This document shows positions 1 to 64,000 of a stretch of 64,000 nucleotides of DNA, in pieces. The notes under the pieces are model-generated. The model made no database searches, was not told the origin of the DNA, and was given only the letters and a program-made list of their open reading frames with translations. A program made the translations under genes and the position numbers. How positions within the stretch are numbered: the stretch's first letter is position 1; each line of letters starts with the position of its first letter. Source of the DNA: a bacterium (GTDB lineage Bacteria > JAMCPX01); NCBI GenBank assembly GCA_021787665.1, contig JAJYLN010000011.1:8578-72577 (forward strand), given 5' to 3'.

Positions 1-575
1 AGGTATCTGGAATTGTCCCACCGGAACCCCAGATTAACGTCGAATATCAGGGGGACGTTCCTTGTCACGTCGAGCTGTTTGGAAACCAGTATCCTCATGC
101 CGAAGCCCGTGGCACGCATGTGATAGCCGAATGCCCCGGTTGCGGTGTACAGTCTCGTAAGGGCATAGAGGCCAACGGTCAGGTCGGAGGGCAAACGGTA
201 GCTTACCTTGGCGCCGGCGGTGAGATCGCCGAATATCGTATATATGCTGTCTTTGCCAATAGCGTTGTTCGTTATCGTTTGCGTGGAATTCGACTCGTTC
301 AGGAATACCTCGAGCCAGTCTGTAGCACCGTAGGTCACATCGATATTCCCCTCGAGCCTCTGGTTGGTATCGGCCGCCGTATTCAGGAGGTCCTTGGCAT
401 AGAAATAGAGCCCATCTATCCCGAAGGTTATTGCCCTTGCAGGCAGGCCCTGTGCAGAGACGAGCCGTACGATGCCCGTCTCTCCGTACAGCGCACTGCC
501 GGTCGGACCGGCGGCATGGGCTGCCGTTGCAACAAGGAAGAGTCCTGCGATCGCTACCGATACTGTTTTTCTCAT
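1..575 (-). CDS. Outer-membrane protein with signal peptide, partial (C-terminus off the left edge)
   Basis: I translated the reverse strand by hand. The frame is open from an ATG at 575 to base 1, giving about 191 residues. The N-terminus is MRKTVSVAIAGLFLVATAAHA, a typical Sec signal peptide. The mature part has alternating polar and hydrophobic stretches (for example YGATDWLEVFLN, LTAGAKVSYRLPSDLTVGLY) as in transmembrane beta strands, which suggests an outer-membrane barrel or a YjbH-like protein. The start lies 1 base after the stop of the 931-residue PQQ/PKD lipoprotein upstream, so the two are almost certainly co-transcribed. The family cannot be fixed because the C-terminus is missing. 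Confidence 0.75.
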   Translation of the reverse strand, partial: MRKTVSVAIAGLFLVATAAHAAGPTGSALYGETGIVRLVSAQGLPARAITFGIDGLYFYAKDLLNTAADTNQRLEGNIDVTYGATDWLEVFLNESNSTQTITNNAIGKDSIYTIFGDLTAGAKVSYRLPSDLTVGLYALTRLYTATGAFGYHMRATGFGMRILVSKQLDVTRNVPLIFDVNLGFRWDNSRY

Positions 576-576
576 A

Positions 577-3357
577 TCAGTGTAGCGCGTAGAGAATAAA
601 GTCATCGGAGCCGACATAGATGGTGCCATCCGGGCCTATGGCCGGAGAAGAGTCTATAGCGCCGCCCGTAGTATAGCTCCACCTGAATGTTCCATCCGGG
701 TTGATTGCGTACAGGGTATGGTCTTCAGAACCGACGTAGATAGTTCCGTCCGCTCCTATGGCCGGAGAAGAATTGATGACGCCTGTCGTGGTGTAGGTCC
801 AGTCCAGCGAGCCCGTCGAGAAGATCGCATACAGGATGCCGTCGTTCGCCCCGATGTAGATGGTACCGTTCCCGCCTATCGCGGGCGAGGAATACCCTAT
901 GGTGCTGCCGGTGGTATAGCTCCAGTCGAGCCCGCCCCGGGGGCTAATCGCATAAAGATTACCGTTACTTGCGCCGACATAGATGGTGCCGTCCGCACCG
1001 ATGGCCGGGGAAGAGTATATACTTGCGCCGGTAGCGTAGCTCCACTCGGGCATACCGTTCGCCGGGTTGATCGCATACACGCTGCCGTTGCCGGAGCCGA
1101 TATACACGGTACCGTCCGCACCGATGGCCGGGGAGGCGTAGATCTGGCTGCTCGTGGTATAGGTCCACTTCAGCCCCCCGCCGGCGCCTATCGCATACAG
1201 CTTGCCGTCGCTCGATCCGATATACACGGTACCGTCCGCACCGATGGCCGGGGACGAATACCAGATGGGGCCGCCGGTGGAAAACGGCCATCCCGGGGCT
1301 AAGGTGCCGTTTGGCTCGATGGCATACAGCTTGCCGTCGCTCGATCCGATATAGATCATGCCACGGGAGCTTACTGCCGGGGACGAGTACCAGATGGGGC
1401 TGCCGGTAGCATAGCTCCATCTGAGCGTTCCGCTCGGGGTAACGGCGTACAGCTTGCCATCGTCGGAACCCACATAGACGGTGCCATCCCAGCCCATGGC
1501 CGGCGATGAATAGACGTAGTCACCGGTGGTGAAGCCCCATTGGAATGCCCCGGTCACCGAGCTCGTATCGATAGGGCTCAGCCCGGTCGAGCCGATGTCC
1601 CTGTGGAACCTTGGCCATGAGCTGCCGCTGCTCATTACGACGGAGCTGCTGCCGGTCACCGAGGCGCCATACCCGTCGCTAACCAGTACCGTTACATCGT
1701 AGTATCCGGGGATTCCCGGAGAGGTCCATGCGGCCGAGCTGCCCGATGCTACAGGCACACCGCCGATGTACCACAGGTAGTTCAGGCTGTCACCGTCCGG
1801 GTCCGACGCACTGCAGGTGAGCACGGTGCTGGTAATAACGGGCTGGGGAGAGACCGAAACGCTCGCTATGAAGGGCGGCCACTGGGGCGTCGTGCTGACG
1901 GCGAGCGAGCCAGTCGCCATGCCGCCATGTCCGTCAGTCACCGTTACGGTGACATACCCGGCAGCACTGTGGGTCGAAGGCGGGAACAGCCATGCATGCG
2001 GGCCGGACTGGGTTATGCCCCATCCGGACGTGGCCGTCCACGAGTAAGCGAGCGTGTCGCCGTCGGTGTCCGACGCATTTGCGATGACCGTTACGGTCTG
2101 GTTCGTCGCGACCGGGTTGGGCGACGCAGACATGCTGCTTATCGTAGGTATGCCGTTGCCGGACGTGCTGACCTGCAAGGTAGCGCTCACCACGCTGCCG
2201 TAGCCGTCGTCCACGGTGACCGTGATATTCCCGGCCGCGCTGTAGGTATCCGGGGCTACGACCGTGGCCGTGGCCCCGAAGCCGGTGACGGTCCATCCGG
2301 AGGAAGTCGTCCACGAGTACGTAAGTGCGTCCCCGTCAGGATCCGACGCCGCAGCAGTCATGACGATTACTCCGTTCGGCACTACCGGGTTCGGAGCGGC
2401 GGTAAGGCCCGCTATGACCGGCACGCTGTTGGCGATGGTACCGAGGGCGATGGTAGCGCTTACTACGCCGCCATAGCCGTCGTACACGATCACCGTCACG
2501 TTCCCGGCCGCGCTGTAGGTATCCGGGGCTACCACCGTGGCGGTGGCACCGTAGCCGGTTATCGGCCACCCGGCGGTTGCCGTCCAGGCATACCCGATGG
2601 CGTCTCCGTCCGGGTCTGCCGCCCCGACGGACACGATAATCGTCTGATGGAGGCCAGCAGGGCTGGGTAATGCGGAGATACTGCTTATCACCGGCATGCT
2701 GTTGCCTTCCGTACCCACGTTTATGGAGCCGCTCGCCACGCCCCCGTGGCCGTCATTCACGGTCACAGAGACCGTGCCGCTGCTGGCGTAGCTGTCAGGG
2801 GCCGTTACCGTTATCCCCGGCGTGCCTTGTCCGGAGTTGATGGCCCAGCCCGTCGTGACCGTCCAGGTGTAGGCCAGGGCGTAGCCGTTCGTGTCCGAGG
2901 CAGTCACGGAGATGCTCATGGCCCCTCCCTTACCAACGGGGTTGGGCAGCGCGGTGATGCTGCTTATCACCGGCAGGCTGGTGGGAGTGGGAGGCGTGCC
3001 TGTCTCGGTGGTCACGGCGAGTGTGCTGTGTGCCGTCTTTCCATTGCCATCGTCCACCGTCACCGTGACAGCACCGGCCGCATTATTGGTCAACGGAGCC
3101 ACGACCGTAGCCGTGGTGCCGTAGCCGGTCACCGCCCATCCCGCCGAGGCTGACCACGCATAATGGAGCACGTCCCCGTCGGCGTCAGACGCTATGGCCA
3201 CGGCGCTCATCGTGCTGCCCGGGGCCGCTGGGTTTGGTGTTATCTTCAGGCTGCTCACCAGAGGGGAGGTATTACCTTGTGGTCTGCCGCACCCTGCTAC
3301 CAGAAGAGATAAAAAACCCACGACGCCGACCAGGATACTCTTGAGGTTCTCTGTCAT
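577..3357 (-). CDS. Lipoprotein with six PKD-like domains and an eight-repeat PQQ-type beta-propeller
   Basis: An ATG lies at 3372, but the ATG at 3357 has the better ribosome site (AAGGA about 8 bases upstream) and puts the lipobox LLVAGC directly after a short hydrophobic segment, so I chose it (926 residues). After the lipidated Cys come six tandem domains of about 85-90 residues with the PKD-like signature DPDGDxLxYxW...VTVxDGxGG. From about residue 590 there are eight repeats of about 40 residues of the form SSPAIGADGTIYVGSxDGxLYAI, as in BamB/PQQ-dehydrogenase propellers; eight copies fit one closed propeller. A role in surface binding or adhesion is inferred; no catalytic residues are visible. 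The next gene in the operon encodes an outer-membrane protein. Confidence 0.85.
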   Translation of the reverse strand: MTENLKSILVGVVGFLSLLVAGCGRPQGNTSPLVSSLKITPNPAAPGSTMSAVAIASDADGDVLHYAWSASAGWAVTGYGTTATVVAPLTNNAAGAVTVTVDDGNGKTAHSTLAVTTETGTPPTPTSLPVISSITALPNPVGKGGAMSISVTASDTNGYALAYTWTVTTGWAINSGQGTPGITVTAPDSYASSGTVSVTVNDGHGGVASGSINVGTEGNSMPVISSISALPSPAGLHQTIIVSVGAADPDGDAIGYAWTATAGWPITGYGATATVVAPDTYSAAGNVTVIVYDGYGGVVSATIALGTIANSVPVIAGLTAAPNPVVPNGVIVMTAAASDPDGDALTYSWTTSSGWTVTGFGATATVVAPDTYSAAGNITVTVDDGYGSVVSATLQVSTSGNGIPTISSMSASPNPVATNQTVTVIANASDTDGDTLAYSWTATSGWGITQSGPHAWLFPPSTHSAAGYVTVTVTDGHGGMATGSLAVSTTPQWPPFIASVSVSPQPVITSTVLTCSASDPDGDSLNYLWYIGGVPVASGSSAAWTSPGIPGYYDVTVLVSDGYGASVTGSSSVVMSSGSSWPRFHRDIGSTGLSPIDTSSVTGAFQWGFTTGDYVYSSPAMGWDGTVYVGSDDGKLYAVTPSGTLRWSYATGSPIWYSSPAVSSRGMIYIGSSDGKLYAIEPNGTLAPGWPFSTGGPIWYSSPAIGADGTVYIGSSDGKLYAIGAGGGLKWTYTTSSQIYASPAIGADGTVYIGSGNGSVYAINPANGMPEWSYATGASIYSSPAIGADGTIYVGASNGNLYAISPRGGLDWSYTTGSTIGYSSPAIGGNGTIYIGANDGILYAIFSTGSLDWTYTTTGVINSSPAIGADGTIYVGSEDHTLYAINPDGTFRWSYTTGGAIDSSPAIGPDGTIYVGSDDFILYALH

Positions 3358-3500
3358 ACATCTTTCCTTCATCGCCGATACAGGATTCCTTATAGCACTT
3401 TTTTATGATTGAAGTAACAATTATCACAGCAGCACATGGGGACGGTTCAGGGCTGCCGGTTGAAGAGGGATCGTGAACACCCCCAACATGCATGCGGGGC

Positions 3501-5018
3501 TTACAGGTAGTAAGCGAGGCCGACCCCGATATACACGCCGCCGAGGTTCAAGGGAGCGCCGAGCTTGCTCGCATCGTTGACCTCGCCCCATGAAACCCTC
3601 AGGAGTCCGCTCAGGGAGAGGTTCGAGGTAAACAGATAGTTGACGCCGAACTGTGCCGCCACATCGTAGGTCAGGAAGCCCACGTTCTTTTCGGAAGGGC
3701 TTATCCCGGCATAGGTTATGTTCCTCGTCCCATAGTAAACGCCCACTCCCGGACCGAAGTGGATATCGAACTTATGGATGAGGATATGGTACTCAGGCGT
3801 GATGAGTGCGGACAGCACCATCATCTTGTACGTACCGCTCAGCCCGCCGGCCACGAAGTCAGATTCGGCGAAGCCAAGGCCCCCGGAGGCGTCCACGCCG
3901 AACGCGTGGGAGAACTTCCTGGTATAATCTATGAATCCGCCATAGGGGTTGAGGGACATACGGCTTATCCTGTACGCCGACGCCAGAGCGGTAAGGTACG
4001 TGCTGTTGAACAGGAACTGATAGGCGGGCATTATGCCGATGTACTGGTTGCTCTCTTCGAGCGCGAGTGCCGGGGGCGAGCCAACCTGATAGACGACATA
4101 ATGGCTGGGCCATCCGACATTCCCCGCCCTGTCGACTGCCGTGATCGTTATCTCGTTTACAGCCTCGGTCTTCAGCGGTATCTTCCCATCGAAGGTCCCC
4201 CTGGCTCCGGTCTTTTGCACGATCTCGCCGAAATTCCCCCTGAAATTGACCTTGGCGGCGCGGCTGGTAGAGCCAGTAATAGACTGCAGGCTGTACCCGG
4301 TTACGGAGAAATTCCTGTAGGTATGCGGCCGTGCGGGCAGTGTCGAGTCCTGGAACACATTGGCGACTGCTGGATCGAGGGTCGTATTGAGTGCGTAAAC
4401 CCTGAGCTGATTCAGCTTGTTGGGAGACAAGGGGATGCTGGTCTCGAAGCTGCCGGTCTGAGGATTGGCGATCGTCCATACGTCGGCCTCTGCTCCGTTT
4501 ATCCATATGATACTCCCGGGGATGGAATAGCCGGACACGGACTCGACAGGCTTGTTCGTATACTCGTCCAGGGGATTGAGGACCACGTGCCCTATCACGC
4601 CTCTCAGGGAGAGGAGCTTCTCATACTTCCACTCCTGACTGGTCATCGACTTCGTCTTTGCCCGGGCAAACTTCATGGTGAATTTGTGTTTTTCTTTTGC
4701 GAACTTCGCATTCTGCTCAGCCAGATCTTTTGCCTCCGCGGAGAGCTGGGCCGAGAGCTTGAAGAGCACGTTTGCTTCGTTCACCTTGTTCTCCTGCAGC
4801 TTTTTCTCGCCGTTCACCAGGAGCTTGTGTGCATCGGCTATCTCTGAGCTCGCATAGTGCTTGGCGTCCGCTGACAACGCCTGCTTGTACGACTCCCGTG
4901 CTATCGAAAGCAGAGGGTTGTGCCCGGTTTTTGTGGTGAACCAGCCGCACGACGACACGGACAGCAGCGCTCCGAGGACCGCAGCGGCGCATACCGTATG
5001 AGTATATCTTCTGTTCAT
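3501..5018 (-). CDS. Lipoprotein with N-terminal coiled coil and putative C-terminal outer-membrane barrel
   Basis: This 505-residue protein starts with a signal peptide ending in the lipobox SVSSC. Residues about 35-120 are Lys/Glu/Ala-rich and helical (ASSEIADAHKLLVNGEKKL), resembling DUF4398-type lipoprotein helices. The middle (about 135-320) looks like one or two Ig-like/carboxypeptidase-regulatory beta domains. The last 180 residues contain amphipathic strands rich in Gly and Tyr and end in VYIGVGLAYYL, as outer-membrane barrels do. I do not recognise a named family. It lies downstream of purB and is followed, after a gap, by further envelope genes on the same strand. A function in envelope architecture is inference. 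Confidence 0.75.
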   Translation of the reverse strand: MNRRYTHTVCAAAVLGALLSVSSCGWFTTKTGHNPLLSIARESYKQALSADAKHYASSEIADAHKLLVNGEKKLQENKVNEANVLFKLSAQLSAEAKDLAEQNAKFAKEKHKFTMKFARAKTKSMTSQEWKYEKLLSLRGVIGHVVLNPLDEYTNKPVESVSGYSIPGSIIWINGAEADVWTIANPQTGSFETSIPLSPNKLNQLRVYALNTTLDPAVANVFQDSTLPARPHTYRNFSVTGYSLQSITGSTSRAAKVNFRGNFGEIVQKTGARGTFDGKIPLKTEAVNEITITAVDRAGNVGWPSHYVVYQVGSPPALALEESNQYIGIMPAYQFLFNSTYLTALASAYRISRMSLNPYGGFIDYTRKFSHAFGVDASGGLGFAESDFVAGGLSGTYKMMVLSALITPEYHILIHKFDIHFGPGVGVYYGTRNITYAGISPSEKNVGFLTYDVAAQFGVNYLFTSNLSLSGLLRVSWGEVNDASKLGAPLNLGGVYIGVGLAYYL

Positions 5019-5035
5019 CGTCCGTTTCTTACTAT

Positions 5036-5071
5036 AAAAGGCAGGGGGAGATCAAGTCGTTTATGCCTGCC
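5036..5071 (-). terminator. Possible terminator at the 3' end of purB
   Basis: On the minus strand GGCAGG (5071-5066) can pair with CCTGCC (5045-5040), followed directly by TTTTATA. The stem is only 6 bp and the loop is 20 bases, so this is a weak candidate. It fits the end of purB and the start of the next lipoprotein gene at 5018. Confidence 0.3.
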
Positions 5072-6368
5072 GGCCCTCGCGGAACACCTGCTGGTAGATG
5101 TAATCCACGTACCGAAAGTGGCTTTTTATGCCGAGCAGGTGCCTGAGCTCTGCTTTCGTTATGAGCGAAGCCACCCGTTTGTCTGCCGTAAGCACGTCCG
5201 CGAAGTCACGGCCCTTGTCAAAGGCGGCGAAAGCTGCCTTCTGTACGACGGCGTACGCGTCTTCCCGTGCCATGCCCCTGTCGATCAGGGAGAGTAAGAT
5301 CTTTTCCGAGTCGTAGAGTCCCTTGGTAATGTCGAGGTTCGCCTTGAGCCTGTCCTCATGCACAACGAGCTTGTCTATCAGCCATACCGCCCTGTCGAGC
5401 ATAAAATCGACGAGGATCGTCGCGTCCGGCGCAATGATCCTTTCCACCGAGGAATGACTTATGTCCCTCTCGTGCCATAGGGGGATGTTCTCGAGCGCCG
5501 ACACGAGGTACGACCGTACGACCCTCGAAAGGCCGGTGAGGTTTTCCGAGAGGATCGGATTACGCTTGTGCGGCATTGCCGACGAGCCTTTTTGTCCCTC
5601 GGTGAAGTACTCCTCTGCTTCTCTCACCTCGGTACGCTGCAGGTGCCGTATCTCGAGTGCAATTCTCTCGATGCCTGCCGCGAGAATCGCGAGGGCCGAG
5701 AAATACTCCGCATGCCTGTCCCGTGCGATGACCTGCGTCGAGAAGGGCTCAACGTTCAGACCGAGCTTTTTGCACACGTGCTGTTCTATGGCGGGGTCTA
5801 TGTTGCCGTAGGTGCCGACGGCTCCCTTGATCTTGCCGTACCGCACGCCCTCGATGGCCCGCCCGATCCTGTCCCTGTTTCTGCGCATCTCCTCGTACCA
5901 CGACACGAACTTCAGGCCGAACACGATGGGTTCGGCATGGATCCCGTGTGTCCGCCCTATCATCGGCAGTGATCGGTACTTGAAGGCCTTCTCCCGGAGG
6001 ACCTTCAGGAGCCTTTCCATGTCGTCGAGTATGAGCCTGCCCGCCCGCACGAGCTGGACGGCAAAGGCGGTGTCGAGCACATCGGACGAGGTAAGCCCCA
6101 TATGGATGAACCGTGCATCCGGTCCGACCTTTTCCCTTACAGCGGTCAGGAGCGCTATGACGTCGTGCTTCACCACGAGCTCTATTTCGTCGACACGCGC
6201 CGCGTCGAAATCGGCCTTCGCCCGTATCCGCTCGAGCGCGGCCCGCGGTATCTTCCCTGCCTTTGCGTACGCCTCGCACGCAGCAAGCTCAATAGCGAGC
6301 CATATCCTGTACTTGGTCTCGTTGGTCCAGATGGCCGTGCACTCTTTTCTGCTGTACCTTTCTATCAT
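5061..6368 (-). CDS. purB: Adenylosuccinate lyase
   Basis: The 435-residue product matches the fumarase/aspartase superfamily lyase that acts twice in purine synthesis, cleaving SAICAR and adenylosuccinate with release of fumarate. The N-terminus MIERYSRKECTAIW is typical of PurB. The signature loop GSSAMPHKRNP lies around residues 262-272 and holds the catalytic Ser. TSSDVLDT and the conserved His region GRTHGIHAEP are also intact. Length is normal for the short bacterial form. The ATG at 6368 is preceded by GGGAG. It is divergent from the pentapeptide gene, and the 133-base gap between them should hold both promoters. Confidence 0.97.
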   Translation of the reverse strand: MIERYSRKECTAIWTNETKYRIWLAIELAACEAYAKAGKIPRAALERIRAKADFDAARVDEIELVVKHDVIALLTAVREKVGPDARFIHMGLTSSDVLDTAFAVQLVRAGRLILDDMERLLKVLREKAFKYRSLPMIGRTHGIHAEPIVFGLKFVSWYEEMRRNRDRIGRAIEGVRYGKIKGAVGTYGNIDPAIEQHVCKKLGLNVEPFSTQVIARDRHAEYFSALAILAAGIERIALEIRHLQRTEVREAEEYFTEGQKGSSAMPHKRNPILSENLTGLSRVVRSYLVSALENIPLWHERDISHSSVERIIAPDATILVDFMLDRAVWLIDKLVVHEDRLKANLDITKGLYDSEKILLSLIDRGMAREDAYAVVQKAAFAAFDKGRDFADVLTADKRVASLITKAELRHLLGIKSHFRYVDYIYQQVFREGRQA

Positions 6369-6501
6369 ACCCGTGGTTCTCCCGTGTGTTTTCGGTCTAC
6401 GTTTTTCAGATATACTATAGCCGATGGAAAATAGCTACAAAAGCGGGGCGGAAACATTGTCTCCCGTACCGTTCCTGTTGCAATTATTTCATCGTTAGGG
6501 T

Positions 6502-7974
6502 ATGAGCCCTGATATGACCAGGGACGAACTGATAAAGTACATGGCCGACCACAAGGACAAGGGGACCGAGCTCTCGAACGTGAAGCTGGTAGGAGAAAAC
6601 CTCAGGGGACTGAATTTGTCGGGTATAAAGATGAGGAACTCCGATCTTTCCCAGGTAGACCTCTCCGAGTCGATCCTCGACCATGCCGACCTCTCGTTCT
6701 GTCTGTTGAAAGATGCGCGGCTGATAAAGTCCTCGTTCAAGGGCACGAACCTGCAGGGCGCAAATGCCACGAAGGCAGACGCACGGAACGCCGATTTCTC
6801 CGGCGCTACCCTGCAGGAGGCAAACCTGTCCTCTGCAACCATCGAGGGCGCTGATTTCACGGCCTGCCAGATGACCGGGGCGGTGCTTACCGGGGTGAAC
6901 GGCAAAGAGGCAACCCTGAACGGGGTGCGGGCTCCGGGCATAAAGTTGAACAAGGCGCTGCTCTACCGGGCGAGCTTTGTGAACGCGAACCTCGAATCGT
7001 CGGACCTTTCCGAGGCAGACATACGCGGTGCGGACTTCTCCAACGCGACCCTTAGGGGTTCCACCATACAAAAAGCGATGCTTACGGGCGTGTCCCTCAG
7101 AAAGGTATTCATGCCCTCGAGCGACCTGAAAGGCGTCAATCTGTCCGGACTCGATCTGTCCGAGGCTGTCATCACTTCTGCAAAAATGAGCAGCATCAAT
7201 CTCACGGACACGAACCTGAGAGGGGCCAACCTCGAGGGCTCTCAGCTCGACAATGCACAGCTCTCCGGGGCGATCCTCGACTACGCGAAGCTTGACAGCG
7301 CGGTCATGACCGGCGCTCTGCTCGAGCGATCGAGTATGTTGCACGCGTCCTGCGTCAATACGAATTTCTCGATGGCGAATATGAAAGGCGTGATTCTGAG
7401 CGATGCAATAGTTTCGAAGGCATCATTGAAAGAGGCAAACCTGTCCGGCGCTATCATGAACAACGCAGTGCTCGCTCACAGCGACCTGAGCGGTGCCAAC
7501 CTCAGCGGTGCGGACCTCAGGGAGACCGATATGAGCGGCACGAACCTGCACAATGCGGTACTTACCCAGGCGCTCGTGACGAGGCGGACATCCGTGTCCG
7601 TCTGCCCGTGGTGCGGGCACCAGCAGGACACGAAAGAGCGGTGCGAAAAATGCGACAAGCCGATGAAGCTCGGCGAGCCCGTCATCAAACCCATGCCTCT
7701 GCTCGTCCTGCTTCCCATAACAGGGCTGTTAGGGGGGCCGGCTATCTTCATCCTGAGCGGGCTCTATATCCTGAACGTCCGGTTCCTGCCGGCACAGGCC
7801 TTTCTCATGGTGTTTCAGGCAGGTATCCTGCTGACGGCGCTGAGCCTCATGGCTTCGACAGGGATACTCGTCTATCTGAGGCGCAAACCAATGATCGAGA
7901 GCGGAGGATACCTGAGGGGGGCCATTGCCATCGGTATCGTAAACCTCCTGGCGTACGTTGCGCTCCTATGGTAG
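6502..7974 (+). CDS. Pentapeptide-repeat membrane protein with zinc ribbon
   Basis: The 490-residue protein consists of about 65 pentapeptide repeats (consensus A(D/N)LSx, for example LSGANLSGADLRETDMSG) over residues about 20-350, which fold as a right-handed quadrilateral beta-helix. Next is a zinc ribbon with two CxxC pairs (CPWCGHQQDTKERCEKC), then three hydrophobic helices to the C-terminus. The layout implies a cytoplasmic helix and ribbon anchored to the inner membrane. No enzymatic motif is visible. It ends 9 bases before the FHA-GAF-cyclase gene, so they are likely co-transcribed and may act in one signalling pathway (inference). Pentapeptide proteins also occur as DNA mimics; the membrane anchor argues against that here. 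Confidence 0.9.
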   Translation: MSPDMTRDELIKYMADHKDKGTELSNVKLVGENLRGLNLSGIKMRNSDLSQVDLSESILDHADLSFCLLKDARLIKSSFKGTNLQGANATKADARNADFSGATLQEANLSSATIEGADFTACQMTGAVLTGVNGKEATLNGVRAPGIKLNKALLYRASFVNANLESSDLSEADIRGADFSNATLRGSTIQKAMLTGVSLRKVFMPSSDLKGVNLSGLDLSEAVITSAKMSSINLTDTNLRGANLEGSQLDNAQLSGAILDYAKLDSAVMTGALLERSSMLHASCVNTNFSMANMKGVILSDAIVSKASLKEANLSGAIMNNAVLAHSDLSGANLSGADLRETDMSGTNLHNAVLTQALVTRRTSVSVCPWCGHQQDTKERCEKCDKPMKLGEPVIKPMPLLVLLPITGLLGGPAIFILSGLYILNVRFLPAQAFLMVFQAGILLTALSLMASTGILVYLRRKPMIESGGYLRGAIAIGIVNLLAYVALLW

Positions 7975-7983
7975 CGTAAGGCG

Positions 7984-9480
7984 ATGCCCCTCCTCGTCCT
8001 CAGCTCAAAGGACAACCAGTCCGAAGAAGTCTACCAGATAGACAAGGACGTGGTAGGCGTCGGCAGACTGCCTTCCAACGACATCGTTTTGCTGGAATCG
8101 AGTGTGTCCAGAAACCATTTCGTCATAAAGAAAGAGACGGACGGCTATTACATCAGCGACAACGGGAGCTCGAACGGCACGTTGGTCAATGAAAAAAAGG
8201 TCTCCGGGAAGCGCAGACTGGAGAACAGGGACAGCATCAAGGCAGGGAGTGTGGTGTTGACCTATAAAGATGACGAGCTGCTTGCCGCACAGGAATCCTT
8301 GCTGTCGGGTCCCGGTGGCAGAGAGACTTCGGTTTCTGCATTGAACCGTGTGTATCTCAACAGCATATTCGCCGTTGCCAGAGAAGGCATATACACGCAC
8401 GATCAGAAGCAGTTCTACAATCATACGATAAAGCTGATCTGCAATGCCCTGAAGGCCGACTATGGTGCGATACTCGTCATCGACGAGGCCACGGGCGAAC
8501 TGTCGACCGGGGCAGAGAGCAGCGTCAGAGATCCGGGCACCACCAGTATAAGTTCGGCGGTACTCAACAGGGCCGTAAAGAACAGGGCGGGCATCCTCGT
8601 GAAGAACGCGGGGATGGATTACCGTTTTACGGGCGACCGTACAATCCAGAACATGGGGATAACCTCCGCGCTGTGTGCTCCGGCGTGGGAAAAAGACCAT
8701 ACCTACGGCGCGGTCTATGTGGACCGCAAGACGGGCAACCAGCAGTTCACCGAGGAAAATCTCAATTTCATTACGATCATCGCTAACCTTCTCGCCCTCA
8801 CGATGGCCCATGAAAAGCTTGTCCAGGCGATAGCCGACGAGAGGAACCTCACGGACCAGATCAAGAGGTTCGTGCCGATAGAGGCCGTGGCCGGGTATCT
8901 TGACATGATACAGAACAACCCCTCGTCCCTCTGGAACGTACAGGAGGTGGCGAGGAGCACGATCCTGTTCGGCGACATCGTGGGCTTTACCTCCCTTACG
9001 GAGAAAAACAGGCCGGCAGAGATTGCAAGGAAGCTGCGTCTCTTTTTCGAGAAGGCCACCGACATCGTCCTGACGAATGGCGGCTCGGTGAACAAGTTCC
9101 TTGGTGATGGCCTCATGGCCGTGTTCGGTACGCCGGTTTCGCACGACGACGACCCGGACAGGGCCATAAGCTCAGCCGTATCTCTCGTACGATGGGTAAA
9201 AGACAATAGGGACGGGATCAACATCGCGCTCCGGATCGGTATAGACACCGGACCGGTCCTCGGTATCATGGTCGGCTCCTCCCACAGGCTCGAGTACACG
9301 GTCATCGGAGACTGTGTCAATGTGGCGTCGAGGCTTCAGGCAATTGCGGAGGTAAACCATATAGCGATCTCGCGCGAGACGAACAGCTTTATCAAGAAGC
9401 CGGTCGATACAAAGTTGATCGGCGAGATAATGGTCAAGGGCAAAGCAAACCCGGTGACGGTATATCAGGTGAGCTGCTGA
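7984..9480 (+). CDS. FHA-GAF-class III nucleotide cyclase
   Basis: The 498-residue soluble protein has three domains. Residues 1-95 are an FHA phosphothreonine-binding domain (VGRLPSNDIVL, SVSRNHF, NGSSNGTLVN). Residues about 110-280 are a GAF sensor domain. Residues about 320-498 are a class III adenylate/guanylate cyclase domain. The metal-binding Asp in ILFGDIVGFT, the NKFLGDGLMAVFG loop with its Lys, a second Asp-containing stretch (RIGIDTGPV), and the Asn and Arg in VNVASRL are all present, so the enzyme should be active. The Lys favours ATP as substrate, giving cAMP; GTP cannot be excluded. A stand-alone cNMP-binding protein is encoded at 14987. Confidence 0.93.
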   Translation: MPLLVLSSKDNQSEEVYQIDKDVVGVGRLPSNDIVLLESSVSRNHFVIKKETDGYYISDNGSSNGTLVNEKKVSGKRRLENRDSIKAGSVVLTYKDDELLAAQESLLSGPGGRETSVSALNRVYLNSIFAVAREGIYTHDQKQFYNHTIKLICNALKADYGAILVIDEATGELSTGAESSVRDPGTTSISSAVLNRAVKNRAGILVKNAGMDYRFTGDRTIQNMGITSALCAPAWEKDHTYGAVYVDRKTGNQQFTEENLNFITIIANLLALTMAHEKLVQAIADERNLTDQIKRFVPIEAVAGYLDMIQNNPSSLWNVQEVARSTILFGDIVGFTSLTEKNRPAEIARKLRLFFEKATDIVLTNGGSVNKFLGDGLMAVFGTPVSHDDDPDRAISSAVSLVRWVKDNRDGINIALRIGIDTGPVLGIMVGSSHRLEYTVIGDCVNVASRLQAIAEVNHIAISRETNSFIKKPVDTKLIGEIMVKGKANPVTVYQVSC

Positions 9481-9509
9481 AGGGACTGGGGAGACCCGGC
9501 CGGCTTCCG

Positions 9510-9887
9510 TCACTTCATATTCAGGTAGGACTTTACCAACTCCATGACCTGGGGGGCGGATATCGGTTTCGTTATGTATGCGTTTGCGCCGAGCGCCATG
9601 GCTCTCTCCTTGTCTTCCTGTCCGCCCTCCGTGGTAACGATGAATATCGGCACCTCCTTATACACGGCGTCCTTGCGGATCAGGCTGACGAGCTTCAGGC
9701 CGTCCATGACGGGCATGTTGATGTCCGTGATGATCAGACTGAACGAATCCTGAGAGAGCTTCTTGAGGCCCTCGACGCCGTCGCTCGCCTCGACGATCCT
9801 GACGCCCTTGAGTCTCTTCAGAGAGAACGCTATGAGCTGTCGCATCGTTGGTGAATCTTCCACGATCAAAATCTTGTATTCATTCAT
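9510..9887 (-). CDS. Single-domain response regulator (CheY-like)
   Basis: The 125-residue protein is a receiver domain with nothing attached. The acidic pair is Glu10/Asp11, the phosphoacceptor is Asp55 in IITDINMPVMDG, and the conserved Thr (IFIVTTE) and Lys (AYITKP) are present. It lacks an output domain, so it should work through protein contact, as CheY or a phosphorelay shuttle does. It starts 16 bases after the GAF/coiled-coil gene on the same strand, so the two probably form an operon. It is convergent with the cyclase gene. No kinase partner is adjacent. Confidence 0.95.
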   Translation of the reverse strand: MNEYKILIVEDSPTMRQLIAFSLKRLKGVRIVEASDGVEGLKKLSQDSFSLIITDINMPVMDGLKLVSLIRKDAVYKEVPIFIVTTEGGQEDKERAMALGANAYITKPISAPQVMELVKSYLNMK

Positions 9888-9903
9888 ACCAGCTCCGATC
9901 GGC

Positions 9904-10740
9904 CTACTTCGTCAGCAAGTCAATGAAACCCTGTATCGTGGACAGCTTTCTCTCAGACTCCGAGTAGAGCTTGGAGCTGAAGATAGATGTTGCGGCGTGC
10001 CCAGCAAGGAGGGTGAACAGCTCATGGTCCAGCGGGGTAAAGCTCTGCTTCTGCTGGAGCAGCTTGTATACCACGATAACGCCTATCACATGCTCTTTTA
10101 TCTTAATGGGGATTGCCACGAGCGGGTTGAGCCAGTCGGCCTTTACCGTGTCCAGCGCTCCTTCCGTAAAGTAGGGCTCTCCGCTCTTCGCGACCGCCCC
10201 GATGACGCCGGTGCCTAACATGACCGTAGGTACCTGGTGCTCATCGATGCCCTCGGACGCCATAATCCTGAGCTCGTGCGTCTTTTCGTCGAGCAGAAAT
10301 ATGCCGAATTCCTCTGCACCGATGAGGTTGATGATGATCTCGAGAATGATCTGGAGGACCTCCTTGAAATCGAGCGTCGAGTGTAACTGATAGCTCGCTA
10401 TGTAGAGGTTGGCGAGATTGTTGTTCTCTTCCTCAACCTCGACATAGCGCTGTGCGAAATCCTTGTTCTCGGACTCGATCTCTTTGGCGCGGCTGGCTAT
10501 CTCGTTCTTCTCCTTTTTCAGAGCCTCTATCTGCATCGCCAGCTCTTTGTACTGCTCAGAGGGTATACCCGCGGCTGTCCGTGCACCCTTGTTCTCCTCC
10601 TCGAGTTGCAGGACCCTGTACCGCAACTGCTCGTTTGTCTTCAGGAGTTCCTGAGTGAATTCGGCGCCCTTCTTGAAGACCTGCAGAAATTCCTCAGCCC
10701 TTTCAAAAAGGTTCCTATCCCTTTCTTCTTTCTTGTCCAT
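9904..10740 (-). CDS. Coiled-coil GAF-domain protein
   Basis: I chose the ATG at 10740 (MDKKEERDRNLFERAEEF) because AGAGGTG lies 8-10 bases upstream. The longer upstream reading (to 10857) is of poor composition. The resulting 278-residue protein has a long charged coiled coil (residues about 5-120) followed by a GAF domain (about 130-270; LYIASYQLHSTLDFKEVL, GAVAKSGEPYFTE). There is no kinase, HTH or cyclase domain. It probably senses a ligand and passes the signal through the coiled coil to a partner, perhaps the receiver protein encoded directly downstream (inference). Confidence 0.88.
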   Translation of the reverse strand: MDKKEERDRNLFERAEEFLQVFKKGAEFTQELLKTNEQLRYRVLQLEEENKGARTAAGIPSEQYKELAMQIEALKKEKNEIASRAKEIESENKDFAQRYVEVEEENNNLANLYIASYQLHSTLDFKEVLQIILEIIINLIGAEEFGIFLLDEKTHELRIMASEGIDEHQVPTVMLGTGVIGAVAKSGEPYFTEGALDTVKADWLNPLVAIPIKIKEHVIGVIVVYKLLQQKQSFTPLDHELFTLLAGHAATSIFSSKLYSESERKLSTIQGFIDLLTK

Positions 10741-10956
10741 CGTAGCACCTCTGATGTCATGACAAATATGCCATACGCCTTTGATTGTCAAGACAAGGAC
10801 CTCGTTTACTGCGCCGGCAACGAAAGCATCCGGGGGTCCGGAGTACGCGTGGTGCAATGATCCGCTGCGGCTGTGTCGTTACGGTTGCCCGAGACAAAAG
10901 GCCGTATGCAACTATGGAACATATAATGCTTTTCCCTTCTTTTACCACGCTATCCA

Positions 10957-10986
10957 TTGACTTGACAGCCCCGCTACACATATTCA
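10957..10986 (+). promoter_or_regulatory. Possible sigma-70-type promoter of the M16 peptidase gene
   Basis: TTGACT (10957-10962) and TATTCA (10981-10986) are separated by 18 bases in the 271-base gap between divergent genes. An overlapping TTGACA at 10962 offers an alternative register with TATTAT at 10988, but with a 20-base spacer. The first codon of the peptidase follows at 11012 with GAGGAG before it. Confidence 0.35.
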
Positions 10987-11011
10987 GTATTATGCCTTAT
11001 GAGGAGCCAGT

Positions 11012-13624
11012 ATGAAATTATACACGAAGCTGTATACCATGAGGACGGCCGATCCGAAGCTTGAGGGAAACACCTATCAAAAGATAGAGGCGTTCGTGCT
11101 CCCCAACGGCTTGAAGGCCTTCTACGACCACGTGCCGGACACCCCGCTCGTATCGATACAGGTATGGGTGAACACCGGCAGCGCCGATGAACCGCCGCGA
11201 TCTGCCGGCATAGCGCACCTGATCGAGCATATGTTCTTCAAGGGTGCCGCGAACAAGAAGATATCGGTCATAGCGAAGGAGATAGAGGCGCTGGGCGGCT
11301 ACATCAACGCGTTCACCTCGTTCGAGGAGACGGTTTTTTACGTGACTATAAAGAGCGACTATTTCGACAGGGCGCTCGATGTGCTTGCCCAGACGATACG
11401 TAACCCCTCGTTCGACGAGGGCGAGCTGAAGATGGAGCGGGAGGTGGTGCTCGACGAGATCAAACGCGGTAAGGACGATACGTACCAGACCCTGTTCCTT
11501 GCATTGTACGATCTTGCGTACCAGGGACACCCCTACGGCAGGCCCATCATCGGCTCTGAGGACACGGTCCGCTCGCTGACGAGGGAGAGCATACTCGCCC
11601 ACTACAAGAGGTGGTACGCGCCGGCCAATATCACCATCGTCATCGCCGGGGACGTTCCGCGGCAGCAGGTGGAGCGCGGGGTCCATGCGGCGTTCGGAGG
11701 CATGCGATCGAACGGCGCTGTGCGGCACCTGCGGCCCGGCCAGCCGGAGCAGCGGCGCCAGCGGAGTATCGTACGGGGGCTCGACGTGAAGGACACCTAC
11801 TACGCGATGGGCTTCCTGACGCCCCCGGCGACGGACGACAGCAGCTTCGCGCTCGAGGTGCTGGCCTACATCCTCGGGGGCAACGACACATCGAGGTTAC
11901 CGCGCATCGTAAAGATGGAAAAAAGACTGGTCGACAGCATCATTGTCTCGCACTCGGCAAACAGGTACACAGGCTTCTTCAGCGTCAGTGGTACGACGAC
12001 GCCCGATAAGCTGAAGGGAGCGACCGGGAACATCATGGATACGATAGCCGACACCGCTGTCAGACTGCCCACGCATGAAGAGGTCGAGCGCGCGAAGCAG
12101 GTGCTGAAGAGCACCTTCATCTACGACCTCGAGACCGTCAAGCAGCGCGGGATGAAGATAGGCGAGGCAGTCGTCGAGATGGGCGGACTCGGCTATATCA
12201 TGAACTACACGAAGAAGATCGACGGGGTGGGCCTGGAGGAAATACGGAGCGCGATAGAGAAGTATCTCAGGCCTGACCGGCTCAACGTCGTGGGCATCCT
12301 GCCCAAGAAGGGTGCCAGCGCCGGCAGGGGTAGCGTGAGCCGCGGCCGTCCTGCAGGGTCGGCCATGGGCTATACCCTGAAGCGTGTGGGCAGCGTCCTC
12401 GTGGCAACCTTCGAGAACGGTCTGCGCGTGATACTCAAGGAGAAACACACCATACCGATCGTGGCCCTCTCAGCCCTGTTTTTCGGCGATTCTGCCGGGG
12501 AGCCCCGGGACAGAATCGGACTCATCAACATCATGGCCATGCTGCTGAAGAAGGGCACGCGCTATCGCAAAGAAGCGGACATAGAGCGCGAGAGCGACAC
12601 TATCTCCGGCCTGTTCTCGTATATCAGAACGAAGCAGTCGTTCGGCATGACCGGGGAATTCCTGAACAGGTACGCGGACGACGGGCTGAACCTGTTTGCA
12701 GACATGCTTCTGAACCCGGCGTTCGAGAGCGAAGAGATCGCAAGGGCCAAGAGGGACGTGCTGACCGATATAAAGGCGGACAGGGACAATATAGGCCTGC
12801 AGGCACGAAATGCCTTCCTGCGGCTCCTCTATGGCCGGTCGCCGCTCAGCCTTTCGGAAAAGGGCGACGAGGGCACGGTAAGAAGGATCGACCGGCAGGA
12901 CATCGTACATACGTATGACGAGCTCGTGTGCGGCAGAAACGGCGTGGTATCTGTGGTGGGCGCTATGGACGGGACGGAGTTGGTGAAAAAGATAGCCCGG
13001 CACCTTGCCGCGATCAGGACGGGCAGGAGCCATGTGCCCGCGCAACACAGCGTCCCCCCGGCGGTGAGGAGGGAGAAGACGGAGCGGTACCGGATGGAAA
13101 AGAACCAGGCCCACATCATAACCGGCACGCTCACCATGCCGGTCAACCACAGGGACCGGTTCGCCATCATGCTGCTCGACCAGATCCTCGGTGGGCAGAG
13201 CGGCAGGCTGTTCGTCGAGCTGAGGGACAAGCGGGGGATATGCTATGCGGTACAGACGATAGGAGAGGCGAAGCTGAACAACAAGGGATGGTTCGGCGTG
13301 TATACCGCGACATCGCCGGAAAAGGTGGAGGTATCGCTCGGGGTCATACGCTCCGAGCTCGGGCGGCTGTACCGGGACGGGGTGAACGACATTGAGCTCG
13401 GGAACAGCAAGCGCTACCTGCTCTCGGACTACGATAGCCGCAAGCAAATGGCGCTGAGTGTTGCTGGCATGCTTGCATTCAACGAGCTGTTCGAGCGCAG
13501 CGCGGACTACTATACCAGGCTGCCGGGGCTCATCCAGCGGGTGACGCGGAGCGAGATGAACGACGTCATCAGGAGGTACTTCTCCCCGGACAGGTTCTCG
13601 ACCCTCGTGCTCATGCCCGGATGA
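11012..13624 (+). CDS. M16-family zinc peptidase, tandem active and inactive halves in one chain
   Basis: The 870-residue protein contains two M16 modules. The N-terminal half carries the inverted zinc motif HLIEH (HxxEH, about residue 70) and the downstream Glu region MEREVVLDEIKRG, so it should be catalytic. The C-terminal half begins around residue 455 (FENGLRVILKEKHTIPIVAL) and has no HxxEH at the matching place, but keeps the GGQSGRLFVELRDKRGICYA region with the Arg/Tyr pair typical of the non-catalytic partner. In many bacteria these are two separate genes. There is no clear signal peptide, so it may be cytoplasmic. GAGGAG lies 7-12 bases before the ATG. Confidence 0.93.
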   Translation: MKLYTKLYTMRTADPKLEGNTYQKIEAFVLPNGLKAFYDHVPDTPLVSIQVWVNTGSADEPPRSAGIAHLIEHMFFKGAANKKISVIAKEIEALGGYINAFTSFEETVFYVTIKSDYFDRALDVLAQTIRNPSFDEGELKMEREVVLDEIKRGKDDTYQTLFLALYDLAYQGHPYGRPIIGSEDTVRSLTRESILAHYKRWYAPANITIVIAGDVPRQQVERGVHAAFGGMRSNGAVRHLRPGQPEQRRQRSIVRGLDVKDTYYAMGFLTPPATDDSSFALEVLAYILGGNDTSRLPRIVKMEKRLVDSIIVSHSANRYTGFFSVSGTTTPDKLKGATGNIMDTIADTAVRLPTHEEVERAKQVLKSTFIYDLETVKQRGMKIGEAVVEMGGLGYIMNYTKKIDGVGLEEIRSAIEKYLRPDRLNVVGILPKKGASAGRGSVSRGRPAGSAMGYTLKRVGSVLVATFENGLRVILKEKHTIPIVALSALFFGDSAGEPRDRIGLINIMAMLLKKGTRYRKEADIERESDTISGLFSYIRTKQSFGMTGEFLNRYADDGLNLFADMLLNPAFESEEIARAKRDVLTDIKADRDNIGLQARNAFLRLLYGRSPLSLSEKGDEGTVRRIDRQDIVHTYDELVCGRNGVVSVVGAMDGTELVKKIARHLAAIRTGRSHVPAQHSVPPAVRREKTERYRMEKNQAHIITGTLTMPVNHRDRFAIMLLDQILGGQSGRLFVELRDKRGICYAVQTIGEAKLNNKGWFGVYTATSPEKVEVSLGVIRSELGRLYRDGVNDIELGNSKRYLLSDYDSRKQMALSVAGMLAFNELFERSADYYTRLPGLIQRVTRSEMNDVIRRYFSPDRFSTLVLMPG

Positions 13625-13666
13625 CCCCGAACCATGCATCTGCAAGAGAGGAGCGGGCTACCCACG

Positions 13667-14233
13667 ATGGATAAAGTCATATTCCTTGACAGAGACGGGA
13701 CCATAAACAGGGAAGATGGTTACATAACGAAAGTCGAGCAGATACACCTGTACGAAGGTACGGTGCCGGCGCTCAGGATGCTTAATGAGATGGGGTACCG
13801 GATCGTCATCGTCTCCAACCAGGCCGGCGTCGGCAAGGGGCTGCTGAATGAGGACGAGCTTTTAAAAATAAACAACGCCATCCTCAAGATTCTCGCGGAC
13901 CAGGGCGTATCGATAGAGAGGCTCTATTACTGTCCTCACCACCCGGACGCCGTCGTCCCGGTGTACCGGAAGCAGTGCGCGTGCAGAAAGCCGGCGACCG
14001 GCATGGTCGTGCGTGCCGCACAGGACCTGGGCGTGGACGTGAGGGGGGCCTATATGATAGGCGACAAGCTCTGCGATATGGAGCTCGCCTATAACTTCGG
14101 GGGCAGGGGTATACTCGTGCTCACCGGGTACGGGACCAAGGAGCAGGCGCTCATCGACGGCAAGCCGTACGCCCCTGTGTACCTAGCAGCAGACATCCTC
14201 GATGCAGTCCGGTGGATAAAGGACCGGGACTGA
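13667..14233 (+). CDS. gmhB: D-glycero-D-manno-heptose 1,7-bisphosphate 7-phosphatase (HAD family)
   Basis: The product (188 residues from the ATG at 13667, matching the usual MDKVIFLDRDGT start; another ATG at 13634 adds 11 unlikely residues) is a HAD-IIIA phosphatase. It shows DRDGTIN (nucleophile Asp and acid/base Asp), SNQAGVGKG and GDKLCDMELA. The zinc loop CPHH...CAC is intact, a feature of GmhB. GmhB dephosphorylates heptose bisphosphate on the way to ADP-heptose for lipopolysaccharide core. No other heptose genes are nearby. Histidinol-phosphatase-like specificity is the main alternative. Confidence 0.85.
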   Translation: MDKVIFLDRDGTINREDGYITKVEQIHLYEGTVPALRMLNEMGYRIVIVSNQAGVGKGLLNEDELLKINNAILKILADQGVSIERLYYCPHHPDAVVPVYRKQCACRKPATGMVVRAAQDLGVDVRGAYMIGDKLCDMELAYNFGGRGILVLTGYGTKEQALIDGKPYAPVYLAADILDAVRWIKDRD

Positions 14234-14259
14234 CCCTTCCTTCTCCCCTCACGGAAGGG
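14234..14259 (+). terminator. Hairpin directly after gmhB
   Basis: CCCTTCC (14234-14240) and GGAAGGG (14253-14259) form a perfect 7-bp stem with a 12-base loop immediately after the gmhB stop codon. No run of T follows, so it could be a weak terminator or an mRNA 3' end stabiliser. The rest of the gap to 14382 shows nothing else. Confidence 0.4.
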
Positions 14260-14381
14260 AAGCCCTTCACCGCTATCCGGCAACCATACGGGATGAAACG
14301 CTAGGGGGATCTTCTCGGCAGGAACAACGTACGCCGAGGGCTTGTCTTGCGGCGGGCACCCGTCCATGGTATACAAAATCG

Positions 14382-14897
14382 ATGAGACTCGATTACAGGG
14401 GGAAGTCTCCGGCTATCGGCAGGGAGGTGTACATAGCCGGCACGGCCGTGGTGATCGGCGATGTCGTGCTCGGTGACGACTGTTCGGTCTGGTTCAACGC
14501 CGTAGTACGGGGTGACGAGAATTATGTACGGGTAGGGAAACGGACGAACGTCCAGGACAATAGCGTCCTGCACGTGACCCTGCAGACCCACCCGCTGTCC
14601 GTCGGCAGCGACGTCACTATCGGTCACAGCGCGATCGTTCACGGCTGCGATATCAAGGACGGGTCCCTCATCGGTATGGGGGCAATCGTGCTTGACGGCG
14701 CGGTCATCGGAGAGCGGTCCATGGTGGCGGCCGGCAGCGTGGTGAAGGAAGGCATGATCGTCCCGCCGGGAACGCTGGTAGCCGGGGTTCCGGCTACGGT
14801 GAGGAGGAAGCTGACGGAGGAGGATTTCGGGTACCTCACGGACCTGATAAAAAAGTATACGGCCCTGAAATCCGATTACCTGAAGACGGGATATTGA
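14382..14897 (+). CDS. Gamma-carbonic-anhydrase-like hexapeptide-repeat protein
   Basis: The 171-residue product has a left-handed beta-helix made of hexapeptide repeats (VVIGDVVLGDDCSVW) with a C-terminal helix, like YrdA/PaaY and gamma-type carbonic anhydrases. The three zinc-binding His are present: one in SVLHVT and two in IGHSAIVH. RGDENYVRVG matches the conserved Arg/Asp region. Many members have weak or no carbonic anhydrase activity, so the substrate is uncertain. It is followed by the cNMP-binding gene on the same strand. Confidence 0.9.
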   Translation: MRLDYRGKSPAIGREVYIAGTAVVIGDVVLGDDCSVWFNAVVRGDENYVRVGKRTNVQDNSVLHVTLQTHPLSVGSDVTIGHSAIVHGCDIKDGSLIGMGAIVLDGAVIGERSMVAAGSVVKEGMIVPPGTLVAGVPATVRRKLTEEDFGYLTDLIKKYTALKSDYLKTGY

Positions 14898-14986
14898 CGC
14901 CGATGTCGGGGGAACCCGCAGGCCTGCGGCCGCTGCCGCGCGAAAGCTTGCTAATTTTAAGGTTTGGGATAATCATACTGGAGCGT

Positions 14987-15445
14987 ATGAATACGGTGAA
15001 GATTTTGAGAGAGACCGCTCTTTTCAGGGGACTCGATGAGAGGCTCATAAACATACTCGCGAACCTAGCGGAGACGATCGATGTTCCGGCAGAGACGGTC
15101 ATATTTGCGGAAGGCATGCCCTCCGACGCCCTGTACGTCATTGCGTCAGGAAGCGTGCAAGTCATCAAGGACACGCCCGGGAGCACGGAGGCCGTCATCG
15201 GAGAACTGGGGACCGGCGAGGTCATCGGTTTGCTGTCGTTGTTTACCGGTGGAGACGGCGGCGAGACGAGGGCCGTCACCGTACGGTCAAGGGAGCCGGT
15301 GATGCTCGTGGCCATAACGAGAGAGAGCTTCAACAAACTCGTGAGCAACAATATCCATGCGGCGTATCAGGTGCTGTTGAGCGCGACGCAGTATTTCATC
15401 CATGCCTTCAACGAGCCGGGGTCCTCCAAGGAGGTCGTACAATGA
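14987..15445 (+). CDS. Stand-alone cyclic-nucleotide-binding domain protein
   Basis: The ATG at 14987 is preceded by CTGGAG and gives 152 residues; an upstream in-frame ATG at 14894 adds 31 residues of poor composition. The product is a Crp-type cNMP-binding fold: [38 protein letters not shown] and [13 protein letters not shown] followed by ETRAVTVRS, where the phosphate-binding cassette should lie. The cassette is diverged, so ligand binding is uncertain. No HTH follows; the C-terminus is a single helix. It may be an effector of the cyclase encoded at 7984 (inference). Confidence 0.88.
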
Positions 15446-15476
15446 AGGCGGTGGCGTCGGAGAAACGGACGGTGTG

Positions 15477-16958
15477 ATGTCGGGAGATTTTACGGATAGC
15501 ATACAGGTAAAGGAAGGCTACACCTTCGACGATCTGCTGATCCTGCCCGGGGAGTCGAGGGTCGTGGCGAGGGACGTGAATACGGAGGCCCGTCTGTCGA
15601 GGCATATTACTCTGCGCATCCCGCTGGTAAGCGCCGCCATGGACACGGTCACCGAGTCGGCCACAGCTATAGCCATGGCACAGGAGGGCGGCATCGGCAT
15701 CATTCATAAAAATATGTCGGTCAAGAAACAGGCCGAAGAAGTATCGAGGGTTAAGAAGTACGAAAGCTACATCATAACGGACCCGGTGACCATGCCGCCG
15801 GACAGCAAGCTGAAAGAGGGCGTTGCCTTTATGCGCAAGCACAACATATCCGGCCTGCCCATCGTCAGAAAGGGCAAGCTCGTGGGCATCCTGACGAATC
15901 GGGACATGCGGTTCGAGAACGACCTCGAAAGACCGATACGCGAGGTCATGACAAAAGACAAGCTCGTCACGGCGCGGGAAGACGTCACCATCGAAGACGC
16001 AAAGAGACTCCTGCACAAGCACCGGATAGAGAAGCTGCTCGTGGTAAACGATCGCGGAGAGCTGAAGGGCCTGATAACCGTTAAAGACATCGAGAAGACG
16101 GTGAAGTTCCCCTTCGCCACGAAGGACAGGCTCGGCAGATTGATGGTTGGTGCAGCGCTCGGCATATCCAAAGACAGGGAAGAGCGGGCGGAAGCCCTGG
16201 TAAAGGCCGGTGTGGACTGCCTCGTCGTTGACACGGCGCATGGGCATTCAAGGAATGTGATCGAGTTTGCACGGGAACTGAGAAAGAGGTACGACGGGGT
16301 CGATATCGTAGCCGGCAATGTTGCCACCGAAGAAGGTACCAGGGCATTGATGGACAGCGGGGTGGACGCGGTAAAGGTCGGCGTCGGGCCCGGCTCCATA
16401 TGCACGACACGTATCGTGGCCGGGATAGGCGTACCCCAGATGACCGCGATCATGAATGCACACCGCGTAGCGAGAAGCAGCGGGATACCGATCATTGCGG
16501 ACGGCGGTGTGAAGTTCTCCGGCGACCTTACCAAGGCACTCGCTGCGGGCGCCGACACGATCATGATAGGGAACCTCTTCGCCGGGACGGACGAGAGTCC
16601 GGGCGAGTTCGTTTTCTTCGGAGGAAGGACGTACAAAGTATACCGGGGCATGGGCTCCATCGAGGCGATGAAGGCGGGCTCCAAGGATCGGTATGCACAG
16701 GAACACCTCGATGACGAGTCGAAGTTCGTGCCGGAAGGCATAGAGGGCAGGGTGCCGTACAAAGGCTCTCTTTCGTCCGTTATCTATCAGCTCCTCGGGG
16801 GCCTGAGGTCGGGCATGGGATATGTGGGTGCCCGGGACATACCGGAGTTGAAGAAGAAGGCCCGGTTCGTCAGGATCACCCAGGCCGGGCTCAGGGAGAG
16901 CCATGTCCACGACGTTTCGATATCGAAGGAAGCTCCCAACTACAGGCTGGAGTTTTAG
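15477..16958 (+). CDS. guaB: IMP dehydrogenase
   Basis: This enzyme oxidises IMP to XMP with NAD, the first step to GMP. I chose the ATG at 15477 ([19 protein letters not shown]), which gives 493 residues, the family's usual length; an in-frame ATG at 15402 lies inside the preceding gene. The TIM barrel is split by two CBS domains (about residues 93-210). The catalytic Cys is in [15 protein letters not shown]. The flap and the C-terminal loop [12 protein letters not shown] are intact. guaA follows after 15 bases, the classic guaBA operon. Confidence 0.97.
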
Positions 16959-16973
16959 CCGGCACTGCCCTCT

Positions 16974-18506
16974 ATGATCGAGTCCATCGTAATCCTTGAT
17001 TTTGGCTCCCAGTACACGCAGCTCATATCGAGAAGGATACGGGAGCTCGGCATCTATTCCCAGATCGTCCCTTACAATACGCCGCGGGGGCGGATAGAGG
17101 AACTCAACGCAAAAGGCATCGTACTTTCAGGGAGTCCCTATAGTGTCTATCAGAAGGCCGCCCCGAAACCTGACAGCTCGCTTTTCGACACGGTCGTGCC
17201 TATCTTGGGTATATGCTACGGCATGCAGTACATGACGGATAGGTTTGACGGCACTGTACAAAGATCCAGGGCCAGGGAGTACGGAAGGGCCGAGATCGGG
17301 CTTACGAATGACTCTCCCCTGTTCAGAGGCATGGACGTCGCCGCGAAGCACACCGTTTGGATGAGCCACGCGGACCGCATCGAGAAGCTTCCGGCAGGGT
17401 TTAAGGTGATCGCATCGTCGGAGAACTCGCCGATAGCCGGGTTCCAGCACGTGTCCAGGCCGCTGTTCGGGCTGCAGTTCCATCCGGAAGTTTCGCATAC
17501 TATGGAAGGCATCAGCATTCTGAAAAACTTCGTTGACCTCTGCGGTATAAAAGAGCGATGGGACCTCGAGGAGTTTGTCGGAAGGACCGTGGAGGAGATA
17601 CGGCAGACCGTCGGCAGTGGCCACGTCATCGGTGCCATAAGCGGCGGCGTTGACTCGACCGTGGCAGCGGAACTCACCCGGCGTGCGATAGGCCGGCGAT
17701 TGAAGCTCGTGTTCATAGACAACGGCCTGCTGCGCGAGTCGGAGGCCCGCGAGGTCATGGCGGCCTTTCGGGCGATGGGACTCGGCGTCAGGCACGTGGA
17801 CGCCTCCGCACTGTTCCTCAAAAGGCTGAACGGCGTCGTTGACCCGGAGAAGAAAAGGAAGGTAATCGGTAAGACATTCATAGACGTGTTCGAGCGGTTC
17901 GCGCACGGGGCAGGCGTAGCGTGGCTCCTCCAGGGCACGCTGTACCCGGACGTGATCGAGAGCACCTCCCCCGTAGGACCGTCGCAGATGATAAAGAGCC
18001 ACCACAATGTCGGCGGGCTTCCCGCGGCAATGAGGCTGAAGGTGATCGAGCCCCTGCGGCTGCTTTTCAAGGACGAGGTGCGCACCATCGGAAAGATGCT
18101 CGGTATTCCGGGCACGATCCTGGCACGCCAGCCGTTTCCGGGGCCGGGGCTCGGTATCAGGATACTCGGCACGGTCAATCGGGAGCGCATCGCTATGCTG
18201 AGAGGAGCGGACAAGGTCGTGCGGGAAGAGATAGAGAAGTATCCCCTTTCCGGATCGTTGTGGCAGTACTTTGCTGTGCTTTTGCCGATAAGGACGGTGG
18301 GAATCATGGGGGATGAGAGGACGTACGAGCATGTGGCCGCGATCAGGGCTGTAACCAGCAGCGACGCCATGACCGCTGATTGGGCGCGGCTGCCCCACGA
18401 GCTCATGGACAGGCTGTCATCGAGGATCATAAGCGAGGTCGAGGGCATCAACAGGGTCGTGTACGATATCAGCTCGAAGCCCCCCAGCACCATAGAATGG
18501 GAGTAG
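16974..18506 (+). CDS. guaA: GMP synthase (glutamine-hydrolysing)
   Basis: The enzyme aminates XMP to GMP using glutamine and ATP. The 510-residue product has the class I glutaminase at the N-terminus with the nucleophile Cys in ILGICYGMQYM and the His/Glu pair in LQFHPEVSHT. The ATP-pyrophosphatase domain has the P-loop GAISGGVDSTVAA. The C-terminal dimerisation domain ends in the conserved KPPSTIEWE. It is directly downstream of guaB, and its end overlaps or abuts dnaE. Confidence 0.98.
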   Translation: MIESIVILDFGSQYTQLISRRIRELGIYSQIVPYNTPRGRIEELNAKGIVLSGSPYSVYQKAAPKPDSSLFDTVVPILGICYGMQYMTDRFDGTVQRSRAREYGRAEIGLTNDSPLFRGMDVAAKHTVWMSHADRIEKLPAGFKVIASSENSPIAGFQHVSRPLFGLQFHPEVSHTMEGISILKNFVDLCGIKERWDLEEFVGRTVEEIRQTVGSGHVIGAISGGVDSTVAAELTRRAIGRRLKLVFIDNGLLRESEAREVMAAFRAMGLGVRHVDASALFLKRLNGVVDPEKKRKVIGKTFIDVFERFAHGAGVAWLLQGTLYPDVIESTSPVGPSQMIKSHHNVGGLPAAMRLKVIEPLRLLFKDEVRTIGKMLGIPGTILARQPFPGPGLGIRILGTVNRERIAMLRGADKVVREEIEKYPLSGSLWQYFAVLLPIRTVGIMGDERTYEHVAAIRAVTSSDAMTADWARLPHELMDRLSSRIISEVEGINRVVYDISSKPPSTIEWE

Positions 18507-18511
18507 AGTCC

Positions 18512-21500
18512 GTGTCTTCGTATAACTTCGTTCACCTTCATCTCCATACCAAGTACAGCCTGCTCGACGGCGCCGTGCATATCGACAGGCTGACCGAACG
18601 GCTCAAGTCCTATGGTATGACGGCTGCGGCCATGACGGACCATGGCAACATGTTCGGCGTCATCGATTTCTATCAGCATATGATGAGTGCCGGGATCAAG
18701 CCGATAATCGGCATCGAGGCGTACATCACGAACGGCACCATCAGGGACAAGAACGCTGCCTCGGAGACGTACCATCTCGTGCTGCTGTCGAAGGACCAGA
18801 CAGGCTACAGGAACCTTCTCAAGCTCACCAGCATAGCACACCTGGAGGGCTTCTACGGGAAGCCGCGCATCGACAAGTCCCTGCTCTCGGAGAACCATGA
18901 AGGGCTGATAGCGATGTCCGCGTGTCTGCACGGCGAGGTCCCGTCGAAGCTGCTGGCGGGAAAGGCAGATGAAGCGATCGCAGCAGCCGAACAGTACCGG
19001 GAGATATTCAAAGACGATTTTTTCCTCGAGGTGCAGTCGAACGGAATCCGGGAGCAGGCCGTCGTCAACAACCTGCTGTACGACCTGGCAGCGAGCCTGC
19101 GCATCCCCCTGGTGGCCACCAACGACGTCCACTATCTCGACAGCTCCGATGCGAAGGCGCACGACGTCCTGCTCTGCATCCAGACGAAAAAGAAGCTGTC
19201 CGATGCAGACCGGCTCAAGTTCTCGACTCAGGAGCTCTACCTGAAGACGCGGGAAGAGATGGCAAAGGCGTTTTCCTCGCACCCCGAGGCGCTCGAATCG
19301 ACGTGGGAGATAGCGAACCGGTGCAACCTCGCTATCGACCTCGGGACGTTCCATTTTCCGGAGATAACGATAGACGGCAGCCGGGACTACGATACGCTGC
19401 TTGCCGGGTTCTCCAACAAAGGGCTGGACCGGCTGGTGGAGCGGAACGCGTACATCAAGGACAGGGAGCAGGAGTACAGGGCAAGGCTGGCCCATGAGCT
19501 CGATACGATCCGGCAGATGAGGTTCTCGGGCTACTTCCTGATCGTCAAGGACATGATCGACTACGCACGGGCTCACGCCATACCGGTCGGGCCCGGAAGA
19601 GGCTCCGGCGCCGGTAGCCTGGTGGCATACTCCATCGGCATAACCGGCATAGACCCGATACAGTACGGACTCTATTTCGAGCGCTTCCTCAATAAAAGTC
19701 GCATCAGCATGCCGGATATCGATATTGATTTTTGTGCGGACAGGAGGGACCAGGTCATCGATTACCTGAAGGGGAAATACGGCGACCAGAAGGTCGCGCG
19801 GATAACATCGTTCCATGCGCTGCAGTCGAGGGGCGTCGTGCGGGACGTGGGCAGGGTGCTCGACCTGTCCAATGGGGTCGTGGACGGTATAGCTAAGGCC
19901 ATCCCTCAGAACATGCCGCTGGCGAAGGCGATAACGGTCGTGCCCCAGCTCGGAGAGATGGCTGCAAAGGACAAAAAGGTCCGGGAGATGCTCGATATCG
20001 CCCTGAAGCTCGAAGACCTACTGAGGGATAAGTCCCTGCACGCGAGCGGGGTCGTTATCTCGGACAAGCCCCTGTACGAATACCTGCCCCTGTACCGGGA
20101 CAAAAGCGGCAACATCGTGACCGGGTTCGAGGGGAAGTACCTGGAAAAAACGGGCCTGATAAAGTTCGATCTGCTTGCCCTCGCGACGATGTCGGTGATC
20201 GACAAGACGAGGTCCCTTATCAAACAGTATCGGGGCATCGAGGTTGACCTGGGCGCCATAGACCTGGACGACCCAAAGCTGTACGAGGCCGTGCAGAAGG
20301 GAGACGGCGTCATGCTGTTCCAGTTCGAGAGCTCCGGCATGCAGAATACGATGAAAAAGATCAAGCCGTCGAAGATCGGCGACATGATAGCCGTGAATGC
20401 CATCTACAGGCCCGGTCCCATGCAGTTCATCGACGACTTTGTGAAGAACAAGGAAAGGGGCGTCAACTCGAACAGGATACCGGCGCTGAACGACATCCTG
20501 AAGGAGACCTACGGTGTCATCCTGTATCAGGAGCAGGTCATGCGGATAGCGAGCGAGATCGCCGGCTTCAGCCTCGAAGAGGCCGATTACGTGAGGAAAG
20601 TCATTTCCAAGAAGGAAAGCGAGGAGCTCCCCATCCTCCACGACAAGTTCGTCAAGGGCGCAGTCGGCCGGGGCATGAAGAAGAAGGAGGCGGAGGAGAT
20701 ATTCTCCCAGATGAAGAGCTTTGCGGAGTACGCGTTCAACAAGTCCCACAGTGCGACATACGCGATCGTGGCCGTGTGGACCGCGCACCTCAAGGTGTAC
20801 TACCCTCTTGAGTTCCTGACCGCTAACCTGTCGAACGAGGCTACGAGGAAAAGCCAGCAGACCTCAAAGCTCTCGCATTACGTCAATTATTGCCGGAAGC
20901 TCGGGATCCAGGTCCTGGGACCGGACATCAACAAGTCAGCCAAGGACTTCTCGATCGAGGGGGACAGAATTCGGTTCGGGTTCCTCGCGATCAAGAACGT
21001 GGGCGAGGCCGCGATTGACGAGGTCCTCGCTGCACGGGCAGGACGCGGGTTCGAATCGCTGTGGGACTTCCTCGTAAGAGTGGACCAGGCGAAGGTGAAC
21101 CGTAAGGTGGTGGAGAGTCTCATAAAGGCCGGGGCGTTCGATTGTACCGGCGCCGCGCGTGCGGCCATGATCAGCAGCCTCGACGTGTCGTACGCACAGG
21201 CGGGCAGGATGAGCATGTCCCAGGACCAGAACCAGCTTTTCAGGACGGACTGGCTCATCTCGAGCACCGGGCCCGGGGACGTCCCGGAGTGGGACGAGCT
21301 CGAGAAGCTCGCGTACGAGAAGGAACTGCTCGATGTCTATATGTCCGGTACGCCCCTGCGGAACTACAGCGCCGAGCTCGGCAAGTTTACGAACGCGCGT
21401 ATAGGCGAGCTGATGGACCGGGACGGAGAATCGGTCACGATAGGCGGTATGATGACCTCGGTGCGTGAGACCAGGGAGAAGAAATCGGACAAGCTGATGG

Positions 21501-21961
21501 CCTTCGGGACGATGGACGACGACTCCGATAGCGTGGAGGTGATCATCTTCTCGAGCGTGTACGGCGGTATGCGGGATGCGGTGAAGAGCAATAAGCCGGT
21601 GATCGTAAAGGGTACGGTTCGGGTCGAAGAGAAGAACAGCGAGAGCGGGGAGGTGGAGAGTACGGCGAAGGTCTTCGCAGAGAAGGTGTTCACGGTAGAC
21701 GAAGCAGCAGCGGGCCTTATTGAAGCGGTGCATATAAGGGTAAAGGACAGCAGCCTTACCGACGAGACTATGTCTATGGTACGGGACTGCCTGGGCAGGT
21801 ACCGGGGACAGACGAAGGTGTATCTCGACTATGAGCGGGAGGGAGGGGGCGAGTACATCATCGAGCTGCCGGACTTTCTGAAGGTCTCGCCGGACAGGAA
21901 GTTCATAGCAGAGATAAAGGATATCCTCAGCGATGCACGGATATATTTCAATAAGCAATAA
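18512..21961 (+). CDS. dnaE: DNA polymerase III alpha subunit
   Basis: The catalytic subunit of the replicative polymerase, about 1149 residues. Domains in order: PHP (FVHLHLHTKYSLLDGA, TDHGNMFG), palm with the catalytic motif MPDIDIDFCADRR, thumb/fingers (GPGRGSGAGSLVAYS), tandem HhH region, OB fold (VTIGGMMTSVRETR) and C-terminal domain. The GTG at 18512 has GGGAG 8 bases upstream. The alternative ATG at 18497 overlaps guaA by 10 bases and lacks a ribosome site. The downstream hfq gene follows after 10 bases. Confidence 0.97.
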   Translation: MSSYNFVHLHLHTKYSLLDGAVHIDRLTERLKSYGMTAAAMTDHGNMFGVIDFYQHMMSAGIKPIIGIEAYITNGTIRDKNAASETYHLVLLSKDQTGYRNLLKLTSIAHLEGFYGKPRIDKSLLSENHEGLIAMSACLHGEVPSKLLAGKADEAIAAAEQYREIFKDDFFLEVQSNGIREQAVVNNLLYDLAASLRIPLVATNDVHYLDSSDAKAHDVLLCIQTKKKLSDADRLKFSTQELYLKTREEMAKAFSSHPEALESTWEIANRCNLAIDLGTFHFPEITIDGSRDYDTLLAGFSNKGLDRLVERNAYIKDREQEYRARLAHELDTIRQMRFSGYFLIVKDMIDYARAHAIPVGPGRGSGAGSLVAYSIGITGIDPIQYGLYFERFLNKSRISMPDIDIDFCADRRDQVIDYLKGKYGDQKVARITSFHALQSRGVVRDVGRVLDLSNGVVDGIAKAIPQNMPLAKAITVVPQLGEMAAKDKKVREMLDIALKLEDLLRDKSLHASGVVISDKPLYEYLPLYRDKSGNIVTGFEGKYLEKTGLIKFDLLALATMSVIDKTRSLIKQYRGIEVDLGAIDLDDPKLYEAVQKGDGVMLFQFESSGMQNTMKKIKPSKIGDMIAVNAIYRPGPMQFIDDFVKNKERGVNSNRIPALNDILKETYGVILYQEQVMRIASEIAGFSLEEADYVRKVISKKESEELPILHDKFVKGAVGRGMKKKEAEEIFSQMKSFAEYAFNKSHSATYAIVAVWTAHLKVYYPLEFLTANLSNEATRKSQQTSKLSHYVNYCRKLGIQVLGPDINKSAKDFSIEGDRIRFGFLAIKNVGEAAIDEVLAARAGRGFESLWDFLVRVDQAKVNRKVVESLIKAGAFDCTGAARAAMISSLDVSYAQAGRMSMSQDQNQLFRTDWLISSTGPGDVPEWDELEKLAYEKELLDVYMSGTPLRNYSAELGKFTNARIGELMDRDGESVTIGGMMTSVRETREKKSDKLMAFGTMDDDSDSVEVIIFSSVYGGMRDAVKSNKPVIVKGTVRVEEKNSESGEVESTAKVFAEKVFTVDEAAAGLIEAVHIRVKDSSLTDETMSMVRDCLGRYRGQTKVYLDYEREGGGEYIIELPDFLKVSPDRKFIAEIKDILSDARIYFNKQ

Positions 21962-21971
21962 GGGAGGGAAC

Positions 21972-22250
21972 ATGGCAAGGATAGGAGAGTTTCAGAGGAG
22001 CAGGAACCCCGAGGGCGTGAAGGTACAGCAGGAGAACAACGCGTACAAGGTACCGCAGATAAACATTCAGGACCAATTGCTGAACCAGCTCCGGAAGGAC
22101 AGGACGAAGATCTCCGTGGAGCTGATGTCCGGCAACGTGGTGCAGGGAGAGATTGCCGGGTTCGACAACTATTCCATCGTCCTTGACGATGGCGGGAAGC
22201 AGTTGATCTACAAGCACGGCATCGTCCTTATAAAATGGGGTGCCCTCTGA
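21972..22250 (+). CDS. hfq: RNA chaperone Hfq
   Basis: The 92-residue protein has the Sm fold: Sm1 QDQLLNQLRKDRTKISVELMS, GEIAGFDNYSIVL, and the Sm2 motif QLIYKHGIVLI (normally YKHAI). Hfq hexamers pair small RNAs with mRNAs. It carries an N-terminal extension of about 30 residues that ordinary Hfq lacks. The start at 21972 has a strong GGGAGGG ribosome site 6-12 bases upstream. Its position before hflX matches the hfq-hflX order widespread in Proteobacteria. Confidence 0.92.
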   Translation: MARIGEFQRSRNPEGVKVQQENNAYKVPQINIQDQLLNQLRKDRTKISVELMSGNVVQGEIAGFDNYSIVLDDGGKQLIYKHGIVLIKWGAL

Positions 22251-22270
22251 CGAACAGCCACGCAAGTGAC

Positions 22271-23410
22271 ATGGTGGGAAAGCGAGAGCGGGTACTCGCG
22301 GTCCATGTCCAGACCGGGAGGCAGACAGGCTACGAAGCCGCCAGACGGGTCGACGAATTGAAGGCCCTTGTCCAGACGGACGGCGGCAGTATCGTGAAAA
22401 CCATGGTGATGAGGGTCAAACAGCCGAGCGTATCCACGCTGCTGGGGAGTGGCCAGGTCACGGACATCGACGACACCGCAGCGCAGTACGATGCGGACGT
22501 TGTCGTATTCAACAGAGAACTCACCCCGCAGCAGCAGAGGAACATTGAGGCGGTCATCAACAGGAGGGTGATAGACAGGACCAGACTGATTATAGACATT
22601 TTCGCACGCCGGGCCAGGTCCAGGGAAGGAAAGCTCGAGGTCGAGGAGGCGCTGCTTCGGTACCTGTTGCCGAGGCTGACGGGAAAGGGGATCGTCATGT
22701 CGCAGACCGGCGGTGGCGTGGGAACGAGAGGGCCCGGCGAGACGAAGCTGGAGATGGACAGGAGGAAGATAAAGGAGAGGCTGAACCGGCTGCGGCGGCT
22801 CATGGATGCCGTGAAGTCACAGCGGTCGGTCCAGCAGAGCAGAAGGGCAAAGACCGGCATACCGCAGATCTCGCTCGTCGGGTACACGAGCGCAGGCAAA
22901 TCTACGCTCCTCAACGTGCTGACCGGATCAACCGAACAATCGAGCGAGAGTCCGTTTACGAGCCTGGACCCGGTTTCGCGGAGACTGTACCTCCGGGGCG
23001 GGACTTTCTCGGTCATCACGGATACGGTTGGTTTCATCGAGGATCTCCCGGTCCAGCTCGTCAAGGCGTTCAGGACCACGCTCGAGGACGTGGCGAGATC
23101 GGACATACTCCTCTTCGTGGTGGACGTCTCCAAGGAGGAGTATGAGAACAACGTCAGCGTGGTTCGCGGCATACTCCGCGAAATAGGGGCCGACAGGATT
23201 CCCATGATCTACGTGCTCAACAAGATCGACAAGGTAGGGAAAGAGGTGTCCCTGGCAGGGATCGCGGAGAGCTACCGGGACCGTGTCCTTGTGTCGGCCA
23301 GGGACGGTACGGGCATCGCTGAGCTCAGAGACACGATAGGGAGGGTACTTGCCATGACAAAACGCTCTGGTAGTGTGCAGGACGAGGATGAATTCTATAG
23401 AGCTGTTTAA
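22271..23410 (+). CDS. hflX: Ribosome-associated GTPase HflX
   Basis: HflX binds the 50S subunit and splits stalled ribosomes. The product has the N-terminal HflX domain (LLGSGQVTDI, VVFNRELTPQQQRNIE), the linker with GTRGPGETKLEMDRR, and the G domain with P-loop GYTSAGKST, the DTVGFI switch and NKID. Starts at 22235 (overlapping hfq by 16 bases) and 22271 are possible. I prefer 22271, giving 379 residues, because the fold begins just after it; neither has a strong ribosome site. Confidence 0.95.
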   Translation: MVGKRERVLAVHVQTGRQTGYEAARRVDELKALVQTDGGSIVKTMVMRVKQPSVSTLLGSGQVTDIDDTAAQYDADVVVFNRELTPQQQRNIEAVINRRVIDRTRLIIDIFARRARSREGKLEVEEALLRYLLPRLTGKGIVMSQTGGGVGTRGPGETKLEMDRRKIKERLNRLRRLMDAVKSQRSVQQSRRAKTGIPQISLVGYTSAGKSTLLNVLTGSTEQSSESPFTSLDPVSRRLYLRGGTFSVITDTVGFIEDLPVQLVKAFRTTLEDVARSDILLFVVDVSKEEYENNVSVVRGILREIGADRIPMIYVLNKIDKVGKEVSLAGIAESYRDRVLVSARDGTGIAELRDTIGRVLAMTKRSGSVQDEDEFYRAV

Positions 23411-24257
23411 AAAATACTCGTGGCTCCTGGACCTCGTGCTGCTGGTGGTGCTGGCCTATGTGCTGGCGTCTTTCACGTCAGCGTACCTGCGGTCCAGGCT
23501 CTTCGCGCTGCCATCGGCAGGCAGGACGACAACGGCCGCTGCACAGAAGGTGCTGACCTCGCAGATAAAGCAGGAGCAGGGATACTACATGAGTATTGTG
23601 GAGAGGGACATATTCAACTCTTCGGCACAGGGGATCGACGAGATCACGGGTACGACTTCCGGGCCGGTTACCAGGACCAACCTGAATGCCAAGCTGCTCG
23701 GAACCGTTGCAGGATCCATGGAGTATGCCTATTCCGTGATACAGTTCGATAACAAGATCAATATCTACCGGGTCAAGGACCACCTCGGGAGCACTGCCGT
23801 CATACTGTCCATCGAGCGGAAAAAGGTGATACTCCTGCACAACGGCTCCCGGGAGGAACTCAGTATGGCAGGAGCAGGGGGACCGGGTGCCGGGCCGGCC
23901 GCCGGGCCGATGGCCGGGAACATCGAGGAGGTCAGCCAGGGCAACTATGTGATACCGGAAGGCCAGTTCAAGTCGGCGACGCAGAACATGGGACAGCTCC
24001 TGACGCAGGCCAGGGTGGTCCCCAACCTTGATGCCGGCAGGATCAATGGTTATAGAATATTTGCAATAACCCCCGGAAGCCTGTATGCAAATATCGGGCT
24101 CCAGAACGGGGACGTTATCCATAGCGTCAATGGGATTCAGGTAACGACGCCGGAAAGTGCCCTGCAGCTCTTTCAGCAACTACAGAACGAGCGCCGTTTT
24201 ACGGTCAACATAGACAGGAACGGTCAGGGGATGACCCTGAATTATACCGTACAGTAA
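23388..24257 (+). CDS. gspC: Type II secretion inner-membrane protein GspC (with PDZ domain)
   Basis: GspC links the inner-membrane platform to the secretin. The 289-residue product has one N-terminal transmembrane helix (WLLDLVLLVVLAYVLASF), the homology region (VERDIFNSS, LNAKLLGTVAG, AYSVIQ), a Gly/Pro/Ala linker and a C-terminal PDZ domain (INGYRIFAITPGSLYANIGL, GDVIHSVNGI). The ATG at 23388 has AGGA 8 bases upstream and lies inside hflX (23-base overlap), so translation may be coupled. The secretin gene follows after 11 bases. Confidence 0.92.
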   Translation: MNSIELFKKYSWLLDLVLLVVLAYVLASFTSAYLRSRLFALPSAGRTTTAAAQKVLTSQIKQEQGYYMSIVERDIFNSSAQGIDEITGTTSGPVTRTNLNAKLLGTVAGSMEYAYSVIQFDNKINIYRVKDHLGSTAVILSIERKKVILLHNGSREELSMAGAGGPGAGPAAGPMAGNIEEVSQGNYVIPEGQFKSATQNMGQLLTQARVVPNLDAGRINGYRIFAITPGSLYANIGLQNGDVIHSVNGIQVTTPESALQLFQQLQNERRFTVNIDRNGQGMTLNYTVQ

Positions 24258-24268
24258 AGGGTGGAGAA

Positions 24269-26758
24269 ATGAACAGAAAGATTCTCGTATATACTCTGGG
24301 CATCATCGTGCTGCTCATGCCCGCGATGTCGGTCGCGGGAGAGGCCGGGACTACCCTCACGTCGGTGACGGTCCACAAGCCCTCTCCGAAGGAGAAGCAC
24401 GGTGGAGAGCAGAAAGTGACCATGGACTTCAGCAATGTTGACATAAAGGACTTCATAAAGGTGATAAGCAAGATCACGGGCAAGGACTTTATCCTGGGGC
24501 AGAACATAAACGGCAAGGTCACGATCATCTCGCCGACGCCAGTCACGATTGAAGAGGCATGGAGGATATTCGAGTCCGTACTTCAGGTAAACCAGCTCAC
24601 CACCGTGGGCAGCGGGAACGTCTTGAAGATCATATCCCTGAGGGACGCGAAGGGTACCAATATCAGTACGTATATGGGGAGACGGGTAGGGCAGACGAGC
24701 GACGTGTATATAACGCAGGTCGTTCCGCTTCATTACGTGAAGTCGAGCGACATGGCCAATGTTTTGAGGCCGTTCCTCTCGCCGTTCGGCAACATCCAGC
24801 CCTACGATACGACGAACACGCTCATCATAACGGAATCCGCATCGAACATCGAGCGGCTGATGAAGATCGTACACGAGCTCGACACGGACACCAACAGGCA
24901 GACGATAAAGGTTATTCAGTTGAAGTACGCGACCGCGCAGAGTATCGCTGGCATCATCACCAGCCTCTACAGCGGACAGCCCGGACAGCCCCCCAGACCC
25001 GCCTTCGGCTTCTTCAGGCCCAACCAGCCCGGACAGGTGCAGCAGGCCATCAAGGTGCTCTCGGACGACAGGACGAACTCCATCATACTCGTTGCGAGCG
25101 TCGATGAGATAGCATCGATCGAGGCGCTGATCGAAAAGCTCGATGTGCCAGTCATGGGAGAGGGACAGATCCACGTCTACTACCTGAAGAACGCGAACGC
25201 CGAGAAGCTCGCGTCCACCCTTGCCACCCTCGCCGGAACCGCCGGCCCTGCGATGCCCGGGCGACCGGGTCCGGCCGGCCCTGCCGTGGCCCAGCTCGCA
25301 GGCGGCGTGAAGATATCCGCAGATAAGGCGACGAACTCGCTGATCATCATCGCGACACCGCAGGACTATCAGACTCTCAAAGGCGTGATCAAGGACCTCG
25401 ATATACCGAGGAGGCAGGTCTACGTGCAGGCGGTCATAGCAGAGCTCTCGCTCAGCGCCTCGAAGACGCTCGGGGTCGACTTGAATGCGCTGCCGAACAT
25501 CAACGCGGGCGGTACGCAGGTGGGCGCCATAAGCAATATGGGCGCGGGCATCGGGAACATCATGTCGTCCCAGAACCAGCTCGGATCTCTGGTCGGGCAG
25601 TCCGGGCTCTCGCTCGGCATTCTCAACGGACAGATAACCTACAACGGCGTGAGCTACCTCAATGTGGTCGCCCTGCTGAACGCGCTCGAGACGAACAGCC
25701 AGGCGAACGTGCTCTCGACGCCGAACATCCTTGCGACGGACAACGAGCCCGCCCAGATCATGGTCGGCGAGAACGTGCCGATACCGACCGGCCAGGCCAT
25801 CGGCCAGATCAGCGGCTATACGCAGACCTTCGTCCAGCGGCAGGACGTGGGCCTTACGCTGAAAATTACCCCGCAGATAAACGCAGGAGACTACATACGG
25901 CTGAAGCTCAATTTCCAGCTCACAGCCATCATACCGTCGCCGCAGGGACTCAACGCGAACGACGTGGGAGTAACGACGTCCAAGCGGTCTGCGGAGACGG
26001 TCGTTACCGTGAAGGACAGGAGCACGATCGTCATCGGCGGGCTGCTGCAGGACAACTCCAGCGTGAGCGAAAGTAAAATACCGTTCCTCGGCGACCTCCC
26101 TATCATCGGCTGGCTGTTCAGATACTCGAACAAGACAAAGAACAAGACGAACCTGATGATCTTCCTTACGCCGTACATCGTACGGGGCCAGTCCGATATC
26201 GCGGCGATAAACAGCATGAAGGAGGCCCAGAGCAGGAGGTTCGAGAAAGATACCTACGGCTATGAGCTCAAGAACAGCCCCTTTACGAAGACCTTCGAAA
26301 GGATGAACGAGCAGATGAAGGCAAACGCAAAACCGCCGAAGCCCCTGCTGTTCACCGGCGAGACCTACATTACGCCGGAAGGAGAGTTCCCGCTGCGGGC
26401 GTCCGGCCGGCAGACAGCCACGACCATCACGCAGTCCTCGATGCCCGTGACCGGGAGCACTGCTACAGAGACCTCGTCCGGCATGCCGCACGCCGGAACG
26501 CTTCCCACGGAGACCTCCGTGCCCGTGCAGCCGGTAGTGTCCTCGGAGGGACAGCGGATCACCGGAACGCAGGTCACGGCACCCAAGACCGGGGGCACTG
26601 GCGTGGAGACCTCCGTGCCCGCACTGCTTTCCCCGCCTGCGGAGGGGCAGCAGGTAACGCAGACGACCGGTGCCCGGGGTCTGACCGGGACCGCGTTTAC
26701 CCCGGAAGCGGTAAAGCCCCCTGACACACCGTCTGGCGCAACGGTCAATAAACCATGA
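24269..26758 (+). CDS. gspD: Type II secretion secretin GspD
   Basis: The 829-residue product forms the outer-membrane pore. It has a signal peptide (to about residue 25), then N0 (VTMDFSNVDIKDFIKVIS), N1-N3 repeats (VIQLKYATAQSIAGII, VYYLKNANAEKLASTLA) and the secretin core (VPIPTG, VGLTLKITPQIN, STIVIGGLLQD, PFLGDLPIIGWLFR). The N1-N3 loops carry Pro/Gly insertions (GQPGQPPRPAF, AMPGRPGPAGPA). The last 130 residues are a Thr/Pro/Ser-rich tail with an imperfect repeat containing ETSVP, of unknown role. The ribosome site is GGTGGAG. The stop overlaps gspE by 4 bases. Confidence 0.97.
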   Translation: MNRKILVYTLGIIVLLMPAMSVAGEAGTTLTSVTVHKPSPKEKHGGEQKVTMDFSNVDIKDFIKVISKITGKDFILGQNINGKVTIISPTPVTIEEAWRIFESVLQVNQLTTVGSGNVLKIISLRDAKGTNISTYMGRRVGQTSDVYITQVVPLHYVKSSDMANVLRPFLSPFGNIQPYDTTNTLIITESASNIERLMKIVHELDTDTNRQTIKVIQLKYATAQSIAGIITSLYSGQPGQPPRPAFGFFRPNQPGQVQQAIKVLSDDRTNSIILVASVDEIASIEALIEKLDVPVMGEGQIHVYYLKNANAEKLASTLATLAGTAGPAMPGRPGPAGPAVAQLAGGVKISADKATNSLIIIATPQDYQTLKGVIKDLDIPRRQVYVQAVIAELSLSASKTLGVDLNALPNINAGGTQVGAISNMGAGIGNIMSSQNQLGSLVGQSGLSLGILNGQITYNGVSYLNVVALLNALETNSQANVLSTPNILATDNEPAQIMVGENVPIPTGQAIGQISGYTQTFVQRQDVGLTLKITPQINAGDYIRLKLNFQLTAIIPSPQGLNANDVGVTTSKRSAETVVTVKDRSTIVIGGLLQDNSSVSESKIPFLGDLPIIGWLFRYSNKTKNKTNLMIFLTPYIVRGQSDIAAINSMKEAQSRRFEKDTYGYELKNSPFTKTFERMNEQMKANAKPPKPLLFTGETYITPEGEFPLRASGRQTATTITQSSMPVTGSTATETSSGMPHAGTLPTETSVPVQPVVSSEGQRITGTQVTAPKTGGTGVETSVPALLSPPAEGQQVTQTTGARGLTGTAFTPEAVKPPDTPSGATVNKP

Positions 26759-28473
26759 AGCAGAAGCCTTTACTGGGAGAGATACTCTTAAGCAACAATG
26801 CCGTTACACCCGCGCAGATCGAGGAGGCCCTCGCGTACCAGAAGGAGAAGGGCGGTAAGATCGGGGAACTGCTCCTGACAAAGTTCAAGTTCATAACGGA
26901 GCTCGACCTTATCAAGGCGCTGGCTACACAGTTCGACCTCGAATACATCGCCAACCTGACGAGCCTGAAGCTCGATATGGAGCTCATCCAGAAGTTTCCC
27001 AAGGCCCTCTCGCGGCGGTTCGGCATCATACCGATAGGCAGGGTGGACGGCTTCGTGAGACTCGGGGTCGTGGATCCCGGCGACATCGAGGCTGTGAACG
27101 ATGCGGAGATCTTTCTCGGGATACCTGCCGCGCCGGTGGTGGTGAGCCAGAAGGATGTCATCAACGCAATCAACATTTATTACGACAGGATACAGGTGAG
27201 CACCGAGGACATGGTCGAGGAACTCGAGGACACGAACCTGGACCATGTCGCTCAGGAGCTGAGCGAGCCGGAAGACCTGCTCGACGCGACGGACGAGGCC
27301 CCGATCATCAGGCTCATCAACTCCCTGCTGTTCGAAGCCGTCAAGAAGCGCGCGAGCGATATCCACGTGGAGCCGTTCGAGAAAGAGGTGTCCGTGCGGT
27401 ACCGCATCGACGGCATTCTCTATGAGGTCATCAAGCCCCCTAAGCGCTTCCAGTCCAGTATCATATCCAGGGTCAAGGTCATGGCGGGCATGAACATAGC
27501 GGAGAAGAGGCTGCCACAGGACGGAAGGATACGGATCAAGATAGCCGGGAAGGACGTGGACATCAGGACGTCCGTGATACCCACCTCGTTCGGCGAGAGG
27601 ATCGTCATGAGGCTGCTGGACAGGTCCAGTGTGCTCATCGGGCTGGGCAACATCGGCCTGAGCGGGGAGAAGCTCAAGCTCATCAACCAGCTCATCAAGA
27701 GGAGCAACGGCATCATCCTCGTGACCGGCCCGACCGGCAGCGGCAAGACCACGACGCTGTACTCGGTGCTCTCGGTCCTGAACTCGCCGGAGGTCAACAT
27801 CCTCACCATCGAGGACCCGGTCGAGTACCAGATCAAGGGCATAGGTCAGATACAGGTCAACTCCAAGATTGACCTGACCTTCGCGAGCGGCCTCAGGTCC
27901 ATCCTCAGGCAGGATCCGGACATCGTGCTCGTCGGAGAGATTCGTGACCGGGAGACCGCGGAGATAGCGGTACAGGCGTCCCTGACCGGGCACCTCGTGT
28001 TCTCCACCCTCCACACCAACGACGCGGCCGGCGGCATAACGAGGCTGATAGACATGGGCATCGAGCCGTTCCTTGTGTCGTCTTCGGTCGTGGCCCTCGT
28101 TGCACAGAGACTCGTCAGGACGATATGCCCGGTGTGCAGGACTGCCTACCGTCCCGGCGACGACGAGCTGCTGGAAATAGGTATACCGAGGAACGCGCTT
28201 GCTGAGGGCGTCATCTACAAGGGGAGCGGCTGCGGCAACTGCGTCAATACGGGATACAAGGGCAGGACCGGAATCTACGAGATCCTCGTCATAGACGACG
28301 AGATACGGACCATGATCACGAAGGCCGTTGACTCCTCGATGATAAAGAAGGCTGCCGTGAGCAAGGGCATGTCGACACTGAAGGAGGACGGGATCAAGAA
28401 GGTCATCGAGGGGGCGACGACCATCCGGGAGGTCCTGAGGGTCACGCAGGAAGAGGTGACCGAGATCGTGTGA
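26755..28473 (+). CDS. gspE: Type II secretion ATPase GspE
   Basis: This is the cytoplasmic hexameric ATPase that drives pseudopilus assembly, 572 residues. It has the MshEN/GspE N-domain (LLGEILLSNNAVTPAQIEEAL), Walker A GPTGSGKTTTLY, Asp box, Walker B DPDIVLVGEIRDRETA, His box HLVFSTLHTNDA, and the zinc-binding tetracysteine element (CPVCRTAY with CGNCVNTG). The ATG overlaps the gspD stop (ATGA), so coupling is likely. Confidence 0.98.
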   Translation: MKQKPLLGEILLSNNAVTPAQIEEALAYQKEKGGKIGELLLTKFKFITELDLIKALATQFDLEYIANLTSLKLDMELIQKFPKALSRRFGIIPIGRVDGFVRLGVVDPGDIEAVNDAEIFLGIPAAPVVVSQKDVINAINIYYDRIQVSTEDMVEELEDTNLDHVAQELSEPEDLLDATDEAPIIRLINSLLFEAVKKRASDIHVEPFEKEVSVRYRIDGILYEVIKPPKRFQSSIISRVKVMAGMNIAEKRLPQDGRIRIKIAGKDVDIRTSVIPTSFGERIVMRLLDRSSVLIGLGNIGLSGEKLKLINQLIKRSNGIILVTGPTGSGKTTTLYSVLSVLNSPEVNILTIEDPVEYQIKGIGQIQVNSKIDLTFASGLRSILRQDPDIVLVGEIRDRETAEIAVQASLTGHLVFSTLHTNDAAGGITRLIDMGIEPFLVSSSVVALVAQRLVRTICPVCRTAYRPGDDELLEIGIPRNALAEGVIYKGSGCGNCVNTGYKGRTGIYEILVIDDEIRTMITKAVDSSMIKKAAVSKGMSTLKEDGIKKVIEGATTIREVLRVTQEEVTEIV

Positions 28474-28479
28474 TGCGCC

Positions 28480-29703
28480 ATGCCTATATTCGAGTACAAA
28501 GGCTTTACGGTAAAAGGACAGCAGTCCCGGGGTGTCATCGAGGCGGACTCGCAGCACCAGGCGCGTGTCAAGCTCAAGGAGATGGGCATCTACGCGACGG
28601 ATTTCCGCCAGGAGGTCAAGGAGGCCGGCTCCGACATAACGAAGGCAAGCATCTCGGATCTGCTCACGAGCATCAAGCAGCAGGACGTCGCCATCGTCAC
28701 GCGGCAGCTCTCGAGCCTCCTGGGTGCCGGGCTCACGCTCATTGAGGCGCTCGAAGCCATCACGGAACAGATAGATAAGATAAAACTCAAGAAGATCATC
28801 AGCAATGTCAAGACCAAGGTGAACGAGGGAAGCTCGTTTGCCGACGCACTGAAGATAGCCCCGCGGGTGTTCCCCGAGTTCTATGTAAACATGGTCGCTG
28901 CCGGTGAGTCCAGCGGCGCGCTCGATATCGTCCTCCAGAGGTTGGCGGACTATATCGAGAGTCAGGTACGGCTGAAGTACAAGATCATAGCGACGATGAT
29001 TTACCCCGCTATCATGGTGGTGCTTGCAACGCTCGTCGTCATCGTCCTGATGACCTTCGTGATCCCCAAGGTCACGCAGCTCTTCAAGGACGTCAATCAA
29101 ACGTTGCCCCTGTTTACCAAGGTGCTTATTTTCGTTAGCGGCATGATGAGTTCGTACTGGTACCTGTTCATCATTGCGGCGATCGGTGCGTACTACTTTT
29201 TCAGATGGTATATAAAGACGGAAAAGGGCAGGGTCAGGTACGAGGCCTTTTTACTGGGGCTGCCGGTCTTCGGGAGACTCATACGGCTCGTCATCATAGC
29301 GAGGTTCAGCCGTACGCTGGCCACCCTGTTGAAGAGCGGCGTGCCGGTGGTCAGGGCTATGGACATCGTGAAGACGATAGTCAACAATACCATCATCGGT
29401 GCCGCCATCGAGAAGGCGAAGGTCTCGATCGTGGAGGGGTCTTCGATAGCGGCCCCCCTGAAGTCCAGCGGCGTGTTTCCCCCTATGGTAACGAGGATGA
29501 TTGCCGTCGGAGAGCAGAGCGGGGAGCTCGAGACCATGCTCGAGAGGATCGCCTCGACGTACGAGGACAATGTGACGACGGCGATTAGTGCCTTGACGGC
29601 GCTCCTCGAGCCGGTGATCATCCTGATCATGGCAGGCATCGTGCTGTTTATCATCCTGTCCGTGCTATTGCCCATATTCCAGATGAATCAATTGGTGCAT
29701 TAG
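28480..29703 (+). CDS. gspF: Type II secretion platform protein GspF
   Basis: The 407-residue inner-membrane protein has the two duplicated GspF/PilC cytoplasmic domains (TRQLSSLLGAGLTLIEALEA and SRTLATLLKSGVPVVRAMDI), each followed by a membrane segment (about 170-195, 220-240 and 375-400). PIFEYKGFTVKGQQSRGVIEA is the usual N-terminal domain. GspF couples GspE to the pseudopilus. It begins 6 bases after gspE. Confidence 0.97.
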   Translation: MPIFEYKGFTVKGQQSRGVIEADSQHQARVKLKEMGIYATDFRQEVKEAGSDITKASISDLLTSIKQQDVAIVTRQLSSLLGAGLTLIEALEAITEQIDKIKLKKIISNVKTKVNEGSSFADALKIAPRVFPEFYVNMVAAGESSGALDIVLQRLADYIESQVRLKYKIIATMIYPAIMVVLATLVVIVLMTFVIPKVTQLFKDVNQTLPLFTKVLIFVSGMMSSYWYLFIIAAIGAYYFFRWYIKTEKGRVRYEAFLLGLPVFGRLIRLVIIARFSRTLATLLKSGVPVVRAMDIVKTIVNNTIIGAAIEKAKVSIVEGSSIAAPLKSSGVFPPMVTRMIAVGEQSGELETMLERIASTYEDNVTTAISALTALLEPVIILIMAGIVLFIILSVLLPIFQMNQLVH

Positions 29704-29793
29704 AGTTCATGGGATAGGTAGCATTTAAAGCTCAAAGGGTGTAAGAAGGAAGTTGGAAAGCATGCAGAAAGGCGAGAAGTGAGGAGGTAGCAA

Positions 29794-30237
29794 ATGAACA
29801 AACAAAAAGGATTCACCTTGATAGAGATCATGGTCGTGGTGCTGATCATCGGCTTGCTGGCAACGCTCGTTGCCGTGAACGTGATACCGAGGAAGGAAGA
29901 GGCGAACCGGGTAAAAGCAAGGGCCGACATCAAATCGCTCGAGACGGCGCTGAAGCTCTATTACCTGGACAACCACACCTACCCCACGACCGAGCAGGGC
30001 CTGAAAGCACTCGTCGAGCAGCCGACGACCGGGAACATACCGTGCTGCTGGAAGGAAGGGGGCTACATAGAGGGCGGCAACATACCCAAGGACCCGTGGG
30101 GCAACGCCTACGCCTACATCAGTCCCGCTCCCAACGGTGCAGACTACGTGATTATATCGTACGGCCCTACCGGCAAGCCCGGCGGGACCGGCAAGGACAA
30201 GGAAATAACGAGCCTTGACACCGACACGAACCCGTAG
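29794..30237 (+). CDS. gspG: Major pseudopilin GspG
   Basis: The 147-residue prepilin has a short leader KQKG, then FTLIEIMVVVLIIGLLATLV, with cleavage expected between Gly and Phe by a prepilin peptidase not encoded here. The C-terminal domain has the GspG pattern TYPTTEQGLKALVE and PKDPWGNAYAYISP, and a calcium-site-like ending. It carries a CC pair (IPCCWKEGG) in the loop. GAGGAGGT is the ribosome site. A 90-base gap separates it from gspF. Confidence 0.96.
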   Translation: MNKQKGFTLIEIMVVVLIIGLLATLVAVNVIPRKEEANRVKARADIKSLETALKLYYLDNHTYPTTEQGLKALVEQPTTGNIPCCWKEGGYIEGGNIPKDPWGNAYAYISPAPNGADYVIISYGPTGKPGGTGKDKEITSLDTDTNP

Positions 30238-30306
30238 AGAAAAGTACTGGTTGCGGCCACAGCTGCTGCTTCCTCTCCGATCGATCAAAGGTTCGACGCA
30301 TCGTTT

Positions 30307-30843
30307 ATGAAGAAACGAAATTCTGGAAGGGGGTTTACCCTCATCGAGCTCACGGTGGTACTCTTCATCATCGCCGTAGTCATGGGAATCGTCGTGCCGA
30401 GGCTCATGGATCTCACGGGCGTGGAACTGCGGTCCGAAGTCATGAGGCTGTCCTCAACGATACGGTACGTCTATTCACGGGCGGTTTTCTCGAAGACGGC
30501 GTACTTCCGGATCAAGTTCGATCTCAAGAAGAACGAGTACTGGGTCGAGAAATGCACGCCGTCGCTGGAAACGAACACGTGCGCGTGGAAGTATGATAAC
30601 AACGTGCTCGGCAAGCCGGAGAAGCTCGCGAACGGCACGAGGTTCGAAGACATTATCGTGGGTACGGAAACGGTAAGCTCGGACGCAAGGGACGTCGCGA
30701 TCCAGTTCTATCCCCAGGGGTATATGCCGTACACGATCATCCACATCACGGACGACCGGAAAGACGTCTATTCCCTGGAGGTAAATCCTTTTACCGGGAG
30801 GGTCATCATCCATGTCGGGTACTTCGAGCCGGAAAAAACTTGA
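30307..30843 (+). CDS. gspH: GspH-like minor pseudopilin
   Basis: The 178-residue prepilin has the leader RNSGRG and helix FTLIELTVVLFIIAVVMGIV. The rest is beta-rich with EVMRLSSTIRYVYSRAVFSK, like the GspH/FimT family. It lies where gspH belongs, after gspG. The sequence identity beyond the helix is low, so the letter H rests on order and the FimT-like pattern. It overlaps the next gene by 32 bases. Confidence 0.85.
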   Translation: MKKRNSGRGFTLIELTVVLFIIAVVMGIVVPRLMDLTGVELRSEVMRLSSTIRYVYSRAVFSKTAYFRIKFDLKKNEYWVEKCTPSLETNTCAWKYDNNVLGKPEKLANGTRFEDIIVGTETVSSDARDVAIQFYPQGYMPYTIIHITDDRKDVYSLEVNPFTGRVIIHVGYFEPEKT

Positions 30844-31252
30844 ACAGGGCTTCTCGCTGCTCGAGCTCCTTGTCGCCGTTGCGATACTCGCGGTGGGGCT
30901 GATCTCCATACAGTCGCTCGAGAACCAGAACATAGATGCGTCCAACTACATCGATGATCTGGGGATAGGTATGATGCTTGCGGATTACCGGCTCGGGGAG
31001 GAACAGATAAAGACGAACTTCGGCGATTTCACGCCCCCGCTGAAGTCGTTCGGGGCACAGTTCCCGTCCTTCAAGGTACATACGGCGATCGAGAACGGTC
31101 TCTCCCTGCCTATCGAGCTGCCGATCCAGCTCCCGGGCGTGCTCGTAGTGAACGTGAGCTGGAAGTTCCACAGCACCATAGAGAAGCTCATGGTCGTGGA
31201 CTACCTGCCCACGTCCGTCGGTTCCTCTCAGGGAACCCTCACCACGCCGTAG
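30812..31252 (+). CDS. gspI: GspI-like minor pseudopilin
   Basis: The 146-residue prepilin has the leader KLEQG and the helix FSLLELLVAVAILAVGLISI, the pattern of GspI/PilV (IsxM16 domain). Following residues (IDASNYIDDLGIGMMLADYR) fit the GspI helix. It starts within gspH (32-base overlap) and ends the recognisable gsp series; no gspJ, gspK, gspL or gspM follows. Confidence 0.8.
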   Translation: MSGTSSRKKLEQGFSLLELLVAVAILAVGLISIQSLENQNIDASNYIDDLGIGMMLADYRLGEEQIKTNFGDFTPPLKSFGAQFPSFKVHTAIENGLSLPIELPIQLPGVLVVNVSWKFHSTIEKLMVVDYLPTSVGSSQGTLTTP

Positions 31253-31504
31253 GGGCCCGTCTTCTCACTCGCACCGGCTCCGTCCCTACACGGGGCTCCG
31301 ATTTTGTGGACCCGGAAGAAGTATCTCGTGTCCGGGCAGGGCCAGGTATACGGAAGGCAACCTGAAGCAGTCGCACAGCACCGGTCACCTGTTGCAGAGC
31401 AAGCCGTCAACGGATCAGAAGAAATGGCGCTGTATCATGATCAAAGACTGACCCCCCTCCGGATCTATGGATGTGCTATGGGCCAAGCCGGCTTATAACA
31501 GCGT
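31253..31504. other. Non-coding gap after the gsp operon
   Basis: The 252 bases between convergent gspI and the SMC-like ATPase gene hold no convincing gene. An open frame at 31304-31498 has no ribosome site and no recognisable motif. I see no strong terminator. It could hold a decayed gspJ, but I found no residual pseudopilin helix. Confidence 0.5.
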
Positions 31505-33487
31505 CTACAGTGCTATGAACGCGTCTGCAAGGGGTTTTATGGAGGCGTCCCTCGTCAGTATCAGTACCTGCGTCTCTTTCGAGAACGACTTTAAGATGGT
31601 GTAGACGGCCTGCCTGTTTGCTTCGTCGAGGGCCGCGAACGGCTCGTCCATGACGACGGGCCAGGGCCATTTCTCCACGGCGAGCCCGAGAACGGACATC
31701 GCTAGAGAGAACATGCACTTCTCCCTCTCAGACCCGGACAGCGCTTCAAGAGAGGATTCCGTACCGTTCGACTGTATCAGGGTGATTCCATGGTCGGACG
31801 CGGAAACCTCCTGAATGACGCCCTTTGTCAATGAGGTAAGGTAGCCGGCTGCCTTTGTTATGGCGAGCGAGACGACGCGGTCCTTGCTGTCGCCGGTCAG
31901 ATCCGAGATAACGGAGAGGTTCTGTATGAATACAGGCACCGGCACCGTACTGGAATCTGCCGGGCCCTGTCGTGCCTCCACCTGAGGTCGGGCGACAGGC
32001 GCTGCTTCCTGCCACGAGGGGTCACGGTCTTTCTTGTCCAGCCGCCTCTTCAGCGACTCTATCTCCTGTGTTAGCGAGTACGGGTCCATACCCGAGCCGG
32101 ACAGCGCCCTAAGCTGCTCCTGAACGCCTTCTATGTCCGCTTTCGTCTGCTCCGCTTGTTTCTTCAGGGAATCGACGTCGGTTCCGGCAAGGAGGTCCCT
32201 GTACTTTTTTCGCACGAACTCGAGTCTGGCGAACTCGTCCTTGTACCTCTTCAGACCCTCTTTCAACGCGGAGGGCGACTCCAGGCCCATGGATGCCGTG
32301 ATGCTCGTTATCACGGACCCCTCTATCTCGTACTTCTTTCTCTGCTCCTTTATCTGCTTTTCCAGGGACTCCACCGCCGACCGAGTCTTTTTGATCTCGG
32401 ACCTCTTGCCAGCGTCTTTCCAGAGTGCGTACCCCATGATGCCGAGCCCCGCGAAGATCCCGGCCGAGAAGTAGACACCCCACTGGCCGAGCAGCAGCGT
32501 GATTGCAACAGGGGCCACGATGAAGAGCAGGGAGACTGCGCCGCCGGCGATGAACACGGTGTCCTTGTAGAAGGGAGGCACCGCGGTCATGGCGCCGGTG
32601 TAATTCGCCTTTTGCCGCTCTATGCTCTCTATCTCCTTCCTCATCTTCGCCTCGAACTGGACATACTCGTCCACCTTCTTTTCTATGTCCTCCGGCAGCT
32701 CGGCGAACTTGCTCAGGTCCTTCGCCTCTTTCTCCGCCTTCTCTACATCGAGGGCGCACGAGCTTATCGCCTTGAGCTTGCCCTGGATGTCGGTGAGCAC
32801 CGACTCGAGCTGGTCGAGCCTGTCCTGCTGGGCCGCAGCGTCCGAGGACGCTTTCAGTTCGTCGTTGAGCTTCGCTATCCGGGACCGGATCTCGTCCTCG
32901 TTCATTCCGTCGCCGGGCGCATCGACACCGGCGGCCAGCGAAGTCGGTTCCATGCCATCGATCGGCCCGGCGCCTTGGCCGAAATAGTCCTCCGTGCCGC
33001 TATCCCGTGTGACCGGAACCTGATTCTCTCCCTTGTGTCCGTGCTCCCGGACGAACGGATTGAGGAGCGCGTAGGTGTCCACCCGGTACAACGATCTGTA
33101 CTGCTCCAGCGGCTTGAAGAGAAGGTCGCGCACGATGAAGTCTCTTATCTCGGCAGGGTCCTTCGAGATCGTGTCGAACTTACTGCCTTCCTGATTATAC
33201 TTCGATAGCAGGACCGCATCGGAAACGACGTCCATGAGCAGCCTGAAGGTGTACGGGCCCTCCTTGAACGTCACCCCGAGCCTGCTGTCTTTCGAGGAGG
33301 GGCTCTTCAGGCCGGCCCCCTGCTCCTTGTCCTGCGCGAGGGAGAAGAGGAAAAAAAGGGCGTCCGAAACGGTCGTCTTGCCTTTCTCGTTCACGCCATA
33401 GAAAACATTCAGTCCGTTGTGGAGTTGAAACTTTACAGGGTCTTTGAACCTCCGAATACCCTGCAGGATCAATTCACTTATGATCAT
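31505..33487 (-). CDS. SMC-like AAA ATPase with a membrane hairpin inside its coiled coil
   Basis: The 660-residue product starts with an ABC/SMC head: [13 protein letters not shown] and a Walker A loop GVNEKGKTT, close to the GxNExGKST of YhaN/RecF-type ATPases. A coiled coil follows (about residues 195-290), then two hydrophobic helices at about 305-350 ([36 protein letters not shown]), then a second coiled coil, and the head is completed with the signature LSGSEREK and Walker [15 protein letters not shown]. The layout matches membrane-anchored YhaN-like proteins. The start overlaps the rplS stop by 4 bases. Function unknown; a role in DNA or membrane maintenance is inference. Confidence 0.85.
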
Positions 33488-33900
33488 GCCTGCGGCTTGC
33501 TCTCGTCCTGCGGCGCCGGCGCTGGCTCAGTTCCCGGTACTATGTCCTTCGTCTCCTTGGCCCTCTTCAGCCGGCTCGATTTGGTGCTGAGTCCTCTCAG
33601 ATAGTACAGCTTCGCTCTCTTGACCTTGGTCTTCTGCGTCACCTCTATCTTTTCTATCGCTGGGGAATACAGCGGGAATATCCTCTCAACACCGACGCCG
33701 TACGATACCTTCCGCACGGTAAAGTTCGTATTGATGCCCCCGCCGCTGATGCCGGTCACGACACCCTCGAACTGCTGGATCCTGTTCTTATCTCCTTCTT
33801 TGTACTTGGTATACACCTTCACCGTATCTCCCGGCCTGAAGTCGATCTGCTTCTTCCCGGTGCCCATAAGCTCCTTTTCCAAAAAGGTCAGACTATCCAT
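33484..33900 (-). CDS. rplS: 50S ribosomal protein L19
   Basis: L19 sits at the subunit interface. The start at 33900 ([13 protein letters not shown]) has an AGGAGG ribosome site 7-12 bases upstream. Conserved L19 motifs are [41 protein letters not shown] and KRAKLYYLR. At 138 residues it is about 20 longer than usual because of a Pro/Ala/Glu-rich tail. The gene overlaps trmD by 8 bases and the ATPase gene by 4. Confidence 0.97.
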
Positions 33901-34636
33901 TTTTTCCTCCTGATTTTTTATCGCTGCGCGCCGGCACATCCCCGGTGTACGTTCCCGAAGATGCAAGGAGGTCAGGCCTCTTCTGCGAGGTCAGCTCCCA
34001 TGCTTGTCTGCTGCGCCATTCCTGTATGTCTTTATGATTGCCCGACAGCAGTACCTCCGGCACCGCGTGGCCCTCGAAATCTCTTGGTTTCGTGTACTGG
34101 GGGTACTCCAGCAGGCCGTTCTCGTACGACTCATCGATGACCGATTGGCTGTTGCCCACAAAGCCGGGAGCCAGCCTTGCCACGGTCTCGATGAAGACCA
34201 GCGCAGCGGGTTCACCGCCGGAAAGGACATAATCGCCGATCGAGATCTCCTCGTCCGCATAAAACCGGGTGACCCTTTCGTCGATGCCCTCGTACCTGCC
34301 GCACACGAGTATGAATTTCCTGTACGCCGCGCAGGCCTTTGCGGCCTTCTGGTCGAACTTTCTGCCTCTCGGCGAAAAGACGATGACCCGGTAATCGTCC
34401 TCGCCGGACTTTGCGTGCCGAATCGCGGAAACAATGGGCCCGGGCTTCATCACCATGCCCGGCCCGCCGCCGTACGGCGTATCGTCGACCGTCTTATGTT
34501 TGTCGTCGGTAAAATCTCTTATGTCCATAACATCTATCGTCAGATCACTCCTGTCTATGGCATCCTTTATGAGTCCATCCATAAAAGGGGATACGAAATA
34601 TTTGGGAAAGATACTCAGGATCTTGAATGAAAGCAT
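33893..34636 (-). CDS. trmD: tRNA (guanine37-N1)-methyltransferase
   Basis: TrmD methylates G37 of tRNAs reading codons starting with C, preventing frameshifts. The product from the ATG at 34636 ([14 protein letters not shown]) has 247 residues, the usual length. The SPOUT trefoil knot is visible: [22 protein letters not shown] and [21 protein letters not shown]. It lies between rpsP and rplS. rimM, which usually precedes trmD, is missing; the gap to rpsP is only 31 bases. Confidence 0.97.
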
Positions 34637-34667
34637 AGCGTGCCGCTGCGATCGACCGTGTCCGCGA

Positions 34668-34913
34668 TTATACGATCTTCTTTGCCTCCAGTTCCAGTAA
34701 AGACCTGACCTTCGGAGAGAGCTGTGCACCCTTGCTTATCCACGCCTTTACCTTTTCAGCATCGAGTCGTATCGTATAGGGCTTTGTCGCCGGGCTGAAA
34801 TTACCGAGGACCTCGAGTACCCTGCCTCCGGCCGTATACCGTGAATCTTCCACGACTATCCTATACTGCTGGACGTGCTTCCTGCCAATTTTTTTGAGCC
34901 GTATTGCTACCAT
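34668..34913 (-). CDS. rpsP: 30S ribosomal protein S16
   Basis: The 81-residue product matches S16 throughout: MVAIRLKKIGRKHVQQYRIV, EVLGNFSP, LDAEKVKAWISKGAQLSP. It lies 14 bases after ffh and 31 bases before trmD. No KH-domain or rimM gene follows it, unlike in many bacteria. Confidence 0.98.
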   Translation of the reverse strand: MVAIRLKKIGRKHVQQYRIVVEDSRYTAGGRVLEVLGNFSPATKPYTIRLDAEKVKAWISKGAQLSPKVRSLLELEAKKIV

Positions 34914-34927
34914 CGTTACCTCCGTAC

Positions 34928-36244
34928 TTAGTGTCTGTAGTGCTGTAAGCCTTTTATACCAGTTTTTTTGATAATGTCCATCATCCTCTGAGTTTCGTAG
35001 AAACGCTTCATGAGCCTGTTGACATCCTCAACCCTCGTGCCGCTTCCCTTCGCTATCCTCTGCTTTCTTCTGCCGTTCAGGACGTCCGGGTTGTCCCGCT
35101 CCCTGCTGGTCATCGAATTTATGATGGCCTCAAACTTTTTGAGGTCGTTCCCGACTTCCTCGGACCCGGCTATACCCTTGAGTCTCGAAGCCCCCGGTAG
35201 CATACCGACCAGGGATTCGAGCGGGCCGAGCCTCTTTATCATCCGCAACTGCTTGATGAAGTCCTGAAAGGTGAGTCTGCCCTTTCCGCGCTGGTTCACC
35301 TGCTCCAGGTCTGCGCCGGTAACGGCCTCGGAAACCTTCTCCACGAAACCGGCCATATCCCCGCTGCCGATGACCCTTGCTATGAGCCTCTCCGGATCGA
35401 ACGGCTCAAGAGCGGTGATCGCCTCCCCGGTACCCACGAAGAATACCGGCCTGTTCATCGTCTTTCTGAACGATAGGATCGCCCCGCCCCGGGAATCACC
35501 CTCGAACTTCGTGAATACCGCGCCGTCGTACCCTACCCCGGCCATAAAGCTCTCCGACATTTTCAGCACGTCGTGTCCCATCATCGAGTCTATCACCAGG
35601 ATGATCGTGGAGGGCCTGAGCATCTCCTTCACCTGCCTGAGCTCGCCCATGAGCGTCTCGTCTCCGTGGATCCTGCCCGCGGTATCGACGATGATGAAGT
35701 CGCAGCCACGGCGCGCCGAGGAGAGCCTCAGATCCTTCAGTCCCTCGAAGCCCCGGCCGGCGATTTCCTCGTCTACCGAAAAGCCGTTCGCCTTCGCAAG
35801 TACCGCGAGCTGCTCTTGTGCCGCCGGCCTTGCGAAGTCGAGGGACACCAGGTAGGGCTTCAGTCCCCGCTTTTCCTTCAGGTGCCTGGCGAGCTTCACT
35901 GCAGTCGTGGTCTTGCCGGTGCCCTGCAGGCCCACGAGCATGACGACGTCCCCGGTGGCGTCTACTCTTACAGACGCGGCCGGTCCCATGATCTGTATCA
36001 ACTCCGTCTTGAGTATACCGAGCAGGTACCGCGATGGATCGATGCTTTTCGAGAGGCCCTCGCCCCGTGCCTTCTGTCTGACATTATCGATGAGCTCCTT
36101 TGCCACCCGGTAATGGACGTCGGCCTCGAGCATTACGATCCGTATCTCCTTGAGCACGGCATCGATATCGCTCTCCGACAGTACACCCCTGCCGGACAGC
36201 TTATCAAAGAGTCTTGTAATCTTTTCCTGAATGAACTCTAACAT
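34928..36244 (-). CDS. ffh: Signal recognition particle protein Ffh
   Basis: Ffh with 4.5S RNA targets nascent inner-membrane proteins to FtsY. The 438-residue product has the N domain (DKLSGRGVLSESDIDAVL), G domain with P-loop GLQGTGKTTTAVKLA, DTAGRIHGDETLM, TKFEGDSRGGAILS and FVGTGE, and the Met-rich M domain (GPLESLVGMLPG, INSMTSRERDNPDVLNGRR). The insertion DFARPAAQEQL is normal. It heads the ffh-rpsP-trmD-rplS operon. The 4.5S RNA gene is not in the window. Confidence 0.98.
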   Translation of the reverse strand: MLEFIQEKITRLFDKLSGRGVLSESDIDAVLKEIRIVMLEADVHYRVAKELIDNVRQKARGEGLSKSIDPSRYLLGILKTELIQIMGPAASVRVDATGDVVMLVGLQGTGKTTTAVKLARHLKEKRGLKPYLVSLDFARPAAQEQLAVLAKANGFSVDEEIAGRGFEGLKDLRLSSARRGCDFIIVDTAGRIHGDETLMGELRQVKEMLRPSTIILVIDSMMGHDVLKMSESFMAGVGYDGAVFTKFEGDSRGGAILSFRKTMNRPVFFVGTGEAITALEPFDPERLIARVIGSGDMAGFVEKVSEAVTGADLEQVNQRGKGRLTFQDFIKQLRMIKRLGPLESLVGMLPGASRLKGIAGSEEVGNDLKKFEAIINSMTSRERDNPDVLNGRRKQRIAKGSGTRVEDVNRLMKRFYETQRMMDIIKKTGIKGLQHYRH

Positions 36245-36665
36245 CGGGTTTCCGCTTCATGGAAATGTCAGTGTTATTTGAGAAAAGACAGAATGTCAAG
36301 GAATGGCGAGCCGCGGCCGGGTCCCGGCAAGTCATCGCATCGAGAGAAGAAGGGGATAGTGTCAAATGAGGGTTTTCGTCAGTACCTTGTCCTGTTCGGA
36401 CAGGGCGGATTCTACGGACGGATGGTTGTGGGCAATGATGATGCCGACCGCATTCGCGCGGAGTGCCGCTCGTATCGGTTACTTCAATCTACGTTACGGA
36501 CAGCTTTGGGACAGGGGATTTGTTGGTAGATTTCGTTGACAAACAGCGGAATATGGCATGTAATGGGATAGACCGGGCAGAGTATTTTGAGACAGGTCGT
36601 ACTTGGCGTGGCATGCAGGGTTCCGGGTATTGTTTCTACTGAAAGCATTTTTGAGGGAGGGGAAC
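36245..36665. other. 421-base gap upstream of ffh with a gene remnant
   Basis: This gap contains the radC remnant (36362-36476, minus strand) and no intact gene. An open frame on the plus strand at 36278-36529 is the shadow of that remnant. The base composition becomes more AT-rich from about 36500 onward. Confidence 0.5.
36362..36476 (-). pseudogene. Remnant of a RadC-like JAB/MPN-domain gene
   Basis: Read by hand on the minus strand, 37 codons give PIRAALRANAVGIIIAHNHPS and then a Ser/Gln/Asp-containing stretch SEQDKVLTKTLI before a TGA. AxxIIIAHNHPS is the core of RadC (DUF2466), including the metal-binding HxH. In full RadC proteins this lies near the C-terminus of about 200-230 residues; here both ends are gone, with a stop just upstream (TAA) and a premature stop downstream. 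radC copies often travel in mobile elements. Confidence 0.7.
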
Positions 36666-37570
36666 ATGCATAAAAGATCAAAATGCTCCTTCATGGTGGC
36701 AGCGTTATCCGTCAGGAATCTGGGCGTGGGCATTGCCATTGCAAATGGACCGGATCGGACTCAGGTGAAGACGGCTTCCGTTATACAATGGTATCCTTCA
36801 AACGAAGTGGTGACCTATATATATCACGAGACGCTCCCCAGGGCGGATATACTGATGAAGGCATATCGAATATCGTTGCAAGGGGCCAATGCGGCAGCAG
36901 CAATAAAAAAATATTCGGCAGGCCATTGCTCTGTGTAAGGAGTATATAAAAGCTAATCCCCATGATAAAGAAGGCATTGTGCAGGCTTATGGGATCATAG
37001 CTTATGGATATTTTAGCATGGGCGAGTATCAGACGAACGATGCTATAAAGATGAAAAGCTATGAACAGGGCAGAGATGCCGCACAAAAGGTCATAGACCT
37101 TGAACCCGGTATATGGGATGGGTGGGCATGGTATGCGAATAACCTTGGACGTATCAGTCAATTGAAGGGCGTTTGGAAATCGTTGATTCCTTGTCGACCC
37201 TGTCAAAAAACATATTTTCAAAGCGGAACAATTATGCCCGAGCAATCCGTTTATTCTTGATGGGCTCGGAATTATGTATAGACAGCTTACCTGGATAGCG
37301 AGTGGTAATATGAGTAAGTCACAAGTATATTTGGAGATGGCTATAAAAACAGACCCGCATTACACGCTTGCAAAATTGGATTTGGCCATCACCCTGCTCG
37401 AGGAAGGGAAAAAGGCGCAGGCGGAAAGCCTTTTGAAAGAGGGCATAAATGCAAAAAAACCTTCCTGGCGCTCGCATTGGCTTATATGGGAGAGACCCAA
37501 GGCTGAGGCGCTTTTGAATGCTATAGATAAGTACATGCCACGGCTGGATACGTGGCACCAGCTCATGTAA
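36666..37570 (+). pseudogene. Frameshifted TPR / TRAP-associated TatT-family gene
   Basis: The gene begins at an ATG with GGGAGGGG before it. Three successive frames carry one protein. Frame one (36666 to about 36908) continues in frame two (AIALCKEYIKANP, then AYGIIAYGYFSMGEY and DGWAWYANNLGRISQLKGVW) and ends in frame three (ILDGLGIMYRQL, YLEMAIKTDPHYTLAKLDLA). The first shift is at an A7 run (36905-36911), the second between about 37180 and an A6 run at 37205. The LGRxxQLKGVWKSL pattern and the TPR-like ending fit the TatT family of TRAP-transporter-associated TPR proteins. Either a pseudogene or sequencing errors in homopolymers. Confidence 0.65.
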
Positions 37571-37671
37571 GGGCCCTTTCGGTATCGTTCATCTCCTCAA
37601 GAGTGCAGGGGCCCACAAAACAGATTAAAATGAGGCAGACTTTATGCTATACAAGAGGGGTGGAGGCGCAT

Positions 37672-39084
37672 ATGGTGGGACAAAAGTGCGACGGCGTGCA
37701 GTGTACGAATATAGCGGGATGGTCTTTGGCAGCAGCGGCTTTCTTTATCATGACGCTTATGGGCTGCAACGTCAGTCATACGATAGCGGTCACCAAGGCG
37801 CTGCATACGGACGGACCATGGATTAAAGATTCCTACGGACGGGTGGTCATCCTGAGAGGGATCAACGCGGGCGGGGACAGCAAGATCCCGCCGTTCATAC
37901 CGTTCACGACCGAGACGAGTGCCGAGCAGATAAAGGGATGGGGCATGAATTTCGTCCGGTATGTGACCGTCTGGGAGGGCATCGAGCCCACGGAGGGCGT
38001 CTTCGATAACTCGTACATCGACGACATGGTGCAGCGCGTAAACTGGCTCACATCGAGGGGGATCTATGTTTTTATAGACATGCATCAGGATCTTTTTGCC
38101 AGGGAATTTTGCGGGGACGGAGCTCCATCGTGGGCTGCAACAGGTGACCCTTCGCAACTTCTTGCGCCTTATCCATGCGGACAGAACTGGTTCATAAATT
38201 ACCAGTCGCCCCCGGTCATGCAATCGTTTACCAGATTCTGGACGGACACGACACTCCAGTCGCAATTCATCGATGCGTTCAAGCTGATCGCCAGGGCATT
38301 CAGGAACAACAGGATGGTCGTTGGCTACGAGCTGTTCAACGAGCCATGGAACGGATCTTTTCCCGTTTCAACCTTTGAAGAGGATTATCTTGCTCCCTTT
38401 TACCAAAAGGTCATCGATGCAATAAGGCCCGAGGATCCTGGTGCCATAATATTTTTTGAGCCGTATGTGCTTTATGGCGATCTTGGGCAGCAGAGTAACT
38501 TCCCGAAACTCTACGATTCAAATATCGTTTATACGCCGCATTATTATGTTCCCGGTGGCTTAACAGGGACAGCAATTACCAACAGTATTGATTATGCGCT
38601 GACCCTCGTTCAGCAAAAGGCACAACAGCTCGGCATACCTGCCGTACTCGGTGAGTTCGGTGGGAATAACGACACCGTGCTTGAGAGCTATTACAATATG
38701 CTGGATAAACATTTGATGGGAGGGACGATCTGGGACTATGCTGTGAAGGATATATGGAACAATGAAGGTGGTAGCATTGTGAACCATGATATGACCGAAA
38801 AGCCTTATGTAAGTGCTCTGATACGGCCCTACCCGATGGCGATAGCGGGCATCCCCACCTTGATAAGCTTCAGTCCGACCACCGACGATTTCAGGCTGGA
38901 GTTCAACGAAAACGGCACCGATGCCCCGACGCTCATCTACGTGCCTCCGCGTGTCTATCCGAACGGAATAGCGGTGCAGAAGAGCGACGGGACCTACGCC
39001 ACGGACACGGCGTCAGACGAGATCTATTTTACGACCACGGCGAGCGTTCAAAAGCACTGGATACAAATATCCCCTGCTCCGTAG
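37672..39084 (+). CDS. Glycoside hydrolase family 5-like lipoprotein
   Basis: The ATG at 37672 has GGAGG 8 bases upstream. The 470-residue product has a signal peptide and the lipobox LMGC (Cys32). The rest is a TIM barrel of the GH5 cellulase/endoglycoceramidase type: RGINAGGD, GMNFVRYVTVWEGIEP, YVFIDMHQDLF, the acid/base Glu224 in GYELFNEPW and the nucleophile Glu328 in AVLGEFGG. A small beta domain (about residues 385-470) ends the chain. The DHQDLF-like loop and length recall endoglycoceramidase-related members. The gene is more AT-rich than its neighbours in places and lies beside gene remnants, suggesting transfer. Substrate unknown. Confidence 0.88.
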   Translation: MVGQKCDGVQCTNIAGWSLAAAAFFIMTLMGCNVSHTIAVTKALHTDGPWIKDSYGRVVILRGINAGGDSKIPPFIPFTTETSAEQIKGWGMNFVRYVTVWEGIEPTEGVFDNSYIDDMVQRVNWLTSRGIYVFIDMHQDLFAREFCGDGAPSWAATGDPSQLLAPYPCGQNWFINYQSPPVMQSFTRFWTDTTLQSQFIDAFKLIARAFRNNRMVVGYELFNEPWNGSFPVSTFEEDYLAPFYQKVIDAIRPEDPGAIIFFEPYVLYGDLGQQSNFPKLYDSNIVYTPHYYVPGGLTGTAITNSIDYALTLVQQKAQQLGIPAVLGEFGGNNDTVLESYYNMLDKHLMGGTIWDYAVKDIWNNEGGSIVNHDMTEKPYVSALIRPYPMAIAGIPTLISFSPTTDDFRLEFNENGTDAPTLIYVPPRVYPNGIAVQKSDGTYATDTASDEIYFTTTASVQKHWIQISPAP

Positions 39085-39105
39085 TCGGTGCCGCCGGACG
39101 GCGCT

Positions 39106-39786
39106 TCAGTGGCCTGTTTCGGATGCCTGTTTTTTGTTGGGGCCTTCCACCCATTGTTCCATGGCCTTTGCATAGACCATTGCCGATGACATCGATATCG
39201 CCGTATTCAGGACGGGCTGCTGTTCCAGCATGTATTTTACCAAGAATCCGAGCGAGCTTATGTCGGCGTAGGCCCGGTAAAAGCCGATGGTCCTTGCCCC
39301 GTTGTCTATGGAAATGAGCTTCCACGATCCTTCTACCTTATCGAGGTTGCCGGATACCCTTGTCCATGTGACGCTGCTGGGCGGGTCCAGGACCTGCTTC
39401 AGGGTGTAGTTCGCATGTTCCGCGATGATGGAGAATTTGAACAGGATCTTGTACTTCACGAACCAGGTGTTCCCCTGCTTTTTCGTGACCTTGACCTCCG
39501 TTGTCTGCGGTATGTGTCCCACATAGTGATCATAGTCCACGATCGTAGAGAAGACTTTGTTGATAGGTGCGTTGAAGAGCGTTATAACAGTCACAAACTG
39601 CGGTTCTCCATGCTCTGCGTTGTCGATGAAGATGAGCTGACCTTTCTGGAGCAGGCTCTGCAGTATTGAAGGCGATGTGACTGCAAACTGCTCGACTATC
39701 GACGAGTTACTCTGTGCCCGTGCCGTGGCTGCTACCGAAAACAGTACAGCAGCCGCTGCTAACCAGATAACCTCTGCCTTTTTCAT
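39106..39786 (-). CDS. Secreted START/SRPBCC-fold protein
   Basis: The 226-residue product has a Sec signal peptide (MKKAEVIWLAAAAVLFSVAATARA) and a polyketide-cyclase/COQ10-like START domain: FVTVITLFNAPINKVFSTI, DYDHYVGHIPQTTEVKV, PPSSVTWTRVSGNLDKVEGSW. Such domains bind hydrophobic ligands. The ribosome site is GGAGGGG. It is convergent with the GH5 gene. The ligand cannot be predicted. Confidence 0.85.
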   Translation of the reverse strand: MKKAEVIWLAAAAVLFSVAATARAQSNSSIVEQFAVTSPSILQSLLQKGQLIFIDNAEHGEPQFVTVITLFNAPINKVFSTIVDYDHYVGHIPQTTEVKVTKKQGNTWFVKYKILFKFSIIAEHANYTLKQVLDPPSSVTWTRVSGNLDKVEGSWKLISIDNGARTIGFYRAYADISSLGFLVKYMLEQQPVLNTAISMSSAMVYAKAMEQWVEGPNKKQASETGH

Positions 39787-40011
39787 GGACCCCTCCTTAC
39801 AATATGATGTATTCCTCTGCCCCGGCAGCCGCCATATGAGGCTGACTGTATCCAGCGTAGCACAGTCAAGAGAAATAGCAACTCCCGCAGGAAACAGAAA
39901 GCGGTTGCAATTCTGCGGTAGGTGGTATACCTTATCCCGGCTTGGTAACGATCATCGTCCGGCCACTGAAGAGGGTCGTGCAAGGGTGGCTCATACATTC
40001 GTTCTGATCTT

Positions 40012-40087
40012 GGTGGGTGTAGCTCAATGGTAGAGCATTGGACTGTGGCTCCAAGGGCTGAGGGTTCGAACCCCTTCACCCACCCCA
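40012..40087 (+). tRNA. tRNA-His (GTG anticodon)
   Basis: The sequence folds as a full cloverleaf. Acceptor GTGGGTG (40013-40019) pairs with CACCCAC (40077-40083); the D arm is GCTC-GAGC; the anticodon stem is TTGGA/TCCAA with loop CTGTGGC (anticodon GTG); the T loop is TTCGAAC. It has the extra 5' G (40012) facing C73 that marks tRNA-His. CCA is encoded (40085-40087). Confidence 0.97.
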
Positions 40088-40155
40088 TTTTTAAGCGTCC
40101 AGCCTATTGACAGCTTCATCGGCACTCTATATAAACAAAAGAACAAGGAAAGTAG

Positions 40156-41586
40156 ATGTCCAATCTTTATGATGCGGTAATCATAGGTTCCGGATTCGGC
40201 GGTTCGATACCGGCCTTGCGTCTCGCGCAGAACGGCAAGAAAGTGCTTGTACTCGAGCAGGGCTATCGGAACACGGAGAATGACTTCCGACAGTCGTGGG
40301 ACCCGAAGTATCTCGTCAAGATGAACCAGGTAATCCCTTCCGATGACTACGCGGTGTTCTACAGGTCCGGTATGACCCTGGGAGGGGGCTCTGTCGTATT
40401 CTCCGGGCTCATGAACAGGGCGCCGTCGGAGGTGTTCCAGTTCGTCGATTTCAGAGGCTACAAGGTATGGCCGGACGCGGTAACCCGGCAGGTGATGGAC
40501 CCGTACTATGCCATGGTCGAGCAGATGATGTCTGTGCGTCAGGCGACATGGGACGAGGTACCCAAGACCGGGGGCACGTTCGCCAGGATGATGGACACTA
40601 TGGGGCTGACCTGCGACCGGGCGAACTACCCCTATATAAATTGCAGGCAGTGCGGCTTCTGCGAGGCAGGGTGTATTTATGGGGCAAAGCAGTCTCTGAT
40701 GTTCAACTATATACCGCAGGCGGAAGGGGCCGGCGTTGAATTCAGGACCGGCTGCATCGCGATGACCATACTGCCGGGTCCGGGGGGGTACAGCGTGCAG
40801 TACATGGACCCGCACAGCGGACAGACGAGTGTACAGGGCACGGTGGTCATCCTCGCTGCCGGGGCCATCGGCTCCGCGGCGATACTCCTCAGGTCGAAGC
40901 AGTACCTTTCGCAGCTCTCTCCCCAGGTCGGCCAGAACTTCAATAACAACGGTGACCTCATCGTAGGCTTTGAGCTCCCGGACGGCTGGCCCCCTTTCTA
41001 TTCCTATAAAGGGAGAACAAACGCCGGGGTCATGACCTACGCCTTCTGGGACGAGTACCGCATAACCATTCACACGGGCTCGGTCCCGCCTGCCATATTT
41101 TCCGGCCTGAACATCCACAGGCCGGGCGAGCATGCGTGGGGGCCCGGGTTCAAGCAGTGGACGAAGGAGATTTATTTTTCGAAACTCATCATGTGCGTGG
41201 TCATCGGCCTCGTAACCGGGGAAGGCTACGTCTACCTGAACAACGACTACCCGCTTGTCCACTTCTCTCCGACGACCCCGAGCTTTACGGACTATGTGAA
41301 CAAGGTCGTTGCCGTGGGCAGCTCCATTGCAAAGGCAAACAACGCCATGCTGCTCCAGACCAGGACCCATGGATACGAGTACACGGCAAACCACATGCTC
41401 GGGACGGTACGGATAGGCGACGATCCTGCCCTGTCTCCGGCAGACCCCTATGGCCAGGTCAGGGGATATCCGGGGCTCTTTGTAGCGGACTCCAGTTCCA
41501 TACCGGGAGGGACCGGGGTAAATCTCTCGCTTACGACCGCTGCCAATGCAGAGAGGATTGCGGCGTACATAGTCACGACGTGGTAA
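40156..41586 (+). CDS. GMC-family FAD oxidoreductase (cholesterol-oxidase-like)
   Basis: The 476-residue product has the Rossmann dinucleotide motif AVIIGSGFGGSIPALRLA and the second FAD strand KVLVLEQG. SGMTLGGGSVVFSGLM is the GMC loop. A Cys cluster, CRQCGFCEAGCIYGAKQ, is typical of the cholesterol-oxidase-like/long-chain alcohol oxidase branch. The C-terminus LFVADSSSIPGGTGVNLSLT holds the usual FAD-covering segment. No signal peptide is visible, so it is probably cytoplasmic. Substrate unknown; an alcohol or sterol-like compound is expected. The start has AAGGAAA upstream. Confidence 0.88.
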   Translation: MSNLYDAVIIGSGFGGSIPALRLAQNGKKVLVLEQGYRNTENDFRQSWDPKYLVKMNQVIPSDDYAVFYRSGMTLGGGSVVFSGLMNRAPSEVFQFVDFRGYKVWPDAVTRQVMDPYYAMVEQMMSVRQATWDEVPKTGGTFARMMDTMGLTCDRANYPYINCRQCGFCEAGCIYGAKQSLMFNYIPQAEGAGVEFRTGCIAMTILPGPGGYSVQYMDPHSGQTSVQGTVVILAAGAIGSAAILLRSKQYLSQLSPQVGQNFNNNGDLIVGFELPDGWPPFYSYKGRTNAGVMTYAFWDEYRITIHTGSVPPAIFSGLNIHRPGEHAWGPGFKQWTKEIYFSKLIMCVVIGLVTGEGYVYLNNDYPLVHFSPTTPSFTDYVNKVVAVGSSIAKANNAMLLQTRTHGYEYTANHMLGTVRIGDDPALSPADPYGQVRGYPGLFVADSSSIPGGTGVNLSLTTAANAERIAAYIVTTW

Positions 41587-41611
41587 TACCGTAGCCGTAG
41601 CATGTCCCGGG

Positions 41612-43117
41612 TCACGGGTTGTATACCTCGGCGCTGTCGTGGAGTGCAAGCATGCCCGTTTGCAGATCCACCGAACTGAAGCCCGACGCAATCAGGACAG
41701 ACCCGTCCGCAAGGCCCATGCCGGTGTAGCCTGCGCGCGGGACCGAGAGCTGCGGATAGCCGACGAACGATCGCGACACGGTGCTGAAGATCTCTGCCGA
41801 GTCCGTTGCTGTGAATGCGGGCGTCGTCACCCCACCTACGATCAGGACGTCGCCGTTACCGATGAGGATATCGGAAAACAAAGCACGCGGCAGATGCATG
41901 CTGTAATAGCCGAGCACGATTCGTCGGTCAGGATCGACGACAACGGACCTGTTGACCGGCACCCACCCGGGGTCAAAGCCGCCGTTTACGAGGACATCGC
42001 TGTTGACCGGCAGGACTGCCGAAGCAAGGAAGGAGGTCGTTAACGTGATGCTGTCCGACGCGGCGAACCCGGCTGACTGGAAAAACTCGGTATTACCGGA
42101 ACTGCTTCCGCCCGCGATGAGCACAGCATCTCCTGCGCAAGCAGCAGAGGCATGGAAGGCCCTTGCAGCCCCCATCACATATACGGTGTCCTTGTCTGTA
42201 TACAGCCCGAGGAGCTCGGCTTCTCTGGTAGGCCCGCCCGGACCGATGCCCCCGGCAATAAGGACAACATCCCCGGCCAATACATCAGCCGTATGGCCGG
42301 CCCGTGGGAAGGCCATGGTCCCTGCCTTATAGAAGCTGTTCGACTTCGGGTCGTATACCTCCAGGGAAGTCTTCGTGTCGTCCTGAGACACGGAGATAGA
42401 GCAGGCCCCATCACTGCAGCCTATAGCTGCGGAGCCGGCCCCGCCGGCCAGCATGATACTTCCGTCGGCCAGCCTGCTTGCCGTGAAAAATACCCTGCCC
42501 TCGGTCATCCGGGGCCCCTGAGCGAACATGCCCGTATCGGGATGATAGATCTCGGTGGTATCGGTCGCAGCGAGCCGTGTGCATCCCTGGCCACACGAGG
42601 CACGCCGGTCTATTATGCCCCCCATGATGATGTATGTCCCATCCGGCAGGGAAGCAGACCGGGCGAACGCCCGCGGTATGACCTTCGAGGTAAGTTGCGT
42701 GAATACGCCTGTCGGCGTGATGAGTATGTTCACATCGTTTATACCGCCTGCCTTTATCCTGACACCTGTTGTCATGCCCCGTGCGACCCTATGCGATGAT
42801 GCGTCCCTGACCTCCACGCTCACCGTCCGATCGAAGCCTGCCGGTATATTGTCGATCGTCGTGCCGGAAGGGCTTGCGGCAAGATGCACGGCCTTTACGA
42901 TGGGACTGAAGTCCGTGCCCGTTATGGTAATAGAGACACTGTCCGCGTTCTGTGGCAGGCTACACGGCCTCAGTGCGGACAGTGTGTTAGGAGGGATGTA
43001 GTGCGCCTTGATGAAGATAACGCCGTATCGGTGACCGCCGCTGCAGGAGGCCCCGCTGCAGGAGGCCAGTAATGCACAGAGAATGGCTATAACGATGTAT
43101 CGATGTTCGGCGGTCAT
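41612..43117 (-). CDS. Lipoprotein with kelch-type propeller
   Basis: The 501-residue product has a signal peptide ending in the lipobox LLASC. A beta-sandwich segment (residues about 45-130, with SVSITITGTDF) precedes several kelch-like repeats of about 50-60 residues with the patterns PRAGHTADVLAGDVVLIAGG, FHASAACAGDAVLIAGG and PRALFSDILIGNGDVLIVGG. These repeats make a galactose-oxidase/kelch-like beta-propeller. No active-site Cys-Tyr of galactose oxidase is obvious. It lies 12 bases after the TIG/NHL lipoprotein gene and is likely its operon partner. Function unknown; surface exposure is inferred. Confidence 0.82.
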   Translation of the reverse strand: MTAEHRYIVIAILCALLASCSGASCSGGHRYGVIFIKAHYIPPNTLSALRPCSLPQNADSVSITITGTDFSPIVKAVHLAASPSGTTIDNIPAGFDRTVSVEVRDASSHRVARGMTTGVRIKAGGINDVNILITPTGVFTQLTSKVIPRAFARSASLPDGTYIIMGGIIDRRASCGQGCTRLAATDTTEIYHPDTGMFAQGPRMTEGRVFFTASRLADGSIMLAGGAGSAAIGCSDGACSISVSQDDTKTSLEVYDPKSNSFYKAGTMAFPRAGHTADVLAGDVVLIAGGIGPGGPTREAELLGLYTDKDTVYVMGAARAFHASAACAGDAVLIAGGSSSGNTEFFQSAGFAASDSITLTTSFLASAVLPVNSDVLVNGGFDPGWVPVNRSVVVDPDRRIVLGYYSMHLPRALFSDILIGNGDVLIVGGVTTPAFTATDSAEIFSTVSRSFVGYPQLSVPRAGYTGMGLADGSVLIASGFSSVDLQTGMLALHDSAEVYNP

Positions 43118-43129
43118 AGTACGCCCCCC

Positions 43130-46100
43130 TCAATGCAGGACGATTTCCTTTACATGGTTGTTCAGGGTATCGGAGACGAACAGGTTCCCGCTCCCGTCGA
43201 AGGCGATGCCGTACGGGGAATCGATCCGAGCGAACGGAAGCATGGCGCCATCGGTGCCTATCTGATAGATCATAGCTGCGGATTGGTCTGCGACGTACAG
43301 ACGGTGCAGGCCATCGAGTGCTATGCCGATGGGCAGGCCCAGCCCGGATACGTACACGCTGACGCCGCTGCCTTGTACCACCTTTGCAATGGCCCCGCTC
43401 GAGCTGTTCGCAATATACAGGTTTCCGGGGGACAGCAGGGCTACGCCAAAGGGCCCGGCCAGTCCTACCGCGAACACAGACACCATACCTGTACTGTTTA
43501 CCACGGACAGCGTACCGTCGACATAGTCCGCTACATAGAACAGGTCGTTCACGCTGTCGTACGCCACACCCGCCGGGCCGTTGAGACCGGACACGAATAT
43601 CGAGAGCAGACCGCCTGCGTAGCGCAGGAGCCTTGCATGGGTAAAGTCCGAGGCATACAGGTCGCCGCCGGCATCGAACGTGAACCACGACAGCCCGGTG
43701 ATGCCCTGTGCAAGAGTCGTCATAGAGGACCCCGGGCCTATGCTATAAGCCGCGCTGTTTACATAATCCGCAGCACAGACCCTGTTATCCGGTCCCCTTG
43801 CCATGCCTCGTATGCCGTTGAACCCTGTTGCGTATGCGCTTGTCGGATGGAGCAGCCTGAAGATCTTGCCCTCGGATTCGCTCGCCACGTAGGGTACGCC
43901 GTCCCTGACCGCAATGCCGGTCGGCGCAGCTATGCCTGTGGCATAGATCAGGGTCTGCCCTGCCGGGGTGACCACCGACAGAGAGCTGCCTGCATAGTTC
44001 GACACGTAGAGGTTACCGCTTCCGTCGAAGGCTATGCCGGAAGGCTGGTTGAAGCCGGCAGCGTACGTCGATGTCAGGGTGCCTCCTGCGTTTACCATGG
44101 ACACGGTGCCGCCTGCGGTGTTCGCCACATAAAAGTGACCGGAGCCGTTCGTTGCAATGCCTTCCGGGGCATGGAAGCCAGACGCAAATCCAAAGACCCG
44201 TCCGGTCGATGTCATGGTGAACACCTCGCCATTATGCTGGTCCACTATGTAGAGGAGCGGGGTGCCCTGGCCCGTAGAAAAGGTAATGCCCCAAAAATTG
44301 GGATTCGGCAGGACCTGTTTCTGGCATGTCCCCATGGCCGAGGCAGCGCCATCGTACGTAACCTCTGATATCCAGGAGGCCTTAAAGTCGCCGGGCGCCG
44401 CCACGAACAGGTTGCCATTGAAACCGGTCGTTATGCCCGCGGGTGTGATCATCCCGAATCCATTACAGGCAGCGTCAAGGGACGGAACGAAGCTTTGCGC
44501 CTTTCCGTTCGCCGTTACCATAGAAATCGACCCCCCGCCGGTGGAGAGGTCACCCTGGTTCGCTATGAACAGCGTCCCGGCAGGGGTAAAAACGATCCCC
44601 CAGGGATTATAGAGGCCCTTTGCATAGACCTCGTAGCCATGGTCTATTTTCGATACGCGGTTGCTGCCGAGATCAGAGGTGTAGATATAGCCGGATGCGT
44701 CCATGACCAGGCCATGCGGATTGGACAGGCCCACGGCATGGGTCACGGTAAATCCGGAAGGAGACAGGACCTTGACAATAGTGTCCCCGGAAGTGACATA
44801 GAGGTTGTACGAGCTATCGGCTATTATATATTTCGGCGTATCGAGACCCGTGATATACGGGGCAACAGTGCCCAAGAGGTCAACCGCAGATATTGATCCA
44901 CTCCCATTATTAATAACCTTAAATGTCTTTCCACCGGTTGGCCCGGTAAACACCATACCAAGAGGCTTGTTCAGGCCCACGGCAAAGGTGGATACCGCAC
45001 CGCTCAGGTCAAACTTCGAGATGGTATCGTTGCCGTAGTTCGTCACATACATATTGCCCGCGTCGTCTATGGCGATAGCAGCGGGCATGGAAAAGCCGGA
45101 CGCAAGGGTGTAGCCGGTCACAGGGCTGCCGAGCGTGAGCTTTTGGATTGTCCCATCCCCGCTGCAGGCGACGAAGAGCGTTGACGGAGGCAGATAGTAC
45201 AGGCCCATGGGCGTGCTGAGGCCTTTATAGATGGTCGTTTGTGTTAGCCCGCCGGGAAGTACCTTTATGATCGTGCCGTCGGTGCGGCTTGCGGTGTAGA
45301 TGTTCCCGGCACCGTCCCTTGCGATGCCGGTCGGCCGGCTTATCGAATAAAAGGTCTTGGTGACCGTGAACCCTGTGCCTGATGATGCTATATCGTTTAC
45401 CGTGACGACCACGTCGCCCTTTACGGCATGGTCCGGCACCCTTACCCGAATGAGGGTGTCGGACCAGCCTATGATGGCCGCGCCTGCGCCTGCGAATGCG
45501 ACACTGCTCGTCCCCTGCGTGGCACCGAAGAGGCTGCCCGTTATGGACACAGCGTCGCCCTGCTCTGCCGTATCAGGCGAGATGGCCCCTACAGAGGGGT
45601 GGGTCGTGAGTGTCACGCCGTTGCTTATGGTGCCGTTTACAGACACATTCACAAGCCCGACCGCTGCGTGCATAAGGTTCCCCACCACGGCAGTGAGCTG
45701 ATCGTTGGACCACGTCACCGCCGGCAGGACCGTGCCTGCATAGTCTATCGTCCCGCTGCCCTGCGTCGCGCCAAAGCCCGTCCCGGTGATGACGATCGCG
45801 TCGTTAAGCACGACATCCACCCTGTTTATTTCTGAGATAAACGGCAATACCGTGAAGTCGGCGCCGGCAGTCTGTGCTCCGGAGAAAACGCTCAGCCTAG
45901 TGCTGCCGGCGGCTATATCCGGCACAGTGGCGCTTATCGATGTGTCGGACCACGCGTTTACCGGTGCAGCAGTGCCTCCGATCTCGACAGAGCCCCTGGA
46001 GACCCCGAACCCGGAGCCCGTGATCGCGATACAGCTGCCGGCCGGGCCGGCTGCCGGGCTGATGCCGCTCACTGTCATGACAGCGCCGCCCGTGCCCGTG

Positions 46101-46237
46101 CCGTTATCGGTGCTATTACCGCTGTTACTGGTGCTTGTGGAAGGGACCCGGTGTTTATCCGAGCATGCCGACATGAGGAATACGCCTGCCATGATACCGA
46201 TCGTGCATTGCAGCGTCAGCTTACCTATAATGTCCAT
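43130..46237 (-). CDS. Large lipoprotein with TIG domains and NHL/Vgb-like propellers
   Basis: The start at 46237 has GGAGGT 8 bases upstream (an ATG at 46249 is too far). The 1035-residue product has the lipobox LMSAC, a Ser/Thr/Asn/Gly linker, three IPT/TIG Ig-like domains (for example ITGSGFGVSRGSVEIGG, ITGTGFGATQGSG, ITGSLFGATQGTSSV), then from about residue 305 some 15 or more repeats of about 40 residues (LNKPLGMVFTG, FNQPSGIAFDGSGNLYVSN) of the NHL/SMP-30/Vgb type, enough for two or more propellers. It is a likely cell-surface protein, perhaps exported with help from the type II system (inference). Confidence 0.85.
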   Translation of the reverse strand: MDIIGKLTLQCTIGIMAGVFLMSACSDKHRVPSTSTSNSGNSTDNGTGTGGAVMTVSGISPAAGPAGSCIAITGSGFGVSRGSVEIGGTAAPVNAWSDTSISATVPDIAAGSTRLSVFSGAQTAGADFTVLPFISEINRVDVVLNDAIVITGTGFGATQGSGTIDYAGTVLPAVTWSNDQLTAVVGNLMHAAVGLVNVSVNGTISNGVTLTTHPSVGAISPDTAEQGDAVSITGSLFGATQGTSSVAFAGAGAAIIGWSDTLIRVRVPDHAVKGDVVVTVNDIASSGTGFTVTKTFYSISRPTGIARDGAGNIYTASRTDGTIIKVLPGGLTQTTIYKGLSTPMGLYYLPPSTLFVACSGDGTIQKLTLGSPVTGYTLASGFSMPAAIAIDDAGNMYVTNYGNDTISKFDLSGAVSTFAVGLNKPLGMVFTGPTGGKTFKVINNGSGSISAVDLLGTVAPYITGLDTPKYIIADSSYNLYVTSGDTIVKVLSPSGFTVTHAVGLSNPHGLVMDASGYIYTSDLGSNRVSKIDHGYEVYAKGLYNPWGIVFTPAGTLFIANQGDLSTGGGSISMVTANGKAQSFVPSLDAACNGFGMITPAGITTGFNGNLFVAAPGDFKASWISEVTYDGAASAMGTCQKQVLPNPNFWGITFSTGQGTPLLYIVDQHNGEVFTMTSTGRVFGFASGFHAPEGIATNGSGHFYVANTAGGTVSMVNAGGTLTSTYAAGFNQPSGIAFDGSGNLYVSNYAGSSLSVVTPAGQTLIYATGIAAPTGIAVRDGVPYVASESEGKIFRLLHPTSAYATGFNGIRGMARGPDNRVCAADYVNSAAYSIGPGSSMTTLAQGITGLSWFTFDAGGDLYASDFTHARLLRYAGGLLSIFVSGLNGPAGVAYDSVNDLFYVADYVDGTLSVVNSTGMVSVFAVGLAGPFGVALLSPGNLYIANSSSGAIAKVVQGSGVSVYVSGLGLPIGIALDGLHRLYVADQSAAMIYQIGTDGAMLPFARIDSPYGIAFDGSGNLFVSDTLNNHVKEIVLH

Positions 46238-46330
46238 AGAGACCTCCATTAAAACGCTGTATATGCGTTTCGAAGAGGCGTGTCAAGCTTTTTTTTAGGC
46301 CCGTGTCGAAAAAGAAAAGAAGTTATCTGT

Positions 46331-47002
46331 TTATTGACCGTTCGTGCTCTTGAACATATGCTGGATCTTCTCCAGATGCTCTTTCTTGACGATCGCAATT
46401 ACCTCATCGCCCTGTTTGAAGATTGTCTCGCCCTTCGGAATAATCGTCTCGTCGCCCCGATAGATGGAGACGATGATGACGCCTTCCGGAAGGCCGAGGT
46501 CCTTGATCTTCTTGTCCAGGATCCCGGACTCTTTCTGTACCTCCACCTGCACGAGCTCCACATTGCCGCCCTTGAGCTGGAACAGGGGCACGATCACGTC
46601 GCCTGCCTTGACCTGCTCTTCGATGAGATAGTTGAGCATCCTCGTGGAGTTGATCGTCGCATCAACCCCGATGCTCTGGAAAATCTCCTCGTTTGCCGGG
46701 TCGGACACCCGCGCTATCGTCCTCGGTGACTTGAACATGAGCTTGGTGAGCTGGCAGATGACCAGGTTGGTCGCATCGTCGCCGGTGAGTGCTGCCACGA
46801 CATCTGCCCTGTTTGCTCCGGCGACCTTCATGACCGACGCGTTCGCACCGTTGCCGAGCATGATGACGTCGCCGAAGGTCTCTGACAGGGAGGACACCTT
46901 CATCTTGTCCTGGTCGATGAGCGTTACCTCATGTCCTCCGGACAGGAGGGTCTTTGCGAGATTGATACCGGCCTTACTGGCCCCGACGATTATGATGTAC
47001 AT
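46331..47002 (-). CDS. TrkA/RCK potassium-channel regulatory protein (N and C domains)
   Basis: The 223-residue product has an RCK-N domain with the NAD-binding motif MYIIIVGASKAGINLAKTL and acidic end VTLIDQD, and a TrkA-C domain (residues about 140-220; LKGGNVELVQVEV, DEVIAIVKKEHLE). Such proteins gate Trk/Ktr-type transporters by binding NAD(H) or nucleotides. It lies at the end of the APC-Usp-TrkA operon, 8 bases after the second RCK gene. No TrkH or KtrB is nearby. Confidence 0.93.
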   Translation of the reverse strand: MYIIIVGASKAGINLAKTLLSGGHEVTLIDQDKMKVSSLSETFGDVIMLGNGANASVMKVAGANRADVVAALTGDDATNLVICQLTKLMFKSPRTIARVSDPANEEIFQSIGVDATINSTRMLNYLIEEQVKAGDVIVPLFQLKGGNVELVQVEVQKESGILDKKIKDLGLPEGVIIVSIYRGDETIIPKGETIFKQGDEVIAIVKKEHLEKIQHMFKSTNGQ

Positions 47003-47010
47003 GTTCCCTC

Positions 47011-47412
47011 CTATGATATCCCGGGCAGCCTGAGGAGCTCATCGATCGCCAGGCTCGTGGGGCACAGGACCTCGATCCCCAGGTCGGCATACACGGCCGC
47101 AAGATTCACGTCGAACAGGCGCATGATGACCCGTATCGTTTTGTCGATAAGTTTTATCTTCTGGGATATCATGATGTTCGTGTGGTCGTTGCCGGTCACC
47201 ACGATCACGAGGTCTGCCGGCTTCTTTATCGCTTGCCGGATGACCTTTTCGTCCGTGCAATCACCCACGAGCATCTCGATCCCCTGTTTCTCCTCGATGT
47301 ACATGAACTTGCTCTCGTTCTGCTCTATGACGAGGACACTGTCTCCCTTCTTGGCGAATATGCTTGCGAGCCTCGATCCCAGCCTTCCGGAACCAACGAC
47401 GACAACACGCAT
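47011..47412 (-). CDS. RCK-N (TrkA-N) domain protein
   Basis: The 133-residue product is a lone RCK-N Rossmann domain: MRVVVVGSGRLGSRLASIF, SVLVIEQNESKF, EMLVGDCTDEKVI, ADLVIVVTGNDHTNIMISQ. A TrkA-C domain is absent. The two RCK proteins may form a heteromeric ring, one contributing the C-domain. Its start abuts the stop of the UspA-like gene (next base). Confidence 0.92.
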   Translation of the reverse strand: MRVVVVGSGRLGSRLASIFAKKGDSVLVIEQNESKFMYIEEKQGIEMLVGDCTDEKVIRQAIKKPADLVIVVTGNDHTNIMISQKIKLIDKTIRVIMRLFDVNLAAVYADLGIEVLCPTSLAIDELLRLPGIS

Positions 47413-47973
47413 CTATATTTCCTCCCCTGGTAGTTTGTCTATAATGACCTCGCAGGGCGCCTTCCTCAGTATCGTATCGGAAGTCCTGCCGAGTATGTTT
47501 TCCTTGAGCCCCACATGCTGTCGTATGCCCATGATGATGACGTCCGCGTCCTGCTCCTTTGCGAGCTTGACGATCTCCTCCCCGGCCGACCGCGAGCGTA
47601 CGATGAGGGAGACGCTCTTCATCTTGTGCAGCGTCGCGAGCTCCTCCGCATGCGTGATAGCCTCCCGGGCGTTTTTGTCTTCGTCCTGCATCTCCGCGTT
47701 CAGCGGCAGGGTCCTCGGTACCTCGACGATGTACGTAAATATGAGGGTGGCGCTCTGTTCAGCGCCGAGCCGGCAGGCGACTTCTACGCCCCTTTCCGAG
47801 TACGCCATGCCCTGCGTGGGGATGAGGATACTCTTCAGGGCCTCGACCTCCCTGCGCGCCCGTGCGGCGATCTGCGGGATTATCGGCGGCACGTGGAGCA
47901 TCCACCACAGCAGCGATACGATGGATGTAAGGAACACCCCTGCTATGATAAGGCCGAGCGTGGACTGGATCAT
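47413..47973 (-). CDS. Membrane-anchored universal stress protein domain
   Basis: The start at 47973 has GGGGGAGGAG upstream and gives 186 residues. Residues about 4-28 are a hydrophobic helix (LGLIIAGVFLTSIVSLLWWML), and the rest is a UspA fold (SILIPTQGMAYSERGVEVAC, DADVIIMGIRQHVGLKENIL, LGRTSDTILRKAPCEVII). The ATP-binding GxxxxG-like loop is partly degenerate (GIRQHVG). It overlaps the small membrane gene by 4 bases. KimA-type potassium transporters carry a C-terminal Usp-like domain; here it seems to be a separate protein. Confidence 0.85.
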   Translation of the reverse strand: MIQSTLGLIIAGVFLTSIVSLLWWMLHVPPIIPQIAARARREVEALKSILIPTQGMAYSERGVEVACRLGAEQSATLIFTYIVEVPRTLPLNAEMQDEDKNAREAITHAEELATLHKMKSVSLIVRSRSAGEEIVKLAKEQDADVIIMGIRQHVGLKENILGRTSDTILRKAPCEVIIDKLPGEEI

Positions 47974-48173
47974 CTCCTCCCCCTGAGGTACCGCAGGACG
48001 AACCCGAGCCGGTAGATACCGAAGCCCACGAAGCTCACGCCCACGAGCACCGGCAGCCATGCATGGATGCCCACGGACAGGTGCATCGAACGTATGACTA
48101 TCGTTGCGCCGAGCACGACGAACAGTCCGCTGTTTATCGTCCTGATCTTATCTGATAGCCTTACTTTGCCCAT
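47970..48173 (-). CDS. Small two-helix membrane protein
   Basis: The 67-residue product (MGKVRLSDKIRTINSG...) has two predicted transmembrane helices (SGLFVVLGATIVIRSM and AWLPVLVGVSFVGFGIYRLGF) and a basic C-terminus LRYLRGRR. It overlaps the permease gene by 26 bases and the Usp gene by 4. I do not recognise a family. It may be an accessory subunit of the transporter. Confidence 0.7.
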   Translation of the reverse strand: MGKVRLSDKIRTINSGLFVVLGATIVIRSMHLSVGIHAWLPVLVGVSFVGFGIYRLGFVLRYLRGRR

Positions 48174-49740
48174 TTTTCTTCATCTTTTCGTCGCGCTCTT
48201 TCAGCGCGATTCTGTACTCCTCCGCGAGGTCGAACTCCTCAGCAGAGGTAAGCACGTCCATCTGGTGTGCCTCCCAATTCCGCTCCACGCTCTTGGTCAG
48301 AGGCATACCGCTCTTTTTCCTGAAATAGATGTAGTACAGTATGCCGAGCATGACCCACACGGGCCCAGCGATCCTCCCGATCTTATGGGTGAGTATCACC
48401 TCAAAAAGCACCATGCCCACGCCGAGGAACCCCAGGATACCGAGTACCGGGAACTCGACGGTCCTGCCCTTGTACGGCAGCCGTATGTTGAGGGGCATTT
48501 TGTACGGTCTGGGCGTGTAGGGATCAGAAAAGCGCAGCTTTATGAGTGATATGAAGACGATGAGGTACCCGAGTGTCGCGCCGAATGCGTACATGTTCCC
48601 GAGGGTGTTCATGGCCTCCGGCGTCAGGAAGGAGAGCAGCATCTCGAGTATCCCGATGCCGGAGAAAACCACGATCGTCCTGACCGGGGTCCGGTATCGC
48701 GGGCTCACCTTGTCGAACCACTTGGTGATGAGGTTCAGCTCGCTCATCGAGTAGGTAAGCCTCGATGCGCTCATGACGCCCGAGTTTGCAGAGATCAGCA
48801 GGATCGTTGCCCCGAGCAGGGCCGTGACCGGGCCGGCGAGCATCCCTATGTACGGAATCGAATGCGCGAGGGTCGCTATGGGGTCCCCGATGTGCTGTGC
48901 GAAGATCTGCCACGGCAGCACGCCGAGGCTCAGGGACGAAAACGCGGTCGCGAATATGAATACGGTAAAGATCAGGGTCACGGAGGTCCTCGGTATGATG
49001 GTCGCCGGCCTCTTGGTCTCCTGTGCCGCCTGGGATATGGACTCGAGTCCCACGAAGGATATTATCCCGAGCGACGAGCCGTACATAAATTCGTGGAGCG
49101 TGGGGAACGCAACCTGCCACTGGTGCACGAGCATCGCCGGCTTCCATGCGAACACGAACCCGAACACGATGATGGAGGACTCGATGATGATATCGAAGGC
49201 CCCGATCAGCTCGTTGAACAGGGACGACTCCCGTATGCCGAGGACGTTCAGCCATATCAGAAACAGGATCATGGACAGCGACTCGAGCAGCCACAGGTAA
49301 TTGATCCTGAGTGGCCCGAGCAGGAGCAGAAAGTGGCCCGGCTGAATGCCGAAGTAGGGGAGGAAGAAGTTGATGTAGCCGGCCGACGCTACGGCAAATA
49401 GCGCTATGTCTATGGTATAGTCCAGGAGCAGCGCTGCGCCGGCCACGAAGCCCCAGAAGTCCCCGAGCCCCCGCAGGGCGAAGTAGTGTCCGCCGCCGGC
49501 GACCGGGTAGGTCGCAGCGAGCTCTGTATAGGCGAATCCTATCATGATGTAGACGATGCCAGCCACGGCAAAGGCAAGGCTCGCAGCGCCCTGTGCCGCT
49601 GCTATAACCAGGCCGAGTGCGGCGTAGATGTCTGCGCCGACGTCTGCATATCCCCACATGAAGGAACCCCAGACGGTGATGTCCCTTCTCAGTTCGTGCG
49701 GGAGTTGTGCGGATGTAGCTGGAGCGGTGTTGTTATCCAT
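48148..49740 (-). CDS. APC-superfamily permease, KimA-like
   Basis: The 530-residue product has about 12 transmembrane helices. TM1 region VWGSFMWGYADVGADIYAAL, then LAATYPVAGGGHYFALRGLG and GFVAGAALLLDYTIDIALFAVA resemble the amino acid/potassium APC family, and the last matches the GLVAGAxLLxDYxLTVA stretch of the potassium importer KimA (YdaO). The C-terminal cytoplasmic tail (residues about 480-530) is charged. It is the first gene of an operon with a small membrane protein, a Usp protein and two RCK proteins, which favours potassium over amino acids (inference). Confidence 0.88.
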   Translation of the reverse strand: MDNNTAPATSAQLPHELRRDITVWGSFMWGYADVGADIYAALGLVIAAAQGAASLAFAVAGIVYIMIGFAYTELAATYPVAGGGHYFALRGLGDFWGFVAGAALLLDYTIDIALFAVASAGYINFFLPYFGIQPGHFLLLLGPLRINYLWLLESLSMILFLIWLNVLGIRESSLFNELIGAFDIIIESSIIVFGFVFAWKPAMLVHQWQVAFPTLHEFMYGSSLGIISFVGLESISQAAQETKRPATIIPRTSVTLIFTVFIFATAFSSLSLGVLPWQIFAQHIGDPIATLAHSIPYIGMLAGPVTALLGATILLISANSGVMSASRLTYSMSELNLITKWFDKVSPRYRTPVRTIVVFSGIGILEMLLSFLTPEAMNTLGNMYAFGATLGYLIVFISLIKLRFSDPYTPRPYKMPLNIRLPYKGRTVEFPVLGILGFLGVGMVLFEVILTHKIGRIAGPVWVMLGILYYIYFRKKSGMPLTKSVERNWEAHQMDVLTSAEEFDLAEEYRIALKERDEKMKKNGQSKAIR

Positions 49741-49767
49741 GCTATTTGTTGCTGAGAGCGGCGTGCC

Positions 49768-50523
49768 TTATTCGGACGTCTGTGTGAACTTTGCAAGAAG
49801 GGGCACATTGATCTGTATCGCCCCGTTTGCCTTTGCGCGGTTGATGACGTCCTGTATCCACGTGTCGTAGCCGTTCTTTGCCATAGCAAAGCTGAACTGT
49901 AGGTTTGCCTGGACCGCGTCCTTCGGCATCGAGGGGGACTTCGACTTGTTCCCCATCGAGGAGAGCATCTCGATCTCGCTGCCGTTCAGGAAGACGCTGT
50001 CGAAGAAGAGCTTTTTCAGCTTCAGGGTGAGTATGTCGTCCTTGATGCCCTGCTGGAAGCTGCCCGGCGTTATGTTGTTCTCGCGCAGCACCCCGTAGTA
50101 TATCCTCGGATCGAACTGGTGAGCCTTGTTGAGGAAGGCGGGCAGATGTACTATCTCGTCCCGCAGCTCATCGCCCGTCACGATAAATCCCAGATCGTCT
50201 GCCTGCTGGACGCCGACCTCGTTCGTTATGAGGTTCGTCAGCACGATGTTCGGGATGTGCATCGATGCCGCCCGCTCCGGGGTCAGCTCGTGCTTATACT
50301 CCTCTGCGTAACGGTTGAGCGTGATCCTGTACGTCCTATTGAATCTGTCGGTCGATATGGCCTTGCGGTTCACAATGGCGATGGTGCCCCCGGACATGCC
50401 TGTGCCGCAGCTCCTCAGGGCGCCGAATATGCCGCCGAACCCACCAAGGAAGGTCAAGGCGACAATGAAGTAGATGATCTTCAGGCCCCAGTTGCCGGTA
50501 TATTTCCTAATGTAACTCAGCAT
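49768..50523 (-). CDS. PpiD/SurA-N-like membrane-anchored chaperone lacking a PPIase domain
   Basis: I take the ATG at 50523 (MLSYIRKYTGNWGLKIIYFI), matching the usual PpiD start; ATGs at 50529 and 50559 are alternatives. The 251-residue product has one N-terminal helix, then a SurA-N-like helical region (VNRKAISTDRFNRTYRITL, VLTNLITNEVGVQQADDLGF, VTGDELRDEI, ILTLKLKKLFFDSVF). The parvulin PPIase domain of PpiD is absent, and a short Gln/Asn-containing tail ends the chain. It is probably a periplasmic chaperone. Its start lies in a weak ribosome context. Confidence 0.8.
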   Translation of the reverse strand: MLSYIRKYTGNWGLKIIYFIVALTFLGGFGGIFGALRSCGTGMSGGTIAIVNRKAISTDRFNRTYRITLNRYAEEYKHELTPERAASMHIPNIVLTNLITNEVGVQQADDLGFIVTGDELRDEIVHLPAFLNKAHQFDPRIYYGVLRENNITPGSFQQGIKDDILTLKLKKLFFDSVFLNGSEIEMLSSMGNKSKSPSMPKDAVQANLQFSFAMAKNGYDTWIQDVINRAKANGAIQINVPLLAKFTQTSE

Positions 50524-50636
50524 AACCATTGAGTATAGTACGGTAATAGAAAAAAGCAAGCCTTTTACTGCCCGCCGTCCGGCAGCGCATTACGGCAAAA
50601 GCGGCGCCGATACCAGTATGCCCGCGGGAGCTATGT

Positions 50637-51197
50637 CTAAATATATCGCCGCGTTTTGGCAGCATAGGCAACATAATCGGTGCCGAATCTTGTTTTTAGA
50701 AATTCTTCTTCTTTCAGGATAATCTTGTGGTGGATTACTATACCAAGGATTCCCAGGAGCAAAATGATAATGTCCGCTGTAAAAAGTATGCTTCCAAGGC
50801 ACATGAAATAAATCCCAAGATATGAAGGATTGCGGCTAAATCTAAAAATGCCCAATGTTTTTAACGTTGTCTTTCCGTCCGGAAGCACGGGCGTGTTCGC
50901 TTCGGCAAGAGATGCATGTGCAATCGCCGACATGACAAAGCCTGCTGCAAATACTCCGGCGGCTGCAACGTCAAAGCTTCCGGGAAGAACGATCATCCTC
51001 AAGTTAATACCGATTGCCTGGAGAAATGACCCGAGCCAGGTCAGTAAAACCGAAAACTTTCCTATCGTGAACAGTCCCTTCTCGACGGGTAAGTTACCCT
51101 TGGTTGCATAGCCTTTTTTTATGGATACCCTTTCCTGAAGGGTGTTTGTCACAAAAAACAAGATAAAGACCGTAACGAATACTATGTTCACCAGCAT
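50637..51197 (-). CDS. Isoprenylcysteine-carboxyl-methyltransferase-like membrane protein
   Basis: The 186-residue product has four to five hydrophobic helices and the ICMT/phospholipid methyltransferase C-terminal signatures: LGIFRFSRNPSYLGIYFMC and IIHHKIILKEEEFLKTRFG with the final YAAKTRRYI. The RNPxY and EExFL residues are those used for S-adenosylmethionine binding in this family. Bacterial members methylate unknown targets; a lipid or small molecule is likely. Confidence 0.88.
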   Translation of the reverse strand: MLVNIVFVTVFILFFVTNTLQERVSIKKGYATKGNLPVEKGLFTIGKFSVLLTWLGSFLQAIGINLRMIVLPGSFDVAAAGVFAAGFVMSAIAHASLAEANTPVLPDGKTTLKTLGIFRFSRNPSYLGIYFMCLGSILFTADIIILLLGILGIVIHHKIILKEEEFLKTRFGTDYVAYAAKTRRYI

Positions 51198-51464
51198 GCT
51201 TGTTTTTTACTACGCCCTGTACAATAAAGCAAGGAAGGTCCTGCAAGCACGCGGCATAAAAATTCGGATAAGCGCGCCGGGGGCAGACTGCCGGCAGACG
51301 GGTTGGTTGTGGCCCTTGACAGCAAAGAGGGGTATTGTATAACATCGGTAATGGCAGCTTGCCCGATAGAGCGCCAGGGCGTCGGGTGAGCTACGCGATC
51401 AACATATTCCTTACCGATAAAGAATCTGCGCTGGTTGCAGCGTGGATTCTTCAACATAAACCGT

Positions 51465-51537
51465 GCGCCCGTAGCTCAGGGGATAGAGCGTCGGACTACG
51501 AATCCGCAGGTCGGGGGTTCAAATCCCCCCGGGCGCT
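51465..51537 (+). tRNA. tRNA-Arg (ACG anticodon)
   Basis: The acceptor GCGCCCG (51465-51471) pairs with CGGGCGC (51530-51536). The D arm is GCTC-GAGC, the anticodon loop is CTACGAA (anticodon ACG, read as ICG) and the T loop is TTCAAAT with a GGGGG/CCCCC stem. The discriminator is T. CCA is not encoded, unlike in the tRNA-His gene of this window. Confidence 0.95.
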
Positions 51538-51925
51538 TTTATATTTCATATAGTTGCATGTTTTACTGATTTTACATTTCTTTCCAGTATTACCTTAGTA
51601 TTACCTTTTAAAACGATTTATCAGCATACGCATTACATTTTTTGAAACACAAACTCTTTCTTTTAACTGTGAACTTCCTCTTGTAGAGCACTTAATACTT
51701 AATAGACCCTGGAAATATCCCTTCTAACCCTCATATTGCCCTGTCCATGGCCTTTTATGAGGGAGATCATCTAACCATATACCTTGTTAGTATCATTGCT
51801 CTTGGATTGTCACTAGGAAAGCAGGGAACTAATAATCGGGGTGAAGCTCAGAATTAGTGATTTTAGTTACCTGTTAAATGTCCTACTGCATTTTTTTACA
51901 TAGGGTAGGCGTACCAGTCATGTTG
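51538..51925. other. AT-rich gap next to tRNA-Arg
   Basis: About 390 bases with markedly lower GC than the surrounding genes and no convincing coding frame. Together with the DUF3800 remnant beside it, this looks like leftover accessory DNA inserted after the tRNA gene. I looked for a repeat of the tRNA 3' end downstream and found none. Confidence 0.5.
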
Positions 51926-52378
51926 TCACAGACGGGACTCAAGTTCTTTTGCTGTTACATAGGGAACACCTCTGTCCAGCTTTATATTTTTACTACCCCC
52001 TGTAGCTCCTCGCCATTCTTTGGGAAAGTTCCAGATATTAAATCGTTCATCTGGGTACGTATCATAGCCAAGGTCGTCCCAGCTTAAACAATGAGCGAGG
52101 TGTGAAATCGCTGTCCTTTTCCCTGTGTTAATGTCCATATCAGTATCGAGGTACAAATTGTGTGCTGCCGTGATGGCACCAGTGAGAAAGTTCGCTGCTT
52201 GGATTCCCATAAAAGACCGAGAGTCTGCTTTTCTTACTTTTTTAAGAACACCTTTATTTTCAAGGTTAGCAAGAAAAGAATTGGATATTTTTTGAACTAC
52301 CTCGTGTTGCTTTTCATAGTTATCTGGATGGTTGTCATAGTAAACCACATACTCACCCGGTCGAACTTTAAATAGCCC
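51926..52378 (-). pseudogene. Truncated DUF3800-like gene
   Basis: The open frame encodes about 150 residues (GLFKVRPGEYVVYYDNHPDN...) and has no good start codon: a stop at 52379-52381 precedes it. RKADSRSFMGIQAANFLTGAI matches the ADSKxxxGIQLADLxxGAI motif in the C-terminal half of DUF3800 proteins, an RNase H-like family often linked to mobile elements. The N-terminal half is missing. It has a GTG at 52348. The composition is AT-rich compared with its neighbours. Confidence 0.6.
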
Positions 52379-52406
52379 CTATTTTATTTCGGGCGTCTAT
52401 GCAGGG

Positions 52407-53417
52407 CTAAAAGGTGTATTGGACACCGAGGATCCAGAAGATATCCATGCGGTAAATCCCGGGCGGAGGGGTTCGGTTGTATTCGATGACGTTTGATACC
52501 TTGAGGGCCAGGTTTCCTCCCAGTGCGGAGGTGAGGCTTGCTGAGTTTCTTGTCGTGTAGTTGTCTTTCTTGTCGACGCGGTAATACATAACGAAATATT
52601 CTGAAAACCGTACCGCCTTGTCAAATGCCCACAAAAAGGTACCGGCAGCACGCACGGTACTCCACTCGCCGTCCTTACCGACAAAGTGGTCCTCCGTGAA
52701 ATACGAGTAACCGGCTTCCACTGAAAGGGTACCCGATGGACCGCTCCATACCTGGTACCCTACGCCGGGTCCTTCCGCCGTGCGCACGCGGAGGTCCCTG
52801 AATTTATCCGTCAGCATCTCCATGTCGGCATATCCGTAAAAGGCATCCGTAAAAAGGTGCTCATATTTTGCCGAGCCATAGGCATTGCGGGCAGACATGA
52901 TCCCCGCGTTCTGAGCATAGTTATAGAGGAAACGGAGGCCGGCATTGTCCCATGACGACTTCCAGAAGACGTCTGCCCCTATGGATGCACTCAGGACATG
53001 GGCATTGCCGGCTTGCGTATTGGCACCGGCTGTGAGCGATCCGGACACCGAGCTCGGCGGCGGATTCAATGCCCGAATCTGATTCCAGTTCACCGTACCG
53101 GCGGATGCACCCTGCCCGGTTTGGATCTCGAGATTCCCGTTATTCCCCAGGGCAAATTTCCCTTTGATCGATGTGCCGTTTTTCAGTTGCACGTTCAGAG
53201 GTTTCTCCATGGTGATCTTTTTGATTGTATTTTTCTTTACGGTAATCGGCGACGAATAGTCCGTGGATATGACGAGTGTTCCTTTGCTCCCCCCGGTAAT
53301 TTTCCCGGTGATCGTATCGCCGTTCTTGAGCACAACGGTATCTGCGCACACGGCCTGCGCACTCAAAAGAACCGCCGCAACAATGCTTCCATAAAATCCT
53401 AACAATCGTTTTGACAT
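52407..53417 (-). CDS. DUF481 (YdiY-like) outer-membrane protein
   Basis: The 336-residue product has a Sec signal peptide (to about residue 26, ending in QAVCA), a small N-terminal beta domain repeated twice (VVLKNGDTITGKITGG and NVQLKNGTSIKGKFALG), then a beta-barrel with strands typical of DUF481 (AGLRFLYNYAQNAG, AEGPGVGYQVWSGPSGTLSVE) ending in WILGVQYTF with the terminal Phe common to barrel proteins. E. coli YdiY is acid/salt-related. Confidence 0.88.
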   Translation of the reverse strand: MSKRLLGFYGSIVAAVLLSAQAVCADTVVLKNGDTITGKITGGSKGTLVISTDYSSPITVKKNTIKKITMEKPLNVQLKNGTSIKGKFALGNNGNLEIQTGQGASAGTVNWNQIRALNPPPSSVSGSLTAGANTQAGNAHVLSASIGADVFWKSSWDNAGLRFLYNYAQNAGIMSARNAYGSAKYEHLFTDAFYGYADMEMLTDKFRDLRVRTAEGPGVGYQVWSGPSGTLSVEAGYSYFTEDHFVGKDGEWSTVRAAGTFLWAFDKAVRFSEYFVMYYRVDKKDNYTTRNSASLTSALGGNLALKVSNVIEYNRTPPPGIYRMDIFWILGVQYTF

Positions 53418-53446
53418 TATATCCGCGTTCTCCTGTTTTTTCTCTT

Positions 53447-53475
53447 GTGCTATCCTATTCCCGGTCGTGCGTCAA
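53447..53475 (-). promoter_or_regulatory. Possible promoter of the DUF481 gene
   Basis: On the minus strand TTGACG (-35; 53475-53470) and TAGCAC (-10; 53452-53447) are separated by 17 bases, 30 bases before the start codon at 53417. The -10 is weak. Confidence 0.4.
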
Positions 53476-53484
53476 TGTAATGTT

Positions 53485-55846
<2,362 letters not shown>

Positions 55847-55850
<4 letters not shown>

Positions 55851-56947
55851 ATACTGCGTACACCTGCGCCCGGGTCTCCCTGCGGGCCATCACGAAGAAC
55901 CTCGGGGTAATACGGAAGCGCCTCGGCCGATCAGGCCGTGCCGGTGCAGCGGTCATGGCCGTGGTGAAGTCCGATGCTTATGGACACGGGATGGTCCCGG
56001 TGTCCGTTGCGCTCGAGGAGGCTGGCATAGATGCGCTCGGCGTAGCGTTCGTCCACGAGGGCGTACAGTTGCGGGACGCCGGCATCAGGGTGCCGATCTA
56101 TATACTATCCGGCGTACAGCACGGGGAAGAGGGGGCCGTGATAGACAAGGGACTAAGCCCGCTCCTGTGCAGCAGGGAGCAGTTCAAGGCCCTGAATAGG
56201 GCAGCGGAGAAGAGGAGGACGAGAATCGACGTCCACGTGAAGATCGATACCGGCATGGGAAGACTCGGGTTCGTGTACGATGAAGCGGAGTTGCTGGCCG
56301 GGTCCCTGGCCTGCTACAGCAATGTCCGCGTTACCGGCGTCGCAACGCACCTGTCGGACGCCGCGGGGTCGGCATACTACACCGGGCTGCAAATCAGGCG
56401 CTTCGAGGGAGCCAGGAGATCGCTGGAATCTTCCCTGTCCCGGCGTCTCACGGCGCACGTTGCGAACACGGTCGCCCTGTTCAGCTACCCGGCTTCACAC
56501 TTCGATATGGTGCGCCCCGGCATAGGTCTCTACGGCTATGGTGGAAAGGGGCTGAGCCCGGCCATGAGCGTCTTCTCGCATCTGATCTCCGTAAAGACCC
56601 TCAGGAAAGGCACCTGGGTAAGCTACGGAAGGACCCACAGGCTGAAGAGGGACACCAGGGTAGGTGTCATACCGATGGGCTATGCAGACGGCTACTCGCG
56701 TATGCTTTCGAACAGGGGTTTTGTTGGCATCAAGGGCAAAAAGGTATACAGTATAGGCATGGTCACGATGAACCACATCATGGTCGATATCAACGACGTG
56801 GACGCGCACGTAGGGGACGGGGTACTCGTCATCGGAGAAGACCGCGACATGCGCATCGGCGCCGACGAGATCGCCTCACGGGGCTCGACGATAAGTTACG
56901 AGATCCTCTGCGGCATGGGCCTGAACGTCAGACGGGTCTACGACTGA
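55847..56947 (+). CDS. alr: Alanine racemase
   Basis: The PLP enzyme makes D-alanine for peptidoglycan. The ATG at 55847 overlaps the EnvC stop by 4 bases. The 366-residue product has PLP Lys in VMAVVKSDAYGHG, the central TIM-barrel motifs HVKIDTGMGRLGF and VRPGIGLYGYG, and the catalytic Tyr region SYGRTHR with GVIPMGYADGYSR. Length is normal. It links wall synthesis to the preceding EnvC gene. Confidence 0.97.
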
Positions 56948-56948
56948 T

Positions 56949-57731
56949 ATGGCCTTCGAGCCGCTCAAGATATTCGAATACATAGGGGAGAGGTTTACCG
57001 CGTTCCTCGAAGAGCTCGGCGGCATATGTACTACCTTCGTGCAGTCCGTAGTGCTGCTCTTCATGCCCCCCCTCAGGTTAGACCTGTTTCTGAAGCAGAT
57101 GGAATTCATCGGCGTCGAATCGAGCTTCATCGTGCTCCTCACCGGCGCCTTCACCGGCATGGTCTTCGCCCTCCAGACGTCGTACGCATTCAGGCTCTTC
57201 GGAGCGCAGAACCTTATCGGGCCCTCCGTGGCGCTGTCTCTCGCGCGAGAGCTCGGTCCGGTGCTCAGTGGCCTCATGGTAACCGGGAGGGTGGGGTCCG
57301 CCATGGCGGCCGAGCTCGGGACGATGAAGGTAACCGAGCAGATAGACGCTCTCTCCACGATGGGTATAAACCCGGTACAGTACCTCGTCACACCCAGGGT
57401 GGTATCATCCATTCTCATGCTCCCCATGCTCACGGTACTGTTCGATTTTATCGGAATCGTGGGCAGCTATTTCATGGCCGTGTATCTGCTCGGACTGAAC
57501 GGCGAGAGGTTCGTGAACGACACCATCTATATGGTAGACCTCAAGGATGTGTACATCGGACTCCTGAAGGCAGCGGTGTTCGGCGCCCTCATCGCCGTCG
57601 TGGGGTGCTACAAAGGGTACTATGCAGAAAAGGGGGCGGAAGGGGTCGGCAAAGCCGCCACACAGGCCGTCGTCATCACGTCCGTGTCCATCCTGATAGC
57701 GGACTATTTCCTGACCGCCATGCTGTTCTGA
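56949..57731 (+). CDS. mlaE: MlaE-type ABC permease
   Basis: The 260-residue product is a five- to six-helix MlaE permease: FIGVESSFIVLLTGAFTGMV, LGPVLSGLMVTGRVGSAMAAELGTMKVTEQIDAL and a C-terminal helix VVITSVSILIADYFLTAML. It couples the ATPase MlaF to the lipid-binding MlaD. It begins two bases after the alr stop. The gene order mlaE-mlaF-mlaD follows. No mlaB is present. Confidence 0.97.
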   Translation: MAFEPLKIFEYIGERFTAFLEELGGICTTFVQSVVLLFMPPLRLDLFLKQMEFIGVESSFIVLLTGAFTGMVFALQTSYAFRLFGAQNLIGPSVALSLARELGPVLSGLMVTGRVGSAMAAELGTMKVTEQIDALSTMGINPVQYLVTPRVVSSILMLPMLTVLFDFIGIVGSYFMAVYLLGLNGERFVNDTIYMVDLKDVYIGLLKAAVFGALIAVVGCYKGYYAEKGAEGVGKAATQAVVITSVSILIADYFLTAMLF

Positions 57732-57734
57732 GCC

Positions 57735-58487
57735 ATGCAGATTGACATCAGGGGACTGAGGAAATCGTTCGGCGACCACGTCGTGCTCGACGGCATCGAT
57801 ATGACCATAGAGGACGGCAAGACGACCGTGATCCTCGGCCAAACAGGCTGCGGAAAGAGCGTGTTGATAAAGCACATCATAGGCCTGCTGAAGCCGGATG
57901 CCGGACAAATCGTCGTGAACGGCATCGATATAACAAGGCTGAGGCGGAGCGAGCTCACGGAAATCCTCAAGAACTTCGGCGTATTGTTCCAGAGTGCCGC
58001 GCTGTTCGACTCGATGACCGTGGGTGAGAACGTCGCTTTTCCGCTCATCGAGCACACCGACCTGCCGCACGCGAAGATCGTGGGCATCGTCGAGGAGAAG
58101 CTCGCGATCGTAGGGCTCAAGGGGGTCGAATCGCTGTACCCATCGGAGCTGAGCGGTGGCATGAAGAAGAGGGTAGGGCTCGCGAGGGCCATAGCGCTCG
58201 AGCCGAAGGTCCTCATCTTCGACGAGCCGACGACCGGGCTCGACCCGGTGATGAGCGATACGATCGACAATCTTATTATAGATACCCAAAAGCGCCTGGG
58301 GGTGACGAGCATCGTGATAAGCCACGACATTCCCGGCACGTTCAAGATAGCCCACTGGATTGCAATGCTTTACAAAGGTAAAGTTGTCCTATATGGTAAT
58401 CCTGATGATTTCAAGAATACGAAGGACCCGATCGTCAGGCAGTTCCTTGAAAGAAAGGCGGAAGGCCCCCTGCAGGTAGAGGTATGA
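57735..58487 (+). CDS. mlaF: MlaF-type ABC ATPase
   Basis: The 250-residue ATPase has Walker A GQTGCGKSVLIKH, Q-loop LFQSAALFDSMTVGENVAFP, signature ELSGGMKKRVGLARA and Walker B LIFDEPTTGLDPVMSD. It is the cytoplasmic motor of the Mla lipid transporter. It follows mlaE by 3 bases and precedes mlaD by 1. Confidence 0.97.
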   Translation: MQIDIRGLRKSFGDHVVLDGIDMTIEDGKTTVILGQTGCGKSVLIKHIIGLLKPDAGQIVVNGIDITRLRRSELTEILKNFGVLFQSAALFDSMTVGENVAFPLIEHTDLPHAKIVGIVEEKLAIVGLKGVESLYPSELSGGMKKRVGLARAIALEPKVLIFDEPTTGLDPVMSDTIDNLIIDTQKRLGVTSIVISHDIPGTFKIAHWIAMLYKGKVVLYGNPDDFKNTKDPIVRQFLERKAEGPLQVEV

Positions 58488-58488
58488 C

Positions 58489-59910
58489 ATGAACAAGGGT
58501 ATCCCCACAAACGCGAAGATCGGGATATTCGTGGCCTTCGTCCTGGTACTCCTCTTCTGGATCACCTTCAGGATCAGCGGTGGTTCCCTGTTCGGCAGAG
58601 TGCAGGGCTATACGATAACGGCCGTCTTCGACGATGCACAGGGCCTGAATACGAAGACCGGCGTTTTTATAGCAGGTATAAAGGTCGGGGACATCGATAG
58701 CATCAAGCTGCACGACGACAAAGCGCTCGTAACACTGCGGATATGGCCGGGGGTGGTCATAGGGGAGAATGCAAAGGCGATCATCAGGAGCAAGGGGCTG
58801 CTCGGGGAGAAGTACATAGACATCGTCCCGGGCAGCGAGGCCGCGGCGCCCCTCTCGCCCGGGGAACGGATGCTATTTACGGAATCGCCCCCGGACTTTG
58901 CAGAGCTCATGGACAGACTCGATGCAATAACCGACAATATAAAGTCGATTACGCAAAGCCTCAATGAGGTGTTCGGCGGCCCGAAGGGCGTAGAGACCAT
59001 CAAGGATTTGGTCGATAACCTCAACAAGACGGTCAAACACATGGATCGCCTCGTGACCAGCACCAACGCAAACCTCAACAGCACATTCGATTCAGTCAAC
59101 GCGTTCGCAAAGGTTCTGAAGGAACAGGGGCCGGGGCTCCTTACCAGCCTCGCACAGGTCTCCGGAGAACTCCATACGATCATCGCGGCCAATAAGAAGT
59201 CCATCGACAAAACGATATCCAGTATCAGCGATGCAAGCGAGAAGCTGGACAGCACGCTTGCAAATCTTCAGGAGATCTCGGACGAAATCAAGGAGGGCAA
59301 GGGCACGGTCGGGAAACTGCTGACCGACGAGAAGACGCAGAAGGAAGTATCGAGGGCCATCAGCGGTCTCAGCAGTATGATCGGGGGGACGTCCCGTTTC
59401 AGGACGATCATAGACTACAGGAGCGAATATCAGTTTGCCTACAAGGACGTGAAAAGCTACCTCAACCTGAGGCTCCAGCCCACCTGGGACAAGTACTACT
59501 TGCTGGGCATTGTAGACGACCCGACGGTATACCCCCCTACCACGACGACCAACAACTCGTTGTCACAGCTCAAGATAAACGCTGAGATAGCCAAACGCAT
59601 CTCCTATTTCACGTTCCGGGGCGGTATCATAGAATCCACCGGCGGCATCGGCGTAGACATAGGACCGCCCGGCGGGCATATCAAGCTCAGCGCCGATCTG
59701 TTCAACTTCAACGAGCGGCCAAACCCGGAACTGAAGACTATGCTGAGCATATCGATCCTCCGGTACTTCCTGCTTTCCGGCGGCATGACCGACATCCTGA
59801 ACAGTGCCACCAGGACATGGTTCTTCGGACTGGGGCTCAGCTTCAATGACGAGGATCTGAAGAGCGTGTTCGGGCTTGCGGCAAGCGCGGCGTCGGCAAA
59901 CAGCAAGTAA
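58489..59910 (+). CDS. mlaD: MlaD/MCE protein with long helical needle and putative C-terminal barrel
   Basis: The 473-residue product has an N-terminal transmembrane helix (residues about 10-28), one MCE domain (about 38-115: YTITAVFDDAQGLNTKTGVF, AIIRSKGLLGEKYIDI), a helical segment of about 170 residues (heptad-rich, FAELMDRLDAITDNIKSITQ to about 300), and then 170 residues that alternate polar and hydrophobic residues (FRTIIDYRSEYQFA, SYLNLRLQPTWDKYYLLG, GHIKLSADLFNFN, TRTWFFGLGLSFNDEDL). The ending looks like a beta-barrel. E. coli MlaD is only about 183 residues. A one-protein trans-envelope bridge of this kind is reported in Veillonella parvula. Confidence 0.88.
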   Translation: MNKGIPTNAKIGIFVAFVLVLLFWITFRISGGSLFGRVQGYTITAVFDDAQGLNTKTGVFIAGIKVGDIDSIKLHDDKALVTLRIWPGVVIGENAKAIIRSKGLLGEKYIDIVPGSEAAAPLSPGERMLFTESPPDFAELMDRLDAITDNIKSITQSLNEVFGGPKGVETIKDLVDNLNKTVKHMDRLVTSTNANLNSTFDSVNAFAKVLKEQGPGLLTSLAQVSGELHTIIAANKKSIDKTISSISDASEKLDSTLANLQEISDEIKEGKGTVGKLLTDEKTQKEVSRAISGLSSMIGGTSRFRTIIDYRSEYQFAYKDVKSYLNLRLQPTWDKYYLLGIVDDPTVYPPTTTTNNSLSQLKINAEIAKRISYFTFRGGIIESTGGIGVDIGPPGGHIKLSADLFNFNERPNPELKTMLSISILRYFLLSGGMTDILNSATRTWFFGLGLSFNDEDLKSVFGLAASAASANSK

Positions 59911-60006
59911 CAGATAACCGACGTCAGCCTATTCGTCGCTCCCTCCGTACGGCATAGTGCCCTGCCTTGAACTCGCAGGTAAACCCTGCTATTGAACACT
60001 TGAGGA

Positions 60007-60477
60007 ATGGGTACGGTACACAACAGAAGACTGCTCAGGATCGGCTGGGAGCGGTATGACAGGCTGATAGAGATCCTCGCGAGGAAGCTCAGGAGGAAGC
60101 CGCAGGTGAGGTACGGGACCATAGCCGGGGTACCGAGTGGAGGGCTCGTGCCGGCGGTGTCGCTTTCCCACAGGCTCGGTGGCGAGTGCGTTACCGCGGA
60201 CCTCGGCAGACAGGACGTTGACATCGTGGTCGACGATATACTCGATTCCGGCCTGACCTACCGGCAGGTATTCGGCGGAAAGGGGCATGTAAAGCGGGCA
60301 CCCGTATACTTCGCCGTACTGTGTATAAAGAGGTCGCAGCTCCGCAGATACAGCAACACGATCCATGCCACGGTTGTCGAGGACGATGTGTGGGTGGTGT
60401 TTCCGTGGGAAGGCAAGTCCGGGAAACGGGTCAGGCAGGACATAAGCGCATACCTGAACAAGGTGAAGGGGGAATAG
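60007..60477 (+). CDS. Type I phosphoribosyltransferase
   Basis: The 156-residue product has the PRPP-binding motif VDIVVDDILDSGLTYRQ and the upstream GVPSGGLVPAVSLSHRLG. EDDVWVVFPWEG near the C-terminus resembles xanthine/hypoxanthine phosphoribosyltransferases. It probably salvages purine bases to nucleotides; the precise base is uncertain. It lies just before mgsA (3 bases). Confidence 0.85.
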   Translation: MGTVHNRRLLRIGWERYDRLIEILARKLRRKPQVRYGTIAGVPSGGLVPAVSLSHRLGGECVTADLGRQDVDIVVDDILDSGLTYRQVFGGKGHVKRAPVYFAVLCIKRSQLRRYSNTIHATVVEDDVWVVFPWEGKSGKRVRQDISAYLNKVKGE

Positions 60478-60480
60478 GCT

Positions 60481-60864
60481 ATGGGCAACAAGACGATAGC
60501 GCTGGTCGCACACGACTCGAAGAAACTCGACATCGTCGAGTGGGCGAAGTTCAACGAGGACACGCTGAGGGGATTTACGCTCTACGCGACCCAAGCCACG
60601 GGCGAGGAGATCAAGAGGCACACCTCCCTCGACATACACCTGCTCCTCAGCGGCCCGTACGGCGGCGATGCGCAGACCGGGGCCATGATAGCAGAGGGCA
60701 GGATAGATTTTCTGATCTTCCTCTGGGACCCACTGACACCGCAGCCGCACGACGTGGACGTCAAGGCGCTGCTTCGGCTTGCCGTACTCCATAACATTCC
60801 GATGGCCTGCAACAGGGTAACCGCGGACTTCATGATCTCCTCCCCTTTGTTCAGACAGCGGTAG
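60481..60864 (+). CDS. mgsA: Methylglyoxal synthase
   Basis: MgsA converts dihydroxyacetone phosphate into methylglyoxal and phosphate. The 127-residue product has IALVAHDSKKLDIVEW, LYATQATG, LSGPYGGDAQTGAMIAEG and IFLWDPLTPQPHDVDVKALLR, the last with the catalytic Asp. Length is slightly short of E. coli MgsA (152). RBS GGGGAAT lies upstream. Confidence 0.95.
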   Translation: MGNKTIALVAHDSKKLDIVEWAKFNEDTLRGFTLYATQATGEEIKRHTSLDIHLLLSGPYGGDAQTGAMIAEGRIDFLIFLWDPLTPQPHDVDVKALLRLAVLHNIPMACNRVTADFMISSPLFRQR

Positions 60865-60879
60865 GAAGGGGCCTGGCAG

Positions 60880-61917
60880 ATGGCACTGAAGGGCGCCCCG
60901 GAAAAACGATGTCTGCTGATCATTGCCCTGTCGGCCTCGACGGTTTTGTTTCACTACATCTATGGCATGTCGCATGTGGCCATGCTCGAGGTGCTGCACA
61001 GGCGACTCTGCTACATACCTATCGTTCTCGGTGGCCTGTGGTTCGGCATAGCCGGAGGCGTCTGGACTGCGGTCGGAATATCGCTGTCCGTGGTACCGTT
61101 CATCTACCTGCACCGGGATATGGCCGGGGGGTTTGCCTCCGGCGAGCTCGTCGAGATCATATTCTATCTGTTCATCGGCTGGCTCACCGGCATGCTATCG
61201 GACGCGCAGAGAGAGGAGCGCAGAAAGAATGATACGCTGAAAGAGCAGCTCAGGGCTTCCGAGCGCCTGTCGACCATTGGCGAACTGTTCGCCTATATCA
61301 TGCACGAGATCAAGAACCCCCTTAGCTCCATCAAAGGCGCAGCGGACATCGTTGCTGACCAGTCGGTCGGACCGGAGCGCAAGCTCGAATTCTCGGCCCT
61401 GCTGAAGGGCGAGATAGGCAGGCTCGATAGAACGCTCAACACCATGCTGGGCTACAGCAGGGTACCGCTCGATCTGAAGGCATGCGATATCGTCAACGAA
61501 CTCGGCAAGGTCGTCAGCCTCACCAGTACGCAGGCAGAGAAGGCCGGTGTACGGATAAACCTGTCGTCTACGGAGACGATACGTACGGTCGCGGACTGCG
61601 ACAGGATGAGACAGGTGTTTCTCAACATCATTCTGAACGCCGTAGAGGCCATGGATCGGGGCGGGGAGCTCGACATCGTGGTCCGGAAGGTGGATGACAG
61701 CTCTGTCGATATAGCGTTCGGAGACACCGGCCCGGGTATACCTCCGGAGCGCATGGAGAGCCTGTTTAGGCCCTTCTCCTCGACCAAGAAGGGCGGAACC
61801 GGTCTCGGGCTAGCTATATCGAAGCGCATCGTCGAGGAGCATGGGGGCAGGCTGCTCGTCCGGAGCGAGCCGGGCCATGGTGCCGTGTTTACCGTGAGGC
61901 TGCCGTGCAGCGCGTAA
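60880..61917 (+). CDS. Sensor histidine kinase (NtrB type)
   Basis: The 345-residue product has four hydrophobic segments in residues about 10-105 (CLLIIALSASTVLFHYIYG, LCYIPIVLGGLWFGIAGGV, WTAVGISLSVVPFIY, IIFYLFIGWLTGM), then a phosphoacceptor HisKA domain (LFAYIMHEIKNPLSSIKGA) and an HATPase (VFLNIILNAVEAMD, FGDTGPGIPPERMESL, GTGLGLAISKRIVEEHGG). There is no periplasmic loop of note. It overlaps the response regulator gene by 13 bases, so the two form a pair. The signal is unknown. Confidence 0.95.
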   Translation: MALKGAPEKRCLLIIALSASTVLFHYIYGMSHVAMLEVLHRRLCYIPIVLGGLWFGIAGGVWTAVGISLSVVPFIYLHRDMAGGFASGELVEIIFYLFIGWLTGMLSDAQREERRKNDTLKEQLRASERLSTIGELFAYIMHEIKNPLSSIKGAADIVADQSVGPERKLEFSALLKGEIGRLDRTLNTMLGYSRVPLDLKACDIVNELGKVVSLTSTQAEKAGVRINLSSTETIRTVADCDRMRQVFLNIILNAVEAMDRGGELDIVVRKVDDSSVDIAFGDTGPGIPPERMESLFRPFSSTKKGGTGLGLAISKRIVEEHGGRLLVRSEPGHGAVFTVRLPCSA

Positions 61918-63227
61918 CGATCCTCGTCGTCGAAGACAACGAAGCGCAGAGGAAGATCATGGAATTCAACCTCTCGAGGGAGGGCTACGCGGTACTCCCG
62001 GCCGGTACGGTGGGCGAAGCCATCGCCCTTATGGAGGGGCAGCGGCCCAGCGTGGTCATCACCGACGTCATGCTACCGGACGGGAACGGCATCGATCTGC
62101 TGGAGAAGCTCCTGCGCAAAGACCCGGGGCTCTCCGTCATCGTCATAACGGCCTACGGCACGATACGCATGGCCGTGGACGCGATACGGAAGGGCGCATA
62201 CGATTACCTGACAAAGCCCTATGAGAAGGAGGAACTCCTGATCTCTCTCCGGCAGGCGCTGAAGGCAAGAACGGCGGCAGGTGCACAGGGTGAAGGCAGG
62301 AACGAACTCGTGGGCGGATCGGGTGCCATCAAAGGGATCCGGGAGGTGCTGCGGCGTGTCGCAGACTCGGACGTGCCGGTACTCATAACGGGAGAGTCCG
62401 GGACGGGCAAGGAGGTCGTCGCGAGGGCCATACATAGGATCGGCAGAAGGAGGGACGGGCCCTTCGTGGCGGTCAACTGCGCGGCCATACCGTCCGATAT
62501 GCTCGAGGCTGAGCTGTTCGGGTACGCGAAGGGCTCATTCACCGGTGCGCTGAAAGATAAGCCGGGGAGGTTCGAGTCAGCGGACCGGGGCACGCTGTTT
62601 CTCGACGAGATAGGCAGCATGGCTGCGCTGCTCCAGCCCAAGCTGCTCAGGGCTATTGAGACCGGCTTCATCGAGAGGCTCGGCTCGGTCCATGGCAAGC
62701 GGATCGATGCAAGGATCATTTCGGCAACGAACGCCGACCTGGTCGGCATGATGCGGCAAGGGGCGTTCAGGGAAGACCTCTACTACAGGCTGAACGTCGT
62801 CGGCATACACCTTCCCCCGCTGCGGGAACGCAGGGAAGACATACCCCTGCTCGTGGACCATTTCATGGGCCGGTACTCGCCTGACAAAAAGATCTCACTG
62901 ACCGGCGAAGCGCTGGAAGCGATCGTGGGTCAGCCGTGGTACGGCAATGCACGGGAGCTCGAGAACTTCATACGCCGGCTTGCCGTGATAAAAGGCATGG
63001 GCACGGTGACAGGACGGGACGTCGTGGCCCTCCTGCCCCCGCTACTCCCGCTCCGTGGCTTCTCTGCGGACGAGTCCATGGACGAGGCAGAGATAAGGAT
63101 GATCCGCTCTGCCCTCGACAAGACGGGCAGCAACATAGCACGGGCCGCGAAGCTCTTAAAGATACCGCGGTACAAGCTGGTCTACCGGATGAAGAAGTAC
63201 GGGATAGCCCCCCGGGCCCGATCGTAG
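61905..63227 (+). CDS. Sigma-54-dependent response regulator (NtrC family)
   Basis: The product (440 residues from a GTG at 61905) has a receiver domain with acidic residues in ILVVEDNEAQR and phosphoacceptor in VVITDVMLPDGNGID, an AAA+ sigma-54 activation domain with Walker A GESGTGKEVVARAIH, GAFTGA-type loop YAKGSFTGALKD, Walker B GTLFLDEIGSM and a Fis-type HTH (SNIARAAKLLKIPRYKLVYRM). It should activate RpoN-dependent promoters; no clear -24/-12 box was seen in this window. Confidence 0.96.
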   Translation: MQRVTILVVEDNEAQRKIMEFNLSREGYAVLPAGTVGEAIALMEGQRPSVVITDVMLPDGNGIDLLEKLLRKDPGLSVIVITAYGTIRMAVDAIRKGAYDYLTKPYEKEELLISLRQALKARTAAGAQGEGRNELVGGSGAIKGIREVLRRVADSDVPVLITGESGTGKEVVARAIHRIGRRRDGPFVAVNCAAIPSDMLEAELFGYAKGSFTGALKDKPGRFESADRGTLFLDEIGSMAALLQPKLLRAIETGFIERLGSVHGKRIDARIISATNADLVGMMRQGAFREDLYYRLNVVGIHLPPLRERREDIPLLVDHFMGRYSPDKKISLTGEALEAIVGQPWYGNARELENFIRRLAVIKGMGTVTGRDVVALLPPLLPLRGFSADESMDEAEIRMIRSALDKTGSNIARAAKLLKIPRYKLVYRMKKYGIAPRARS

Positions 63228-63243
63228 GGAGGGCAGTGCCAGC

Positions 63244-63257
63244 GCGGCAGTCGCCGC
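63244..63257. other. Small inverted repeat between convergent genes
   Basis: GCGGC (63244-63248) and GCCGC (63253-63257) form a 5-bp stem with a 4-base loop directly before the end of the bfr gene. It has no T-run. It could be a weak bidirectional terminator between the response regulator and bfr. Confidence 0.2.
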
Positions 63258-63258
63258 A

Positions 63259-63732
63259 TCATTCCTTCTTTATCTGCTCCGCCATGTAGTTCTGCACACC
63301 CATCTGCTTGAGCTGATCGATCTGCCCCTCGATCCAGTCGATATGGTCCTCTTCCTCCCTGAGAATCGAGGAAAGGAGCTCCCGGGTGCCGTTGTCTCCC
63401 GCCTCGGTGGCGAGACGTATGCTCTCGTTGTACCCGCGTATGGCGGTCTCCTCGGCGTTGCGGTCGTTCTCGTGCATTGCCGGTACCTCGCTGCCGATGG
63501 AGAGCTCGTTCAGCTTGCTCACGATCGGAATCCCCTCGAGGAAGAGTATCCTCTCGATGAGCTTCTCGGCATGCTTCATCTCGTCGATGGCGCGCTTCTC
63601 TATTATCGTGTGCAGCTTCTCGTACTTCCAGTTGTCGCACATCTGCGCATGGACCATGTACTGGTTTATGGCGGTCAGCTCTTCCGCGAGGCGAGCGTTA
63701 AGGTGCTCTATGATCTTCTTGTTTCCCTTCAT
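63259..63732 (-). CDS. bfr: Bacterioferritin
   Basis: The 157-residue protein matches Bfr: MKGNKKIIEHLNARLAEELT, NQYMVHAQMCDNW, IDEMKHAEKLIERILFLEG (the Met is the haem ligand in family members; Glu and His of the ferroxidase site are present) and LREEEDHIDWIEGQID. It stores iron as a 24-mer with haem at dimer interfaces. The ribosome site AAAGGAGG lies upstream. Confidence 0.96.
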   Translation of the reverse strand: MKGNKKIIEHLNARLAEELTAINQYMVHAQMCDNWKYEKLHTIIEKRAIDEMKHAEKLIERILFLEGIPIVSKLNELSIGSEVPAMHENDRNAEETAIRGYNESIRLATEAGDNGTRELLSSILREEEDHIDWIEGQIDQLKQMGVQNYMAEQIKKE

Positions 63733-63762
63733 TGTACGTACCTCCTTTCAGTCTATGGAGAC

Positions 63763-63790
63763 AGCGTACCACGGGCAGGGAAATTATCAA
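63763..63790 (-). promoter_or_regulatory. Possible promoter of bfr
   Basis: On the minus strand TTGATA (63790-63785) and TACGCT (63768-63763) are separated by 16 bases, about 30 bases upstream of the start codon at 63732. Confidence 0.4.
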
Positions 63791-63843
63791 TATCTTTCAG
63801 ATTTACAATTTAACAGATTAATATCTACAAGGTTTTTTATCAG

Positions 63844-64000
63844 ATGAAAATGTTTGTCCAGGGTCGCGGGGTCAGTCAGATATTGAAAGGTGGAACAAGT
63901 AGGATAATACGCAAGGAGTTTCCAGAACTGGAAGAATTTCTATGGGGCGATAGTTTTTGGGCGGATGGCTATTTTGCCGAGTCTGTCGGTAAAGTCGAAG
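63844..64000 (+). pseudogene. 5'-truncated IS200/IS605-type transposase fragment, off the right edge
   Basis: The frame from the ATG at 63844 runs to the window end and encodes MKMFVQGRGVSQILKGGTS followed by RIIRKEFPELEEFLWGDSFW and ADGYFAESVGKV. This matches the C-terminal half of TnpA (Y1, HUH) transposases: a LKGxTSRxIRKEFPEL stretch, an aromatic-rich W..Y segment and then SVG. The HUH motif and the first half should lie upstream, but a stop at 63811-63813 and the bfr gene leave no room, so it is truncated or rearranged. The catalytic Tyr would be beyond the edge. Confidence 0.72.

Follow-up and report, generated by a model that had tools for sequence, protein, structure and literature searches.

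A three-gene mlaEFD operon encoding a long MlaD with a predicted C-terminal outer-membrane-type β-barrel in an uncultured bacterial lineage

According to our analysis, the window (the whole stretch of 64,000 nucleotides that was analysed) carries an mlaEFD operon that is a clear further example, in an uncultured lineage, of a layout already described in Veillonella parvula and widespread among diderms (Grasekamp et al., 2023; PMC10665443). We put at roughly 80% the probability that it encodes a Veillonella-type MlaEFD system, in which a hexameric MlaD bridge is anchored by outer-membrane barrels and MlaA and MlaC are unneeded. In such a system MlaE and MlaF would form the inner-membrane permease and its ATPase, while six MlaD chains would place an MCE ring on MlaE and span the periplasm with a long tube of helices, each chain ending in a small ten-stranded barrel that would anchor the tip of the tube in the outer membrane. 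Phospholipid would pass between the membranes through this tube, most likely from the outer to the inner one, and it is this passage through MlaD that, in our proposal, would make the two other proteins dispensable.

Open reading frame calling and profile scans placed the three genes next to each other on the forward strand, with a spacing of 1–3 bases. The first, mlaE (56949–57731), encodes a permease of 260 amino acids (PF02405, 2.3e-83; TIGR00056 above its cut-off), and the second, mlaF (57735–58487), an ABC ATPase of 250 amino acids (PF00005, 3.2e-33) whose top NCBIfam match was the MlaF model PRK11831 (1.3e-69, under its curated cut-off). They are followed by the long form of mlaD (58489–59910; PF02470, 4.2e-19). 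Upstream of mlaE lies the alanine racemase gene alr (55841–56947, forward strand; PF01168/PF00842), which probably belongs to the same operon, and before it a gene for an M23 peptidase (54660–55850). Genes for a phosphoribosyltransferase, an MGS-like protein, a histidine kinase and a sigma-54 response regulator are located 3′ of mlaD. The order alr-mlaE-mlaF-mlaD is common to the family of the window and several loci of Myxococcota and Deltaproteobacteria (the loci outside the family are L057, L059, L061, L062, L064, L066, L073 and L075), and the P-II/M23/alr/mlaEFD surroundings are mostly retained among the family members. On the reverse strand at 52407–53417, the window also encodes a DUF481 protein (PF04338, 4.8e-33), which is probably an outer-membrane protein and would fit a diderm envelope.

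The original prediction, made from the letters of the window, had described an unusually long MlaD with a heptad-rich helix behind its MCE domain, and both features were recovered in the 473-residue product. A predicted inner-membrane helix (residues 7–29; 58507–58575), with the peak hydropathy window beginning at residue 11, precedes the only stretch matched by PF02470, the MCE domain (residues 39–115; 58603–58833). This domain was modelled at a pLDDT of about 90, found solved MlaD structures in Foldseek and deviated by 1.1–1.4 Å rmsd from the E. coli MCE core; beyond it the protein continues for about 360 residues. The region between residues 137 and 297 (58897–59379) is predicted to be helical and aligned with the needle chains of mycobacterial Mce1 both in the PDB sequence search and in Foldseek. 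In the full-length AlphaFold2 model, which was built from 26 homologues, these helices have low confidence (pLDDT mostly 30–45). The hydrophobicity of heptad positions a and d exceeded that of shuffled sequences in residues 137–187 (p 0.002) and 200–268 (p 0.007). As one continuous extended helix, these approximately 160 residues would measure about 24 nm, which agrees, as a matter of arithmetic only, with the periplasm of V. parvula, measured at 24.2 nm (Grasekamp et al., 2023; PMC10665443).

The C-terminal part of the protein, in which amphipathic strands resembling a barrel had been noticed, is supported by the structure predictions as a ten-stranded barrel of the outer-membrane type. Ten strands spanning residues 305–453 (59401–59847, forward strand) appeared in both AlphaFold2 predictions, so that the last 170 or so residues, for which a soluble or disordered structure had been considered, are modelled as a barrel with high confidence. 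The strands had a pLDDT of about 90 in the full-length model. Comparison of that model with the PDB gave mainly MCE matches, and the C-terminal domain was therefore folded alone; from 52 sequences, this second model had strands mostly at a pLDDT of 90 or above (mean 82.8, pTM 0.73), followed by a helix of low confidence. Profile searches of the C-terminal domain, suggested along with the original prediction, revealed no convincing relative in Pfam or among PDB sequence profiles, and the barrel assignment is consequently based on structure comparison and on the sequence pattern. In Foldseek no match reached E < 0.001, and the list consisted mainly of outer-membrane barrels (OprF, OmpA, Ail, NspA and OmpLA). 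The highest VIA-align matches were OpcA (Z 15.3; 140 residues aligned, 3.0 Å), the designed barrel TMB10_163 (Z 14.2; 133 residues, 2.6 Å) and Pla (Z 13.8; 139 residues, 4.0 Å), well above the best Z of 7–8 that, according to the tool, is typical of models without a clear match. Both OpcA and Pla are ten-stranded outer-membrane barrels. Polar and apolar residues alternate along the strands far more regularly than expected (sum over ten strands 35.4, versus 16.5 ± 3.8 for shuffles; p ~5e-5), a test that by itself does not tell which face of the barrel points outward. The alternation was found at p < 0.01 in all 52 homologues, a count that depends on the query model, from which the homologue strands were projected. 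Finally, the last strand ends in GLGLSF (residues 447–452; 59827–59844, forward strand), which resembles a BAM β-signal, and the corresponding pattern G..h.[FYW] closes the last strand in 50 of the 52 homologous domains.

What such a barrel would do can be read in more than one way. According to one reading, a variant of our main explanation and compatible with it, the barrels serve as anchors only, and lipid enters the open tip of the tube from the outer membrane's inner leaflet without any role of the barrel in transport. Grasekamp et al. (2023; PMC10665443) regarded the barrel as too narrow for a phospholipid, and complete barrels occur in only about 10% of MlaD sequences, both of which favor an anchor. 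On the other side, the barrel alignment (A3) contains four invariant glycines and eight more positions conserved at 90% or above, including R, D and K, and such conservation across lineages may mean more than anchoring. We consider the chances of the anchor-only reading to be about even. The stronger proposal, that lipid transfer uses the barrel as a conserved functional element and that a lineage with no other MCE system detected by profiles depends on it alone, seems doubtful to us.

Another explanation would leave the outer membrane to a different partner: MlaD would be a long MCE needle ending in a soluble periplasmic barrel, similar to a lipocalin or a fatty-acid-binding protein, that passes the lipid on. 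Soluble barrels are present among the VIA-align matches (CpeS lyase, Z 8.6; Ycf58, Z 8.1; NanoLuc, Z 7.4), as is the chloroplast protein BFA1 with a higher Z of 11.7, and the shortness of the strands (8–13 residues), like the indifference of the alternation test to the outward face, also leaves room for this explanation. Nevertheless, the top structural matches and most of the 50 VIA-align matches listed are outer-membrane barrels, the β-signal-like ending is nearly universal among the homologues, and a domain with this architecture in V. parvula was recovered in the outer-membrane fraction (Grasekamp et al., 2023; PMC10665443). Taken together, this makes a soluble barrel unlikely, and we retain an outer-membrane barrel as the predicted fold.

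The absence of mlaA, mlaB and mlaC, noted earlier for the operon, extends to the genome. Profile searches of the 92.7% complete genome of the window found no MlaA, MlaB or MlaC; the MlaE and the MlaD of the operon were the only MlaE and the only MCE protein detected, and TamB was present. Neither MlaA nor MlaC was found in any of nine family genomes. That the MlaC search is able to see MlaC follows from its detection in 18 of 98 genomes, in 15 of them above the curated cut-off. The incompleteness of the assembly might suggest that MlaA and MlaC are present and were missed, but we consider this highly improbable, given this sensitivity and the nine family genomes, one of which is 99% complete.

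On every point compared, the operon fits the Veillonella-type description. Both systems consist of the three genes mlaEFD without MlaA or MlaC, both genomes have TamB, and the two MlaD proteins, compared by architecture, share a transmembrane helix, one MCE domain, a long helical stretch and, at the C-terminus, a barrel of ten strands. The differences concern the lineage, the length of MlaD (473 amino acids versus 419 in V. parvula) and the neighbors of the operon, which are alr here and tolC/tamB there. In V. parvula, mutants have lipid-asymmetry phenotypes that are suppressed by tamB, and TamB acts as a counter-pathway (Grasekamp et al., 2023; PMC10665443). Compared with the MlaFEDB, MlaC and MlaA system of E. 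coli and Acinetobacter, only MlaE, MlaF and the MCE domain are shared; MlaA, MlaB and MlaC are absent, MlaD has 473 instead of 183 amino acids, and it missed the equivalog cut-off of TIGR04430 for the E. coli-type protein (95.5 versus 135 bits). The structures of mycobacterial Mce1 (8fed, 8fee and 8fef) were the best matches of MlaD in both the PDB sequence and the Foldseek searches, and they share the arrangement of an MCE ring with a long needle of helices behind it. In Mce1, however, different chains assemble into a heterohexamer and each contributes a single strand to one small barrel common to all, whereas here a single mlaD gene is predicted to provide each chain with a ten-stranded barrel of its own. 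PqiB and LetB (YebT) are likewise MCE proteins that cross the periplasm, but they have several MCE domains in place of the one in this MlaD.

The original prediction had also seen in this operon an ancestral-looking bridge in another diderm lineage. Its likeness to the V. parvula layout was borne out, and the operon is a new example of that layout, with the physical bridge standing as a prediction; the occurrence in a further lineage is not news, as barrel-bearing elongated MlaD proteins were already known to be widely distributed in diderms, and the ancestral status of the long form is an inference of Grasekamp et al. (2023; PMC10665443). This case leaves the 2023 picture unchanged. It adds a clean three-component trans-envelope Mla system, with a single MCE protein and without MlaA and MlaC, from an uncultured lineage, and supplies a deep barrel-domain alignment whose conserved residues could serve as targets for mutation.

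The lineage itself looks isolated and uncultured. Among the genomes compared, none had a kinship between “same family” and “same domain,” and for this reason the family appears isolated; it is probably the sole family of its phylum in this set. Its public records include the isolates WY2, DBS2-1, DX4, FK4 and clean1809. The MlaD proteins of the family members are 57–70% identical, and the barrel is likewise present in them. A genome scan with the single protein of the window revealed no relative, whereas the family alignment did find relatives. Outside the family, matches extend into the barrel in about 20 of about 90 sampled unrelated genomes, as counted from the match ends. A scan of named records yielded mostly Deltaproteobacteria and Myxococcota at 26–32% identity, but because its seeds were two short motifs it is biased and uninformative on the full range.

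The possibility that a barrel-bearing MlaD excludes MlaC was considered and rejected, since at least six genomes (G022, G035, G040, G050, G055 and G087) have both. The barrel alone thus does not imply replacement of MlaC.

In many records of Myxococcota and Deltaproteobacteria, no mlaE or mlaF was detected near the barrel mlaD within flanks of up to 6 kb on either side, less at contig ends (loci L040, L042–L050, L053–L056, L058, L079–L082 and L087). Where the genomes of these loci could be searched, MlaE was located at another site, in several of them as alr-mlaE-mlaF, and the approximately 0.7 kb behind mlaF revealed no mlaD. In several myxobacterial genomes, the barrel mlaD and the genes of its transporter seem to lie apart.

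Within the family, the MAG WY2.bin9 contains a second MlaD (L037:4184–6509) that is 57–58% identical to that of the window. Its gene has no adjoining mlaEF and follows a fragment of a FadL/TodX-type outer-membrane protein; it could represent either a paralogue or contamination.
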